Origin: Gimesia aquarii
GTDB taxonomy: Bacteria > Planctomycetota > Planctomycetia > Planctomycetales > Planctomycetaceae
DNA: 64,000 nt
NCBI RefSeq assembly: GCF_007748175.1
Contig: NZ_CP037422.1
Coordinates: forward strand, 3,664,020 to 3,728,019
Direction: 5' to 3'
Below the pieces are notes generated by a model. The model was given only the letters and a program-made list of their open reading frames with translations, searched no databases and had not been told where the DNA came from. The translations under genes and the position numbers were made by a program. Below are positions 1 through 64,000 of this stretch, piece by piece (the first letter of the stretch is position 1; each line of letters starts with the position of its first letter).

Positions 1-366
1 CACATTAGCCGTGGCACGTTTATGAGAAATTAATGGCACAAACGTTTCGCATTCGAGACATTCATCTTCCGACTCACTCCAGGAATCATCGGATTCCAAT
101 AATTGGGGAGGAATTCCTAACGCCTCACGAGCTTCAGCATCTAAAACTTCGGGAACTTGAGGCGACTGGCTGATTTGCTTGATATCCTGATCACGCGGTG
201 CAAATATCGTTTGGTGACGACGATAAGACTCACGATTTGTTGCTTTCTTTGCTCCCAACTCAGAAAGTCGTCCCTGAGCATAAGCAAAACGACCAGTCAT
301 ACTGCTCAATACAACCACTGATGTAACTATCAGGAGAAAAACAGCCCTCAAAGACTGAAATGGCAT
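1..366 (-). CDS. Secreted protein of unknown function (C-terminus beyond window)
   Basis: An open frame of 122 codons runs from an ATG at 366 off the left edge without a stop, so only the N-terminal part is visible. It begins with a short polar stretch, then a hydrophobic core (about residues 7-22) and a likely signal peptidase site near residue 31 (AYAQG), so export is likely. The mature part is polar and acidic and contains a CLEC pair of cysteines near residue 103, which could bind metal or form a disulfide. I do not recognise the family. It is transcribed divergently from the small gene at 682. The missing C-terminus could change the interpretation. Confidence 0.6.
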   Translation of the reverse strand, partial: MPFQSLRAVFLLIVTSVVVLSSMTGRFAYAQGRLSELGAKKATNRESYRRHQTIFAPRDQDIKQISQSPQVPEVLDAEAREALGIPPQLLESDDSWSESEDECLECETFVPLISHKRATANV

Positions 367-681
367 AACTGAGTCTTCCAAATGAATAATGAAGTAGGTA
401 TGTAGATTCTATCTGGTGGAGTTCACCCACCATGGGCAGATGTCAGAATTAATTAATGGGGAGAGGTCAAAAGAATAGAGAGATGTAGAGGCAAGAAATA
501 TCAAGGAAACACAAATGGGTCAACCCGAATCCAGAGCATACGCTTCTCTTAAGGACTCTGAAAAATGCCCTGCTCTGATCGTTGCCCCCTGTTTCAATAG
601 ATGTTAAAATCAGCTAACGAAGACAGAACATATACATAAGACCAATACCATACTTTCATTTTTACCAGGAATACACAAGAA
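367..681. other. Divergent intergenic region
   Basis: This 315-base stretch separates a minus-strand secreted protein from the plus-strand small gene. It contains a small perfect inverted repeat, TGGTGG at 414-419 and CCACCA at 427-432, about 50 bases upstream of the minus-strand start codon, and a candidate plus-strand promoter at 582-610. I see no further gene in it. Confidence 0.4.
582..610 (+). promoter_or_regulatory. Candidate sigma-70 promoter of the small basic protein gene
   Basis: TTGCCC at 582-587 (4 of 6 matches to the -35 consensus) and TAAAAT at 605-610 (5 of 6 to the -10) are separated by 17 bases. Transcription would begin near 617, about 65 bases before the ATG at 682. This is inferred from consensus only. 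Confidence 0.35.
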
Positions 682-852
682 ATGGGACGTGTTGAAAAGG
701 GGCGCGAACTGGCCCAACGTCGAATCCGGAAGCATAAACTGAAACAACTTCGGGAAAAATTCGCCAAGGCAAAAGACTCTGCGGAAAAAGAAGCGATCAA
801 AGAAAAAGTTCGCAAAATCAGCCCTTTTGTTGTATTAGAAGAATCTGCCTGA
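682..852 (+). CDS. Small basic DUF6800-like protein
   Basis: A 56-residue protein begins at the ATG at 682. It is very rich in Lys, Arg and Glu, with a predicted amphipathic helix over most of its length (MGRVEKGRELAQRR onward) and a hydrophobic end that includes the motif ISPF. From memory this matches a small conserved planctomycete family annotated as DUF6800; its function is unknown. The charge pattern would fit RNA or ribosome binding, but that is a guess. It sits between a good upstream promoter candidate and an intrinsic terminator at 883-916, so it appears to be monocistronic. Its length and isolation make it easy for gene finders to miss. Confidence 0.7.
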   Translation: MGRVEKGRELAQRRIRKHKLKQLREKFAKAKDSAEKEAIKEKVRKISPFVVLEESA

Positions 853-882
853 GATCCCTTCTTATAATCGATCATTGAAGTA

Positions 883-916
883 GACGCTCGTTTTATTGAA
901 GTGAGCGTCATTTTTT
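883..916 (+). terminator. Intrinsic terminator after the small basic protein
   Basis: GACGCTC at 883-889 pairs with GAGCGTC at 903-909, followed by a run of six T at 911-916. This is a classical Rho-independent layout 30 bases after the stop codon at 852. It ends the small gene's transcript just before the ribosome binding site of the next gene. Confidence 0.7.
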
Positions 917-939
917 CTTGCGCTGAGGGGATCATTGAA

Positions 940-1326
940 ATGGCAGACTTCAATTCAACTCACAACCGAGCTGTCTGGTTCGATATACCCGTGGCTGACC
1001 TTGATCGAGCTGCAGCATTTTATTCAGCAGTTCTTTCCGTAAAAGTTCATTGCGAACAATTCAATGAAACTCGATTCGGCGTTTTGGATCATGAACAAGG
1101 CAATGGTGCTTGTCTGATCCTTGATGAATCGGCAATCTCTGCTGACAAAGGGATCCTGGTTTATATGAATGTCGATCATCGCATTCGGGATGCAGTAACA
1201 CAGGCCGAAGCCAAGGGAGGAAAAGTGATCGAACCGATTCACTCTATTGGTCCGCACGGCTTTCGAGCCCTCATTCTCGATAGCGAAGGAAATCGTCTTG
1301 CGTTACATTCTAATACTGACGAATAA
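940..1326 (+). CDS. VOC (glyoxalase/bleomycin-resistance) family protein
   Basis: The product has 128 residues from ATG 940, the usual size of a one-domain VOC protein. The family pattern is clear: an N-terminal strand plus VADLDRAAAFY, a central KGILVYMNVDHRIRDA segment, and a C-terminal PHGFRALILDSEGNRLALH end that carries the last metal-ligand-type Glu and the usual G-N-x-x-x-L-H. VOC members are metal-dependent lyases, dioxygenases or binding proteins; the substrate here cannot be read from the sequence. GAGGGG at 925-930 lies 9 bases before the ATG. A GTG at 901 is in frame but falls inside the preceding terminator hairpin, so 940 is preferred. Confidence 0.85.
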   Translation: MADFNSTHNRAVWFDIPVADLDRAAAFYSAVLSVKVHCEQFNETRFGVLDHEQGNGACLILDESAISADKGILVYMNVDHRIRDAVTQAEAKGGKVIEPIHSIGPHGFRALILDSEGNRLALHSNTDE

Positions 1327-1328
1327 AG

Positions 1329-1353
1329 TTGTGGCTTAAGAGACTCACCACAA
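1329..1353. other. Short inverted repeat between convergent genes
   Basis: TTGTGG at 1329-1334 and CCACAA at 1348-1353 form a 6-bp stem in the 66-base gap between the VOC gene and clpB, which converge here. There is no strong T run on either side, so a terminator role is only possible. Confidence 0.25.
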
Positions 1354-1392
1354 AACGACGATTCAAATAATAATCGAACTGATCATGAACCG

Positions 1393-4008
1393 TTACTTTT
1401 CAGAGAACAGGTACAATCCTTCATGAGCATTCACATAGATTGTGGCACCTTCTGAAAATTCTCCCGACAGTAACTTATTCGCAAGTTCATTTTGGATATT
1501 CTGCTGAATCGTACGCTTTAAAGGACGCGCTCCATACGTGGGGTCATAACCTTCTTCCGCTAACAAATCTTTAGCGGCATCAGACACATCCAATGTATAC
1601 CCATTCTCTTCCACTAAAGCGGCTAAATTCTTTAATTGTAATTCCACAATCTGGCGAATTTCTTCACGTCCGAGCGGATGGAAGACAATCGCTTCATCAA
1701 TTCGATTTAAAAATTCAGGTAGAAACTCGCGCTGCAGTGCATCCATCACACGGTTATGGATCAACTGCTCATCCTCCTTACCAGATAAATCCATAATCGT
1801 CTGACTGCCAATGTTAGACGTCATCACAACAATTGTATTTGAGAAATCTACAGTTCGCCCATGGCTATCTGTCAATCGTCCATCATCGAGTAATTGCAAG
1901 AGAATGTTAAACACATCACGGTGGGCCTTCTCTACTTCATCCAACAAGATGACAGAATAAGGCTGGCGTCGTACCGCTTCCGTCAATCGCCCCCCCTCTT
2001 CGTAACCGACGTATCCTGGAGGCGCACCAATGAGTCTTGCCACGGAATGTTTCTCCATGAATTCACTCATATCGATACGAATCATGTTGCGTTCGTCATC
2101 AAACAGAAATCCGGCAAGTGCCTTACATAATTCCGTTTTTCCCACTCCCGTGGGTCCCAGGAACATAAATGAACCGATGGGACGATTCTGATCCTGTAAG
2201 CCGGAACGAGAACGCCTGACCGCATTGGAAACCGCTTCAACAGCTTCGTTCTGATTGATCATACGCTGATGGATTTCCTCTTCCATTCTCAATAACTTTT
2301 CACGTTCTCCCTGTAACATTTTCGAAATGGGAATCCCGGTCCACATACTGATCACTTTGGCAATATCTTCCGGCGTCACTTCCTCGCGCAACAAGCGTTC
2401 GCCACCGACATCACCGAGTTCTGCAACCCGTTCTTCCATTTCTGACAAGCGTTTCCGCGCTGTATTTAACTCCTGTTCTGCATTATAAGCAGTTGTAAAG
2501 TCTTCATTGGAATTTGTTTGTTGCGCTCGATTAAATGCCTGTTCATAAGCTGTATTCAATCGATCAATCTCTTCCTTCAATGGCTGTAAACCAGACAAGG
2601 CTTCCTTCTCGGTTTCCCAACGGGTCTTTAGCGCATTGACGCTCTCCTCACGGTCGGCGATCTGTTTTCTTAATTCTTCCAGACGCTCTTTACTATCCGC
2701 CGTCGTTTCCGTTGCCAGAGCCGTCGCTTCAATTTGCATTCGAGTTAACTGACGAGTTGCCTCGTCAATTTCAGCAGGCATCGAATCCATTTCCATCCGC
2801 AAATGGCTGGCTGCCTCATCCACTAAGTCGATGGCTTTATCGGGTAGAAAACGATCGTTGATATAACGGTCCGATAATGTCGCTGCATTGATTAACGCAT
2901 CATCCATAATGCGCACTCCATGATGCGTTTCGTAGCGTTCCTTTAAGCCACGCAAGATGGAAATTGTGTCTTCCACAGTCGGTTCCTGTACCATCACCGG
3001 CTGAAAACGTCGCTCTAAAGCGGGGTCTTTTTCGATATGTTTGCGGTATTCATCGAGAGTCGTGGCTCCCACGCAATGTAATTCTCCGCGCGCTAATGCC
3101 GGTTTCAATAAATTGGAAGCATCCGCGCCCCCTTCTGCTGCCCCTGCTCCTACAACCGTATGCAATTCATCAATAAACAGGATGATCTCCCCTTTGGCCT
3201 GTTCGATTTCTTTAAGAACTGCCTTCAAACGATCTTCAAATTCACCACGGTATTTCGTGCCCGCTATAAGTGCCCCCATATCTAGAGCAATCACCCGTTT
3301 ATTCTTAAGATTCTGGGGGACATCGCCAATCACAATACGATGTGCGAGCCCTTCAACAATTGCTGTTTTTCCAACTCCCGCTTCACCAATCAAAACCGGA
3401 TTATTTTTTCGACGACGGGATAAAATTTGAATGACCCGTCGAATTTCCTGATCGCGGCCAATCACAGGATCGATTTTTCCCTGCCGTGCCAGTTCCACAA
3501 GGTCTTTACCGTATTGCTCCAGCGATTGGTATTTTTCCTCGGGACTTTGATCAGTCACTCGTTGACCACCTCGCACAGCCTGCAAAGCAGACAACACATC
3601 GCCTTCTTCAATGCCATTTAATTCTAAAAGACGTTTTGCCTGATCATCTACAGTAGTAAAAGCCAACAGCAGATGTTCTGTCGAGACAAAATCATCCTGC
3701 ATCTGATCAGCACGATCCTGAGCAGCTTGAAGGACCTGAAGCAATGCCTGACCAATCCCCACCTGGGTCATCGCTCCGGTTACTTTTGGCAAGCGTTGAA
3801 TTTCGTCATCTACCATTTTTTGAAGCTGAGGAAGATTGGCACCAATCTTTTGAATCAGAGGTTTCACAACGCCCTGCTCTTCGTCCAACAGCGCTTTGAG
3901 CAAATGCAAAGGCTTGATTTCCTGCTGGCCAAAATCTTCAGCCGTTTGTTGGGCACGCTGTACTGCTTCTTGAGCTTTTACAGTCAACTTTTCAAATCGA
4001 AACGCCAT
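1393..4008 (-). CDS. clpB: ClpB disaggregase (AAA+ chaperone)
   Basis: ClpB is a hexameric ATPase that threads aggregated protein and hands it to DnaK. The 871-residue product has the full plan: an N domain ([17 protein letters not shown]), a first AAA module with Walker A GEAGVGKT and Walker B FIDELH, a long coiled-coil middle domain (about residues 400-530, marked by METDS and ADREES type segments), and a second AAA module with GPTGVGKT and LLDEVEKAH. The start at 4008 is chosen because family proteins begin MAFRFEKLT and a strong TGGAGGAG site lies just upstream; an in-frame ATG at 4050 would add 14 unrelated residues. dnaK lies directly upstream on the same strand, consistent with a shared chaperone function. 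Confidence 0.97.
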
Positions 4009-4058
4009 AATGCTCCTCCAATTCTTTTCCAATATTGCGCAGCAACTCAACAGCTTGG

Positions 4059-4086
4059 ATTATCTTTGTGAATAACCAGCTGACAA
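4059..4086 (-). promoter_or_regulatory. Candidate sigma-70 promoter of clpB
   Basis: On the minus strand TTGTCA (4086-4081) and GATAAT (4064-4059) are spaced by 16 bases, each matching 5 of 6 consensus positions. The predicted start lies about 45 bases before the clpB ATG at 4008. No CIRCE element is seen here. Confidence 0.5.
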
Positions 4087-4234
4087 GTAATGTTTTTAGG
4101 AATTTAGTTTTTTGTTTAAGGAACAGGCCCAGTGAGGTGGGAAAAAATGAACCTGCTAATCTACATGACTACAAAAAAATTATTATGTAAAACAAAATAT
4201 ATTAAGTAGAAAAAGTCTTATTTACTTAGAAGTT

Positions 4235-4262
4235 GGGAACTCAGAATAAAACCTGAGCTCCC
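4235..4262 (-). terminator. Hairpin downstream of dnaK
   Basis: GGGAACTCAG at 4235-4244 and CTGAGCTCCC at 4253-4262 form a 10-bp stem with one G-U pair and an 8-base loop, 40 bases after the dnaK stop. The following minus-strand sequence has only scattered T residues, so it is a moderate terminator candidate separating dnaK from clpB. Confidence 0.5.
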
Positions 4263-4301
4263 GCCTCCTGTTCTCGGTAAAGCACTAAAACGAAATCTGT
4301 T

Positions 4302-6212
4302 CTAGTCTTTTTTCTCAAATTCTGCATCAATTACATCTTCTTCCTCAGCGGGAGCAGCAGCGTCTCCGCCCTCGGCGGAAGTACTATCGGCTCCTGCAGC
4401 CTGACTCTCTTTATACATCTGCTCTGTAAAAGCATGAGTTGCCTGCTGTAATTCCTCGCAGGCAGAGTTGATTGCCGCTGCATCTTCAGTACCGATCGCA
4501 TCGTTCACTTTTTTCACTGATGCCTCAATCGCTGACTTGGAAGAATCATCAATTTTCTCAGCGTGTTCTTTCAACAGTTTCTCTACTTCATAAATCAGTC
4601 GAGACCCATTATTCTTGGCTTCAGCCAACTCGAATTTTTTCTTATCTTCATCGGCGTGGGCTTCTGCCTGTTTCTGCATCTCTTCAATTTCGGTTTCAGA
4701 CAAACCACTGGACTGCTCAATCCTGACAGAAGTTTCCTTACCTGTAGCAACATCTTTTGCCGAGACATTTAAAATTCCATTTACATCAATATCAAATACC
4801 ACTTTAATCTGTGGAACTCCACGAGGTGCTGGTGGAATTTCTTCCAGATTAAACTGCCCCAACAAACGGTTGTCGGTAGCCATCTGCCGTTCTCCTTGGA
4901 AAACGCGGACTGTAACGGCAGTTTGGTTGTCGGCTGCTGTCGAAAATACTTGGTCCTTGGTCACAGGAATGGTTGTGTTACGTTCAACCAGTTTCGTCAT
5001 TACGCCCCCTTCGGTTTCGATTCCCAAAGACAGCGGAGTGACATCTAACAGCACAACATCCTGGACGTCGCCAGAAATAATACCACCTTGAATAGCAGCG
5101 CCAATAGAAACCACTTCGTCAGGATTCACTCCCTTGTGTGGCTCTTTCCCAAAGATTTTCTTAACGAATTCCTGAACTTTGGGAACACGCGTTGATCCAC
5201 CAACCAACACAACTTCATCGATTTGACTCGAATCAAGTCCTGCATCTTTCATTGCTTGTTCAACAGGCTTTCGACAACGCTCTACAAGAGGATCAATCAA
5301 CTTCTCAAACTCAGAACGGGTGATCGCCATTTGCAAGTGTTTTGCGCCTGAACTATCTGCAGTAATAAAAGGCAAATTAATGTCTGTTGATTGAGAAGAA
5401 GACAATTCTTTCTTCGCTTTTTCAGCGGCTTCGCGTAAACGTTGTAATGCCATTGCATCATCTCGCAGATCTATTCCCTGCTCTTTCTTGAACGCATCTG
5501 CAATATGATTGATCAACTCTTCGTCAAAGTCGTCCCCCCCCAGATGACCATCACCATTCGTGCTCAGAGTCTCAATGATTTCATCGCCGACTTCCAGAAC
5601 GGAAACGTCAAACGTTCCACCCCCAAAGTCGAACACGACAATTTTTTCGTCGTTCTTCTTTTCCAAACCGTAGGCCAGTGCAGCGGCTGTCGGTTCATTG
5701 ATAATTCGCGAAACTTCCAAACCAGAAATCTGTCCCGCGTCTTTGGTCGCTTGTCGTTGAGCATCATTGAAATAAGCGGGAACAGTAACGACCGCTTTGT
5801 TGACTTTATGTCCCAGATAGCTTTCTGCGGCTTCTTTCAATTTCCGTAGAATCGAAGCTGAAATTTCTGGCGGGGTGTAGGTTTTACTACCTGCCTCTAT
5901 TTTGACATAGTCTTCAGGTCCACCAATAATTTTATAGGGGACAATTTTTTCTTCGCTCTGCACTTCGTTGTGCCGACGTCCCATAAATCGCTTTACGGAA
6001 TAAACGGTATTCTTGGGATTAGTCACAGCCTGACGTTTTGCCGGCTCTCCCACGAGCGTCTCCCCTTTATCGGTAAATGCGACAACACTAGGGGTAATCC
6101 GATTCCCTTCTAAGTTAGGAATCACTTTGGCTTCCCCACCTTCCATAATGGAAACCACTGAGTTTGTGGTTCCTAAATCAATTCCAATGATCTTTTCACC
6201 TTGAGACGACAT
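4302..6212 (-). CDS. dnaK: DnaK (Hsp70 chaperone)
   Basis: The 636-residue product has the length and layout of bacterial DnaK. The actin-like nucleotide-binding domain has [10 protein letters not shown] near the start, [13 protein letters not shown] in the middle and [13 protein letters not shown] before residue 360. [12 protein letters not shown] linker precedes the substrate-binding beta domain, followed by a helical lid and an acidic tail ending [14 protein letters not shown], close to the conserved EEVD-like C-terminus. The ATG at 6212 has AGAGGGGAAA upstream. No grpE or dnaJ gene is adjacent, unlike many bacteria. Upstream there is a sigma-54-type promoter rather than an obvious CIRCE site, which suggests activator-dependent control. 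Confidence 0.98.
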
Positions 6213-6355
6213 TCGAGTTTCCCCTCTTTCTTTATTCCTAATTCAGATCTGTACTAGACACTGTCGCAAAACGAAATCCACTGTCATGTACATCAATCGT
6301 ATGCTTCTTATGATTTCAATCAGTAAGCTAGCCGGAAACCAGCTGATTACTTACT

Positions 6356-6374
6356 TAGCAATGTATGTGCCAAG
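6356..6374 (-). promoter_or_regulatory. Candidate sigma-54 (-24/-12) promoter of dnaK
   Basis: Read on the minus strand, TTGGCACATACATTGCT lies at 6373-6357. It fits the sigma-54 consensus TGGCAC-N5-TTGC exactly, with the GG and GC dinucleotides ten bases apart. Transcription would begin near 6346, giving a leader of about 135 bases before dnaK. Only two such perfect sites were found when I scanned the window for this core on both strands; the other lies upstream of secA. Confidence 0.6.
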
Positions 6375-6467
6375 ACGATTCTAACATCTAACACAAAACT
6401 CTAAACAACTTAATAATAAGCACTTACAAACCAAATAGTTTTCGCGAACTGAAAATCCAAACCATTA

Positions 6468-6484
6468 AGAATGCCATATTGGCA
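6468..6484 (-). promoter_or_regulatory. Enhancer-like inverted repeat, proximal copy, upstream of dnaK
   Basis: The core TGCCATATTGGCA has perfect 5-bp arms (TGCCA/TGGCA) around TAT. The wider 17-base block AGAATGCCATATTGGCA is repeated almost identically at 6514. It lies about 95-110 bases upstream of the -24 element, where sigma-54 activators usually bind. Confidence 0.5.
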
Positions 6485-6513
6485 CCCTCAATAACCAAGC
6501 CTGCCTGCACGTC

Positions 6514-6530
6514 AGAATGACATATTGGCA
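6514..6530 (-). promoter_or_regulatory. Enhancer-like inverted repeat, distal copy, upstream of dnaK
   Basis: AGAATGACATATTGGCA differs from the proximal copy by one base in 17 and starts 46 bases away. The one change breaks one arm (TGACA instead of TGCCA). Two same-oriented sites in tandem fit a dimeric or oligomeric activator, but no binding protein is encoded in the window. Confidence 0.5.
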
Positions 6531-6650
6531 GTTTATATAAACAAGCTCTTAGAATAAACGCTAAACACTTCAGAGGTAAGGCTCAACCGCTTGACAGCCC
6601 TTAATTACGGCGGTACAAACTAGAACAATTGAAGACTAAGTTGATTTTTT

Positions 6651-6678
6651 TTGAAAATCAATTCAAACAGTATATAAA
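6651..6678 (+). promoter_or_regulatory. Candidate sigma-70 promoter of pheA
   Basis: TTGAAA at 6651-6656 and TATAAA at 6673-6678 are 16 bases apart, 5 of 6 matches each. A second candidate, TTGACA at 6591-6596 with TACAAA at 6614-6619 (17-base spacer), lies upstream. Either gives an unusually long leader of more than 200 bases before the ATG at 6906. Confidence 0.4.
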
Positions 6679-6752
6679 GTTTTCAGTTTTCGTCTGACAA
6701 CCTAAATGCTTGTTAGGTAATGTCTTACAATTTTTAAATAAGATTGTTGATC

Positions 6753-6795
6753 GGGAGAAATCCCAAACTGAGAAGCTCTGAAGGGATTGTAATCC
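6753..6795 (+). other. Competing small hairpins in the pheA leader
   Basis: GGGA (6753-6756) and TCCC (6761-6764) close a GAAA tetraloop. AATCCC at 6759-6764 can instead pair with GGGATT at 6783-6788, which itself overlaps a GGATT/AATCC hairpin (6784-6795). These pairings exclude one another. No intrinsic terminator follows, so any regulatory role is speculative. Confidence 0.25.
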
Positions 6796-6905
6796 AATTG
6801 TGAAACTGGCAGTAAGCATCAAGGCACGACCAGGGAGGGCATGTGATCTGGCTGCGGTTAATTTTCTGAGAGACAGAAACGAGACTCACATCCTGAAAGA
6901 TTCCG

Positions 6906-8090
6906 ATGGCCAAGAAAAAAGCGGTTAAAAAAGCCACCTCAACAAGCAAATCGAAGGCGGCAGTAAAAAAACAACCAGCCCAAAAGCAACCAGCCCGAAA
7001 AAGCAGTAGCAGTAAAAGAAACCCGGCCTCAATACAGTCCGAGTTAAAGAAAATTGACCGTGAAATTGTAAAATTGGTCAATAAACGCTGCTCAATGACG
7101 ATAAAACAGATCAAGTCAGATCCTGATCCACGGGCTGCCATGTTTGACCCCAAGTCAGACGAAGAACTCCGCGAATTCATTGAAAAGCTGAATTCATCTG
7201 GACCACTTACCAATAATGCGGTTCGAGGAATCTTCCGGCAAATTTTAAGTTCTGCTCGCAGACAAATCCACCCACAGCGAGTTGCCTATCTTGGACCAGC
7301 GTATAGCTATACCCATTTGGCAGCACTGGAGCGTTTTGGGGAAGAAGCTGACATGGTTCCCGTGAATACAATTGGCGCAGTCTTTGAAGAAGTAAATCGG
7401 GGTAACACCGAATTTGGTGTCGTACCCATAGAAAACAGTACCGATGGACGCGTCGTCGACACACTCGATATGTTTACCAGACTTCCTCTCAGAATTTGTG
7501 GAGAAGTTCTGATCGCTGTTCATCACAACCTGCTGGCACGTTGTGAACGCAGTGAAATCACGGAAATCTACAGTAAACCGCAAGCACTATCCCAGTGTCG
7601 TGAATGGCTTTCGAGAAATATGCCACAAGCACACTTACATGAAGTGACCAGCACTTCAACTGCAGCCCAACTAGCTGCGACGAAACCAGGTGCAGCTGCC
7701 GTTGCCAGCCATCAAGCATCAGTCGAATATGATCTTCAAATTATCGTCGAAGGAATAGAAGATAACACCAACAATGTAACCCGTTTTGCTGTCATCGGCG
7801 AAGAAGTCTGTGAACCAACGGGCAAAGATCGAACTGCCATTCTAGTGCATATTGCTCATAAAGCGGGTTCGCTAGCCGATACGCTGCAAATATTCAAAAA
7901 GAACAAAGTCAATCTTACCTGGATCGAATCCTTTCCCTTACGAGGTGAAGAACCAGGGTATCTCTTCTTTATTGATTTCGAAGGGCATATTCAGGAAGCC
8001 CATATTAAAAGAACCATCAGTGAACTCGAAAAACGAGTGGTACGTCTGGAAACAATGGGTTCTTATCCACGCAGTGGCATTTTGGAATAA
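6906..8090 (+). CDS. pheA: Chorismate mutase/prephenate dehydratase with histone-like N-terminal tail
   Basis: This P-protein converts chorismate to phenylpyruvate for phenylalanine synthesis. The 394 residues contain, in order: a roughly 42-residue Lys/Ala/Ser-rich tail ([20 protein letters not shown] onward); a chorismate mutase-type helical region at about 43-118 ([19 protein letters not shown]); a prephenate dehydratase domain at about 124-300 starting [13 protein letters not shown] and containing the catalytic NNVTRF motif; and a C-terminal ACT domain at about 308-385 with [10 protein letters not shown] and ESFP, the phenylalanine-sensing part. The tail resembles bacterial histone H1-like sequences and is not part of normal PheA. 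The ATG at 6906 is the first in-frame start. The gene appears to be monocistronic. Confidence 0.93.
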
Positions 8091-8283
8091 CCACCTTTTT
8101 ATCAGCAGTCTCCTTGATTTGCCCTCATAATTCGTGAAATCCAGACAATAAGGGTTACATTTCAGGTTTTTCAGCTGGTATCCTTGAATCACTGCTTCTG
8201 ACTCAATAACTTATCCAGCACAAAATGTCCTCTCTGAAGTCAAAATTCCGTATGCCGATGCTTTACAATACGGATAATTTCTC

Positions 8284-8316
8284 ACTTCTCTTTCATATTG
8301 AAAGCGAAAGAGAAGT
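8284..8316 (+). other. Perfect 11-bp inverted repeat upstream of tpiA
   Basis: ACTTCTCTTTC at 8284-8294 and GAAAGAGAAGT at 8306-8316 are exact complements around an 11-base loop. It lies 65-98 bases before the tpiA start. No T run follows, so it is more likely an operator or a leader structure than a terminator. The rest of the 291-base gap 8091-8381 shows nothing recognisable. Confidence 0.4.
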
Positions 8317-8381
8317 CAAGAACTAAATAAAAGACAGAGAACCTTCAGCACATTTACTTCATTTAATTAGCAGGATGAATC

Positions 8382-9155
8382 ATGCGTCGCTTTATTGTAG
8401 CTGGCAACTGGAAAATGAATACCACCAAAGACACTGGATCACAATTGGCCCAAGCTTTGGCAGCTGAAGTTCCAAAAGAAAAGACAGCGGTTGAAGTGCT
8501 GGTTTGCCCCCCCTTTCCTTACCTGAGCACAATCGGTGATATCGTAAACGGATCGGGAGTCGGTTTTGGTGCCCAAAATTGTTATCATGAATCGCCTGGC
8601 GCATTCACGGGCGAAATTTCAACTGAAATGCTCTCTGATGTGGGTTGTCGCTCAGTCATACTTGGACATAGTGAACGACGACATATCCTCAAAGAAACCG
8701 ACGCTGATATTAATTTAAAAGTAAAAAAAGCCCTCGATGCTGGACTTCAGGTTGTTTTGTGCGTCGGAGAGCTGCAAAGTGAACGTGAATCTGAACAGAC
8801 CGAGGCTGTCCTCGACACCCAGATGACAGGTGGTCTGGAAGGTGTTAACTCAGCTGCCTTTGACAAAATTGTGATCGCTTATGAACCAGTCTGGGCAATC
8901 GGAACTGGCTTGACTGCCACTCCCGATCAGGCAGAAGCGGCTCATCAATATCTCAGAAACTGGCTCAAAGATCACTACTCTGCAGAGATTGCTGATTCAA
9001 CGCGAATTCTCTATGGGGGCAGCGTCAAACCTGATAACGCGAAAGAATTACTCTCTCAGGAAAATGTGGATGGCGCCCTGGTTGGGGGAGCCAGCTTGAA
9101 AGCTGAGCTTTTTATCCCTATTATTCAGGCAGCCGTTGAATTAGCAGAGAGTTAA
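8382..9155 (+). CDS. tpiA: Triosephosphate isomerase
   Basis: The enzyme interconverts dihydroxyacetone phosphate and glyceraldehyde 3-phosphate in glycolysis. The 257-residue product is a full TIM barrel. It has the N-terminal GNWKMN with the catalytic Lys, the loop GHSERR with the catalytic His, [11 protein letters not shown] with the catalytic Glu and flexible loop 6, and [12 protein letters not shown] plus [10 protein letters not shown] forming the phosphate site. The ATG at 8382 is preceded by an AGGATGA-type site. The next gene is secG, an order also seen in many other bacteria, with a promoter candidate between them. Confidence 0.97.
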
Positions 9156-9206
9156 TTTAAGCTGGCAATTTCTCTCGATTCGTCTCTACTCGAGTTACAG
9201 AATCGA

Positions 9207-9236
9207 TTTACAGATCGTAGCTTACTACGGTATGAT
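9207..9236 (+). promoter_or_regulatory. Candidate sigma-70 promoter of the secG operon
   Basis: TTTACA at 9207-9212 and TATGAT at 9231-9236 are separated by 18 bases, 5 of 6 matches each. It could drive secG and the following yicC-gmk-rpoZ-coaC-coaB run. Confidence 0.4.
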
Positions 9237-9321
9237 ACGCTGAAATTATCGTTTCTTCTCAGAAAATCGTCCGCACTATTTAAATAAATATCATTCGTGA
9301 TCGCCACAATAGGATAACACA

Positions 9322-9882
9322 ATGCTGCTTTCATACTTGATGATGACCCTGTTGATGTTCTTAGGGATTCTTTTGATCATCATTATCTTGCTTCAAAAAG
9401 GACGCGGTGGTGGATTGGCGGGCGCCTTTGGTGGCTCTGGTGGACAGAGTGCTTTAGGAACCAAAGCCGGTGATGTGTTTACCAAAATCACAGTCATCAT
9501 GGCAGTCATCTGGGTCATCTTAGCTGGTGTATCCGGAATCGTGGCCAGAAATAATTCTGGCAGGTTTACAGGAGGCTCTGCGGCTGTGACTTCTGATAAA
9601 ACAGAAATGAAGCCAGGTGAAGAGAATGCTCAGGATCCACTAATTACTGAAGCACCAGAAGATCCAAAATTCAATACAGACCTCAAAGACAAAAAAGAAG
9701 CTGAGGCTCCTTCAGAGTCAAAGACAGAACCAGCTCCAAAAGATGACGAAAAATCATCCACAACGAAATCAGAAGAAAAAACGGATACAGCCAAACCCAA
9801 AGATGCCACTACACCTGCAGAGAAAAAACAGGATACCCCTGCAGAAACTGAGAAGCCTAAGTCTGAACCAAAATCGAACTAG
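9322..9882 (+). CDS. secG: Preprotein translocase subunit SecG with long charged tail
   Basis: SecG is the small subunit of the SecYEG channel. Residues 1-75 show the family pattern: a first membrane helix ([18 protein letters not shown]), a [16 protein letters not shown] loop that is almost diagnostic, a conserved FTKIT segment, and a second helix ending near residue 73. The remaining 110 residues are a low-complexity Glu/Lys/Pro/Thr tail, much longer than in typical SecG proteins of about 75-115 residues. The tail is presumably disordered; its side of the membrane follows from SecG topology and was not determined here. Start ATG 9322 is preceded by AGGATAACACA. Confidence 0.9.
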
Positions 9883-9966
9883 TCTTCGCGGCATAAATGA
9901 AATCAATTTAATGAGAGACTGTTCTCTTAACTTCCATCGATTCCTGTTTTCAGAAAAGAGTGTGTT

Positions 9967-10851
9967 GTGCTGCTAGGCATGACTGGTTTTGGAAGTTCGA
10001 CAGCAGAAGATGACCGATTATCGGTCCAAGCTGAAATTCGAACCGTCAACAACCGTTATTTAAAAATATCGACCCGTTACCCGGATTTTTACGCAAAGCT
10101 TGGCAGTCAGATTGAAAAGCAATTGCGGAGTTCGATTACGCGCGGAACGGTTAATCTCACACTGAAAATCAATCATCTTGATCGAACGAGTGATTATTTA
10201 CTGGATGAAGAGGTTGTCAAACAGTATTGGGAACAGCTGAAAAATATCACTCAGGCCTGTCACCTTCCACTTCCGGATGATCTTAATAGTCTGCTTTCCT
10301 TGCCTGGGGCTGTTCTTGACAACGACTCAAAATCACACACACCTGAATCGGATTGGCCATTGATCGAACAAGCACTTCGGGAAGCATTGGAAGATTTAAC
10401 AGAATTCCGTAAAAAGGAAGGTGAGTCAGCACAAGCCGATCTTCTTGCCAGTAATCAGATAATCTGTGAACAACTAAAGATCGTAAAAGAAATTGCGCCA
10501 CGTGTCGTTACCAACTATCGAGATCGATTACATCAGAGACTAAGCGATTTGCTCGAAGACCAGGAAGTCGACCTTGATTCAGACAGCCTGATTCGGGAAG
10601 TCAGCCTGTTTGCAGATCGCTCTGACATCAATGAAGAACTCAGCCGTCTGGATTGCCACCTGGAACAATTTGATACAATATTGAACGGCTCAACATCCCA
10701 GGGTAAAAAGCTGGAGTTTCTGGTTCAGGAAATGTTTCGAGAAATCAATACCATCGGATCTAAAGCCAATGATGTTGAAATCTCGCATGCTGTGATCGAG
10801 ATGAAGCTTGCTGTCGAGAAGATTCGAGAAAACGTCCAAAACGTAGAATAA
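9967..10851 (+). CDS. yicC: YicC/YloC family endoribonuclease
   Basis: The 294-residue product matches the YicC/YloC family, an RNase family that trims or degrades RNA. Visible hallmarks are the N-terminal LLGMTGFGSS, then EIRTVNNRYLKIS, and the C-terminal GKKLEFLVQEMFREINTIGSKAND followed by EMKLAVEKIRENVQNVE. The GTG at 9967 is used because the family begins with M-(x3)-MTGFG and no better upstream start exists. In many bacteria yicC lies just before gmk and rpoZ, as here; the gap to gmk is 66 bases. Confidence 0.93.
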   Translation: MLLGMTGFGSSTAEDDRLSVQAEIRTVNNRYLKISTRYPDFYAKLGSQIEKQLRSSITRGTVNLTLKINHLDRTSDYLLDEEVVKQYWEQLKNITQACHLPLPDDLNSLLSLPGAVLDNDSKSHTPESDWPLIEQALREALEDLTEFRKKEGESAQADLLASNQIICEQLKIVKEIAPRVVTNYRDRLHQRLSDLLEDQEVDLDSDSLIREVSLFADRSDINEELSRLDCHLEQFDTILNGSTSQGKKLEFLVQEMFREINTIGSKANDVEISHAVIEMKLAVEKIRENVQNVE

Positions 10852-10917
10852 CATATAAACTTGTCCATAAATATTCAACATCGAGACGACACAGGGATCG
10901 CTCTGGAGTTTTGTAAC

Positions 10918-11520
10918 GTGTCAAATCCTCAAGCAGAAATACCAATCGTCGTACTCTCTGGACCGACTGCCAGCGGTAAAACCACGATCGTAAAACGGCT
11001 ATTGCAAGAGTCTCCTGTCAAATTGATCAAAGCCATCTCAGCCACGACTCGTCCGATACGTAACGGAGAAATTGATGGCCAGGACTACTATTTCCTGACG
11101 CCAGAAGAATTTGAGGAACGACGGAAAAATAACGAATTACTTGAGTGCGAACAGGTACATGGGTTGGGATACTGGTACGGTACGCTAAAATCGGAAGTAG
11201 ATCGCGCAGCCAAAGAAGGTGGCTGGCCCTTTCTCGAAATAGATGTTCAAGGTACATTGAAGCTTAAAGAACAGTTTCCACAGACCATGACGCTGTTTGT
11301 CAGAACGAGTTCTGATGAAGAATATGAAAAGCGAATTCGGGATCGAGGGACGGAATCAGAAGAAATTATCGAAAAACGGCTCGCAACGATCCGTAAGGAG
11401 TTGGAGTTGGCCGAGTATTATAATCATGTCATTATTAATGACGAACTGGATCGGGCTGTCAATGAAATTGGCACCATCCTGAAACAACGGGAGCAAGAAA
11501 TCAATGCTGGAAGAATTTAA
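10918..11520 (+). CDS. gmk: Guanylate kinase
   Basis: Guanylate kinase phosphorylates GMP to GDP. The protein has the P-loop GPTASGKTT near its N-terminus, the GMP-binding segment [19 protein letters not shown], the FLEIDVQG nucleotide-binding strand and the lid region [13 protein letters not shown] use the GTG at 10918 (200 residues, normal length) because GGAG at 10905-10908 is well placed before it. A TTG at 10861 is also in frame and would add 19 unrelated residues. The 3' end overlaps rpoZ by 17 bases, showing tight coupling. Confidence 0.94.
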
Positions 11521-11782
11521 AGAAGAAGAGATCGTTAACAAAGTTGGCGGTCGATTTAAATTGTCTTCACTTATTCAGAAACGAATCGTCGCTCTCAACC
11601 GAGGGGCGCGGCCACTGGTTGAGATGCAAACTAAAAACCATATTGAAGTGGTCGTCAAAGAGATCATGGAAGATAAGATCTATCTGGATCAATCAGGCGA
11701 AGTTGCGATCAATGATGATGGAAGTCCTTTAGATGCAGTCGAATTTGATGATGCAGGTCCTACACTCGAAGATCTGATTTAA
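11504..11782 (+). CDS. rpoZ: RNA polymerase omega subunit
   Basis: Omega promotes RNA polymerase assembly. The 92-residue product has the family core: [17 protein letters not shown] followed by [12 protein letters not shown], with an acidic C-terminus. It overlaps the end of gmk by 17 bases, and gmk-rpoZ adjacency is widespread in bacteria. The helix [10 protein letters not shown] in place of the usual RARQL segment is a modest divergence but within the range of the family. Confidence 0.9.
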
Positions 11783-11819
11783 TTGATTCATCAGATCCAT
11801 TTGCTCCGGAAATTTACCC

Positions 11820-12359
11820 ATGCAGGGGCGTGAAATTTTATTAGGTGTTTCAGGCGGGATTGCCGCTTATAAGACAGCTGACCTTACCAGTAAACTGGTC
11901 CAGAAAGGGGCGGCTGTCAGTGTAGTAATGACCAAGGCGGCCGAAAAGTTTATTGGAGCAACTACGTTCGAAGCATTAACTGGTCGCCCGGTATACCAAG
12001 GTAGTTTTTCCCCTAGAGAACATTTCCAGGGAGAGCATATTGGCCTGGCCCGCCGAGCAGAACTTTTTGTCATCGCACCGGCAACAGCGAATGTCATTGC
12101 TCAACTTGCTCATGGCCTGGCTGAGGATCTCCTTTCAACACTTACATTAACCTGTACTGCCCCCATCCTGATTGCCCCGGCGATGAATGCGGATATGTGG
12201 GCCAAGCCTGCAGTACAGCGTAATCTGCGTCAGATCAAAGAGGATGGAATTCACATCGTAGAACCGGGAGAAGGCTGGCTCAGTTGTGGGGTCATTGGAA
12301 AAGGCCGCATGGCAGAGCCTGCAGAGATTTTAACACGAATTGAAGAATTACTAAATTGA
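11820..12359 (+). CDS. coaC: Phosphopantothenoylcysteine decarboxylase (CoaC half)
   Basis: This flavoprotein decarboxylates 4'-phosphopantothenoylcysteine in coenzyme A synthesis. The 179-residue protein has the flavodoxin-like start [16 protein letters not shown], the substrate-binding PAMNADMW motif (catalytic Asn), the [10 protein letters not shown] segment with the catalytic His, and the substrate-clamp [16 protein letters not shown] with its conserved Cys. In most bacteria it is fused to the ligase domain as CoaBC; here a stop at 12359 ends the protein and a separate ligase gene follows after 49 bases. Confidence 0.9.
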
Positions 12360-12408
12360 TTCAAGACATTGCCGATCACTTTCAATTCGCTTGAAGTAAA
12401 CGAAACTT

Positions 12409-13035
12409 ATGAGAATTCTTATCACTGCTGGGCCCACCCGTGAATATCTTGATGACGTACGTTATCTTTCCAATGCCAGCAGTGGCCAGATGGGATATGC
12501 TTTGGCACATTCTGCGATTCAGGCCGGACACGAAGTAGCTCTTGTATCCGGACCGGTCAGGTTGCCTCCACCTGAAGGATGTGAAATCTATCATGTTGAA
12601 ACGACGGATGAGATGTATGCCCAATGCGAAACCCTCTTCCCTGAATGTGATGGGGTTATCGGAACAGCGGCGGTCTGTGATTATCGGATTAAAACCCGTA
12701 AACCAGGTAAAATCGCCAAAACCGGCGAAGCGATCACTTTGGAACTGGTAGAAACGATTGATGTACTAGCCGAACTGGGGACACAGAAAGGCCACCGCTG
12801 GGTGATTGGCTTTGCTCTGGAGTCACAGGATGCTCGCTTCAATGCAGTCCGCAAACTCTACAGCAAAAAATGCGATGCGATTGTCCTCAACGGCGTGAAT
12901 GCCATCGGTTCCACTGAAAATTATGTGGAAGTCATCGATCAAAGCCAGGAAACCGTCGCCACTTATTCTGGTGAGAAATCTCAAGTAGCAGAATCACTCA
13001 TCTCCTGGGTACAAGCACACATCGCTGGAAAATAA
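12409..13035 (+). CDS. coaB: Phosphopantothenate-cysteine ligase (CoaB half)
   Basis: The enzyme joins cysteine to 4'-phosphopantothenate, the step before CoaC. The 208-residue product begins ILITAGPTREYLDDVRYLSN, followed by SSGQMGYALA, both standard for CoaB, with AAVCDYR in the middle and the late NGVNAIGSTENYVEVID. The N-terminus starts exactly where the ligase domain begins in fused CoaBC proteins, so the split falls at the domain boundary and both halves look intact. It is the last recognisable gene of the secG run. Confidence 0.92.
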   Translation: MRILITAGPTREYLDDVRYLSNASSGQMGYALAHSAIQAGHEVALVSGPVRLPPPEGCEIYHVETTDEMYAQCETLFPECDGVIGTAAVCDYRIKTRKPGKIAKTGEAITLELVETIDVLAELGTQKGHRWVIGFALESQDARFNAVRKLYSKKCDAIVLNGVNAIGSTENYVEVIDQSQETVATYSGEKSQVAESLISWVQAHIAGK

Positions 13036-13318
13036 TGCGAAAGCCGATGCTACCAATCTAGTGGTAGAAACAGGGGACAGTAAACGGACCTGAACTCAGA
13101 AGCCCCGGTATCAGAAATGACAAACGTTACAATCTGTTCTATTCGCACAACCAGTCCTTTCAACTTCAACTGTCTTTACTAACCCGATCAACCCGCTCGT
13201 ATGAGGCAGAAACGCAACATAGTTTGTTGAGTTTTTCCGACATGCCCGTCGTTCGTGTGCTAGGTTTGAATAGTTAAGGAAATCAACATCTAGCAGAAAA
13301 CATACTTTTGTTTGGTAC
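13036..13318. other. Non-coding stretch after coaB
   Basis: No convincing gene is present in this 283-base stretch after coaB. It precedes two consecutive hairpins (13319-13342 and 13357-13402). The spacing would allow a small RNA or a long 3' untranslated region, but I recognise no RNA family. Confidence 0.3.
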
Positions 13319-13342
13319 GTCTCAATTCCCCCTGATTGAGAC
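13319..13342 (+). other. Hairpin in the coaB-ftsK intergenic region
   Basis: GTCTCAAT at 13319-13326 and ATTGAGAC at 13335-13342 form a perfect 8-bp stem around TCCCCCTG. It lies 14 bases before a larger hairpin. Confidence 0.4.
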
Positions 13343-13356
13343 AATAGTCGTGAAAA

Positions 13357-13410
13357 TGTTCCCGTTTGTTGATGTTCTTGGGTTTACTCGCAAACGGGAA
13401 CAATTTTCTT
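13357..13410 (+). terminator. Probable terminator before ftsK
   Basis: TGTTCCCGTTTG at 13357-13368 and CAAACGGGAACA at 13391-13402 are exact 12-base complements with a 22-base loop, followed by ATTTTCTTT. It is the best terminator candidate for the operon ending in coaB, 320 bases downstream of that gene. The long loop and distance leave open that it belongs to a separate small transcript. Confidence 0.5.
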
Positions 13411-13537
13411 TCCATGCAAAAATCTAATGCCTTCTGAAAAAAGTAAGCACTTTTTTGCGTTCGCTTTGCGCGCCGTTGATTTCATTTTTTAAATAAATTG
13501 GCCTCCATTTTTTGTATAGATTTGCAGGTTGGTCGTC

Positions 13538-15832
13538 ATGATCGACATTCAACGGTTCAAAACAGATTTAATTGCGCTTGGGTTGCTGGCAGTCACAGTC
13601 TTTCTCGGACTGAGTCTCTTCAGCTATGACCCCGCTGATCCTCCTGCGCAACTGGTCTACCCTGTCCGTGAAGCCGCTCAAAATCTGTGTGGAACTACAG
13701 GAGCCCATGTCGCTCATCTTTTGCGAACCGGCTTTGGTGTAGGTGCCTGGGGAATCTTTCTGGCGTTGATCGTGATTGATATGCGTATGTTTTCACGTCA
13801 ACAGGCAGTTGGCGCGATGGTAGAACTCTTTGGACTTGCGCTGATTTTAGCCTCGGTCTGTATTGTCAGTCAAATGATGTTAGGCAATAACAGCACGACA
13901 CCTCTGATTGGCAGTGGTGGTTATATTGGTGCACTTGGATTCTCATTTTTGGAAGCAAAATTTTCTGTTGCTGGTTCCTTAATTCTGTTAGCTTCCATGT
14001 TTTTTGCAGGGCTCTTATTAACAGCTGATACGATGCCTGTCCGGTTTCTTTTTTCCTGTCTCTCATTTCCGTTTCGAATTTTAAGCCGTGACCCTTCAGA
14101 ATTGGAGGAAGAAGCTGAAGAAGAATACGAAGAGGACGAAGACGAAGATGTCGTCGCTGAAGATGAAGAAGAAGAGTATGAAGAAGAAGTCGTTGCCGCT
14201 CCAAAACTGAAAAAAGCGAAAGTTCGAAAACCGATCAAAGTGAATCCGCCAGCGGGCCTTCGCCTGTCGCGCGAGCCTCGACCCATCGAGCAAAAAAAAA
14301 ACAGCTCGTATAAGCTGCCCGGGCTAGAACTTCTGGAAGAAGCGGAAAACTTTCCATTTGAGTTATTAGCGAAAAAAGCGGAAGAAGCAGCCGAAGTTTT
14401 GGAAAATACATTCGCCGATTTTGGCTTGGATATTCAAGTTTCTGAAATCGATACCGGTCCCGTTTTAACTCTATTCGAACTCAATTTGAAACCTGGATTA
14501 CGTGTTGCCAAAGTGACAGCACTGGCTCATGACCTCGCGGTCGCCTTACGAGTGCCATCAGTGCGAGTTGTGCCTTCTATCCCCGGAAAAAATACGGTGG
14601 GTGTCGAAGTTCCTAACGAAAAGCAAGTCATGGTACGTTTGAAAGAACTGATTGAGGCCTGTTCTCAAGAAGCAGATCGCAATCGAATTCCACTATTCAT
14701 GGGTAAAGACGTGAGTGGCCGCCCTCTGACAGCTGACCTGTCTAAACTGCCTCATCTATTGATTGCAGGACGTACTGGAACAGGTAAAAGTGTCTGTCTC
14801 AATACACTCATTCTTTCGTTACTGATGACGCGGACTCCCAACGAAGTCAAGATGTTGATGATCGACCCAAAAATGGTGGAGTTAAGTGGTTACAAGCGAA
14901 TTCCCCATTTGATGCACCCTGTAATTACCGATATGAAAAAAGCGGAAGCAGTTTTGGCGTGGGCTGTCGACAAAATGGAAGAACGCTATGACCTTCTCGC
15001 TCGCTGTGGTGCTCGGAACATTGAAAGCTTCAACAAACTCGGAAAACAAAAAATCTTAGAGCTGGCTGACATTGATCCTGATTCAGAAGAAGCACAGCAA
15101 ATGCCAGAAAAAATGCCTTCCATCGTGATCGTTGCAGATGAAATTGCAGATATGATGATGACATCAGGTAAAGATGTGGAAGCACACATTATCCGTCTGG
15201 CTCAGAAATCGCGGGCTGTGGGCATTCACCTGGTACTCGCAACTCAAAAACCAACCGTCGATGTCATTACAGGGCTGATTAAATCTAACCTCCCTGCCCG
15301 AATTTCGTTTCAGGTTGCCAGCCGTGGTGATAGCCGTGTGGTATTGGATGAAAATGGTGCTGATGCTCTGCTCGGCAATGGTGATATGCTCTACCTGGCT
15401 CCCGGAACCAGTAAACTGACTCGTGCTCAAGGAGCCTACGTGAGTGATGAAGAAATCGAAAATGTAATCGACTTCTTTGGCGATATGGAACCAGAATACA
15501 GTCCAGAACTGGCTCAAATCACAGCCGCAAACTCAAAGAAGAATAATGGTGGTGAGTCTGAACGTAAAGAGGACAGCCTGTATAATGAGGCAGTTGAAGT
15601 GGTTATTCGCGAAGGCCGCGGCTCTGTTTCTCTATTACAACGAGCACTTGGAGTAGGCTATGGTCGTGGTGCCCGTTTGATCGATTACATGGCAGAAGAT
15701 GGTATTGTCGGTGAGTACAACGGCTCACAGGCACGTGAAGTCTTGTATACAATCGATGAATGGGAAGCCGCAAAGCAAAACGACTTCCAAGACGATTATG
15801 AAGAAGAAGAATACGAAGAAGAGTTCGTATAA
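13538..15832 (+). CDS. ftsK: DNA translocase FtsK/SpoIIIE
   Basis: FtsK pumps chromosome ends through the division septum. The 764-residue product has an N-terminal membrane domain with about four helices (residues 8-175). A short linker follows, including a strikingly acidic Glu/Asp block near residues 188-222. The motor has an alpha/beta part, Walker A GRTGTGKS near residue 411, Walker B MLMIDPK near 442 and ATQKPTVDV. A C-terminal winged-helix gamma domain (GRGSVSLLQRALGVGYGRGAR) would read KOPS-like sequences. The ATG at 13538 is chosen; a TTG nine bases upstream is also in frame. The linker is far shorter than in E. coli FtsK. Confidence 0.95.
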   Translation: MIDIQRFKTDLIALGLLAVTVFLGLSLFSYDPADPPAQLVYPVREAAQNLCGTTGAHVAHLLRTGFGVGAWGIFLALIVIDMRMFSRQQAVGAMVELFGLALILASVCIVSQMMLGNNSTTPLIGSGGYIGALGFSFLEAKFSVAGSLILLASMFFAGLLLTADTMPVRFLFSCLSFPFRILSRDPSELEEEAEEEYEEDEDEDVVAEDEEEEYEEEVVAAPKLKKAKVRKPIKVNPPAGLRLSREPRPIEQKKNSSYKLPGLELLEEAENFPFELLAKKAEEAAEVLENTFADFGLDIQVSEIDTGPVLTLFELNLKPGLRVAKVTALAHDLAVALRVPSVRVVPSIPGKNTVGVEVPNEKQVMVRLKELIEACSQEADRNRIPLFMGKDVSGRPLTADLSKLPHLLIAGRTGTGKSVCLNTLILSLLMTRTPNEVKMLMIDPKMVELSGYKRIPHLMHPVITDMKKAEAVLAWAVDKMEERYDLLARCGARNIESFNKLGKQKILELADIDPDSEEAQQMPEKMPSIVIVADEIADMMMTSGKDVEAHIIRLAQKSRAVGIHLVLATQKPTVDVITGLIKSNLPARISFQVASRGDSRVVLDENGADALLGNGDMLYLAPGTSKLTRAQGAYVSDEEIENVIDFFGDMEPEYSPELAQITAANSKKNNGGESERKEDSLYNEAVEVVIREGRGSVSLLQRALGVGYGRGARLIDYMAEDGIVGEYNGSQAREVLYTIDEWEAAKQNDFQDDYEEEEYEEEFV

Positions 15833-15920
15833 CGCGGCATTTCGCCCTATTATTCTTTACTTATTGCCTTAAAAGATGTCTGAAGTCGTGAATTCTGTTT
15901 GACTACCACAGCCGCTCTGC

Positions 15921-15950
15921 TTATGATCTTTCCATTACAAAGCGTATAAT
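15921..15950 (+). promoter_or_regulatory. Candidate promoter of the cimA leader
   Basis: A perfect TATAAT at 15945-15950 has a weak TTATGA at 15921-15926, 18 bases upstream. Transcription would begin near 15957, about 30 bases before the leader peptide ATG at 15988. Confidence 0.45.
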
Positions 15951-15987
15951 TAGCCATTTTCACTAGGATTAGAAGGTCTTTTCGTCA

Positions 15988-16059
15988 ATGATGCCTGTTT
16001 CAAATATCGTCTGCGTCAGCAGCATTATTATTATTTGCGAAATTACAGGCTCACTATGA
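15988..16059 (+). CDS. Isoleucine-rich leader peptide of cimA (attenuator)
   Basis: A 23-codon open frame starts at the ATG at 15988 and ends with TGA at 16057-16059. It contains six Ile codons, four of them consecutive ATT (16024-16035), plus three Val and one Leu. AGAAGG at 15971-15976 could serve as its ribosome site, though the spacing of 11 bases is long. Its stop codon touches the antiterminator arm and it lies just upstream of a strong terminator and the citramalate synthase gene, the first step of isoleucine synthesis from pyruvate. This is the arrangement of an ilv-type leader peptide, where ribosome stalling at Ile codons senses charged tRNA. Expression is not shown by sequence alone. 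Confidence 0.7.
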   Translation: MMPVSNIVCVSSIIIICEITGSL

Positions 16060-16103
16060 CTTGAGGATCATTATCAATTTAACAGATTTTCAGAACCTCA
16101 GGT
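16059..16103 (+). promoter_or_regulatory. Antiterminator pairing in the cimA leader
   Basis: ACTTGAGG at 16059-16066 can pair with CCTCAGGT at 16096-16103 (8 bp, one G-U), which removes the left arm of the terminator. A ribosome at the leader stop codon would cover the first segment and allow termination; one stalled on the Ile codons would leave it free. An earlier hairpin, GCCTGT (15993-15998) with ACAGGC (16045-16050), encloses the Ile codons and may act as the pause or protector stem. Confidence 0.6.
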
Positions 16104-16122
16104 CACAACCTGAGGTTTTTTT
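16094..16122 (+). terminator. Attenuator terminator upstream of cimA
   Basis: AACCTCAGGT at 16094-16103 and ACCTGAGGTT at 16108-16117 form a perfect 10-bp stem with a four-base loop, followed by T residues to 16122. It lies 262 bases after the ftsK stop and 176 bases before cimA. It overlaps the antiterminator arm, which favours a regulatory rather than a simple end-of-ftsK role. Confidence 0.85.
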
Positions 16123-16297
16123 ATTGCATTGACCAAGACTCATCAAGGACTGTGACAAGATAACCTGAAAGAAAATAACAGGAGATCATTTCATAGTGCA
16201 AAAGGTTTATTTTTAGTGTGACTCGAACAGGATACAGTCTAAATCAACCAGCGACTCTTGAATTTTCAAAGAATAACAGAAAAAGAAAGCCCCTAAG

Positions 16298-17872
16298 ATG
16301 GCCCGAATTCAGATGTATGACACAACTTTGCGGGATGGCAGCCAGGGAGAAGGCATCAACTTCTCATTGGAAGATAAGCTGCAAATTACCGTAAAGCTTG
16401 ATGAAATGGGCTTCGACTATATTGAAGGTGGCTATCCGCTTTCAAATCCCAAAGACACAGAATATTTCCAGCGCGTCGCAGAAATGGATCTGAAACACGC
16501 TAAAGTCACTGCCTTTGGAATGACACGTCGTAAAGATATTGCCGCAAAAGATGATGTTGGCATGCAGGCACTCCGCGACTCCCAGGCACCCGTTGTTACT
16601 ATCGTCGGTAAGACTTGGGATTTGCATGTCACAGAAGTTCTACGAGTGAGTCTCGAAGAGAATCTGGCCATGATTACAGATTCAGTCTCCTTCATTAAAT
16701 CGTGCGGACGTGAAGTGATCTATGACGCGGAGCACTTCTTTGATGGATTTCGAGCGAATCCGGATTACGCTTTAAAAACGATTAAGGCAGCTGCCGAAGG
16801 TGGCGCAGATATCATTATCCCCTGCGATACGAATGGCGGAAGCCTGCCTGAAGTCATTGCCAAATATCTCGACCTCGTTCGAAGTGAGTTGAAAACCCCT
16901 CTGGGCATTCACTGTCACAACGATTGTGATGTCGCAATAGCTAACTCATTAACTGCGGTAGAGCATGGAGCCGTACAAGTTCAGGGTACGGTCAATGGAA
17001 TCGGCGAGCGTTGTGGAAATGCTGATCTGATTAGTGTGATCGCCAATCTAGTCACAAAACAGGAAGGCCATTCGGTTCTACTTGACAACAATTTACATAA
17101 TCTGACCGAACTATCGCGCTATGTTTACGAACTGGCAAATATGAATTTTCGATCGAGCCAACCGTTTGTTGGTAGTAGTGCCTTTGCACACAAAGGCGGC
17201 ATGCACGTTCACGCCGTCAATCGTATCGCCAGAAGTTACGAACACATCGAACCGGAAGTGGTTGGTAATGAGCGGAAAGTACTTGTCAGTGAGCTGTCCG
17301 GCCGTTCCAACATTGTCGCAAAAACGACAAAATATAAACTCGATCATGATCCAGAGCTTCTTACCAAAATCTTGGAAAAGGTTCAGGATCTGGAAAACAT
17401 CGGCTATCAGTTTGAAGCGGCGGAAGCCTCGTTCGATCTGCTCGTCAAAAAAGTCGCAGGAACATTCACACCTCACTTCGAGAAAATTCATTATCGAGTC
17501 AATGTTGAATCAGATCACACTCATGAACCGCTTACAGAAGCGACCATTAAACTAAACGTCAACAGTCATCAGGAACATGTTGTCGGCGAAGGCGATGGTC
17601 CTGTCAACGCATTAGACACGGCACTCCGCAAAGCCCTCTGCCCTGCTTACCCAGCACTCGAAAAGATGCATCTGGTTGATTACAAAGTACGTGTCATCAA
17701 CTCTGCAGAGGGCACTGCCGCCCGCGTACGAGTAGTCATTGAGAGTAGAGATGAACACGATGTCTGGAGCAGTATCGGAGTCAGTGAAAATATCATCGAA
17801 GCGAGCTGGCTGGCACTCGTAGATAGCGTCGAATACAAGCTCTATAAGGATAAAGGAACTTTTTCCGACTAG
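16298..17872 (+). CDS. cimA: Citramalate synthase
   Basis: The enzyme condenses pyruvate and acetyl-CoA to (R)-citramalate, the threonine-independent entry to isoleucine. The 524-residue product has the HMGL-like TIM barrel: YDTTLRDGSQGEGINFS with the catalytic Arg and metal Asp, GIHCHNDCDVAIANS with metal-binding His residues, and GTVNGIGERCGNADL. A LeuA-type C-terminal regulatory domain begins around residue 395. The sequence is closer to the CimA branch (EGINFS, YIEGGYPLSNPKD) than to 2-isopropylmalate synthase, but I infer substrate from this resemblance. A leader peptide with Ile codons lies upstream. The start ATG follows a weak AGAAAG site. Confidence 0.9.
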   Translation: MARIQMYDTTLRDGSQGEGINFSLEDKLQITVKLDEMGFDYIEGGYPLSNPKDTEYFQRVAEMDLKHAKVTAFGMTRRKDIAAKDDVGMQALRDSQAPVVTIVGKTWDLHVTEVLRVSLEENLAMITDSVSFIKSCGREVIYDAEHFFDGFRANPDYALKTIKAAAEGGADIIIPCDTNGGSLPEVIAKYLDLVRSELKTPLGIHCHNDCDVAIANSLTAVEHGAVQVQGTVNGIGERCGNADLISVIANLVTKQEGHSVLLDNNLHNLTELSRYVYELANMNFRSSQPFVGSSAFAHKGGMHVHAVNRIARSYEHIEPEVVGNERKVLVSELSGRSNIVAKTTKYKLDHDPELLTKILEKVQDLENIGYQFEAAEASFDLLVKKVAGTFTPHFEKIHYRVNVESDHTHEPLTEATIKLNVNSHQEHVVGEGDGPVNALDTALRKALCPAYPALEKMHLVDYKVRVINSAEGTAARVRVVIESRDEHDVWSSIGVSENIIEASWLALVDSVEYKLYKDKGTFSD

Positions 17873-18036
17873 AATGCAGAAACCGCGACCTTCAATAATG
17901 CCCGCAACAACTATTTTTGCTATATCTGAGTCTGATCAGTCATGTTTAGCTGCTCCGACAGGCTCTATTCATTGACGAATGATACTCATACATCAACCAG
18001 GTCCCTCAAACCTCAAACAAGACTCAATAGTAACTC

Positions 18037-20961
<2,925 letters not shown>

Positions 20962-21116
20962 TGAAAGTTTCCGGCTATCATTTCATTAGAATCCTGTTGT
21001 GCTGCCATTGGGCGGTGTATAATAATCATACTAAAATAAAGACGTTCTGATTCAGGAATATTTAACTCATTCTGGTTGGCTGTGTTATTTTCTCTGCCCG
21101 ACCACAGGAGGCTCTC

Positions 21117-21521
21117 TTGCTTGTTGAAATGGAGTTATCTCGCATTATTATCAGCGAGATTGGTGACCAGCAGGTGATTTATCTGCGCGAAGTGAATGGG
21201 GAACGTATCTTTCCGATCCTGATTGGTATTTTTGAAGCAACTACCATTGACCGTCGCGTGAATCAGGAATTCTCACCTCAGCGTCCCTTAACACATGACT
21301 TGTTAAAAAATACGATTGAATCACTGGGTGGGAGGCTCACAGATATTGTGATCACACATCTGGAAGACCACACTTACTATGCAATGTTACGAGTCGATCA
21401 GAATGGAGAATTGGTAGAAATTGACAGTCGTCCCAGCGATGCGATTGCCTTATCGATTCATTACGATCCACCTGTTCCGATCTTCGTCCATGAATCCGTG
21501 CTGGAGCAGACTTCCAAGTAA
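21117..21521 (+). CDS. Bifunctional nuclease family protein (DUF151)
   Basis: The 134-residue product has the DUF151/BFN pattern: an N-terminal ELSRIIISE strand, VIYLREVNGERIFPILIGIFEATTI, RPLTHDLLKNTIESLGG, and the acidic RPSDAIALS motif near the end. Family members are reported as nucleases with RNase and DNase activity. The TTG at 21117 is taken as the start because AGGAGG at 21106-21111 sits five bases before it; the in-frame ATG at 21129 would place the site 17 bases away. A TATAAT at 21018-21023 could be part of its promoter. A strong terminator follows. Confidence 0.9.
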   Translation: MLVEMELSRIIISEIGDQQVIYLREVNGERIFPILIGIFEATTIDRRVNQEFSPQRPLTHDLLKNTIESLGGRLTDIVITHLEDHTYYAMLRVDQNGELVEIDSRPSDAIALSIHYDPPVPIFVHESVLEQTSK

Positions 21522-21554
21522 ACCACTAAAGGAATTCATAAAAAAACACTACGA

Positions 21555-21594
21555 TAAAAAAGGCTCTTCCGATTATAGTCTTCGGAAGAGCCTT
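21555..21594. terminator. Bidirectional terminator between DUF151 and NagB-like genes
   Basis: AAGGCTCTTCCGA at 21560-21572 and TCGGAAGAGCCTT at 21582-21594 form a perfect 13-bp stem. On the minus strand it is followed by six T residues (21560-21555), a textbook terminator for the gene ending at 21615. On the plus strand the T tract is weaker but may also end the DUF151 transcript. Confidence 0.85.
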
Positions 21595-21614
21595 GTATTG
21601 ATTTTCAGTATCTA

Positions 21615-22565
21615 CTAGTTGCAATCCGCGACCAATGGTCCAGCCAATTCATCTAAAATAATCAGACGACCGGGTTGCTTTGTCATGTATGTGGAAGGAA
21701 TCCAACTCGTCGGTTCGTGTCGTAATGTCATCCAGACGCTCATTCCCTGCCACTGCATCCCCCGTGAGAAGATACCATCACAGCCACCAATAATCTTATC
21801 GGCGTTCAGGAAACAGCCAGGGCCAATCGTGTTAGCATATGCGGGCACGAGAGTCGTGCGACTTTTGAAGCTTGTCACTGCATTCTGTTCGATGGTGAGC
21901 GGATGCAGTTTTGCACCAATCCGGTGAGTTTGAGCCTGCCACTCCTCTTCAGAATCGAATTCACCTGCAAATTGAGGTTCCCAGAACGCAATATGGCAGA
22001 CTCGACCAATTCCAAAAATCACGCCCAGTTTTGCACCCGCTGATCGCAACTCACCAATTTTATCGGCATAGGTTGGTAGTACATCTGCGGTAGCAAAGTG
22101 CCTTTGGCTCTCAGGAACAGTCAAATCACCCAGGGGGCCATAAAAGGCATCCTTCATTGCGAACTGAAATGCTCCCGGATTGGTAGGAGGCAATGTGTTT
22201 CCATCCGCATCACTCCATTCATCCATGTTAAATCCGTAAACATGATCACAGGAAACGCCCCACTCTTTCAGGAAGAAAACAGCCCAACGATACATACCCA
22301 TTGGTCCCACAGGCAGAATCAACGCCAGTTTCTCTCCTGCATCGCGTGACTGCTTAATCGTTAATGCAATTTCATGGCCCATAATTGTATCGAAGTCGGT
22401 TACACTTCCACACATTACTGGTTCGAAGTCTTTGTGCCACCAAGACTGGCGATCTGTAATGGACGCCGGATCCGCGTTCATGCATTGATCAATTTTTGCC
22501 AGATCCCAGCCAGCTGGAAAATAACCTTCCATCATGGAACCGGCAATCGTACTCATTAAATCCAT
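21615..22565 (-). CDS. Glucosamine-6-phosphate deaminase/isomerase-like protein
   Basis: The 316-residue protein belongs to the NagB/6-phosphogluconolactonase fold. FNMDEW matches the FNLDEY segment carrying the catalytic Asp of Nag[12 protein letters not shown] corresponds to the phosphate loop, and [13 protein letters not shown] aligns with GIGxDGHIAFNEP. In the latter the conserved Asp before Gly-His is replaced by Val and Gly by Cys, while the catalytic His remains. The enzyme may act on a different sugar phosphate, or deaminase chemistry may be lost. It is longer than E. coli NagB (266). It is transcribed alone and converges with the DUF151 gene. Confidence 0.75.
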
Positions 22566-23062
22566 AACTGTTCCCTTCTCAATCCAAACTCACAATTTTT
22601 TCAAACTCTGGAAAACGTCAAAAACCCCTAATTTCTAACGATTATTTCAAAATTCGGTTTCAGGCGTGGATTTTAGCATAGACAGAAAATGAAAACAGGA
22701 AACAGAAGGCTATGATTTCATAAACAAAAGAATAATTAAACCAACACTTTAAGAGCGATAAACATCTTGAATTCTCTCATCGAAATAGTTCTAATAGATT
22801 TGCTGAATTGATTGTTCTCCCAGGCAATCAATCCTGCCTGAAAATGACCTTCCTTACAACCCGAATATTTTATCTTTACGATAATTATCAACCTGCCTGA
22901 TTGAACAATAGAGTCCTCTCTGTTGTCATAAACAAGGGGCTTTTATTGATAAATGTCCAGACTGACTTTTTTGGAATTGAAAGCAATCCCTATATAGTCC
23001 GATGGATATTCTATTGAATAAACTCCCTTGCTGCGGTTCATCCAACCGGAGAAATAAAAACG
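22566..23062. other. Divergent region with overlapping hairpins
   Basis: The 497-base region between the NagB-like gene and the RND operon has no gene. ATTGATTG (22807-22814) pairs with CAATCAAT (22825-22832). The overlapping CAGGCA (22821-22826) pairs with TGCCTG (22835-22840). The two cannot form together, and no T run follows. Confidence 0.3.
22971..22998 (+). promoter_or_regulatory. Candidate promoter of the RND efflux operon
   Basis: TTGGAA at 22971-22976 and TATAGT at 22993-22998 are 16 bases apart (4 of 6 and 5 of 6 matches), about 65 bases before the adaptor gene's ATG. Confidence 0.35.
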
Positions 23063-24265
23063 ATGAAAGTACTGATTGCCCCAGCCTGTACAGCTCTGGC
23101 TATGATTATTGGCTGGTTAGTTTATGAACAGTCTCTACAAGAGACTCAGACGGCTCCTAAAACCATCATCACCCAACCCATTGCCGTGCAGGTGACCCGT
23201 TCCACCGAAAAATCTCTTGAAAAGCGCATTAACCTCGTAGGTAATCTTGAAGCCGGATCACAAGTTGAGATTCGGACCAAGCACAGCGGGTACATTAAAT
23301 CGATGCCATTTAATGTAGGAGATCAAATTAAGGCAGGGGATATCATTCTGGAGTTAGATGACTCTGAAAACCAGGAACTGGTCATTAAATCAAAAGCCGC
23401 ACTCACAGTTGCGAAAGCACAGTTGAAGGCACAAATCACCGCTCAAGAACTGACTCAAAAAGAACATGAGAGATTATCACTGCTTAAAAAAACAGGAGTC
23501 AGCACGGTACAGCAAATGGAAGAAGCGGTCGCGAATATGGCCATCGCGAAAGCGCAGACGGAACTCGAACAAGCAAGAGTTGAACAGGCAGAATCGGGGC
23601 TTGAGCAAAGCCGCCTGCGTCTGCAGGAAAACCAAATCCTGGCTCCCACAAACGGCTTTGTGGCAGAACGTCTGGTTGACGTGGGTGATTTGGCCAAACC
23701 CGACGTCGCTTTGATGAAGATTGTCAATCTGGATACGGTCCGCACGATCGTGCATATCATCGAAAAAGATTATGAAGACGTCAAACTCGGCCAGAAAGCT
23801 GTCATTTCCGTAGACACCTTCCCCGATAGAACATTTTCCGGCCATGTTTTACGCAAAGCACCTGTGTTGGATCCACAGACGCGGACTGCTGCGGTACACA
23901 TCGAAATCCCCAACAAAGATTTCTCATTGAAACCGGGCATGCATGCGCGCGTTCAAATTGTGTTTGAACAACGCCACAAAGCCAAAGTACTACCAGTCGC
24001 TTCCCTGACGCGCCGCAAAGATGGGCCTGGATCGGCAGTTTATATCATTGATGGAAACCCGCCGGTTACTGAAATACGTAACATTGAAGTCGGCATCAAT
24101 GATGGTGAGCTGGTCGAGATTCTTTCCGGAATTAATTCGGGAGATCTTGTGATTACGCTTGGAAATCGACTTGTCGATGAAGGCCAAACAGTCACTCCCG
24201 TTGAAGTCCCCATGGACGAGGTTCTTCAATCACCACTGCCTTTGCCGCAGAAAACGAATTTGTGA
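23063..24265 (+). CDS. RND efflux periplasmic adaptor subunit
   Basis: The 400-residue protein is an AcrA/HlyD-type membrane fusion protein that bridges the inner-membrane pump and an outer-membrane channel. It has an N-terminal anchor (APACTALAMIIGWLVYE), a biotinyl-lipoyl half-motif (GSQVEIRTKHSGYIKSM, VGDQIKAGDIILELD), a long coiled-coil hairpin (about residues 105-195), the return lipoyl half (LAPTNGFVAERLVDVGD), and beta-barrel and membrane-proximal domains (PGMHARVQI, VEIRNIEVG-like end). GGAGAAA precedes the ATG. It is 49 bases upstream of the pump gene. No TolC-like gene is nearby, so the outer-membrane partner must be encoded elsewhere. Confidence 0.93.
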   Translation: MKVLIAPACTALAMIIGWLVYEQSLQETQTAPKTIITQPIAVQVTRSTEKSLEKRINLVGNLEAGSQVEIRTKHSGYIKSMPFNVGDQIKAGDIILELDDSENQELVIKSKAALTVAKAQLKAQITAQELTQKEHERLSLLKKTGVSTVQQMEEAVANMAIAKAQTELEQARVEQAESGLEQSRLRLQENQILAPTNGFVAERLVDVGDLAKPDVALMKIVNLDTVRTIVHIIEKDYEDVKLGQKAVISVDTFPDRTFSGHVLRKAPVLDPQTRTAAVHIEIPNKDFSLKPGMHARVQIVFEQRHKAKVLPVASLTRRKDGPGSAVYIIDGNPPVTEIRNIEVGINDGELVEILSGINSGDLVITLGNRLVDEGQTVTPVEVPMDEVLQSPLPLPQKTNL

Positions 24266-24314
24266 TTTGGATCGTCTTCTTTTAAATTGATGATCAATGA
24301 TTGAAGATTAATAT

Positions 24315-27300
24315 ATGTCCCTGACAAGACTGGCAGTTCACCGACCGATCACGACACTGATGGCCTCTCTGGTATTGGTCATGCTGGGTTGTGTTTCGTT
24401 GTCACAACTGGCAGTGGACCTGATGCCGGATATTCAAAATCCAAGCGTGAGTGTGATCACGATTTACAAAGGTGCCGGCCCCAGTGAAGCAGAAACGCTC
24501 ATTACACGCCCCATCGAACAAACTCTCAGTTCAGTCGCCGGCGTGGAAAACATTCTCAGCAGCAGCGTCGAGGGAAGCAGCACCGTTCGCCTGCAATTCC
24601 AATGGGGAACAGATCTGAATCTGGCGATCAATGAAGTCCGTGATTCGCTGAACAAGTTAAGAAATTCCCTACCTGAGGGTGCTGAGGACCCTTACATTCG
24701 CCATTTTGATGTTGCTGATAGCCCAATCATCTATTTCGGTCTTAATAGCGAACTCGACCCGATCACCCTGACCCGCGTCACAGAAAATCAAATTATTCCC
24801 CAGTTTGAGCAGTTGGATGGTGTGGCCCGAGTGCGCATGCGAGGAGGGATTGAACGAGAGATTCAGATCAATCTGGATCGGAGTAAACTTGAATCTCTGA
24901 ACATGGGCGTCAATGAAGTCATCAACGCTTTACAGCAAGATAATATCAATCAACCCGCAGGAAATTTTGAAGAAGGACATCTCAATTTACATATTCGCAG
25001 CCAGGGAGAATTCACCAGCCTGGAACAAATTGAGAATACTGTAGTACGTGAAAAAGCAGGCGCGACCGTTCGCGTGCGTGATGTTGCCGATGTTGTCGAC
25101 GGAGAAAAAGAACGTACCGAGTTAACTCGTATGAACGGGCAGCCCGGTATTCTACTCTACGTTTATAAACAGTCTGGCGCCAATACGATCAGTGTGAGCG
25201 ACCTTGTTCGAAAGCAAATTGAGCGCGTTAATAAATCGTCTTCGGACGTAAATCTCAGTATTCGTGTTGATAAAGCTGAATTTATTCGACAATCGATTGC
25301 CAATATTCAAGAAGCGGCGCTTTATGGAATGGGCCTTGCGTTTCTAGTACTCATTCTCTTTCTACGAAGCTTCCGTAGCATGCTGGTGATCGGTGTATGT
25401 ATGCCACTCTCTGTATTGGCAACATTTATTCTGATTTACTTTCAAGGTTTCACTCTGAATATCATCTCCTTTGGCGGCCTCGCTCTTGGTGTCGGTCTCC
25501 TGGTGGACAATTCGATTGTGGTTCTGGAAAGTATTTTCCGCAAACGGGAAGAAGGACTTGATCCTATTGCAGCTGCCATTGAAGGAACAGCTGAAGTTTC
25601 TGCTGCCATTGTTGCCAGCACATTGACGACACTCATTATCTTCCTGCCGTTGGTATTTATTCAGGGCGCGACAGGAATTCTATTACATCAACTGGCGTGG
25701 GTTGTTTCGTTCTCGTTAATCTGCTCTTTATTTGCTAGTCTGACACTGACTCCTGTGATGAGCGCTTACTGGATTCCGGCCGAGACAAAAAAAGTTCGCT
25801 CCAAATGGTCCAAACCCTGGTTTGCCACCATCGAAACCTTCCATAATACAAATCATAAGATTCTACTGTTTCTGGAACGAATTTATGAGCGAATTCTACG
25901 TTTCAGCTTAAAACACTCAACGATGACCGGTTTCACTTTATTAGTATGTTTCACCGCGACTCTAGGCTTATCTCCACGTATCAAAACTGAGTTTTTACCG
26001 AAGACAGATGAAGCAACCGTCAATGTATTTTCGAGAATGGCAGCCGGTATCCAACTCAAAAAGTTGGACCAGCAAACACGTATACTTGAACAGGCAACAA
26101 TCAAATCAGTTCCAGAAGCAGTCGCCATCGCCTCATTCATCGGTGATAGTGCGGATGATGCAGACCGCTGGAATCGAACTACGTTGCGAATTCAACTCTC
26201 ACCTCGGAGTGAACGAAAACGAGGTATCGAAGAGATTCGAAAAGCCCTCGATGATGCTATTGGTCCCGTTCCCGGCATGAAATTCCAGGTGAAAGCGCAA
26301 ACGGAAATGATGCTGATGAGAATGATCAGCCGCAGAGGAGGTGGTGATCTGGTAGTCCAGGTTGCAGGGCACAATCTACAGCTATCACAAAAAATCGTAG
26401 AACAAGTCGTTGAGGTCATGAAACAAATCCCCGGTCTAATCAACGTGGAAGCGGAAATCTCAGACCAACGTCCTGAAATGACCGCTTCTATTGACCGAGA
26501 TAAAGCTGGGCTTCTCAAAATTAGTGTGCAGGATATTGCACAGACCCTTGAAACTACGATTCAGGGAACTGAAGCGACTCTCTACCGCGAAGATGGCGAT
26601 GAATTCTCGGTAGTCGTTCGGCTTCGTGAAACAGACCGCGATCGTCTTTCAGATGTACAACAAGTGGGTGTCACAACAGAAACAGGTCGTACGATTCCAC
26701 TTAAAAATCTGCTGCAATTTAAAACTGATGAAGCACCTGTTGTGATCGAACGCCAGGACCAGCAACGTGTCTTAAGAATCTTTGCCGATGTGGAAGGCAG
26801 AGATCTGGGAAGTATCGTTCCCGAGTTAGAACAGCATTTGAACTCCATCCAAATTCCTGCAGGATTTTCAATTCGAGTCGCCGGTGACTGGGAATCACAA
26901 CAGAAAAGTTTTGATGCATTAAAGCAAGGATTTGTCCTAGCCATCATATTGATGTATATGGTCATGGCTTCACAGTATGAATCGCTGAGAGATCCATTTT
27001 ACATCCTGTTCTCTGTTCCACTTGGAATGATTGGTGTGATCTGGGTCTTTGTGTTTACTGAAACGACATTAAATGTTCAATCCTTCATTGGCATCGTCGT
27101 TCTTTCCGGTATCGTTGTGAACAATGCAATCGTGCTTGTGGATTACATCAATCAGCTCCGTAGACGCTTTCCCGACAAACCGCTTACCCAACTGATCATC
27201 CAGGCAGCCACTCGGCGATTTCGCCCCATTCTGATGACCACTTTGACCACAGTTCTGGCAATGATCCCCATTGCACTGGGCTGGGGAGAAGGCGGGGAAT

Positions 27301-27479
27301 TACAGGCACCAATGGCTCGTGTTGTCGTAGGCGGGCTGTGTGCTGGTACGATTATTACGTTACTCGCCATTCCTTTGATTTATCAGACATGCACAGGGCC
27401 TGTTACAAAAAAAGTAAAAGAAAAGCATCAAGTACGCTCTGAAAATCCCCCCCTCGGTCAGGCAATAAAATCTACCTGA
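24315..27479 (+). CDS. RND family efflux transporter, inner-membrane pump
   Basis: The 1054-residue protein has the AcrB plan: one N-terminal helix (VHRPITTLMASLVLVML), a large periplasmic porter loop, six helices (residues about 335-560), a second porter loop, and a last set of helices. The start GAGPSEAETLITRPIEQTLS is typical. Helix 4 has GLLVDNSIVVLESI, carrying one acidic residue of the proton relay (Asp-Asn rather than the Asp-Asp of AcrB). Helix 10 has GIVVNNAIVLVDYIN. Drugs, lipids or metals cannot be distinguished from sequence; the motif set is that of the general HAE-type pumps rather than CusA. It forms an operon with the upstream adaptor. Confidence 0.93.
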   Translation: MSLTRLAVHRPITTLMASLVLVMLGCVSLSQLAVDLMPDIQNPSVSVITIYKGAGPSEAETLITRPIEQTLSSVAGVENILSSSVEGSSTVRLQFQWGTDLNLAINEVRDSLNKLRNSLPEGAEDPYIRHFDVADSPIIYFGLNSELDPITLTRVTENQIIPQFEQLDGVARVRMRGGIEREIQINLDRSKLESLNMGVNEVINALQQDNINQPAGNFEEGHLNLHIRSQGEFTSLEQIENTVVREKAGATVRVRDVADVVDGEKERTELTRMNGQPGILLYVYKQSGANTISVSDLVRKQIERVNKSSSDVNLSIRVDKAEFIRQSIANIQEAALYGMGLAFLVLILFLRSFRSMLVIGVCMPLSVLATFILIYFQGFTLNIISFGGLALGVGLLVDNSIVVLESIFRKREEGLDPIAAAIEGTAEVSAAIVASTLTTLIIFLPLVFIQGATGILLHQLAWVVSFSLICSLFASLTLTPVMSAYWIPAETKKVRSKWSKPWFATIETFHNTNHKILLFLERIYERILRFSLKHSTMTGFTLLVCFTATLGLSPRIKTEFLPKTDEATVNVFSRMAAGIQLKKLDQQTRILEQATIKSVPEAVAIASFIGDSADDADRWNRTTLRIQLSPRSERKRGIEEIRKALDDAIGPVPGMKFQVKAQTEMMLMRMISRRGGGDLVVQVAGHNLQLSQKIVEQVVEVMKQIPGLINVEAEISDQRPEMTASIDRDKAGLLKISVQDIAQTLETTIQGTEATLYREDGDEFSVVVRLRETDRDRLSDVQQVGVTTETGRTIPLKNLLQFKTDEAPVVIERQDQQRVLRIFADVEGRDLGSIVPELEQHLNSIQIPAGFSIRVAGDWESQQKSFDALKQGFVLAIILMYMVMASQYESLRDPFYILFSVPLGMIGVIWVFVFTETTLNVQSFIGIVVLSGIVVNNAIVLVDYINQLRRRFPDKPLTQLIIQAATRRFRPILMTTLTTVLAMIPIALGWGEGGELQAPMARVVVGGLCAGTIITLLAIPLIYQTCTGPVTKKVKEKHQVRSENPPLGQAIKST

Positions 27480-27643
27480 ATATGACGGCAACCCCCGTCC
27501 TACGATAGCATCAAATCAGTCAGAATGTCTATAATACGCCACTAAAGGATGAGCAGACATTTCCGCTTCAGTTCTTGTGTTGCATACTACAATCAGATTA
27601 GCATCTATTTCATCTGTGGGCCCTTGGACAGTCATTCCGATTT

Positions 27644-28924
27644 ATGATGAATCAAAAACCTTCTCTCATTTCCGAACCGATTCCTTACAAAACAATTTTT
27701 CCCTGGTTGCATCTATTTCGCATCTTTCGACTGGCCGTCGATTTTCAGAAAATAATGCTAGCTTCGGCAGCATTTTTACTTTTACTCCTGGGAAATCAAC
27801 TGTTTAACACTCTTCCATTTGCCCCTCCTCAACAAGTAAGAGATGCAGAACAATTACTTCCACAAAACATCCAGTTCTATCCACAAACTTCGGATCGTTT
27901 TCTGCAACAGCGGCTAAATAGCATCAAGATACTAGGAGAGAATAGCAACTACACAATCTTTCATGAATTGAATGAAAGAACATTGCTGGAACCAATGTCA
28001 TCTTTTACAAGGCCCGTCTTTACACTTTTTAATGTTGGAACCAATTGGAGTTCCCTCGCTTACGCCACGACGCAACTACTCTGGGCCGTTATCGTATGGT
28101 CCCTGTTTGGCGGAGCCATTACTAGAATTGCTGCCATTCAATTTGCTCAAGATGAACACATTGGACTCAGAGCCGCGTTACGTTTCTCATCGAAACGCAT
28201 TCTTTCATTAGTGAGTGCTCCCTTGCTCCCTTTCGCCGGTATGGGATTTTTCTGGGTATTGTGCCTACTCATAGGCTTGCTCGGTTATATTCCAGGAGCC
28301 GGGGAAGTCATTGTTAGTTTGTTCTGGGGTCTTGCCTACCTGTTTGCATTTGTAATGAGTTTGATTCTGCTGGTTACCCTCGCTGGCTGGCCTTTAATGA
28401 TGGCCACGATCAGTGTCGAAGACAGTGATGGTTTTGACGGGTTGAGCCGTATCTTCAGTTACCTGTTTGGCCGCATCTGGTATTTCCTCTGGCTCGTGAT
28501 TGTCACCCTTTGCTATGGTGCTGTTTGCCTCTTCTTTGTGGAATTACTGCTCACATTTATCACCTACCTCTCTTACTGGGGAGTCACTTGGGGGCTAAGT
28601 GATGATACAACCAATCAATTATTTATGCCTAATCAGAATTCGCTCGCGAGAACCATTACTCTGGGATGGGGAAAGGTACTCAGTATTTTATTTTCCGGAT
28701 TCATCATCAGTTTTTTCTGGTCGGCAAATACTGTTATCTATTTTCTATTAAGAAAGTGTGATGATGGGACTCCAATCGATCACATCTACAATGCAGATGC
28801 GGACGAAGAACAAGCAGCTGATCTCCCCTTAGCGGGCGTTGCTAAATCGGGAGAACCAGTGATTGAGCGACCTGTAAATCCAGAGCAATCAGAAGAAAAA
28901 CCGGAAGACGAAGAAACGTCTTAG
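27644..28924 (+). CDS. Polytopic membrane protein of unknown function
   Basis: The 426-residue protein has about six hydrophobic segments: near residues 38-55, 140-160, 188-212, 225-255, 275-310 and 345-370. A long polar loop lies between the first two, and an acidic tail rich in Glu and Pro ends the protein. The segment ARTITLGWGKVLSILFSGFIISFFWS and the helix-adjacent SVEDSDGFDGLSRIFSYLFGRIW suggest a conserved family; from memory similar proteins occur in other planctomycetes, but I cannot assign a function. The start is one of two adjacent ATG codons (27644 or 27647). It follows the RND pump by 164 bases and may or may not be co-transcribed. Confidence 0.75.
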   Translation: MMNQKPSLISEPIPYKTIFPWLHLFRIFRLAVDFQKIMLASAAFLLLLLGNQLFNTLPFAPPQQVRDAEQLLPQNIQFYPQTSDRFLQQRLNSIKILGENSNYTIFHELNERTLLEPMSSFTRPVFTLFNVGTNWSSLAYATTQLLWAVIVWSLFGGAITRIAAIQFAQDEHIGLRAALRFSSKRILSLVSAPLLPFAGMGFFWVLCLLIGLLGYIPGAGEVIVSLFWGLAYLFAFVMSLILLVTLAGWPLMMATISVEDSDGFDGLSRIFSYLFGRIWYFLWLVIVTLCYGAVCLFFVELLLTFITYLSYWGVTWGLSDDTTNQLFMPNQNSLARTITLGWGKVLSILFSGFIISFFWSANTVIYFLLRKCDDGTPIDHIYNADADEEQAADLPLAGVAKSGEPVIERPVNPEQSEEKPEDEETS

Positions 28925-29011
28925 AAATAAGATATCAAGGCTAAACTAATAGTTAAAATTAATCTCTCTCATATCAGATCCGGAGAGACGTCAGCACTTT
29001 TCAATACCGTT

Positions 29012-30184
29012 CTACCAGCGAAATAATCCGGTCCCCCAGGCAAGGCCTGCTCCAAAACCACTAAGCAGAACGGTATCGCCTCGGTTAATCAGACCAGCCT
29101 GAAATGCTTCATCAAGTACAATTGGAATCGATCCCGCAGAGGTATTTCCATACTTGCTCAAGTTGTTAAATACCTTTTCACGAGGAATTCCCAATTGTTC
29201 ACAAGCCGAATCAATAATTCGAATATTGGCCTGATGCATCAAAAACAAATCGATCTCATGCACACTCATACCAGTTTTGGTTAACATCAGGTCAATAGAG
29301 TCGGCGACAGTTCTGACAGCCCATTTAAAGACACTACGACCATCCATACTTAAAAAATGGCGACCATCTTTGATGTCTTCTACCGTAGCAGGATTACGTG
29401 TACCACCGGCAGGACGATCTAATAATGAGGAACCGCTGCCATCCGAACCAGTCTGATAGCAAGTTAAACCCTGATGTGGATCCCCTTTCGCCAGCAATAC
29501 GGCGCCTGCCCCATCGCCAAACAGAGGAGCAACGCGGCGATCTTCAGGATTAACAATACGACTGTTGCAATCTCCACCAATCACCAAAGCCAATTTACTG
29601 TTTCCTGTTGCCACGTATTGAGCGGCTGTGACGAGAGAATACATGAATCCTGCACAAGCAGCTTGTAAATCAATTGCGGGCGCATCAAGACCTAATCGAT
29701 CCTGAACCAGACAAGAAACCGAAGGACATTGATAGTCGGGTGTAAATGTCCCGACAATCAGCAAATCAATGTCTTCAGGACTGACACGTGCAGCACGAAT
29801 GGCTTTTTGTGCCGCTTCGTAACACAAGTCACTGGTCGCCATTTCTGGAGGGGCATGACGGCGTTCTAAGATACCAGTACGTTGCTCAATCCATTCCGGA
29901 TCAAAACCATAACGCTCCTGCAGGTCTTGATTGGTAACGATATTATTGGGTACGTAAGATCCACTCGAAACAATTTGTACTCCCAATAATGAATTAGTTC
30001 GTTGACTAATCACTTGGCGACCACGCTTACTCTCTATTTTCTTTTTATCAGATGACAATTTCACCTGTTGATTCAGAAGCCCAGACGCGTCCAAGACTGA
30101 TTCAAGATCAGAGGAATTGACTTGATTTTTGGTTTTATACTTTAAAGAAATTTTGTGCATTATTCTGACATCCTTATTCAGCAT
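29012..30184 (-). CDS. fabH: Beta-ketoacyl-ACP synthase III with N-terminal extension
   Basis: FabH starts fatty acid synthesis by condensing acetyl-CoA with malonyl-ACP. From about residue 66 the protein is a standard KAS III: IVSSGSYVPNNIVTN, WIEQRTGILERR, catalytic Cys in DLQAACAGFMYSL, His in FLMHQANIRII, Asn in NLSKYGNTSAGS, and a closing GFGAGLAWGTGLFRW. Total length is 390 residues against about 320 for the family. The extra 65 N-terminal residues are Lys/Ser-rich and lack a signal peptide. Starts at 30184 or 30160 are both possible. Typical partners plsX, fabD and acpP are not nearby. Confidence 0.92.
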   Translation of the reverse strand: MLNKDVRIMHKISLKYKTKNQVNSSDLESVLDASGLLNQQVKLSSDKKKIESKRGRQVISQRTNSLLGVQIVSSGSYVPNNIVTNQDLQERYGFDPEWIEQRTGILERRHAPPEMATSDLCYEAAQKAIRAARVSPEDIDLLIVGTFTPDYQCPSVSCLVQDRLGLDAPAIDLQAACAGFMYSLVTAAQYVATGNSKLALVIGGDCNSRIVNPEDRRVAPLFGDGAGAVLLAKGDPHQGLTCYQTGSDGSGSSLLDRPAGGTRNPATVEDIKDGRHFLSMDGRSVFKWAVRTVADSIDLMLTKTGMSVHEIDLFLMHQANIRIIDSACEQLGIPREKVFNNLSKYGNTSAGSIPIVLDEAFQAGLINRGDTVLLSGFGAGLAWGTGLFRW

Positions 30185-30522
30185 TTCCTGACCCCTGAAT
30201 CAATGTCAGAGCCCAGCCTCCATTCAACACGAATCCTATCGTGATGTAGCACAACTCCAATAGAACAGGCCACTTTCACCAAGTAAACCTGTCATAAATT
30301 CGATTCTGCACCGTTCACTAAGAACACTTAAGATTTTTTGTGAGAATAGAAATGATCGAGTCTCACTAATAATTGATGGTCATTATTATTTAACATTCTT
30401 GTAATGTTCGCAGAGTATAGCGTTTCATAAAATTGGAAACTAGCGAAATATAGAAAATTCCAGCTAAGGAATAAGATAGGTAAAATAACACCGCCTTCAA
30501 AATGAACATAAACACACATATT
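30185..30522. other. Intergenic region upstream of fabH
   Basis: This 338-base A+T-rich stretch carries only a weak inverted repeat, TAATAAT (30367-30373) with ATTATTA (30382-30388). I see no gene, clear promoter or terminator in it. Confidence 0.3.
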
Positions 30523-31500
30523 TCAGGCAACTTCTTCATCCAATTTATCATCACAAATTCGATAATAAAGATATGTTTCGAATTCCTCTTCCAGATTATC
30601 TCCCCTTTTCACCTCGATGCTGATTCCATACCCACGGATTTCGAGTATTCGTGTTCTGATTGCCGCTCCTGCTTCAGAATCACAAGATATGCTTAAATCC
30701 CTTGATAAAGGGGGAAACAGCCCGATATGCACGACACTCACTTTCTGATTCGTCGCGAACTGAACCAGGGTGCCACCCTCAATCACTTCAGAACCATTGG
30801 GTTCCGTCATACGACTCATCCACTGTGAACGATTTTCCTGCTCTTCGTCAAACTCGACGACTTCATGTGCAGAATCAGTAGACAGTAACGCCAATCCTTT
30901 CAACAATGCTTCATTACTCTCATTGATCGATTCCAGTGGCTCTGCGCTTGTTTCTTCTGCAACAAAGGTCTGTATTGGGTTTGAGATGTGTCTTTCCTGA
31001 TCATGCTGCGAGAATTGTTGTCCTTCTTCATGTTGAAGCTCGGTTGGAAAATTCTCAGAAGCTGCCAACACTGCCGCCTCGCGTTCAATCAGCTCTCGTA
31101 TACCAGCGAACGCCAAAAAGTAAACCGTAATCAAGCCCCATCCACCAACAGAGGTCAATTGTCCGTCTGGAAGCGCTGCGAACATTCCGCCTAAGACTGG
31201 TAGAATCAGTACCAGAGTTAGTGAATACTTCTGACTCTGTGAAAGATCCATCAGCCGCTGAGAGCGTATCAAAAGCAGAGTGGCTAAAGAGAAACACGAC
31301 AGTAGACCGCCTAATGTTACCAGAGGTAAAAAGCTCTGCTGAACTTGAAAGATGCCAGTAACGCGCATTAACAGTAATGCACTGGCAAGAATGAAATTAA
31401 GACCAATCATTAAAAAAGGGAACAGCCATCTCAAACGAGATGACTTTCCCTGAATGGTTCTATTCTTAATTTGATTGATGCTGCGTTTTGTTTCTTCCAT
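30523..31500 (-). CDS. Membrane protein with cytosolic C-terminal domain, unknown function
   Basis: The 325-residue product has four predicted membrane helices within residues 25-140 (LFPFLMIGLNFILASALLLM, LPLVTLGGLLSCFSLATLLL, LTLVLILPVLGGMFAAL, GLITVYFLAFAGI). An acidic linker and a C-terminal soluble domain of about 100 residues (GSEVIEGGTLVQFATNQKVS to the end) follow. I do not recognise the soluble domain; a receptor or scaffold role is conceivable. GGAGG lies nine bases before the ATG at 31500; an ATG at 31509 directly abuts that site and is less likely. It lies 59 bases after metK on the same strand. Confidence 0.75.
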   Translation of the reverse strand: MEETKRSINQIKNRTIQGKSSRLRWLFPFLMIGLNFILASALLLMRVTGIFQVQQSFLPLVTLGGLLSCFSLATLLLIRSQRLMDLSQSQKYSLTLVLILPVLGGMFAALPDGQLTSVGGWGLITVYFLAFAGIRELIEREAAVLAASENFPTELQHEEGQQFSQHDQERHISNPIQTFVAEETSAEPLESINESNEALLKGLALLSTDSAHEVVEFDEEQENRSQWMSRMTEPNGSEVIEGGTLVQFATNQKVSVVHIGLFPPLSRDLSISCDSEAGAAIRTRILEIRGYGISIEVKRGDNLEEEFETYLYYRICDDKLDEEVA

Positions 31501-31559
31501 GTCGAGCATCCTCCATTCTGCCCGGCGATAGCTGCTTTATAAACCAGATGAAACCTCAA

Positions 31560-32738
31560 CTATGACATCGCGAATTGAGGCTCAGGTACTTCGTTTCCCA
31601 GGCCAGCAGCGTCTCTCAACTCAGCAGCTTTGTCTGTTGCTTCCCAAGTGAAATCGGGATCGTTTCGACCAAAGTGCCCACCCCAGGTAGTTTTTCTGAA
31701 GATGGGACGACGCAACTGTAAATGATTAATAATCGCCTGTGGCGTTAACGGAAAGATATCTCTGACCAGTTGAGAAATCGTTTCTTCCGGAATCACCGAG
31801 GTTTCCTTTGTATCTACATAAATGCTGGTCGGTTCAGCAACACCGATCGCATAGGAAAGCTGAACTTCACACTCAGAAGCCAGGCCGGCGGCCACAATAT
31901 TCTTCGCGATATAACGGGCCATATAAGCTGCAGAACGATCTACTTTAGTGGAATCCTTACCGCTGAAAGCACCGCCACCATGACGCCCCCAACCACCATA
32001 TGTGTCGACAATAATTTTGCGACCTGTCAGACCAGTATCGCCATGAGGCCCCCCAATCACAAATCGACCAGTAGGATTGATATGATACTTTGTCTTGTCA
32101 CTCAAAAAGTTCGCAGGAATAATTTGCTTGATCACATTTTCAATGACGAAGTCACGAATCTCTTCCTGACTGACATTTTCAGTATGCTGGGTTGAAACGA
32201 CCACTGCTGAAACACCAACAGGCTTACCATCTTCATATTCAACAGTGACCTGGCTTTTACTATCTGGCAATAACCAATCGACTTCACCATTCTGACGAAT
32301 TTCAGTCAGTTTATTCAAAATGCGATGGGAAAGGGCAATCGGAACCGGCATGTATTCTTCAGTCTGGTTACAGGCATAACCAAACATGAGGCCTTGATCT
32401 CCTGCACCTTCTGCATCAACACCTTGGGCAATATCTGCACTTTGTTGATGCAACTTCACCAGGACTTCACAGGTATCAGCATTAAAGCCGATATCTTTGC
32501 TGGTATAGCCAATATCGCGAATCACATCACGAGCAATTTTTTCATAATCCACCTTTGCATTACTTGTGATTTCTCCTGAGAGTACAACAAAGTCAGTTGT
32601 GCACAAAGTCTCACAAGCGACGCGCGAATATGGATCGCCAGCAAGCAGTGCATCCAATATCCCATCTGACACCTGGTCAGATACTTTATCAGGATGTCCC
32701 ATACTGACCGATTCACTTGTGAACGAGAAATTAGCCAT
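31560..32738 (-). CDS. metK: S-adenosylmethionine synthase
   Basis: MetK makes SAM from methionine and ATP. The 392-residue product has the standard motifs: [20 protein letters not shown] at the N-terminus with the ATP-binding His, [27 protein letters not shown] (the diagnostic hexapeptide region), [21 protein letters not shown], and [22 protein letters not shown] with the P-loop-like segment. The start ATG has GGGTGGAGTG upstream. The 271 bases upstream show none of the SAM riboswitch signatures I know. It is the first gene of a likely pair with the membrane protein at 30523. Confidence 0.98.
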
Positions 32739-33009
32739 GCGTCACTCCACCCTTTTTGCATTGATTAAAAGATAGTCAAAAATATATTTCGCCCGATTTC
32801 GGAGTCACTTTGATATCCACTCAATCTTGAAAGATCATGCCAAATACACTTTTGTGAACCTGACCTTTGCGAGCGTTATTGTTCCCGATTGTAGAGCCCC
32901 TGAATGAACTCAACAAGAGATTCTCCCCTCTAGCTTAACGTTTTAAACAAGGTTTCTCAAAAGTTCAGCAGTATTTTCATTAATGATAAGTAGAATATTT
33001 TCCTGCATT

Positions 33010-34395
33010 CTAAGCCGCACTTTCACAGCCTGTTACTTTCGTGTTCATGAGGAGAGGAAGAATCACGTTCACAGTTCGACTTGTTGCACCACGTTGATCT
33101 AAAACAAATTTCTGGGCCCGCTCTCCCTGACTTGCTGCTTTTTGAGGATCTTTCAGCCAGTCTAACAGAGTGATAAGTAGTTCCTCCTGGTTATGAATCA
33201 CCTTGACTGCCTGATGTTGGATCAATGCATCCACTACATCTTTAAAATTCCAGGTATTGGGCCCGAACATCAGAGCAGCACCATAACCAGCAGGTTCAAT
33301 CATGTTTTGCCCTCCCCGCCTGGTCAAACTTCCGCCCACAAAAGCTACATCTGCCAACCCCCAACAGGCCTTTAACTCTCCCAGTGTATCCAGCAAACCA
33401 ATGGCCGGTGTTTCAATATTGGAAAAAGGAAGCAGCGTACTGACATCACCTTGCCGTTGATCACTACGGCAAATTAAGGGAAGTCCATAACTTTTTACCA
33501 ATTCAGCGACTTCTTCAAAGCGTTCCTGGTGCCGGGGAACCAGAATGAGTCGAAGATCCGGATTATATTTCCTGGCTTCCAGATAAACATCCAGAGCAAT
33601 ACGTTCTTCCGGTGCCTGCGTGCTACCTGCAACCAAAACCGTCTGTGCTGTATTTAACTGAAATGTATTTCGGAGTTCTGCTGTTAACGGATTGTCCCGC
33701 TCAATTTCAATACCATCAAACTTAATGGAACCGGTAACATGAACGCATTCTGAATTACCTTTGAGACTTCGAAACCGCTCAGCATAAGTCTCTGTCTGCG
33801 TTGCAATCAAATGGAGCCGATTCAAGAGAGGACCGATCAATTTGCGAATCCGCCAATATCCACGAAAACTCTTTTCGCTCAAGCGGCCATTGATAATAGA
33901 GACTGGTATTTTTAACTCAGCAGCAGCGAGTACAAAATTTGGCCAAAGTTCCATCTCCACCAGAATCACCGCCGTTGGTTGAATTCGCTGAAGGGCACGC
34001 TTGACTGCCCACGAAAAATCGAGCGGAAAATAACAAATACGATATTGGGGAAATTTCTCTTGAGCGACAGCAAACCCGGTATGAGTTGTCGTCGTGATGA
34101 CAAACTCCACATTTGGAATCTGTTCTTGAATTTGATCTAATAACGGTGGCAGTTGAAGCACTTCACCGACACTGACAGCGTGAAACCAAAAACAGGGACG
34201 ATCTTCATCCCGACGCTGAAGGTTTCCAAGAAACTTCTGACTCCAACCAGATCGATATTTTTTTTGAACCAAAATCCGATACAGGATAATCGGAAAAACA
34301 ACTGCCAACAACAGGCAATAAACAAGGTTTAAAAGATAAGAAATTAAACGCACGGGATTCCATTCCCTTATCAAATTCTGGTGTTGCCTGGGCAC
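33010..34395 (-). CDS. waaA: 3-deoxy-D-manno-octulosonic acid (Kdo) transferase
   Basis: WaaA adds Kdo to lipid A in lipopolysaccharide synthesis. The product has an N-terminal membrane anchor (LISYLLNLVYCLLLAVVFPIIL) followed by the family sequence: CFWFHAVSVGEV, TTTTHTGFAVA, VILVEMELWPN, SIINGRLSEKS and, in the C-terminal glycosyltransferase half, AGSTQAPEE, LVPRH, GSLTRRGGQNMIEPA. GTG at 34395 gives 461 residues; an in-frame GTG at 34350 with AAGGG upstream would give 446 and begins closer to the membrane helix, so the start is uncertain. It follows secA by 15 bases and is probably co-transcribed with it. Confidence 0.93.
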   Translation of the reverse strand: MPRQHQNLIREWNPVRLISYLLNLVYCLLLAVVFPIILYRILVQKKYRSGWSQKFLGNLQRRDEDRPCFWFHAVSVGEVLQLPPLLDQIQEQIPNVEFVITTTTHTGFAVAQEKFPQYRICYFPLDFSWAVKRALQRIQPTAVILVEMELWPNFVLAAAELKIPVSIINGRLSEKSFRGYWRIRKLIGPLLNRLHLIATQTETYAERFRSLKGNSECVHVTGSIKFDGIEIERDNPLTAELRNTFQLNTAQTVLVAGSTQAPEERIALDVYLEARKYNPDLRLILVPRHQERFEEVAELVKSYGLPLICRSDQRQGDVSTLLPFSNIETPAIGLLDTLGELKACWGLADVAFVGGSLTRRGGQNMIEPAGYGAALMFGPNTWNFKDVVDALIQHQAVKVIHNQEELLITLLDWLKDPQKAASQGERAQKFVLDQRGATSRTVNVILPLLMNTKVTGCESAA

Positions 34396-34410
34396 ATTAC
34401 CGTTTAAAAA

Positions 34411-37400
34411 CTATAGGTTCTTCCCGCAGCACTTTTTATATTTTTTCCCGCTACCACAAGGACATGGATCGTTCCTGCCTACTTTGGGTTGCTGATTCAC
34501 AATTGGGTCGATTGTTTGCTGTGATGGCTCTGAAGGACTTCCTGATTCCTCCCCAGGCTCATCATATCCATAATCATCTGAGACCTCTTCATGTACCGTC
34601 GAAGTGACCTGCCATAAAGAACCAACAAAATCAGGACTCTGTTTTTCCAATCGGAAGATGGCTGAGGTGACTTGCTGACCAATCCGCCCCCACATCGCAT
34701 CGAAGGCCTTCATCCCTTCGCGACGATATTCTACCTTGGGATCTTTTTGGGCATAACCAACCAGACCAATTCCGGCCCGTAAATGGTCCATGTAATACAA
34801 ATGGTCTTTCCAAGATGTATCTAAAACTTCCAGAATGAGCGAACGTTCCGCCTGACTCAGTTCGGGACGATACCGATGATTGTAAGCTTGATACAACCGT
34901 GTTCGAATCTCATCATCAGATAAAGGTTCCAGCTCTTCCGTCGTTAAATTCGTCTCCAGTTCCTGATTGGCCCATTCAACCAGTTCTCCTAACGCCGGAT
35001 TGTGGGAACCTCCATGAACTCCATTCCCTGAAGCAACAGTGGCTTCTTCCGAGTATGCTTTAGTGAGAAACTGTTCGATCTGTGAAGAAGCTTCTCCATT
35101 GACAAAAACTTTCTCACTTTCAGCGGAAAGAATCTGTTGGATTTCATTAACAGGCTTACCTTTCAACGATTCCAATTCCAGATTCGTTTGGAACCTTGTA
35201 TTAGCCCATTTCACCAGTCCAATGCGACTATTCGCTTCATTACCGGGCTGTTGATTTCCGAGGAAATTATACATGCCAACAGTGACAGGAAACGTCACTT
35301 CTTTTTCGCGATATAGTTCTTTGACTTTTTCAAGGACCTTCTCTTTCGCTTCAGGAATACTCAGATCTTTAAAATCCTCAGGATCGGCGGTAATCCCAAA
35401 CTGATAATCCAAATATCCGACCAGAGAACGCATACCCCAGCTTGAATCAAGGAAGGTCTCTAACGGCGAGAAATCAATGCGACCAATGGCTTTCTGTGCG
35501 TGATCGTATAAAAATTGGTGTAAACCATCTTTGCCGCTTTTCTTTAACTCACGTTCATTCAAATTCAGGCTAAAATGCGCGTTGGCCCATTTGGCGAGTG
35601 CCTGCCAGTTCCAATCATCTTCATACTCTTCTGGCAAATTCTCTTCAATCTGTTCAGCAATTAAATCATCAGCTTGTCGACTGGCTTCATCTTTCAGGTA
35701 GCTGACTAATTGCTCAAACGTCATATCTCGAACACTGACAGCTTCGACGTCAATATGCGCTTCCTGACCACACCAGGCCGCGATCGTATCCCAGCGGTAA
35801 TTACTGTCGAGCAAGCGATCGGTTTCTTCGTCTACCTGTCGTTCGATCATTTCTAAAATCAAATCGCGGCAATTACAGCCATCCAGGATTTGTTGTCGGT
35901 AGCCGTAGACGTTTTTACGTTGCTCGTCCATCACTTCATCGTATTCGAGCAGATGCTTACGCTGTTCAAAATGGCGTTCTTCAACCTTTTTCTGAGCACC
36001 TTCAATCCGGTTTGAGACCATGCGGCTCTCAATCGCTTCGCCTTCTTCCATGCCCATGCGGGACAAAATCGATTTGACCCAATCCCCCGCAAAGACCCGC
36101 ATCAGTTTGTCTTCCAGAGAAAGAAAGAAACGACTGGAACCCGGATCTCCCTGACGACCAGACCGACCACGTAACTGCAAATCAATGCGGCGGGAGTCAT
36201 GACGCTCTGAGCCGATCACATGCAATCCGCCCAGTTGGGTGACCTCTTCCGCTTCGACATCCATGCCTTCCCGTTTTTCGATTTCTTTGACAAGCTGATC
36301 CCACTCTGTTTTGGGAACCTGCAAACGAGATTCATATTTCTGGCTCAATTCATCCCAGGCAAGATGCTCAGCACTCCCCCCTAGAATGATATCGGTACCT
36401 CGCCCGGCCATATTGGTCGCAATCGTGACGGCTCCTCTGCGCCCCGCCTGTGCGATAATTTCCGCTTCGCGCTCGTGCTGCTTTGCATTGAGTACGTTAT
36501 GTTGAATCCCGTATTTACTCAATTTATGGCTGACGATTTCCGACTGCTCAATGGATACCGTTCCCACCAGAATCGGACATCCCTTATTGTGAACCTCACG
36601 CACTTCATCAGCAATCGCAGTCCACTTCTCTTTCTCTGTTTGATAGATCACATCGGGATGATTGATCCGCTGCATCGGACGGTTCGTAGGAATGCTGACC
36701 ACATCCAGTTGATAAATCTTCCAGAACTCTTCCGCTTCAGTCATGGCGGTACCGGTCATACCCGATAGCTTGTCATAGAGTTTGAAGAAGTTTTGCAAGG
36801 TAATTGTTGCTAGAGTTTGCGATTCTTCTTTAATCCGAACGCCCTCTTTGGCCTCCACAGCCTGATGCAAGCCATCGCCCCACTGACGTCCTGGCATTAA
36901 GCGACCAGTATGATCATCGACGATAATCACTTCCCCCTGTTGAACGACATAGTTCACATCTCGTTTATAAAGATGATGGGCTTTGAGTGCATTATCGATT
37001 AAATGAGGCCACTCCATATTGCCGGCCGTGTAAAAACTTTCCACTCCAGCCAGTTCTTCCGCATGTTTGACACCTGCATCAGTTAAGTGACATGTATGTT
37101 CTTTTTCTTTGACCTCAAAATCGACGCCCACTTTGAGTTTCATTGAGACGGAATTTGCCTTGGAATATTTTGTGAGATCATCCTGAGCCGGCCCGGAAAT
37201 AATGAGTGGTGTTCGGGCTTCATCGATCAGAATATTGTCAATTTCATCGACAACAGCATAATGAAGAGGCCCCTGCACCTGCAGCTCTTTCACAGGTTTC
37301 ATATTATCGCGCAGATAATCAAAACCGAATTCGTTATTCGTTCCATACGTAATATCACAGGCGTAATGCTTCTGCCGTTCTTCAGGTCCCATTCGAGACT

Positions 37401-37959
37401 GAATGGCACCGACGGTCAATCCCAGGGCAATATGAATCGGCCCCATCCACTCCATATCACGTTGCGCAAGATAATCGTTAACGGTTACAATATGGACCTT
37501 GCCGGACAAGGCATTCAGAAACGCGGGTAAGGAAGAAACCAATGTCTTCCCTTCTCCTGTTACCATTTCAGCAATCATGCCTTTATGCAGAAAGTAGCCT
37601 CCAATCATCTGCACGGAGTAATGCCGCATATTCAAATTACGCCAGGCAGATTCCCTAACCGCGGCAAATGCATAGGTCAGAATATCATCCAGCGTTTCAC
37701 CGGCTTCCAATCGCGCACGCAATTTCGACGCGGTCTGTTTTAATTCTTCATCAGATAGTTTCTGTAATTCAGGTTCGAAGCTATCGATTTCAGCCAGCAT
37801 CGAGCCAGGTACAACTTCATCGTTGCCTTCTTTGTCTCTGACGAATCCCAGTTTTCGAATTTGTCGCTCGTTTGATGAACCGAACAGACCCGTTAAAAAT
37901 CGTTCGAACCATGCCGTTACAACAGTCAGCCATTCACCTAGTTTGTCAAGGAATTCCAT
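34411..37959 (-). CDS. secA: Preprotein translocase ATPase SecA, expanded form
   Basis: SecA drives secretory proteins through SecYEG. The motor is canonical: EMVTGEGKT (Walker A, about residues 131-139), VVDEIDNILIDEA (Walker B), GTDIILGG, QLRGRSGRQGDPGSS, and a zinc-binding SEC-C end (RNDPCPCGSGKKYKKCC). At 1182 residues it is about 280 longer than E. coli SecA (901). The excess lies between about 700 and 1030, inside the helical scaffold/wing region, where a module with the pattern L-x-x-W-A-N-x-x-F-x-x-N-L appears repeatedly (near 725, 787, 846, 914 and 992). The conserved LEVLDTSWKDHLYYMDHLR helix follows. A sigma-54-like site lies upstream. Confidence 0.97.
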   Translation of the reverse strand: MEFLDKLGEWLTVVTAWFERFLTGLFGSSNERQIRKLGFVRDKEGNDEVVPGSMLAEIDSFEPELQKLSDEELKQTASKLRARLEAGETLDDILTYAFAAVRESAWRNLNMRHYSVQMIGGYFLHKGMIAEMVTGEGKTLVSSLPAFLNALSGKVHIVTVNDYLAQRDMEWMGPIHIALGLTVGAIQSRMGPEERQKHYACDITYGTNNEFGFDYLRDNMKPVKELQVQGPLHYAVVDEIDNILIDEARTPLIISGPAQDDLTKYSKANSVSMKLKVGVDFEVKEKEHTCHLTDAGVKHAEELAGVESFYTAGNMEWPHLIDNALKAHHLYKRDVNYVVQQGEVIIVDDHTGRLMPGRQWGDGLHQAVEAKEGVRIKEESQTLATITLQNFFKLYDKLSGMTGTAMTEAEEFWKIYQLDVVSIPTNRPMQRINHPDVIYQTEKEKWTAIADEVREVHNKGCPILVGTVSIEQSEIVSHKLSKYGIQHNVLNAKQHEREAEIIAQAGRRGAVTIATNMAGRGTDIILGGSAEHLAWDELSQKYESRLQVPKTEWDQLVKEIEKREGMDVEAEEVTQLGGLHVIGSERHDSRRIDLQLRGRSGRQGDPGSSRFFLSLEDKLMRVFAGDWVKSILSRMGMEEGEAIESRMVSNRIEGAQKKVEERHFEQRKHLLEYDEVMDEQRKNVYGYRQQILDGCNCRDLILEMIERQVDEETDRLLDSNYRWDTIAAWCGQEAHIDVEAVSVRDMTFEQLVSYLKDEASRQADDLIAEQIEENLPEEYEDDWNWQALAKWANAHFSLNLNERELKKSGKDGLHQFLYDHAQKAIGRIDFSPLETFLDSSWGMRSLVGYLDYQFGITADPEDFKDLSIPEAKEKVLEKVKELYREKEVTFPVTVGMYNFLGNQQPGNEANSRIGLVKWANTRFQTNLELESLKGKPVNEIQQILSAESEKVFVNGEASSQIEQFLTKAYSEEATVASGNGVHGGSHNPALGELVEWANQELETNLTTEELEPLSDDEIRTRLYQAYNHRYRPELSQAERSLILEVLDTSWKDHLYYMDHLRAGIGLVGYAQKDPKVEYRREGMKAFDAMWGRIGQQVTSAIFRLEKQSPDFVGSLWQVTSTVHEEVSDDYGYDEPGEESGSPSEPSQQTIDPIVNQQPKVGRNDPCPCGSGKKYKKCCGKNL

Positions 37960-38230
37960 TTTTTAACCTGAACTCGAATTCTCGAAAATAGTCTATCTAT
38001 CGCCTCTGGTTCATTTCACGCTGACTGTCATACTGGCAGTAGCAACGGTCCATTCAAGAATTGACAGAGCGCGTATCGCCAAACGATGCCCTGTAACCAG
38101 AATACATGTAATTTCTGTAAGTTCTTCTCTTTCCGAAGTTTATTTATTTTGAAAAGTATGGTCAATGGCGGTATTTGCTTCCTGTTTGACCATCGCTTCG
38201 GGAGATTCAGAGGCTCACTCATAATGAAAT

Positions 38231-38246
38231 GCAACCAATGTGCCAA
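38231..38246 (-). promoter_or_regulatory. Candidate sigma-54 promoter upstream of secA
   Basis: On the minus strand the sequence TTGGCACATTGGTTGC matches TGGCAC-N5-TTGC exactly, with GG and GC ten bases apart. A transcript would start near 38219, leaving about 260 bases before the secA ATG at 37959. No upstream enhancer-like repeat of the dnaK type is seen. The remaining 408-base divergent region holds no convincing gene. Confidence 0.4.
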
Positions 38247-38367
38247 GTCTGGGGCATTTGTAATATCTACCTCTGGATCTTTTAACCGAAATGCTTATAT
38301 TTTCATGGGATGGATCAGAACCCCACCTTTCAACTGATTCATACTTAAACCCTTACGGAGATTACAG

Positions 38368-39078
38368 ATGTATAATGGACCTGATTCAGAAAAATACCAG
38401 GTAGGTAATCCTCCCGCTCCTCCTGCAGACAACTCCGAAATGATCATCAGCCCTGATACTTACCGAGAAAACCGCATTCCCGCTGGTCAAACTCGAACCC
38501 GAAAATGGCCGATCCTGCACGCAACCGATGTTCCCAAGATCAATCTCGACACCTGGAAACTGGAAATTAGTGGTCTCGTCAACAATCCCCTTTCTTTTAA
38601 CTGGATTGAATTTCAACAATTACCGCGCACACAAGTCTTCGCAGACTTCCACTGTGTGACCCGCTGGTCCCGCTTGGGAAATCTTTGGGAAGGTGTCTCC
38701 GCGAAAGAAATTATGCAACGCGCTGGCGTTCAACCTGAAGCCCATTATGTCATCGCCACCGGTTACGATGATGGCTGGACCACAAACCTCCCGCTAAAGG
38801 ATTTCCAATCGGAAGACGTTCTCTTATGTGACAAACATGACGATGAGCCTCTTGATCCCGATCACGGCGGCCCTCTGCGTTTAATTATTCCCCTCCTCTA
38901 CGCCTGGAAAAGTGCCAAATGGATTACAAAAATCGAGTTCGTCGCCGACGACTCGCCCGGCTATTGGGAACGTGGTGGGTATCACAATCATGGTGATCCC
39001 TGGATCGTCAATGAAAACAACCCCGACGGCGAACGCTTTCAATCAAAAGATGACATCCCTCCCGGCTTTTTTGATTAA
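38368..39078 (+). CDS. Sulfite-oxidase-like molybdopterin oxidoreductase
   Basis: The 236-residue protein is one domain of the sulfite oxidase molybdopterin fold. The Mo-ligand Cys lies in FADFHCVTRWSRLGNLWEGV; other family segments are WKLEISGLVNNPLSFNWIEF, YVIATGYDDGWTTNLPLKDF, DPDHGGPLRLIIPLLYAWKSAKWI and the GYWERGGYHNHGDPW end. It has no signal peptide and no heme or dimerisation domain, as in the short bacterial sulfite oxidase-like proteins of unknown physiological substrate. ACGGAGATTACAG precedes the ATG. It stands alone, divergent from secA. Confidence 0.9.
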   Translation: MYNGPDSEKYQVGNPPAPPADNSEMIISPDTYRENRIPAGQTRTRKWPILHATDVPKINLDTWKLEISGLVNNPLSFNWIEFQQLPRTQVFADFHCVTRWSRLGNLWEGVSAKEIMQRAGVQPEAHYVIATGYDDGWTTNLPLKDFQSEDVLLCDKHDDEPLDPDHGGPLRLIIPLLYAWKSAKWITKIEFVADDSPGYWERGGYHNHGDPWIVNENNPDGERFQSKDDIPPGFFD

Positions 39079-39761
39079 GTAACGACATTCAATATTGTCA
39101 CCCCCAAAATCCCATTGACAATTTCGGGAACCCCCGAATGGAATTCCCTTCCTAAAACAGTGACCATTTTTCTTCTTGACACCATCGCGCCGTTCTCGAA
39201 ACTCCGTGATCTGCGTCGCGCGCGCGTGGAAATTTTTTCTTCGCGGTGAATACTTCTGCTCCTGTTGATTTCAGCACTATAAAAGTCCCTTGTTTTTGAT
39301 GATTGGATCATAAACATTCTGAACAAGCTCTTCATCATCACCCTCATTTCAGACTACTTTCAACCATATTTGCATCATCAACACCGCTCATATCGGTCAA
39401 ACTCAAGACAAAAATGCGCAAATCTTTCTGGCTTGACTGGCCCACGCCATTCCAGATCATGTTAGAGAGTCGATCACGATAAGACCACATTTTCACATAT
39501 GTGAAACAACTTCAAAACACGAATGACACACGCAACCTGGCGAGATAAAGTCAGTTACAGGAGTTTCTCTGCAATGCCATGTAACCACAGACCATATTCT
39601 AACCGATATGACGCCAACACCTGAGATGAATATCTGCTGAGCAGTCGGATTACCCCGCCACTTGTAGCGATACTTTTAAAACACTAAAGAAATCCTTCTA
39701 GACCACAACCGATGAATATACTTATACGATCTTCAGGTAAATGGATTTTTTCCGAAAATAA
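39079..39761. other. Long intergenic region, possible dispersed repeat
   Basis: No gene is evident across 683 bases. Near 39120-39140 TTCGGG and CCCGAA form a small hairpin, and 39180-39245 contains a locally GC-rich stretch (GCGTCGCGCGCGCGTGG) unlike its surroundings. In my memory similar text recurs in planctomycete intergenic DNA and is sometimes annotated as spurious protein, so it may be a dispersed repeat. A 16-base palindrome occurs at 39491. Confidence 0.3.
39491..39506. promoter_or_regulatory. Perfect 16-base palindrome upstream of the ECF sigma gene
   Basis: TTTCACATATGTGAAA is fully self-complementary and lies about 255 bases before the sigma factor start. It has the symmetry expected of a dimeric regulator's operator; the regulator is unknown. 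Confidence 0.4.
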
Positions 39762-40364
39762 ATGAACCAAACGGGAACTGATTACGACTATAGTCACAGT
39801 TCCATGACACGATCACCCAACCAAATCCTTGACGAACTGCTAGTGCTGAAATGCCAGGATGGTGACATCGAGGCTTTCAAAACTCTTGTCTCTCGTTGGC
39901 ACAACCGGTTGCGGCGGCATGCCTGGTATTTAACTCAAGACTGGGAAGCTGCGGGAGACATCGTTCAGGATGCCTGGTTGGATATCATTCGTACCATCCG
40001 TCGGCTGAAAGACCCATCGTCGTTTCGAAACTGGGCGTACCGCATTGTGGGGAACAAGGCAACCGATTGGGTGCGACGCCAGCAGCGACAAAGAACACTC
40101 TGGACAGAAATAGCGCACCAAAAAAAGAGTGCGGGTGACTCCACAGCACAACAAGGAAACAAGTCACATGTGCAGTCAATAATTCAACAAGGTATCAAAG
40201 CATTGTCGACAAGCAGCCAACAGATTCTTTCCATGAAATATATGGATCACATGTCAACACAAGAAATCGCACAAGCGTTAGGGATCCCGGTCGGAACTGT
40301 CAAATCGCGGTTACATCATGCCCGGGAACAACTGAAGCAAGTCATACAAAGGAGCGAATTATGA
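39762..40364 (+). CDS. ECF-type RNA polymerase sigma factor
   Basis: The 200-residue protein has region 2 (DGDIEAFKTLVSRWHNRLRRHAWYLTQDWEAAGDIVQDAWLDIIR, with the DIVQD-type core helix) and region 4 (LSTSSQQILSMKYMDHMSTQEIAQALGIPVGTVKSRLHHARE), a helix-turn-helix that reads the -35 element. There is no region 3, which makes it an extracytoplasmic-function sigma. The first ATG is at 39762; an internal ATG at 39804 also starts shortly before region 2. Its stop overlaps the next gene by four bases (ATGA), so the two are translationally coupled. The downstream membrane protein is therefore a natural candidate for its regulator. Confidence 0.9.
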   Translation: MNQTGTDYDYSHSSMTRSPNQILDELLVLKCQDGDIEAFKTLVSRWHNRLRRHAWYLTQDWEAAGDIVQDAWLDIIRTIRRLKDPSSFRNWAYRIVGNKATDWVRRQQRQRTLWTEIAHQKKSAGDSTAQQGNKSHVQSIIQQGIKALSTSSQQILSMKYMDHMSTQEIAQALGIPVGTVKSRLHHAREQLKQVIQRSEL

Positions 40365-40759
40365 AAGAAATTGATGAACAGATTCGGGAGGCACTCCAGG
40401 CTCAGCAGGACGAATTGAATGATGGATACAATCTGGACAATGAAGGTATCTTGCAAATGTTTCGAGGCCACTCAAAGTGGATCACCATCACCTGGTTTAC
40501 TCTGATGGCGGTGACGGTTACCGTAATGATCGTTTCTGCAGTTCAGTTCTTTCGGGTTGAGAGTACCCGTGCCATGATTGCCTGGGCCACTGGTTTTACC
40601 GTCTGCTTCATTTTTGAAGCGTTAATTGAGTTTTCTTTTTTAGCAGATTGTCGGAAGAACGCCCTTCAATGTCAGATAAAACGACTGGAGTTACAGGTCG
40701 CCACTTTAGTCAGTGAAATGGAAAACAAAGAAGAACAGCCAGAAGATGAGAAGGCGTAA
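40361..40759 (+). CDS. DUF6768-like membrane protein, partner of the ECF sigma factor
   Basis: The 132-residue protein starts EIDEQIREALQAQQDEL, has two membrane helices (about 41-62 and 72-93, ITITWFTLMAVTVTVMIVSA and AMIAWATGFTVCFIFEALIEF) and ends in a coiled segment NALQCQIKRLELQVATL. From memory this is the DUF6768 family found after ECF sigma genes in planctomycetes. The four-base overlap with the sigma gene suggests it modulates it, but the N-terminal segment is short and has no recognisable anti-sigma (ZAS) motif, so the anti-sigma role is inference. Confidence 0.75.
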   Translation: MKEIDEQIREALQAQQDELNDGYNLDNEGILQMFRGHSKWITITWFTLMAVTVTVMIVSAVQFFRVESTRAMIAWATGFTVCFIFEALIEFSFLADCRKNALQCQIKRLELQVATLVSEMENKEEQPEDEKA

Positions 40760-40874
40760 TGGCCTTTCAAGTCACCCTACTCCTGACAGAGCCTCTCAAA
40801 ATATCCAATCATTCTAGAGAAGAGGCATGCACCGCCAATGCCACACTGGCTGAGACAGAGGCAGTTCAGAATTA

Positions 40875-41309
40875 CTAATCGAGATTGAATTCCATGACGT
40901 CCGATTCGGGATCACCGGTCACAACAACGGAAAGCTCTGTCGCGTCGTTATACTTTGCAGGGATCACCTGCTCAACTTCCTCGATTTGTTCATCGGTATC
41001 AGGGTCGATCTTTTTCTTGCCTGTTGGTTTGTGCCAATAAACGGCAACACGGTAGGACGCCTTGTTGGGCCCCTTCTCAGCAGGGATTTTAAACGCTCCG
41101 CTTTCAATAGGCCCACCAGCAGGGTTGGACTTTCCATCTTCGGGTATCAGGGAGATCATCCCGTTTGGGATTGGTTCGCCTCCAAAGGTCACCGTTCCCG
41201 AGACTGGAAATCGTTTCTCGCCAGTATAGTCAGACTGACTTCCACATCCCAAACAACCTGCAATCAAGACAACCAGTAATGCTCGAACAACCACGCCCAT
41301 TTGATTCAT
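40875..41309 (-). CDS. Lipoprotein with carboxypeptidase-regulatory-like domain
   Basis: From the ATG at 41309 the 144-residue product has a hydrophobic signal with a lipobox (VLIAGCLGCGS), so it is probably lipid-anchored. The rest is a beta-sandwich-like domain: FPVSGTVTFGGEPIPNGMISLIPEDG, then SGAFKIPAEKGPNKASYRVAVY, then a Lys/Asp-rich loop and a C-terminal strand DVMEFNLD. This pattern is common in planctomycete lipoproteins encoded right after DUF1559 genes. Longer in-frame starts up to 41390 add a tail that precedes the signal and are unlikely; AGGG lies nine bases before 41309. The gene lies 89 bases downstream of the DUF1559 gene. Confidence 0.8.
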   Translation of the reverse strand: MNQMGVVVRALLVVLIAGCLGCGSQSDYTGEKRFPVSGTVTFGGEPIPNGMISLIPEDGKSNPAGGPIESGAFKIPAEKGPNKASYRVAVYWHKPTGKKKIDPDTDEQIEEVEQVIPAKYNDATELSVVVTGDPESDVMEFNLD

Positions 41310-41398
41310 CCGTAAGTGCCCTGTTAAAAATTGAGAATAAAAAAATATCAACCAGCTCGACTGAGCTGGTTGAATTGAAAGAAGTTTCAAAGTCCAAT

Positions 41399-42379
41399 TT
41401 AGAACTCTCCGACAACCTCATCGTCATCGATAAAGAACAAATTCTGGATTACAAATCCCGGACCAGCCATGTTGACATTCATCCCCAAACACGTGGTAGT
41501 CGATCCAGCTGCAGGATTGTGACTGATGTTTTCACTAATGAAACGCACAGCGCCATCTGCCATCAAAAATTGGGCTCCCCCTTCATGATTACTGCTCATT
41601 CCATGCCGAGTACAACCAGCATCGCCTGATGCTGCGTTAGTAGATGAAGTCGTTGCGGTCGGAGTGTTGATGGGCCAGTTGACACGGAACTTGTTGCCAG
41701 CGTCTGTAACACCACTGCGTCCCCAGACAATCGCACCTCCATAGCGTTTTCCTGCTGGATTGCGTTTAAAGCGACGTTCCGCCATTAAGAGCGTATTACT
41801 GGTTCCATCCGTGATGTCGCGGATACGTATCTTGGTATTGCCGCTCCCGATGCGATCACTCACAACATAGTTTGATGTGGCATAGTTCTGGTGCATCTGG
41901 TTTCTATCTCTTCCAGTATCCGACGGACACCTGAATGCGGGTAAGGGAGTTCTTAGAGGTCTTGTCCCACCAAAATTGGCACCTTCATTGGGCATTCGGC
42001 AGCCATCCGGGTTTAATAAATTATACAAGGGAGCCTGATCCATGTAGGGTAGTATGAACGTTCCCCAGCCCCACGCACGGTAACTGTTATCAGTAAAAGT
42101 GGCTCCATTTGACATCGTCACACACCGAGTCGACCAACCTGCACCACCGGGACGATTAATGACACCAGGAGGAAACACTTTGTGAACATCGTGGTAGTTG
42201 TGAAATGCCACTCCAAACTGCTTCAAATTATTCTTGCAGGTAGATCGTCGGGCTGCTTCTCGAGCCTGTTGAACGGCTGGTAATAAAAGTGCAATTAAAA
42301 TCGCAATAATGGCAATGACGACAAGTAATTCGATTAACGTAAATCCGAATTTTCTGTCTTTTACTGAATGCTTCACCAC
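41399..42379 (-). CDS. DUF1559 protein with type IV pilin-like N-terminus
   Basis: The 326-residue product starts with a short basic leader, then GFTLIELLVVIAIIAILIALLLPAVQQAREAARR, the prepilin-type cleavage and methylation helix, followed by NNLKQFGVAFHNYHD, which identifies the DUF1559 family (a large planctomycete-expanded group of pseudopilin-like proteins). The body contains many Gly/Asn loops and ends HGMSSNHEGGAQFLMADGAVRFI, the standard DUF1559 end. Two adjacent GTG codons at 42379 and 42376 can start it, preceded by AAAAGGAGTA. Its role may be surface or pilus-related structures; this is not known for most members. Confidence 0.93.
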   Translation of the reverse strand: MVKHSVKDRKFGFTLIELLVVIAIIAILIALLLPAVQQAREAARRSTCKNNLKQFGVAFHNYHDVHKVFPPGVINRPGGAGWSTRCVTMSNGATFTDNSYRAWGWGTFILPYMDQAPLYNLLNPDGCRMPNEGANFGGTRPLRTPLPAFRCPSDTGRDRNQMHQNYATSNYVVSDRIGSGNTKIRIRDITDGTSNTLLMAERRFKRNPAGKRYGGAIVWGRSGVTDAGNKFRVNWPINTPTATTSSTNAASGDAGCTRHGMSSNHEGGAQFLMADGAVRFISENISHNPAAGSTTTCLGMNVNMAGPGFVIQNLFFIDDDEVVGEF

Positions 42380-42874
42380 AAAGTACTCCTTTTAAAATAG
42401 AGTCAAAATTTGTTGCCTCTTTAGAAATGAAGGAGAGGCTAATAAGAAAATTTCTTAGAGATGCTCTGTTCAGATTCTTGACTGTTTCTAAAATTACATT
42501 AGGAACAAAATACTCCTTTAATTAATACATCAGTTTATTAATATACACATGATTAATAATTAATCTACAAGTGTTTGGTTCAAAATGATTTTTTCACTAA
42601 TGATTACATTCGAATCTGATCTTTAGTTTCGTTTATAAAATAAACACCTATCTCTACTCTTAGGACGAAGCAAACAGATTTCATCTCGTCGGCCATTGAA
42701 AACAAACCTGATGCCAGACAGTTTCCTGACTTTGTTTTAAGTATCATAATTTGTGCGAACCCGTTTCGAGCTGAAAGCGACTTTTCAGTGTATCCCACAG
42801 AATTTTGGTCTAATTTTTTCTCACACACATCGAATTGACTCGCACTCGTTTAAAGCTTTGAATGAATATTCATA
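42380..42874. other. A+T-rich region with a duplicated ribosome-site block
   Basis: This 495-base gap lies between two divergent genes. On the minus strand the block AAAGGAGTACTTTGT before the DUF1559 start (42378-42397 on the plus strand) is almost repeated at 42505-42524 as AAAGGAGTATTTTGT. The second copy is followed by no meaningful frame. It may be a relic of gene duplication. The rest is strongly A+T-rich and shows no gene. Confidence 0.35.
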
Positions 42875-43384
42875 ATGAAATGCACTAAACCAAAGTTTGC
42901 TTCATTAGTGAGAGACAGCCTCTTAAATCAAAAATGTTGGTATGTGAGCTGCGGCGCAGTAGGAACCACTTTTGAATTAGCATTGGGCGAGAAAATCTTA
43001 CGAAGTCAACCGTTGTTGAATTTAAGTCACCCTCAAGTATTTCGAGAGTATGAAGGGAGCGCCAATCTGCTGGTCTGGTGTGCCTGGAGGCTTGATCGAG
43101 GCATGAAGACCGTCACAAGCTGGGACGACGAAACCGAAACGGTCTTGGAAGGACTATCACATTTGACCGGCAAAAGAGTAATCGACTTGGATATTCAGAC
43201 TCCAGCCTGGGGCTTGCTTCTCAAATTGACCGGTAATGACTCACTAAAAGTATTTTGCGATCATGTACCCGGCAATCCCAGCTGCCAAGATAACTGGATC
43301 CTTTCGATACCACAAAAAACATTGTATGCTGGTCCAGGCCAACACTATGGTATAGAACGGGAAAACCAAAATCCTGTTGATTGA
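42875..43384 (+). CDS. Uncharacterised 169-residue cytosolic protein
   Basis: An intact frame of 169 residues with a clean ATG at 42875. It has no signal peptide or membrane segment. Notable features are three Cys/Trp-rich positions (CWYVSCGAVGTTFELALG, LLVWCAWRLD) and a C-terminal half of the pattern LTGKRVIDLDIQTPAWGLLLKLTGNDSLKVFCDHV followed by NWILSIP. That second half resembles small DUF6188-like and immunity-type beta proteins, but I hold this loosely. It lies 54 bases before the next gene on the same strand and could be in one transcript with it. Confidence 0.6.
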   Translation: MKCTKPKFASLVRDSLLNQKCWYVSCGAVGTTFELALGEKILRSQPLLNLSHPQVFREYEGSANLLVWCAWRLDRGMKTVTSWDDETETVLEGLSHLTGKRVIDLDIQTPAWGLLLKLTGNDSLKVFCDHVPGNPSCQDNWILSIPQKTLYAGPGQHYGIERENQNPVD

Positions 43385-43438
43385 TATCAACATAGACTAA
43401 ATAAGTTCAACCACTTTATTAGAAACCAATGATGCCCT

Positions 43439-44395
43439 ATGTCTTATCGCCTCAGTAATTTTTCACTGTACATAACCTTTTACAGCCTCTTGATTCTTTC
43501 GATAACGAATCCCACATTCGGTGATACTCCCGTGAGTGGCAATGCAACCATTCGACAAAAGGCGGGCCCCTCTGAAATTGTGATCACAACAACCAATCGT
43601 TTAGCCGGCGCGATTGACTCACTCACCTGGAACGGAAAAGAATTCATTGACAGTTTCGATCATGGCCGACAACTACAATCCGCAGCCAGCTTCGACCTCC
43701 AATCGACGGACCCATTCTGGGCAGAACGTTATAACCCCACAGAAGCCGGCTCTCGTTCCGACGGGACGGGAAAGAGTTCGTCCAGCAAGCTCCTCTCACT
43801 CCGGGCCACAGGAAACGAATTGGAAACCACGACACGCATGGCGTATTGGCTGGCGCCCGGTCAGAAGTCATCTGGTCGGCTAGCGCTCAACCAAAAAATT
43901 CTTTCAAATCATCTCGTATCCAAGCGCGTCCGCATCGGCTACAAAGATCATGATCAGGTGATCGAATATCAGACGACTTTCACGGTTCCCAAGGGTGAGC
44001 AGCACACTTACGCTCAATTCGAAGCACTCACCGGCTACATGCCCGCCGAGTTTGAGAAGTTCTGGACCTTTCAACCTGCAACGGGCAAACTGGAACCACT
44101 CAGCGATGGTCCTGGCGAACAGAAACTACCCGTCGTCATGAGCACCAAAGACGGCAAGTACGCGATGGGCATCTTTTCTCCCGATCAACCCTCAAAGGGT
44201 TACAGACATGCGGGATATGGCCGTTTTCGCTTCAAGGCTGCCAAAGTCGTCAAATGGAACTGTGCCTTCCGAGTACGCGACCAACAGGGAATTAAACCAG
44301 GGGAATATTCCTTCAGCATGTTTGTGGCTGTCGGTACTCTGGAGGACGTCAGACAATCACTTGTGTCACTCACTAAAGAGTTTCCGAAGAAGTGA
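43439..44395 (+). CDS. Secreted protein, possible carbohydrate-active beta-sandwich
   Basis: The 318-residue protein begins with a signal peptide (hydrophobic core FSLYITFYSLLILSI, probable cleavage after TFG). The mature region includes IVITTTNRLAGAIDSLTWNGKEFIDSFDHGRQLQSAASFD, which resembles the galactose-mutarotase-like beta-supersandwich seen in several glycan-processing proteins. I infer this from pattern only and cannot point to catalytic residues. There is a Ser-rich loop near residue 110 and a C-terminal GEYSFSMFVAVGTLEDVRQ. It converges with pckA, whose stop lies 38 bases away. Confidence 0.65.
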   Translation: MSYRLSNFSLYITFYSLLILSITNPTFGDTPVSGNATIRQKAGPSEIVITTTNRLAGAIDSLTWNGKEFIDSFDHGRQLQSAASFDLQSTDPFWAERYNPTEAGSRSDGTGKSSSSKLLSLRATGNELETTTRMAYWLAPGQKSSGRLALNQKILSNHLVSKRVRIGYKDHDQVIEYQTTFTVPKGEQHTYAQFEALTGYMPAEFEKFWTFQPATGKLEPLSDGPGEQKLPVVMSTKDGKYAMGIFSPDQPSKGYRHAGYGRFRFKAAKVVKWNCAFRVRDQQGIKPGEYSFSMFVAVGTLEDVRQSLVSLTKEFPKK

Positions 44396-44432
44396 ATCAA
44401 CTTAAGATCTAATCAACCCATTTCGGAACAAT

Positions 44433-46019
44433 TTACACCCGAGGTGCAGCCGCGATGACTTCTTCGGAGACTCCTGAAGCGTATTTCATGAAGTTATTAT
44501 TGAAGGCGGTTGCCAGTTTGACTGCGGTCTCCTTGTAAGCACTTTGATCGACCCACGAATTATGAGGCACCAGAAGCTTGTCATCTACACCCGGGCACTG
44601 CGTAATCGTAGCCATTCCAAAAATAGGATCGATCTCTGTGGGTGCATGATTGAGAACCCCTGAATGGATGGCATCAATGATCGCCCGTGTGGCTTTCAGG
44701 CTGATGCGTTCGCCCACACCATACGCGCCCCCATTCCAACCGGTGTTGACCAACCAGACGTTCGCATTGTACTTCTTGATCTTCTCCGCCAGCAGATCCG
44801 CATATTTTCCGGGGTGCCAGACCAGGAACGGTCCGCCAAAACAGGGAGAAAAAGTCGCCTCAGGTTCAGTGACTCCCATTTCAGTGCCAGCAACCTTTGC
44901 AGTATAGCCGCTGATGAAGTGGTACATGGCCTGCTCAGGAGTCAATTTGCTGACAGGTGGTAGCACACCGAATGCATCGCAGGTGAGGAAAATGACATCA
45001 TTAGGATGATCGGCAACACACGGGATTTTTGCACTGGGCATGTATTCTATCGGGTAAGCACCACGTGTATTTTGTGTGAAGCTCGTATCATCAAAGTCCA
45101 CATGATGATCGGCTTCGTCATACACCACGTTTTCCAGTACCGCGCCATAACGCAATGCCTGAAAAATTTCTGGTTCATTTTCACGTGAAAGATAGATCGC
45201 TTTCGCGTAGCAGCCACCTTCGATATTGAAGATCCCATTATCGGTCCAGCAGTGCTCATCATCGCCAATCAAATATCGCTTGGGGTCGGCTGAAAGCGTG
45301 GTCTTTCCGGTTCCAGAAAGACCAAACAGTACTGACGACCGCCCCGACTCGCGATCCGCGGTTGCCGAACAATGCATCGACAAGATTCCGCGCTTGGGCA
45401 TCAGATAGTTCATGACGGTGAAGATCCCCTTCTTCATTTCACCCGCGTATTCTGTGCCCAGAATCACAATCTCGCCATCCTCAACACTCAGATCCACGCT
45501 TGTCTTAGAAGTCATACCCGTTGTGAATCGATTCGCGGGAAACGTTCCAGCATTGTAGATTACATAATCAGGCTTGCCGAAGTTTTCCAGTTGTTCGTCG
45601 GTGGGTCGAATCAACATGTTATGCATAAAAAGGGCATGATAAGGACGCGAGCAGATCACACGAACTTTAATTTGATACTCTGGATCCCAACCGGCAAAGG
45701 CATCAATCACATATAAATGGGGGCAGATATTCAGATAGTCGGTTGCCCGTTCGCGGTTGCAGAAAAAGGCATGCTGATCGAGTGGATAATTGACATCTCC
45801 CCACCAGATATCCGCTTCCGATTTTTTATGCTTAACGACCCGTTTATCTTTGGGAGACCGACCTGTTTTATCGCCAGAGTAGGCAATCAGTGCTCCGGTA
45901 TCCGAAATCGAAGCTCCCGGCTCATAGCGAATGGCTTCTTCATATAACATCGAGGGATCAGGGTTCCGCATGACCCATTCCACGTTAATTCCATGCTCGG
46001 ATAGATCAAACGACGACAT
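44433..46019 (-). CDS. pckA: Phosphoenolpyruvate carboxykinase (ATP)
   Basis: PckA converts oxaloacetate to phosphoenolpyruvate in gluconeogenesis. The 528-residue product shows YSGDKTGRSPKDKR near residue 47, FPANRFTTGMTSKTSVDLS, LYGA-type active-site segments, the P-loop GLSGTGKTTLSADP, the metal-binding GDDEHCW motif, GYTAKVAGTE and NTGWNGGAYGVGERISL near the end. The ATG at 46019 is used because GGAG lies six bases before it; an in-frame ATG at 46031 sits on that same site. The gene lies 191 bases downstream of oleD on the same strand. Confidence 0.97.
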   Translation of the reverse strand: MSSFDLSEHGINVEWVMRNPDPSMLYEEAIRYEPGASISDTGALIAYSGDKTGRSPKDKRVVKHKKSEADIWWGDVNYPLDQHAFFCNRERATDYLNICPHLYVIDAFAGWDPEYQIKVRVICSRPYHALFMHNMLIRPTDEQLENFGKPDYVIYNAGTFPANRFTTGMTSKTSVDLSVEDGEIVILGTEYAGEMKKGIFTVMNYLMPKRGILSMHCSATADRESGRSSVLFGLSGTGKTTLSADPKRYLIGDDEHCWTDNGIFNIEGGCYAKAIYLSRENEPEIFQALRYGAVLENVVYDEADHHVDFDDTSFTQNTRGAYPIEYMPSAKIPCVADHPNDVIFLTCDAFGVLPPVSKLTPEQAMYHFISGYTAKVAGTEMGVTEPEATFSPCFGGPFLVWHPGKYADLLAEKIKKYNANVWLVNTGWNGGAYGVGERISLKATRAIIDAIHSGVLNHAPTEIDPIFGMATITQCPGVDDKLLVPHNSWVDQSAYKETAVKLATAFNNNFMKYASGVSEEVIAAAPRV

Positions 46020-46071
46020 GCTACACTCCATTTAGTTTATTTAATTTCTGATCGCTTAAGCATTCTTGATA

Positions 46072-46098
46072 AATCAGAGTTTGGGAACACCTCTGATT
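46072..46098 (-). other. Hairpin between oleD and pckA
   Basis: AATCAGAG at 46072-46079 and CTCTGATT at 46091-46098 are exact 8-base complements around an 11-base loop. It lies 53-80 bases before pckA and 112 bases after oleD. No T tract follows, so it may be a leader structure of pckA rather than a terminator. Confidence 0.35.
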
Positions 46099-46209
46099 AA
46101 AGCTAATCCCGGCAAGTGTAATCTCTCTCCGCTTTTTTCCCAAGAGCGATTCACACCTTTAAGTCCGATTTCCTGAAAGCATCAACAGATAGTAATCACC
46201 AAAATATCA

Positions 46210-47211
46210 CTACTGTGCCGCCAACCGTTTTAGTTCCGGCTCCATGCGTCGCATCGCTTCTTCGAAGTTTACGATCGGATGGTATCCAAAGTCATGGCGG
46301 GCACGGCTGATATCGTAATAATGGGAACTACTCAATTGGGAAGCCAGAAACCGGGTCATCGGAGGTTCACCTGGTAAATGTAACACCCGAAACAAAAACT
46401 CCAATACGCCCCCAATCCGTTTGGCGGCTTTGACGGAAATATGTTTTTGAACCGGCGGTAAATCGGCGGCCTGCAATAATTGATTGATCCATTCCCATAA
46501 TAAAACAGGTTCCGGTTCATTAATAAAATAAGCCTGCCCCCCGACAGGTGAATCATGAAACAATCGCGCCGCGGCCTGCAGATGAGCGGCAGCGGCATTT
46601 TCCACATAGCTCATCGAAATCAGATTCATCCCCTGGCCCACCTGTCGCAAGCGACCCGATTTCGCTCGTTTGATCAATCGTGGAATCAAGTGATTGTCAC
46701 GAGGCCCCCAGATTAGGTGCGGTCTTAACGCGACTGTCGCCAATCCGTTTTCCCCATTCGCAGCCAGCACTGCTTTTTCAGCCAGCATTTTGGTATGCGG
46801 ATAATGACAGAGGTACTCATCACTGTAGGGCAGATATTCATTCGCGTTCTCATGAGCAACACCATCATAAACTACACTGGGCGAACTGGTGTAAATTAAT
46901 CTGGTCACGCCTTCTGTTTTGCAAGCATCCAGAATGTTTAGTGTTCCCTGAGTGTTGATACTATGAAAATGATCCCAAGGCCCCCAGATACCGGAAACGG
47001 CTGCCGTATGAAAAACGGAATCGATTCCTTCACAGGCCTGCTTCACAGTCGCGGTATCTCGAATGTCTCCCTGCACCGTTTCCACATTCAATTCTTTAAG
47101 ACGTGTATACTCTCCGCGACAAAGCACGCGGACTGTTTCCCCCGCTTCTACTAACTGTTCGACGATGTAGAGACCAAGGAAGCCGCCTCCCCCGGTAACG
47201 AGTATATTCAT
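46210..47211 (-). CDS. oleD: 2-alkyl-3-oxoalkanoate reductase (OleD-like)
   Basis: OleD reduces the OleA product to a beta-hydroxy acid in long-chain olefin synthesis. The 333-residue protein is an extended short-chain dehydrogenase: [16 protein letters not shown] (NAD(P) site) at the N-terminus, [20 protein letters not shown], and the YPHTK motif holding the catalytic Tyr and Lys. The assignment rests on its overlap by four bases with an OleC-type gene; on sequence alone it could be a 3-beta-hydroxysteroid-type dehydrogenase. oleA and oleB are not in the window. Confidence 0.8.
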
Positions 47212-48869
47212 CCGATTTGTTTCTCTGCCCAGGGTACTAGTTTTTCACGAAAGATTTTTACGTTATGCCGAATATCAACAGGCAGAGAGCGATGAAACAA
47301 AACCGTTTCAATCGACTGGGTCAACGAATTAACCTGCCCCAATGCCAGCAACTCCTGAGTGAGTTGTTCACGGTCTGGCTGGCTCTCAGGAAATTCTCCC
47401 TGCTCTGGCTCAACAATCATCACCGGTTTCTGATTTGGCTTCGCGCCGACTCCGACCAATGCACTACGATAAATCCGTGGGTGTTCATTAAAGATTGCTT
47501 CACAACGAATGGTAAACATGGCTCCTTGTGTGGTTTCAACGATATGAGCTTTCCGACCACAGAACCAGAGTTTTCCTGCTTCATCACGATAACCAACATC
47601 ACCCATGCGATGCCAGAACTGTTCTCCATCTGGAATTTTTGCAAGCCGTGTAGCCTCTGGTCGCAGAAAGTATTCTCGCGTTGCCATCGGACCTTGCACA
47701 ATGATTTCCCCGATTTCACCTGTAGGAAGCTCTGTTGCCTGCTCGATGGATTCAATGGGCTCATTGTGAATCTCAATAATCTTTACCTGGACGCCAGGAA
47801 ACGGAGCGCCCACACAGGTCCCCGCCCCTGACCGGGTCTGCTCTGAGGTTTTTTCAATCACTTCCCGTCCAGAAATTGAAGCTACCGGCAATGATTCGGT
47901 TGCACCATACGGAGTATTGATATCAGTTTCCGAATGAGAAAAGGTCTGCCGCATGCGTTCAATGACATGCACCGGGACTGGAGCTCCCGCTGACAAGATT
48001 CGTTTGAGTGAAGGTAGTTTCACTTGATGCTGCTCGCAATACCGGCCAATCCGATTCCACATCGCGGGAGAACCAAAGGCCTGTGTCACCCCTTGATCCT
48101 TGATTTGTGCAATGATCTTGACCGGATCCACAAGTGCCGGCTTGGTTGGATTCATATCGGGAATTACCGTTGTCACTCCCATTGCCGAATTAAAGAGTGC
48201 AAATAAAGGAAAGCCGGGTAAATCGACCTCACCAGGTTGAATCTGATAATAATCCCGTAACAAATCAACCTGTGACCAGAACATACCGTGTTCGTATGCC
48301 ACTCCTTTGGGCGGACCTGTGCTGCCACTCGTAAAAATAATCGCTGCAGGATCAGTCATTGTTCGCTGAACCATGGGTAACGGCTTCCAGTCACCACCGA
48401 GTAACCAGCGGTAGTCAATGCCTGACGTCAACACCGGTTTTCCCACAGTCACATTCAAGTGTGCTTTCGGGAAAGATCGTTTTTTGAATTTGCGAATCAT
48501 TTGGGCCAGTGGGATTGCAACAAAGCCTTCCGGTTCTACTTCCGACAAACAACGAATCATATTTTTTCCCCCCATGCCTGGATCGATGAGAATGATCACG
48601 GCTCCCGCTTTAAACAAGGCAAACGTCAGCGCGATGAATTCCAGGCTGGGACGTACCATCAATGCCATTCGAGTTCCGGGTTTCACCCCCAGTTGAATCA
48701 GACCTCGTGCCAGGCGATCACTCTCCTGATCAAGTTGTTGAAATGTCAAACTACTGTAGATATAGCGCCCCTGGTGATCCTTTCCTGCAGGAAAGACAAC
48801 CGCTTTCTGATAGGGATAAACTTGAGCTGACTGATGAAGCCGCTCAGCAATATTGCGTTGTTCAGACAT
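47208..48869 (-). CDS. oleC: Beta-lactone synthetase (OleC-like, AMP-binding family)
   Basis: OleC uses ATP to close a beta-hydroxy acid into a beta-lactone, the precursor of the cis-olefin. The 553-residue ANL-superfamily product has the P-loop [19 protein letters not shown], the A5 motif [14 protein letters not shown] and the A7-type [20 protein letters not shown]. The [31 protein letters not shown] segment is, as I recall it, characteristic of OleC proteins. The C-terminal Lys region is [14 protein letters not shown]. It overlaps oleD by four bases and follows fhcC by 37 bases. A different acyl-CoA ligase remains possible but is less likely. Confidence 0.85.
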
Positions 48870-48906
48870 GAATCGAAGTAAAGCCGAAAGTCAAAAGAGG
48901 TAGCAT

Positions 48907-49731
48907 TTACCACTGGCGGACTAGAATTTCGCCCTTGCCAAGTGCGAGAAAATCCCCACAGTATCGTCGATATTCACGATCAAAACAATCTTCGGGAACG
49001 GGAAAACCGGAGGATCTCAATTGTCGTAAGAAAAAGAAGAGCCAGGTTGGGTGATACACACATGAGTATTTAAAGGTCGGTAAGAATTCCGGTTCATTCG
49101 ACTCACCGAATAATGCAATCGTACCTCGACGCATACCGGCTCCCATGCGTTTGCCTATTTGACCGAATGAAAAAATAGAGCCGGCAATCATATCGAAACC
49201 AATCGCATCGCCCGAGGTACCACCAATGACGATTGTCCCTCTGCGCATACGGTGGCCTGCTTCATGCCCCACGTTACCATGAATCAATATCTTACCGCCA
49301 TTCATTCCCCGTTTACTACCAGGATAAGCAGCCCCTACCAGATCACCGGCGTTGCCTTTGATGCACAGCGTCCCGCCTTTCATCTCTGTTGCGATCCAAT
49401 CTGAGACATTGCCTTCCACCAGGATCTCGCCACCGGACATTTCAGCTCCCAGATGCATCCCGGCATTGCCTTCAACGCGAATTCGTCCTGCAGCCAAACC
49501 GGCACCAATGTGCTTTACTCGAGAACAATCACCCGACCAGACGATGAGGTCTTCTTCCGTAGAAGATTGTTGTACGTCGAAAAAGTCGTCAACTGATAGT
49601 TTTCGATTACCATGTAACACGGGTAAGGTGCGTATTTTATCAATCGGTTGCTGACTCACCGATTCATGATTGACGGAATTCACTTCAAGAGGAACCTCGA
49701 GTGTTTGCTTGAGAGTCAGCGTAAGAGCCAT
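48907..49731 (-). CDS. fhcC: Formylmethanofuran dehydrogenase/formyltransferase complex subunit C-like
   Basis: The 274-residue product is a right-handed beta-helix protein built of GxxGxxxG-type turns (GAGLAAGRIRVEGNAGMHLG, GGEILVEGNVSDWIATEMKGG, RRGTIVIGGTSGDAIGFDM, RRGTIALFG), as in FhcC/FwdC and the GltB C-terminal domain. In planctomycetes this subunit belongs to the tetrahydromethanopterin C1-transfer complex with FhcA, FhcB and FhcD. Those partners are absent here. The ATG at 49731 (MALTLTLKQ) is preferred to the in-frame TTG at 49752. It is 37 bases before oleC and 21 bases after the secreted protein gene. Confidence 0.8.
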   Translation of the reverse strand: MALTLTLKQTLEVPLEVNSVNHESVSQQPIDKIRTLPVLHGNRKLSVDDFFDVQQSSTEEDLIVWSGDCSRVKHIGAGLAAGRIRVEGNAGMHLGAEMSGGEILVEGNVSDWIATEMKGGTLCIKGNAGDLVGAAYPGSKRGMNGGKILIHGNVGHEAGHRMRRGTIVIGGTSGDAIGFDMIAGSIFSFGQIGKRMGAGMRRGTIALFGESNEPEFLPTFKYSCVYHPTWLFFFLRQLRSSGFPVPEDCFDREYRRYCGDFLALGKGEILVRQW

Positions 49732-49752
49732 TCGGGAGACATTCTTTATCAA

Positions 49753-50553
49753 CTATGCGGTAGTTTTTCCCATATTGGCCAACCCTTCGATGAAACCTCG
49801 TGCAGACAGATAATCATTGGGAAGCATGTTCCTAATCTGACCGCGAAGAATATTCTTCATGACTTGCGCTTCATCGCTAATTTGCTGAGACAGGGTCGAA
49901 GTCACACCTGTTGAGTTTCTTAAGGAAAACAATTCCTGAATTTTTTCACGAGATGCCTTGTATTCCTCACCCATCAATGATTCAGGCCAGTTAATCTTGC
50001 CTGTCGCAGGATTGAATTGACTCGCGGTCAAAGTTGCTTTGTCCTGGGAAGCACTCGCATTCAGATAAGGACTTAGCCCTGACTCACGCATTTTGCGATT
50101 TTTCTCAGCCTGTCGATCTAAAGCTGCCTGGCGTTGTTTGGCTCGTTCTTCATTGATCTGTGATTGCAACTGAATGGCTTCTCGCTGCGCTTTTTGTCGG
50201 GCAACGTAAGTCTCTGCTACTTTCTTCTGGTTGTCGATATATTTACTACGTGCATCTTCATAATTGACCATGGCCTTGGATCGATCAACGAGTGCCTGTC
50301 CTTGCGCGCGAACCAAAGAAGACCCATCATTCCAACCACCGTAATATCCGCGACCATAGTAACCACCATAGTAGCCGCCACCATACCAACGATTACCGTA
50401 AAACACGGAAGGGCTGTAGTATCCCCCATAATTGTAAATCGTTCTTCGCGGGAAGAAGGGACCAGCAGCCTGTAGCATTGAGTGCCCTGCAGAAGACAAC
50501 AGGATTATTAAACATAATCCGGAGAGGGCCATTTTGCGTGTCACTGTTCTCAT
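49753..50553 (-). CDS. Secreted Gly/Tyr-rich, coiled-coil protein of unknown function
   Basis: The 266-residue product has a signal peptide (MALSGLCLIILLSSAGHS) followed by a Gly/Tyr repeat block (GGYYGGYYGRGYYGG) near residues 58-75. A long charged helix (AMVNYEDARSKYIDNQKKVAETYVARQ to about residue 160) and an Ala/Ser-rich C-terminal half follow. The composition suits a cell-envelope or extracellular structural protein. GAGGTGAG precedes the ATG. It is the first gene of the run leading into fhcC-oleC-oleD, separated from fhcC by only 21 bases, so co-transcription is likely. I recognise no domain. Confidence 0.65.
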   Translation of the reverse strand: MRTVTRKMALSGLCLIILLSSAGHSMLQAAGPFFPRRTIYNYGGYYSPSVFYGNRWYGGGYYGGYYGRGYYGGWNDGSSLVRAQGQALVDRSKAMVNYEDARSKYIDNQKKVAETYVARQKAQREAIQLQSQINEERAKQRQAALDRQAEKNRKMRESGLSPYLNASASQDKATLTASQFNPATGKINWPESLMGEEYKASREKIQELFSLRNSTGVTSTLSQQISDEAQVMKNILRGQIRNMLPNDYLSARGFIEGLANMGKTTA

Positions 50554-50809
50554 CTCTCACCTCAAAGCACAAATTGATAACAAAACCTCATCCCCCAGGA
50601 ATTTTTCAACCCCAGCGAGCAGGCTTATATGATTTCCTGATGAAACTGAGCAGAATTACTTGATTTTTGAACTCAGATCATGATATCTATTATATTATAG
50701 TTTAATGTTCTCATTTCTATTTCGCCAGTCTTTCTTGAGAAGGTAATGTGAATTCTTCACCTTTTGGAAAATCTGGCTTTTGCAACGATGATTAGCAGGA
50801 ACGATACTC

Positions 50810-52888
50810 ATGCGTCAGTTACTAACCGCAGGACTTCTTTTCGGAATTTGTTTGCTCGCTTCTGACTTTGCTATGGCGCAAACTCCTGATATCAAATTGC
50901 TGATTACTGACTTAAATAGCGAGAATGAAGAAAAGCAAGCGTTAGCCGCTCATACGTTAGGCGAACTGGGTGCTATTTCCGAACCAGCAGTTCCGGCCTT
51001 AATTCGTGTAGTTAAAGGAGGCTCAGTGGCTTCTCGTAGCGAAGCCATCATCGCATTGGGAAAAATTGGTCCTGGTGCCGCCGCTGCGGTCCCTGAACTG
51101 ACAAAAATCCTACGTGGCCATTCCGTTATTCTGAAATTTAATACATTGCAAGCCTTAAGGCTCATCGGTCCCGCTTCAAAACCTGCAGCGAAACAAATTG
51201 CCACTCTCCTGGAAAGCAACAACTCTTACATCAAAGTCGCCGCTGCCTGGGCACTTTGGTCCATCGACCCAGATAATAAATCAAATTTGGATCAAGTTAT
51301 CAAAGTGCTCTTGAGTAGTCTGGATATCCCCATTAACGAAGTTCGATCAGACGCTGCTGTAGCTCTGTCAGAAATTGGTGCCCCCGCTGTAAAACCGTTG
51401 CTGAATAAATTGAAATCAGAATACAAAGCCAATCATACAGATCAGTGCGAGCAAATCTGCGATGTGATTGCTCAGATGGGTGTACAAGGTGAAGCAGCGA
51501 TTCCCACTCTTCTTAAGGCCTTGAAGTCAGAAAACACTGATCTCGTCTGGCGTTCAGCCCACGCGTTAGGTGCCATCAATGCGAAACCCAAAAAAGTCGT
51601 ACCTGCTTTAATCACTTTGTTAAATAACACGTCACCAGAGATACGCGCTCATGCTGCACTTGCACTGGGAGATTTTGGAGCAAAAGCGAAAGCGGCTGTT
51701 CCAGAATTAATCAAACTGCTTTCCGACTCTGATCTGAATGTCAAACTTGATGCGGCTGCGGCATTGGGAGAAATCGGTCCAGATGCTTCTGCGGCCGTCC
51801 CAGAACTTTCCAAAGCGATGCAGACAGGACCGACAGCTCTGACACTAAATAGTGCCTCTGCATTGGCGGCCATCGGTGAAGCCTCTGTACCAACCTTAAA
51901 GAAACTACTTGACGATAATTCTCCTTTGAAACTTCTGGCCGCTCATGTTCTGGGCGAAATTGGAGGCTCCTCCGAATCAGCCATTCCGGCACTGCTCAAA
52001 CTGATTGACTCACCAGATGCGAATCTTCGTGAAACAGCGATTATCAGTCTCGGAGATATTGGTCCGGCTGCGATCAAAGCAGAACCACAGCTTCTAAAAA
52101 TTATGGAAACTGGAACTGGCAAAACCAGAAACACGGCCGTTTATGCACTCTCAAAAATTGGAAGTAAAAAAGCATTACCACTTTTCAAGAAATATGCTGC
52201 CGCTTCAGATGAAGATGAAAGATTTCGGCTCGTTTGCTCATGGGCACTGGTTAGAGCCAATCCAACTGATCCTGAAACAGTGAAAGCGGCATTACCAGGA
52301 TTGATGAAAGTTCTCGCCGATGAGAACCCTGTCGTGCGTAGAGAAGCAGCCAATGCAATCTCGCTGAGTGGTCCTCTCGCAGAGTCCGCCACACCGAGTC
52401 TGAGTCAGGCACTTAAGAAAGAACAGGACCAGCGAGTCGTCGCTGAATTGATTACCGCTTTAGCAGAAATTGGTCCACCAGCCGCTTCCGCCATTCCCTT
52501 GATCACTCCTTACCTTGACTCTCGTGATCCGATTTTACGAGTCGTTGCTACTTATGCGATGGCTCGGTTTGGTAAATTGGCGAAATCAGTAGTCCCTATT
52601 ATGGAAAAAGAACTCGCAAAGCATGACGAAGAGGAAAACGCCGTCACACTCTGGGCGTTAACAAAAATTGATCCCAGCCCCGCCAGGGCCAAAGCTGCCG
52701 CCCCGATTCTGACAAAACTCGTCACGGAACACCCTGATCCCAACGCGCGCCTGGAAGCGGCAATCAGTCTGGGAGAATTTGGAATCAATACCCCCAAAAT
52801 CAAAGCGGCTCTGGAAACCGCAAGCAAAGATCAGGATCCTCAAGTGAAACAAGCGGCTGAAGCTGCACTCAAAAAACTGAGTAGTTAG
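50810..52888 (+). CDS. Secreted HEAT-repeat protein
   Basis: The 692-residue protein has a signal peptide (LLTAGLLFGICLLASDF, cleavage near AMAQ) and then about seventeen HEAT-like repeats of roughly 37 residues, from residue 28 to the end. Recurring signatures are LGEIGPxAxxAVPxLxKxL and (A/S)ALALGxIG. Such solenoids bind proteins or membranes; in planctomycetes exported HEAT proteins are common but their partners are unknown. There is no phycobilin lyase or other catalytic domain. It is monocistronic, and starts downstream of an A+T-rich region. Confidence 0.85.
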   Translation: MRQLLTAGLLFGICLLASDFAMAQTPDIKLLITDLNSENEEKQALAAHTLGELGAISEPAVPALIRVVKGGSVASRSEAIIALGKIGPGAAAAVPELTKILRGHSVILKFNTLQALRLIGPASKPAAKQIATLLESNNSYIKVAAAWALWSIDPDNKSNLDQVIKVLLSSLDIPINEVRSDAAVALSEIGAPAVKPLLNKLKSEYKANHTDQCEQICDVIAQMGVQGEAAIPTLLKALKSENTDLVWRSAHALGAINAKPKKVVPALITLLNNTSPEIRAHAALALGDFGAKAKAAVPELIKLLSDSDLNVKLDAAAALGEIGPDASAAVPELSKAMQTGPTALTLNSASALAAIGEASVPTLKKLLDDNSPLKLLAAHVLGEIGGSSESAIPALLKLIDSPDANLRETAIISLGDIGPAAIKAEPQLLKIMETGTGKTRNTAVYALSKIGSKKALPLFKKYAAASDEDERFRLVCSWALVRANPTDPETVKAALPGLMKVLADENPVVRREAANAISLSGPLAESATPSLSQALKKEQDQRVVAELITALAEIGPPAASAIPLITPYLDSRDPILRVVATYAMARFGKLAKSVVPIMEKELAKHDEEENAVTLWALTKIDPSPARAKAAAPILTKLVTEHPDPNARLEAAISLGEFGINTPKIKAALETASKDQDPQVKQAAEAALKKLSS

Positions 52889-53221
52889 TTTTTTTCCGGC
52901 AGAACCATGTTGATTTTATTCAACCACAGTCAGTTTATGTTGCAGAAAAACAACAAAGCAACGTAATGCAGGCGCCTGGTTGGAAGAGTTATCCGAAATA
53001 GAATTGTTGCATTCAATCGAGTTCTGTTTTTCTTCCTCGAATTCTGAACTGATATCCTTACAATCCCGTTGTTCTGATCTAAAGTGCTCTGTTCCAGTCA
53101 GAAATGTAGACTGTTCGTTTACTTTAGCTGTGAAGTGGTATGTTTCTTGCGGCTCTTTTTACTAAGGCAATCGTTTTACTGATTTAATTCTCTTCCCATT
53201 TTAGTCATAACCGGAGGTTCT
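52889..53221. other. Intergenic region
   Basis: This 333-base gap has only a weak hairpin (GTTGA and TCAAC around a short loop) and the strong ribosome site CCGGAGG just before 53222. I see no gene or convincing promoter. Confidence 0.3.
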
Positions 53222-54490
53222 ATGATCACAGTTGCTGAACTCAACGACATCGATCAGCTAGATAATTTTCGGCTGGCATGGCACTCCCTGCTGGGAAAGA
53301 CAAAAGGTGCGACGTTTGCACATTCGCCGGAATGGCTGGAGCATTACTGGGAACACTTCGGACAAGGACTCAAGCTACGGGTATTGCTAATCACATTAGG
53401 CAACAAGGTCATCGGCATTGTACCTCTGGTTGTAAAACCAGTCACAACCAAATTAGGCACCATGCGTGTGCTGACTTATCCGCTGGATGGTTGGGGGTCA
53501 TTCTATGGACAGATTGGTTCCAATCCCGCTGCTACTATGGTCACTGCGATGCGACATATTCACGGCTCCAAGCGGGACTGGGATCTCATCGACTTGCGCT
53601 ATATCGACCAGGATGGCCATGATCACAAACGTACTGCCAATGCTTTAAGATCTGTTGGATTTCAGGGAAGTGAAGCCATCTGGAAACAGCTTCCACTAGT
53701 AAACACACAAGAGACAAACTGGACTTCTTATCTCGCCAGTCGATCATCAGAAACCCAGCACAGCATTAAATCAGCGGAACAATCCATTTCTGCAATAGGA
53801 CATGTTGCCTTCTACCGTTCACAAATGGAAGACCCGACAGCTCCCGGCTGGAATCCACGCTGGGATCTCTGGGCGGAATTTGAACAAATGGATTTCCGCT
53901 TTGGAAACCAGACAACAATCGCCGGTGGTCATTTTTCCAATCAAAGAAAACTGGCTTTCCTACGAGAGATTCACGGACCTGCAGTTCGAGCAGGAAGAGC
54001 GCGAATTGATGCATTGTTTCTTAAAAACTCTCTGGTTGCTTGCGCCTATGGACTACAACATGCAGCAGGAACAGACTATTTGGCGCTCGGTCGGCAGGAA
54101 GATGCTCCCAGCGAGTCTGTGACGTATTTAATAGCTCGCATGATTCAAGAATCGATACATGAGCAAGAACCTTCGCTGAATCTGGCGTTACTTGGTACTG
54201 AACTGGCGGGAATATGGAAAAATGAGGATAGGAAAAGTTATCGCTGTTCCCACTTCCCCATCATGGTCCCCCGTTCGCAATTGTTTCGTATCAACCGTTG
54301 GATCTCTCAACCGACGCAAAAACAAAAGTCATCTCAAGCTACTACCACCAGGAAACCGGCATTGAATGTGAAAAACGAAACAGCTCAGGATGCCACAATT
54401 GAGATTACCAGCGATGCACCGCAAGACTGGTCATCAGAGAACAATCCACGCCCCAAAGGAGATCGCCCCGGTTTTCGAATTGTAGGTTAA
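53222..54490 (+). CDS. CelD/BcsL-family GNAT acetyltransferase
   Basis: The 422-residue protein has the double-GNAT layout of the CelD/FemAB-like family: residues 1-170 (TFAHSPEWLEHYWEHFG, LLITLGNKVIGIVPLVVKP, LTYPLDGWGSFYGQI) and 190-350 (WAEFEQMDFRFG, FLREIHGPAVRAGRARIDALFL, ACAYGLQHAAGTDYLALGR). Family members are linked to polysaccharide or cellulose synthesis and cell-wall acylation; the substrate here is unknown. The C-terminal 70 residues are polar and low complexity. GGAGG lies before the ATG. It is convergent with the SpoIIE phosphatase gene. Confidence 0.8.
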   Translation: MITVAELNDIDQLDNFRLAWHSLLGKTKGATFAHSPEWLEHYWEHFGQGLKLRVLLITLGNKVIGIVPLVVKPVTTKLGTMRVLTYPLDGWGSFYGQIGSNPAATMVTAMRHIHGSKRDWDLIDLRYIDQDGHDHKRTANALRSVGFQGSEAIWKQLPLVNTQETNWTSYLASRSSETQHSIKSAEQSISAIGHVAFYRSQMEDPTAPGWNPRWDLWAEFEQMDFRFGNQTTIAGGHFSNQRKLAFLREIHGPAVRAGRARIDALFLKNSLVACAYGLQHAAGTDYLALGRQEDAPSESVTYLIARMIQESIHEQEPSLNLALLGTELAGIWKNEDRKSYRCSHFPIMVPRSQLFRINRWISQPTQKQKSSQATTTRKPALNVKNETAQDATIEITSDAPQDWSSENNPRPKGDRPGFRIVG

Positions 54491-54519
54491 AATGTCTCCA
54501 TGAGCGATGCGAATCGGAA

Positions 54520-56163
54520 TCATTCCAGATCGCGTGCGAATTTAATGACCATTAAAGTGCGGTCATCTCCATCATTTCCGCCTTCCAGGTGTTTCTGTAA
54601 TTTGGACCAGATCCCCTGCATCACTTCTTCAGCCGTATCTGCGGTATGATTTTCCAGGACTTTCATGATTCCATCTGAGCGAAACATTTTTCGTTCGCTA
54701 CTCATCGCTTCGCTGATTCCATCACTGAAGCCAACAATGATGTCATTCGTGCAAATGGGAATAACGGAATAATCATAATCATTCGTGTCTGTCACACCTA
54801 ATAACATTCCATGTGATGTCAGACTGGTAATCTTTCCTTTATGTGCCCAGAACGGTGCGGGATGACCTGCATTGGTGTAGGTAAATGTGCGATTTTGCGT
54901 ATCAATCACACCGTAAAGCATACTCATAAACTGATGCGGCAATGATGTATGGTACAAAGCATTATTAATGCGGCTAATCACAAACCTGGTATCTTTTGCC
55001 TCTTCAAGTGGACCTTCTGTCAACGTTCGTAAGGCCCCTCTGACAGAGGCCATGACAACTGCAGCCGGTATACTGTCACCCGAGGCATCACCAAGAGCAA
55101 AACAGGTCACATGAGGAGACAGTGTGATAAATTCGCATAAATCCCCCCCCACCTCATGGTGGCTGATTGTGTGGACCGCCGCTTGGAACTCACGATTTTG
55201 TGAAGGATCTCGAACCAGCTCAGCCGGAAATGATTCCGAGATCACCTTCAGCTCTTTTTTCAAACGCAGTTGATTCTGGCTTTCTTTGATCAAGACTGCT
55301 CTCTCAAGAATGGTCCCCACCTGCGCACCAATCGATTTTAACACGTGAATATCGCGGTCATTCAATCGACGTGATCGACGATCAAAGGCCCACAGTGTCC
55401 CAAATGGACCGGAATCTGACTGAACCGAAACACAAACCCCGGTCAGGCACCCCTCTGGTAACCAGTGAGTCAATTGTGGGGTTTCCTGACTGCTGATAAC
55501 AATCCCTTCTTTCGAGAACGCTTCCAGATCAGGGGGTGACTCGGACAGGATTCTTTGATGAAAAGGAATTTCAAAAGGAGTCAGATTGTACTGGACTCGC
55601 AGTGATAGCTGGTTCGATTCAGAGTTCAACAAAAAAAAGCCAGCCGAACGCAGTCCCGTCAGTTGTAAAGCCGCTTCCAACAACTTTTGCAGAGCATCCT
55701 GTAAGCCGCTTTGTTTACTTGAAGAAAGCCCCACATCCATGAGCGTAGAGACTTCTTTGTTCTTCAACTCCAAAGACGTATTCAAGGTTTCAATCTTTGA
55801 TATTAATCCCGCGATCAGCTCTGCAAATTTGGTGGTTGTTACAAACAGACGATCTTGGTCTGCCTCTTCCGGTAGTGTCAGGTAAAGATAGCCTAAACAA
55901 CGATTACCGTCTTCTATCGACTCATACCAACAGTATTTCTCAACCTCTGAGAGTTCGGCCTCCTGTGATTTTTGTTCTCCTGGTTTGGCAGACATAAATC
56001 GTAACGTCCAACCAGTGATTTCTGTAAATTGATCACAGATCGTGTGAATCCATTCCAGAGGTGGGGTGATTGTCTGTTCCATTTCACCTGATCCAGGAGA
56101 TGACAAGGAAGAAAATTCAATATCCGGGAGCGCAAATCTCCCTTTTCTTCTATCGACAGGCAA
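54520..56163 (-). CDS. GAF-domain SpoIIE-type serine phosphatase
   Basis: The 547-residue protein has a probable sensor in the N-terminal part, a GAF-like domain near residues 145-300 (DALQKLLEAALQLTGLRSAGFFLL, SIGAQVGTILERAV), and a PPM/PP2C phosphatase of the SpoIIE/RsbU class near residues 325-545: VGGDLCEFI, GDASGDSIPAAVVMA, YTNAGHPAPFW, GFSDGISEAMS, DDRTLMVIKF, which supply the metal-binding Asp residues. It probably dephosphorylates an anti-sigma antagonist in a partner-switching pathway. No partner kinase or STAS gene is nearby. The TTG at 56163 is used; an ATG at 56082 is an alternative start. Confidence 0.9.
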   Translation of the reverse strand: MPVDRRKGRFALPDIEFSSLSSPGSGEMEQTITPPLEWIHTICDQFTEITGWTLRFMSAKPGEQKSQEAELSEVEKYCWYESIEDGNRCLGYLYLTLPEEADQDRLFVTTTKFAELIAGLISKIETLNTSLELKNKEVSTLMDVGLSSSKQSGLQDALQKLLEAALQLTGLRSAGFFLLNSESNQLSLRVQYNLTPFEIPFHQRILSESPPDLEAFSKEGIVISSQETPQLTHWLPEGCLTGVCVSVQSDSGPFGTLWAFDRRSRRLNDRDIHVLKSIGAQVGTILERAVLIKESQNQLRLKKELKVISESFPAELVRDPSQNREFQAAVHTISHHEVGGDLCEFITLSPHVTCFALGDASGDSIPAAVVMASVRGALRTLTEGPLEEAKDTRFVISRINNALYHTSLPHQFMSMLYGVIDTQNRTFTYTNAGHPAPFWAHKGKITSLTSHGMLLGVTDTNDYDYSVIPICTNDIIVGFSDGISEAMSSERKMFRSDGIMKVLENHTADTAEEVMQGIWSKLQKHLEGGNDGDDRTLMVIKFARDLE

Positions 56164-56266
56164 GGGCAGGCAAAATACTCAGAGGTCTGGTTATGAGGGT
56201 TGAAACAGTTGTGCCACAAGAATTACAAAGCAATACCCAATTCTGGCAGCTTCAAGTTAACTTTTC

Positions 56267-57871
56267 TCAGGTACTGTTTGAAGAAGCAGCTGGTCCGCGA
56301 TAACGTTCAATGATCGCACATCCACAGGAATCACTCCAGACATTGACCGATGTGCGGCACATATCCAATACTCGATCGACGGCAATAATCACTCCCTGAG
56401 CTTCGAGTGGCAGGCCTACTGCTTGTAACACAATCGCCATCATCACCAATCCGGCATGTGGGATACCAGCCGCACCAATGCTGGCTAGTAAAGCCGTAAC
56501 AGCGACTAAGATCTGGTCTGGCAGTGGCATAACCACCCCCGTGTAAGCTTGCGCAATAAACAACACCGCGACAGCTTCATACAATGCGGTCCCGTCCATA
56601 TTGATTGTCGCTCCTAAAGGAAGCACGAACGAACTGACCTCATTGGAAACCTTTGCATTTTCTTCTACACAGGTCATCGTCAAAGGTAATGTTCCATTCG
56701 AGGAAGCAGTCGAGAACGCCGTCATCAAGGCGGGGCTCATCGCATGCGCAAATTGTAATGGAGAACGACCTGCGACAAATTTCAAGAGACAAGGCAAGAT
56801 GACCACTGCATGAATCAGTAAGGCTAGAGAAACGGTAATCATATACCAGCCGAGTGTCTTAAAGATTTCAATTCCCTGTGAAGAGACAGCGTAGATCATA
56901 AATGCCGTCACTCCAATAGGAGCCAGGCTGATCACAAACATCGTCATTCGCATCATGACTTCAAAACCAGCTTGAAAGAAATCTGTGAGTACTTTGGCAT
57001 GCTTACCACCGACCAGAATAATAAATATTCCCGCCAACATGCTAAAAGAAATAATCGAAAGGAACTCCCCTGCCCCCAAGGAGTGAATAATGTTTGTCGG
57101 AATGAGCCGATCGATCATATCCAGAAAAATGGAGCCTACTGATTCCCGTCCTGAGGAGAGAACTCCACTGCCTCCCGGCAGTTCAGCACCAATTCCAGGT
57201 CGAATCAAGTTCACAACTAAAATTCCAGTACTGATCGCTAGCAAACTGGTAAACAGGTAATACAAGAGGGTCTTGGAAAACATGGCTCCAAATCGAGTCG
57301 CGTTTCCCAGACTTGCAATACCCGTAATTAATGAAGTGACAATTAAAGGGATCGTCACCATCTTTAACAACCGCAAAAATAAGTCACCCAGCCATTTGGA
57401 AATCACCATCACTTTTTGTGAAAGACCGGTACCAAACAGAAAATAATCAGTTTCCCATTGAGGATATTTTTTGACAAGCTCTTCACCGCTGGACGCAGAG
57501 TAAGAAGTTACAACCATCTTTTGATCGATAGACCGCGTGTAAGTCAACGTCACTTTTTTTACAGAATCGACGATATGAATTGACCGCTGATTCACTTCCA
57601 CAGTTACCGGTTTTTCGAGTTCTCCCATGGCAAATAATTTGGCCAATTCGGGATAATTTGCAACAAGTTCATTGCGATCTTTGAATTCATATTCTTTCTG
57701 TTGATCACCTGCATACTTTTCAATCACCTGATAGCCTGTCTCTGATCGGCTGGCAGTCAATGAAAGATCAGCAAGCGTAATCTCACCTGGATTGAAGAGA
57801 AAACCGAGAAAGGTCCCCACGATCAGAGCAATCAAAATTTGATAATGCAGCGGAATTTTCTTCATGAGCAA
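56267..57871 (-). CDS. Dicarboxylate/amino acid:cation symporter (SDF family)
   Basis: The 534-residue protein has the SDF signatures: FSTASSNGTLPLTM (the serine-rich reentrant hairpin), PLGATINMDGTALYEAVA, IGAAGIPHAGLVMMA (second hairpin), and DRVLDMCRTSVNVWSD. It should import dicarboxylates or acidic amino acids with Na+ or H+. Between the first helix (residues 8-27) and the second (about 155) lies an unusual polar insert of about 120 residues containing two imperfect copies of an ELVxxYPxxxxxF segment. Start codon TTG at 57871 has AGGAAG five bases upstream; an ATG six bases downstream is also possible. Confidence 0.9.
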   Translation of the reverse strand: MLMKKIPLHYQILIALIVGTFLGFLFNPGEITLADLSLTASRSETGYQVIEKYAGDQQKEYEFKDRNELVANYPELAKLFAMGELEKPVTVEVNQRSIHIVDSVKKVTLTYTRSIDQKMVVTSYSASSGEELVKKYPQWETDYFLFGTGLSQKVMVISKWLGDLFLRLLKMVTIPLIVTSLITGIASLGNATRFGAMFSKTLLYYLFTSLLAISTGILVVNLIRPGIGAELPGGSGVLSSGRESVGSIFLDMIDRLIPTNIIHSLGAGEFLSIISFSMLAGIFIILVGGKHAKVLTDFFQAGFEVMMRMTMFVISLAPIGVTAFMIYAVSSQGIEIFKTLGWYMITVSLALLIHAVVILPCLLKFVAGRSPLQFAHAMSPALMTAFSTASSNGTLPLTMTCVEENAKVSNEVSSFVLPLGATINMDGTALYEAVAVLFIAQAYTGVVMPLPDQILVAVTALLASIGAAGIPHAGLVMMAIVLQAVGLPLEAQGVIIAVDRVLDMCRTSVNVWSDSCGCAIIERYRGPAASSNST

Positions 57872-57960
57872 CTAAGCTTCCTGTTTCTCTTTTGGGAACG
57901 TTGATCCTGGCGCAGCAATCACTCATTTAAGAGTGTCAACAAAATTAACTCTCTAACAGA

Positions 57961-59160
57961 TTAACGTCTGGCGCTTTCACATTGAAAAGGCAACCAGGCA
58001 CCATTTTCGTGACTGCTGGCAACCGATTGCTGAATGAAGAACATCCCTTCGACACCATCGTAAACATTAGGATAGATCGTATTTTTTGCTTCAAAAGATT
58101 GGCCAGAAATACGCTGGACCATAGCATCAAATGCGGAACGGTAAATATTCGCAAATGCTTCGAAAAACGCTTCCGGGTGTCCCGAAGGTAAACGGCAGGC
58201 AGCCGCTCCTGATTCATTCATATAAGGGGCATTAGGATCCCGTGTGTAAACTGAATGTGGTTGACCATTGCGGCGGATCACCATCTGATTGGGTTCTTCC
58301 TGTCGCCATGCCAGCGCGCCTTTTGTTCCATCGATCTCGATAAACAGATCATTTTCACGTCCGTGTGAAATCTGACTGGCAGTCACTGTTCCCAGCGCGC
58401 CATTTTGAAAACGAATGGTGGCATGGCCATAATCATCCAGCTGACGCCCGGGCGCGAAGATTTTTAAGTTGCATGAAATTTCTTCGGGAAGCAGCCCCGT
58501 CATATAGCGTCCCAGATTGTAGGCATGTGTGGCAATATCGCCAAAAGCACCTGCCGCTCCTGATTTTGCAGGATCGGTTCGCCAGGCAGCCTGTTTCTGA
58601 TCTTCTTCTTCCAGACGTGATCGCAACCACCCCTGAATGTAGTTGGAACGAATCGCCTGAATTTCCCCAAGCTCGTCGTTCAAGATCATTTCCCGCGCCA
58701 TTCGCACCAGGGGATAACCTGTGTAATTGTGACTGACAGCAAACACAACGCCAGAACTTTCGACCAGAGCTTTTAGTTCTTCAGCCTGAGCCAAATCAAA
58801 CGTCATGGGTTTATCGCAGACCACATTGAACCCGGCTTCTACTGCTGTTTTCGCAATAGAAAAATGAGTGTGGTTGGGTGTCGCAATGCTGATAAAGTCA
58901 ACACGTTGGTCTTCAGGTAATGACGACTCCTGTTCAACAAGCTCCTCTATGGATCCGTAAGCGCGATCTGGCTTGATATCATAAGCCGGCGCAGATGCTT
59001 TTGCTTTTTCAGGATTCGATGAAAGTGCGCCTGCCACCAGTTCCGCTCGATTATCCAGGCAGGCGGCGATGGAATGAACCCGACCGATAAACGAACCCTG
59101 TCCCCCACCCACGAGCGCCATTCGCAGTTTACGATTGAGTTGACCGTTTATTGTTTCCAT
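57961..59160 (-). CDS. Gfo/Idh/MocA family NAD(P)-dependent oxidoreductase
   Basis: The 399-residue protein starts with a Rossmann fold (MALVGGGQGSFIGRVHSIAA) and has the family's VCDKPMTFDLAQAEEL motif in place of the usual EKP, with AVSHNYTGYPLVRMAR after it. The second domain includes WRTDPAKSGAAGAFGDIATHAYNLGRYM with the catalytic Asp and His. Typical members oxidise or epimerise sugars or inositols; the substrate is not evident. The protein ends WLPFQCESARR. It lies just upstream of the SDF symporter gene on the same strand, with an 89-base gap that may contain a weak terminator hairpin (CACTC/GAGTG). Confidence 0.9.
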   Translation of the reverse strand: METINGQLNRKLRMALVGGGQGSFIGRVHSIAACLDNRAELVAGALSSNPEKAKASAPAYDIKPDRAYGSIEELVEQESSLPEDQRVDFISIATPNHTHFSIAKTAVEAGFNVVCDKPMTFDLAQAEELKALVESSGVVFAVSHNYTGYPLVRMAREMILNDELGEIQAIRSNYIQGWLRSRLEEEDQKQAAWRTDPAKSGAAGAFGDIATHAYNLGRYMTGLLPEEISCNLKIFAPGRQLDDYGHATIRFQNGALGTVTASQISHGRENDLFIEIDGTKGALAWRQEEPNQMVIRRNGQPHSVYTRDPNAPYMNESGAAACRLPSGHPEAFFEAFANIYRSAFDAMVQRISGQSFEAKNTIYPNVYDGVEGMFFIQQSVASSHENGAWLPFQCESARR

Positions 59161-59535
59161 TGTGTCATTCCTTCCTCTTAATGATTCGTTCTATACCCGT
59201 ATCAATATACAAGTTAGAGTTGAGCTGCGAGATGTTGAATCTGACCAGTCTTGACGACGATCACTTACAAAGCAGCATACTTTTGCGTGATCAGAATTAC
59301 AACCAATGGGAATTCTGAGAAGAAATTGATGTAAAAATGGGCGATTTCGCACTCAAAATGATCGACCAATTCTTTGTAGTTCAGTAATCACGTCTAGAAG
59401 TTATTTAAGCTCTTGGGTACAATTATTGTATCCAGATCCCTTTGAATGCTGGGATTTGTGTATCACATCAAAATTGAAGAACGTCTATCAACAGACACAC
59501 CTCTTAAATAGTAAAAATACAGGGAGACATTTCTG
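59161..59535. other. Divergent intergenic region
   Basis: This 375-base gap between the oxidoreductase and the anchored protein holds a near-perfect palindrome at 59415-59433 and no further gene. Confidence 0.3.
59415..59433. promoter_or_regulatory. Near-palindrome in a divergent promoter region
   Basis: GGGTACAAT and ATTGTATCC flank a single T, with one mismatch (tolerated as G-U), in the gap between the Gfo/Idh/MocA gene and the 59536 gene. It has the symmetry of a regulator binding site and may control either gene. Confidence 0.35.
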
Positions 59536-60048
59536 ATGAAAAATCAATATGGAGAGCGCCGATTTCTTTGGTTAACAGTCGGTGTGATTTGTGGCATGTG
59601 TTTATCCTATTTCTGGCCTCACGAACCCGCACTGGCGGTTGCAACAGACCGCGACGGAGATCGATTTGCTATTGCAACCGCGCCTACGAAATCTGGCAAT
59701 GCGGAAGCCGTCTTTGTACTTGACTTTTTAACCGGTCGTTTGAGTGGTGCTGCCATTAATTCACGATCGGGAAAGTTCACACACGCTTATTTCCGTAATC
59801 TGGCGGCTGACTTCAATGTCGATCCCACAGCAAAGCCGCATTATGTGATTGTTTCAGGGACAGTCAGTTTACCAAACCAGGGACGTGCCCAAATCGCAAA
59901 TAGTGCTATCTATATCGGTGAAATGTCATCCGGTATGGTCATCTGTTATGCGTTTCCGTTCATCATTAATAACGCACCTGTTCCACCACAACAGTTAATG
60001 CCAATCGACCGCTTCCAGTTCCGCCAGGCTCAAGGCGTTGGGAACTAA
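59536..60048 (+). CDS. Membrane-anchored protein of unknown function
   Basis: The 170-residue protein has an N-terminal hydrophobic segment (LWLTVGVICGMCLSYFW) that may be a signal anchor, followed by a compact beta-rich domain: ATDRDGDRFAIATAPTKSGNAEAVFVLDFLTGRLSGAAIN, AKPHYVIVSGTVSLPNQGRAQIANSAIYIGEM and a C-terminal IDRFQFRQAQGVGN. I do not recognise it; it may be a planctomycete-specific small exported protein. GGGAG lies before the ATG. It stands alone and ends in a strong terminator. Confidence 0.7.
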   Translation: MKNQYGERRFLWLTVGVICGMCLSYFWPHEPALAVATDRDGDRFAIATAPTKSGNAEAVFVLDFLTGRLSGAAINSRSGKFTHAYFRNLAADFNVDPTAKPHYVIVSGTVSLPNQGRAQIANSAIYIGEMSSGMVICYAFPFIINNAPVPPQQLMPIDRFQFRQAQGVGN

Positions 60049-60064
60049 TCGACCAAATAATTTG

Positions 60065-60097
60065 AAAAACGGGAGTCATATCTGACTCCCGTTTTTT
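60065..60097. terminator. Bidirectional terminator
   Basis: AAAACGGGAGTCA at 60066-60078 and TGACTCCCGTTTT at 60083-60095 form a perfect 13-bp stem around TATC, with T6 at 60092-60097 on the plus strand and A5 at 60065-60069 serving the minus strand. It separates the anchored protein from the convergent methyltransferase-like gene. Confidence 0.9.
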
Positions 60098-60131
60098 GTA
60101 GATACTCAGGGAAAAGGAAAGGGCAAGACCA

Positions 60132-61304
60132 CTATTCCCGTTCACAAATTAAGGCCCGTGCTTTTCCCTGTAATCGAGCGATAATCAAAACTCCTGCTGC
60201 ATCACCCTTCAAAGATAATTTACGACGCAGATTTTCAATGGAAACAGGAATTCGTCTACATTTGATTTCCAGTTGACCAAAAGGCGCGGTTCGAAAATAC
60301 TTGCGGATCTCCTTCTCGTTATTCGATAACGTTTCTAGAATTTTGAAACGTCTGAAAAAAGGTGATTCCACTTTTTCTGTCGATGTCAGATATTCTTCTT
60401 CGGGATCCAAGCGACTGAGTGAAAATTGATCAGCGACCACATCCAATAAACCCGAACGTACGACAGCAGGATCGGGATCGTAAATATACTCGCCTGCGTC
60501 TGTGAGACTGACAAAAGCATCCAGCGGATGACCGGCAATACTATCGACGTTACCCTCTTTCGAAATCGCAGTGGCCCGAAATTCCTGATCACCGGCTAAC
60601 TCGCCAAACCAGATTGTTGCTTCTTTACATTCGCCATTCAAACTAATCAGTTCCGTCTCAGTTTCAGGAAACTTCCCGGCAAAATTGCTGGCAGGGCTAA
60701 GTTTGATCGCACCTCCCTGGAACTGTGGAATGAACTCCAGCAAAGTCTCTAAATCAGGTAAATAATCTTCGATTCGAATCACTTTGCCACCAGAATGAGG
60801 CCGTCGATCAGGATCAATGTGCAACCACCCCTGCCGATCCTGTACCTCTTCGATGGAAGAATTCAACACCGTCACAGATTCGGAAACGCCATAGACCTCA
60901 CTATTCCAACGTGCGAATTGACACAACAACGGTTCCAGGTCAACACCGATAACAGTGCTGTGCTTCGCTAAGGAAATCAGGTCTCCTCCCATACCACAAC
61001 AAAAATCATAGACTGTCCCCAAAAATCGCTGTGCTTTATATTGTGAAACCAGTTCGGGTGTTGACTGTTCAAGGCTTTTTCGGTCAAACCACATCTGATC
61101 CGCGTGGAAAAATTTAGCACGGCCCCGTATTCGTAATTCAGAGAGAGTCAATGCAGCCCGTACAAGGTCCTGCGAATAATTTTTTCTTAACTGCTTCTGC
61201 AAATGAAATTCTGAACCTGTATGCTGTTGAATCAGGTCAAAGATTTCAGGCGATTGATGAAGGCTTTGAAAGTAATCAAGCTCGGAATGTGACTCACTGG
61301 ACAT
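60132..61304 (-). CDS. THUMP-like class I SAM-dependent methyltransferase
   Basis: The 390-residue protein has a Rossmann-type methyltransferase core near residues 95-240 (VYDFCCGMGGDLISLA as motif I, VIGVDLEPL as the following acidic strand, HIDPDRRP as a catalytic-type segment). A C-terminal region ending IPVSIENLRRKLSLKGDAAGVLIIARLQGKARALI matches the THUMP-like end of this family. Members are presumed RNA methyltransferases but the target is not established. The downstream end of addA lies only 8 bases upstream, so the two are probably in one operon. Confidence 0.85.
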   Translation of the reverse strand: MSSESHSELDYFQSLHQSPEIFDLIQQHTGSEFHLQKQLRKNYSQDLVRAALTLSELRIRGRAKFFHADQMWFDRKSLEQSTPELVSQYKAQRFLGTVYDFCCGMGGDLISLAKHSTVIGVDLEPLLCQFARWNSEVYGVSESVTVLNSSIEEVQDRQGWLHIDPDRRPHSGGKVIRIEDYLPDLETLLEFIPQFQGGAIKLSPASNFAGKFPETETELISLNGECKEATIWFGELAGDQEFRATAISKEGNVDSIAGHPLDAFVSLTDAGEYIYDPDPAVVRSGLLDVVADQFSLSRLDPEEEYLTSTEKVESPFFRRFKILETLSNNEKEIRKYFRTAPFGQLEIKCRRIPVSIENLRRKLSLKGDAAGVLIIARLQGKARALICERE

Positions 61305-61312
61305 GGAATTCG

Positions 61313-64000
61313 TTAACGACCTTCTGTCGCTGGCGTATGTTGATTCAGATAAGATATCGCTCGTGATATTCTCTGAGAAATTTCATCGAGTCGTGTTTCA
61401 TTCAAATTGAATTGCACAACGCGCACAGTATCATGCACAACCGCCAGACCAATTGCATCTGGCCTGCCTCCGATGAGTTGTTCAACGGCCAGTGTATACA
61501 CTCCCAATTGAAATTCATACTCTTCGGTCAAATCTTCATTAGACATGTGTGCGAGACGCGGCCCGGTTTTATAATCCAACAACATCCACTCACCTGCTGC
61601 TGTCTTAAAGAGCGCATCAATCGTTCCCATAATTGTGATGGGTACGCTTCTTTTTTGGTCCATTTGATCCGCTTCGCTGCCTGCTTCAGGCCACCGCAAC
61701 AGAAAATCCAGCTCACGATAATGCGAACTTGCTGACTCCAATATCTTACAGAGATCAGACTGATACCAGGCGGAAATCTGCTGCATGATCAGAGGTTTCA
61801 ACCTCTGCTGAATCTGTGATGGCTGATCAAAGAGAATGGATTCCACAATCTGCGTAGCTTGACCAGGCTGATCCGGCTCCAGACGTTCAATGACAGCATG
61901 CGTGAGTGTCCCCAGCTGTGTGGCTTCGTCTGAAGTTAATGAATGTTCTGTAACTATTTCCCCCTGCCAATGGATGAGAGATTGCTGTAACTCAGCATCA
62001 ATCTCTTCCAGATGGGAAACACTCACATGAGTTCTCTCTCCTCGATCAGGATGGAAAGGAGTATAGGTTATAGGCAATGCTTCAGGAGTCACCTGCTCCA
62101 GCGCCTGTAAAAACTGACTGGGCTTTAATTCCTTTCGTTTTTGTACACGCTTGAATGTAAGTTGTGGTTTAACCTGGTGCACATGGATTTGGGGAATTTG
62201 GTCAGCAGAAGTAGTCCCTAATGAAATTTTACCGAGATAAGGATCAACGGCTGGTGTGCCTGTACTTAAATCAAAGTGCCGTGCCAAAAGCTTCATCCAA
62301 GGAGACTGGTATTTGCGGTCATAGGGTAATCCAGCAGAAAGAATTAAATAATCAGCAGCACGTGTCACAGCGACATACAGCAGGCGAACGGTTTCCTCTT
62401 CATTCGCCCTCTGTTCCAACGCATGGTGCATCTTGAATGCATAGTTTTCAGGGACAACCCCGCGTTCCGCAGGAAGAGAGAGCAACGCTCCCCATTCGGG
62501 ATGTAAAAAAGGAGCTTTACTCCCCCCGTGTGACTTGCGATCAAGGTCTGCCACAATCACGATTGGAAATTCGAGCCCTTTTGACTGATGTATTGTCATG
62601 AGCCGAATCACATCACTGGTTTCCGGTAGAGTCGCCGCCAGTTCTTCTTTACTTTCTTCCAAAATCGAATCTCGAATTCTCTGTACAAAATCTTTCAGAG
62701 TAAATAGCCCCGTCGATTCAAAATTGCGAGCCAATTCGATTAACTTTCGCAGATTGGCAATTTTACGCTCACCCAGAAATTCATTCAGTAGAGCCGCATC
62801 ATAGCCTGTTCTCTCTAATGCCAAATTCAACAGTTCGGCCAGCGAGAGCCTGTCTTTTTTTGAGCGTAACTCCGCAAGCACACTTTGAGCATAAAGCACC
62901 TGGCGTTTCTGTTCTGGTTGTAATTCATCGGGAGGCAGTGTGCGTATTGCTTCCGCTAAGGTTTCTGCATTACGGACGATCGAATAGATAGTATCATCGG
63001 AAAGGCTGAAAAAAGGTGAACGCAGAATACCCAGTAAACTCAATTCGTCATCGGGATTATCCAGATATTGGCAAAGATTGCTTACATCATAGATTTCCTG
63101 TTGTGCATAAAAGGCACGCCCACCAACCAGATAATAATCCAGGTCCTGTTTCTGTAATGCCTTTTCATACAAACTTACATTCGAGAGTGCACGAAACAGA
63201 ATGCAAATATCCCCTGGCTCAACACGTCTTAACTCCCGTTCGCCTGTTTGTGAATTTTTAGCCCAAACACGTGGCGTTTCATCATCCAGTAATTGTCGTA
63301 CCCGAGCCGCAATCCATTCCGCTTCCGTCTCACGAACTGCTTCTGCTCCTTTCAGTTCCGGGTCATCAGGGGACGCAAAGAGGAACTCAATGCCAGGAGT
63401 TGGTGAGTGCTGTTTTTTGTCGAATGGCATTAAGGGTTCGTAATAGTGCTCCATCGCTGAAGAAAAGAGACAATTCGTGAAATTCAGAATCGCTGGCTGG
63501 CTTCGAAAATTAGTACTTAATGGCAAACGCCCTGCTTCGGGAATTTCCATCCGCAATTGGTGAAAGACTTCCGGATCCGCGCGCCGAAAACGATATATCG
63601 ACTGTTTCGCATCGCCCACCAAAAAGAGTTTCCCTGTTAGTAACTCTTTGCCACACAGCGCACGAACAATCTCGCTTTGAACTGGATCCGTATCTTGAAA
63701 TTCATCAACCATTAAAAATTGAATGCCGGCAGCAGCACGTTGCCGGGCATGCGGATCTCGGCGAAACAGGTCACGTGTCTGCAGCAGCAGATCATCAAAG
63801 TCCAAAAGTCCTTTCTCTGATTTACTCTGCTGGTACCGTTTCGCAACAAATTCGGTCACTCGTAGTACCATTAAACTGGTTTCAGCAGCCAATAAAAAAC
63901 GAGAAGCATCTGGAGCAAGATTTTCATAAATCTTGCCCAAAGTTTTTCTCAATAACTCAAATCCATTTTTAACCTGTTCGTAAATATCTAAATCATCCCA
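61313..64000 (-). CDS. addA: AddA-type UvrD helicase/nuclease (N-terminus beyond window)
   Basis: The frame is open to the right edge, so the N-terminus including helicase motif I is missing. Visible motifs are LLDFDDLLLQTRDLF, FLMVDEFQDTDPVQ (motif II), FLVGDAKQSIYRFRRADP (III), LSTNFRSQP (IV), RLMTIHQSKGLEFPIVIVADLD (V) and RLLYVAVTRAADYLIL (VI). The C-terminal PD-(D/E)xK nuclease has GTIDALF and LLDYKTGP. Together these are typical of AddA, the helicase-nuclease of the AddAB double-strand-break repair complex. addB would be expected upstream, outside the window. It is 8 bases from the methyltransferase gene. Confidence 0.92.
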   Translation of the reverse strand, partial: WDDLDIYEQVKNGFELLRKTLGKIYENLAPDASRFLLAAETSLMVLRVTEFVAKRYQQSKSEKGLLDFDDLLLQTRDLFRRDPHARQRAAAGIQFLMVDEFQDTDPVQSEIVRALCGKELLTGKLFLVGDAKQSIYRFRRADPEVFHQLRMEIPEAGRLPLSTNFRSQPAILNFTNCLFSSAMEHYYEPLMPFDKKQHSPTPGIEFLFASPDDPELKGAEAVRETEAEWIAARVRQLLDDETPRVWAKNSQTGERELRRVEPGDICILFRALSNVSLYEKALQKQDLDYYLVGGRAFYAQQEIYDVSNLCQYLDNPDDELSLLGILRSPFFSLSDDTIYSIVRNAETLAEAIRTLPPDELQPEQKRQVLYAQSVLAELRSKKDRLSLAELLNLALERTGYDAALLNEFLGERKIANLRKLIELARNFESTGLFTLKDFVQRIRDSILEESKEELAATLPETSDVIRLMTIHQSKGLEFPIVIVADLDRKSHGGSKAPFLHPEWGALLSLPAERGVVPENYAFKMHHALEQRANEEETVRLLYVAVTRAADYLILSAGLPYDRKYQSPWMKLLARHFDLSTGTPAVDPYLGKISLGTTSADQIPQIHVHQVKPQLTFKRVQKRKELKPSQFLQALEQVTPEALPITYTPFHPDRGERTHVSVSHLEEIDAELQQSLIHWQGEIVTEHSLTSDEATQLGTLTHAVIERLEPDQPGQATQIVESILFDQPSQIQQRLKPLIMQQISAWYQSDLCKILESASSHYRELDFLLRWPEAGSEADQMDQKRSVPITIMGTIDALFKTAAGEWMLLDYKTGPRLAHMSNEDLTEEYEFQLGVYTLAVEQLIGGRPDAIGLAVVHDTVRVVQFNLNETRLDEISQRISRAISYLNQHTPATEGR

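Follow-up and report, generated by a model that had tools for sequence, protein, structure and literature searches.

Upstream of the citramalate synthase gene (cimA) of Gimesia aquarii lies an element that is very probably a ribosome-mediated transcription attenuator, in which a leader peptide adapts cimA expression to the amount of charged Ile-tRNA available. An isoleucine attenuator had been proposed at this place by the initial annotation of the window (the whole stretch of 64,000 nucleotides analysed here, from a genome of 7.2 Mb), and this interpretation is strongly supported by comparison with related genomes. With the exception of one hairpin (1:2, see below), every testable feature of the sequence is in agreement with a leader-peptide attenuator.

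Leader, terminator and cimA in the window

The gene at 16298-17872 (forward strand, as all features of the window given below) had been named cimA, and its identity was confirmed with the NCBIfam model TIGR00977 (692.5 bits for a cut-off of 450). The best threonine dehydratase candidate reached 280 bits, against a family cut-off of 379, with 298 of 380 positions covered, which is in keeping with isoleucine synthesis via citramalate. The valS gene (18037-20961) follows cimA after a gap of 164 nt devoid of terminator-like sites and is possibly co-transcribed with it.

The annotated leader of 23 codons, including six Ile codons, was recovered at 15988-16059 with the translation MMPVSNIVCVSSIIIICEITGSL, and this reading frame is open and ends with a TGA stop in all 16 Gimesia genomes. 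Its start would be at 15988 or 15991, the first site being ATG in 14 of the 16 genomes; in the two others, the first site reads ATC and the second ATG. Alignment of these relatives revealed that the four consecutive ATT codons already noticed at 16024-16035, the putative control codons, are all invariant (16/16) and that a fifth Ile codon (16042-16044), either ATT or ATC, is kept in 16/16, whereas most other leader codons vary.

An intrinsic terminator is predicted between the leader and the gene, at 16092-16122. It consists of a 12-bp stem (16092-16119) followed by a T tract (-16.6 kcal/mol), is present in 16/16 Gimesia genomes and coincides within a few bases with the one first placed at 16094-16122. 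A stretch of 1.1 kb contains three terminator-like sites, for 0.8 expected, and that of the leader is the longest. The proposed antiterminator exists as well, although its extent had been drawn slightly too short: arm 2 (16057-16066), which begins at the leader stop codon, forms ten pairs with arm 3 (16096-16105), which lies within the terminator (duplex z -4.7), so that the 2:3 pairing and the terminator are mutually exclusive. The region 15975-16130 folds with -46.3 kcal/mol against -26.5 +/- 3.1 for shuffled sequences (z -6.4; 0/200 as low).

In the 16 Gimesia sequences, 99.4% of the cells of the 2:3 antiterminator are paired, with one broken cell in 160, and no covariation of this helix is seen inside the genus because it is nearly invariant there. 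The covarying antiterminator stem anticipated by the initial annotation is found between genomes of the class and not within Gimesia. In the minimum free energy structure, arm 1 (15975-15998) pairs with 16045-16069 as hairpin 1:2, the type of hairpin that promotes termination in untranslated leaders of attenuators; of hairpin 1:2, 84.7% of the cells are paired in the 16 Gimesia sequences, with one compensatory pair (C-G/U-A, 4 sequences). The count of pairs changed on both sides did not exceed that of shuffles (103/500); the number of doubly changed cells and the covariation score did (1/500 each). Outside Gimesia, in a test covering arm 1 only within the ORF and thus incomplete, hairpin 1:2 reached p <= 0.05 in 3 of 82 genomes, which does not support it as a general feature.

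Conservation of the layout in the class

The cimA gene was present in 56 of 59 relatives (no match in G005, G024 and G026) and 55 upstream regions were read, G041 being left out as its contig begins within cimA. Loci were taken from among the matches listed (30 of 54, 30 of 47 and 30 of 54 genomes), G054 and G057 were also added to the set and, among the 60 further loci, G065 (start not found) and G118 (6 nt upstream) were left out. An upstream region was counted as positive when it contained a terminator of -12 kcal/mol or lower and an ORF with at least 2 Ile per 8 codons, the stop of which is located 15-56 nt upstream of the terminator.

Of the 105 upstream regions taken from the class, 81 show this layout. 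With the same rule, 7/930 shuffled sequences and 5/1123 control windows of the same loci were positive, and one of these five windows contains the real element of G019. In this genome, which belongs to another genus of the Gimesia family, the element is situated farther upstream and comes in addition to the count for these genera. The positives were distributed as follows: 16/16 in Gimesia, 14/18 in the other genera of its family, 0/7 in family f2, 22/29 in family f3 (Gemmataceae), 2/3 in f4, 26/31 in f5 and 1/1 in f7. A stricter threshold of 3 Ile in 8 codons was reached by 62/105. A few of the 24 negative regions contain both leader and hairpin, but their T tract is poor. The negative f2 genomes (G037, G042, G046, G050, G052, G055 and G058) probably belong to the Isosphaeraceae, the CimA of Singulisphaera being closest to theirs (72%, the next at 68%).

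The distance from leader stop to terminator has a median of 31.5 nt and is 25-40 nt in 80% of the cases, the choice of ORF mildly favouring 31. Ile accounts for 17-36% of the leader residues in five groups, against 0.6-2.1% in shifted frames, and across families the leader peptides have little in common except Ile.

Pairing of arms 2 and 3 and folding model

Of the 82 genomes carrying the element, 57 have an arm 2:arm 3 RNA duplex energy more favourable than 95% of the shuffled sequences (p <= 0.05), and 25 have p > 0.05; the mean z is -2.5. When each arm 2 was combined with its own arm 3, the energies summed to -1322, against -1016 +/- 26 for permuted arms 3 and -1148 +/- 22 for exchange within families (n=67 in both cases); 0/20000 permutations were as low as the own pairs, overall as well as within families. 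Furthermore, the own arm 3 ranked best of 67 in 13 genomes and among the top five in 24, where 5 were expected.

Folding of the window's leader was modelled with the RNA under the ribosome masked, using assumed footprint sizes. As long as arm 4 is unmade, the ten pairs of 2:3 are predicted with the ribosome at each of the five Ile codons, arm 2 being free in these positions, whereas a ribosome at the leader stop covers arm 2 and abolishes the pairing. The truncated RNA also forms 2:3 in the model when it carries no ribosome and, after synthesis of arm 4, every modelled state prefers the terminator. It follows from these two results that the switch would have to be kinetic. Classical attenuators are understood as kinetic switches.

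Leaders of the Gemmataceae

In genome G047 (genus g23), the cimA leader MSNVSAILVTASAVIGAVVIITTG ends 30 nt upstream of a terminator of -17.2 kcal/mol. Its own 2:3 duplex was not significant (p 0.14); in the same genus, those of G103, G038 and G056 were (0/200 each) and that of G111 was not (0.17). Of the seven negative Gemmataceae, four (G098, G106, G114 and G099) possess both leader and hairpin but a poor T tract, and in G087 the leader contains the hairpin motif described below. G117 contains two cimA-like genes, which are 70% and 63% identical to the query.

In the leaders of the Gemmataceae and of f5, Val is frequent alongside Ile (24% and 15% of the residues, respectively, against 1-3% in shifted frames) and ATT is preferred although cimA genes prefer ATC. 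For the Gemmataceae, the ATT:ATC ratio is 46:22 in the leaders and 35:113 in six cimA genes (Fisher p 1e-9). Multivalent ilv attenuators use the codons of more than one amino acid as control codons, and the abundance of Val would be compatible with a joint sensing of Ile and Val. In Gimesia, however, Val represents 7% of the residues and is scattered, whereas Ile represents 34% and forms a run; in the Gemmataceae, codons beyond the hairpin are variable and a Val run is missing from several leaders. A role of the Val codons as control codons is thus considered unlikely, and sensing of Ile is the reading retained.

Many Gemmataceae share a small hairpin within the cimA leader, GCGCAGGGAGTGCGC, with a 5-bp stem and the loop GGGAG (L295-L304 and other Gemmataceae loci). 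When 41 Gemmataceae genomes were searched for the exact sequence, it was detected in 10, once per genome and in all 10 cases 97-193 nt upstream of cimA, while the reversed pattern gave 0 matches. A 5-bp stem with loop GGGNG occurs in 14/29 Gemmataceae upstream regions versus 0/77 others. In a set of 20 sequences, which permitted small changes and included 4 extra loci, the hairpin shows two compensatory A-T to G-C changes, one G-U pair and one mismatch, and an ATT is found exactly 6 nt before it in 20/20 sequences. Tentatively, the hairpin may sharpen ribosome stalling at the preceding ATT codon.

The leader peptide core I-x-I-T-A-A-Q-G-V-R, recurrent in many Gemmataceae, could also be read as an arrest peptide, which would halt the ribosome by its own sequence and not through uncharged tRNA. 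Nevertheless, the part of this core that encodes the hairpin is fixed at the nucleotide level, which points to the RNA and makes an arrest peptide less likely. Since invariance in Gimesia is limited to the Ile run and a few further residues, and peptides of different families share little apart from Ile, nascent-peptide arrest appears highly improbable compared with stalling at Ile codons.

Promoter and separation from ftsK

A promoter TTGACT-N17-TATGAT was identified by consensus scan at 15899-15927 and is present, with a variable spacer, in 16/16 Gimesia genomes. The TATAAT at 15945-15950, taken for the promoter in the initial annotation, occurs in 1/16 and this lack of conservation indicates that it is probably not the promoter. 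More generally, the pattern TTGACN16-19TANNNT was detected upstream of the leader in 64 of the 82 element-bearing genomes, against 16/1640 shuffles. The conserved promoter therefore defines a unit composed of promoter, leader, terminator and cimA, separate from ftsK. As ftsK ends at 15832 on the same strand, about 260 nt upstream of the hairpin, the latter might be imagined as a mere terminator of the ftsK transcript, next to an Ile run due to chance, but this is scarcely credible in view of the promoter located between ftsK and the leader and of the conservation of Ile codons, spacing and arm 2 alike. A T-box or another Ile-binding RNA, riboswitch or known RNA family, which a terminator linked to Ile could bring to mind, was rejected as having next to no probability: a search with 4227 Rfam models (15800-16400, both strands, E <= 5) gave no T-box or amino-acid leader family match and four chance-level matches, each at two-thirds of its own cut-off or less.

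Codon specificity at leuA

The leuA gene was present in 55 of the 59 relatives, and 50 of the 55 upstream regions were analysed for at least 4 Leu per 8 codons and a terminator. A Leu-rich leader with a terminator was found in 39/50, versus 2/500 for shuffles: 17/17 in Gimesia, 14/14 in the other genera of its family, 2/6 in f2, 1/6 in Gemmataceae, 2/2 in f4, 2/3 in f5, 1/1 in f6 and 0/1 in f7. None of the 50 leuA upstream regions passed the Ile test and 3 of the 105 cimA upstream regions passed the Leu test. With Leu leaders at leuA, and Ile leaders absent there, the leader codons thus follow the product of the enzyme.

In the window's genome, the leuA locus (L002, G000:C1:4506866-4508347, reverse strand) is preceded by a leader rich in Leu, MSLMQIHNLLSLSLLLNLLTQARS, which a terminator follows at a distance of 32 nt. 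This attenuator-like element distinguishes leuA from ilvB, trpE, a trpE paralogue and hisG, which in the same genome have no such element, and a general habit of attenuation was consequently rejected. In G047, the strict rule is failed at leuA, where the leader MTASLLLLNLPLLGPSRGHCPSRVG is accompanied by a strong hairpin whose T tract is poor. The f2 genomes G042 and G052 account for the two Leu leaders among the six leuA regions read in this family, despite the absence of the element at cimA in all seven.

Occurrence outside the class

A wider comparison was carried out with a looser rule on the best 80 named loci among the matches listed. The rule was satisfied by 9/16 planctomycete-labelled loci, among which the Anammoxibacter and Anaerohalosphaeraceae loci are counted because we take them to be planctomycetes, and by 2/63 other loci (L088 and L106); the unlabelled L075 was negative. 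L093 (Phycisphaerales) and L103 (Phycisphaeraceae) were positive among these 80, whereas L080 and L083, both labelled Planctomycetia, gave a negative result. The candidate Ile-rich leaders preceding cimA in L106 (Desulfobacteria) and L088 (Abditibacteriaceae) may be due to chance. Elsewhere in the phylum, beyond the class, 17 loci could be read and three of them (L217, L224 and L226) were positive; L231-L233 were left out (start not found). The Ile-rich leaders with terminators of L093, L103, L217, L224 and L226 indicate that the element may have an ancient origin in this phylum or may have been transferred.

Discussion

From the sequence features described here, the following course of events can be proposed. 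Transcription would start near 15934 and a ribosome would translate the leader behind RNA polymerase. When Ile-tRNA is plentiful, the ribosome would reach the stop codon (16057-16059) and its footprint would lie over arm 2; arm 3 would then pair with arm 4 and transcription would end near 16120. When Ile-tRNA is scarce, the ribosome would stall at the ATT run and leave arm 2 uncovered, 2:3 would form before arm 4 emerges and the polymerase would continue into cimA. The element would thereby show how a phylum using the citramalate route regulates this step of isoleucine synthesis.

Leader-peptide attenuation requires a ribosome within tens of nucleotides of RNA polymerase. As attenuation needs this coupling, a conserved attenuator in the Gemmataceae offers a gene-level test of the segregation of transcription from translation, and it is because the element recurs in the family of Gemmata obscuriglobus that the finding matters most. 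The segregation claim for this species reportedly goes back to Gottshall et al. 2014. Spatially segregated transcription and translation are mentioned as a claim for G. obscuriglobus in PMC6212462 and PMC5394234, and the cell plan underlying it is disputed in PMC6554331. In a genome-statistical study, Planctomycetota/PVC do not appear among the phyla listed for runaway transcription (PMC13323073), and their absence from that list agrees with transcription-translation coupling. We put forward, as a tentative and rather doubtful proposal taken as a whole, that in the Gemmataceae, probably including G. obscuriglobus, ribosomes close behind RNA polymerase control cimA and leuA, with transcription and translation unseparated at both genes, and that in many of them the 15-nt hairpin fixed 6 nt after ATT is a new module stalling a ribosome short of Ile-tRNA on that codon.

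The ilv, leu, trp and his operons of Proteobacteria use leader-peptide attenuators. The element described here would therefore be of a known kind, and what appears new is its target, its phylum and its bearing on coupling; a search of the open-licence literature yielded no description of an attenuator acting on cimA or occurring within Planctomycetes. In PMC4833913, leader genes located close to structural genes of Planctomycetes are treated as a reinitiation signal and not as attenuators. As outlined in PMC4833913 and PMC1183508, the proteobacterial attenuators share with the present element control codons for the amino acid of the pathway, an antiterminator 2:3, a terminator 3:4 and the position of the ribosome as switch. 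Unlike them, the element is found in Planctomycetota, it precedes cimA, whose product catalyses the committed step in Ile synthesis via citramalate, with leuA equipped separately, and many Gemmataceae have an extra invariant hairpin. In Corynebacterium, Mycobacterium and Streptomyces, candidate leader peptides and terminators have been described for ilvB (PMC1262725); they resemble the present case as a leader peptide and terminator at a branched-chain gene outside Proteobacteria, but their target is ilvB, which in the window's genome has no such element. The ilv-leu operon of Staphylococcus aureus, with its leucine-rich attenuator peptide (PMC5794164), likewise places a codon-specific leader before branched-chain synthesis genes; whereas that single operon senses Leu, the genomes analysed here have a separate Ile leader at cimA and Leu leader at leuA.
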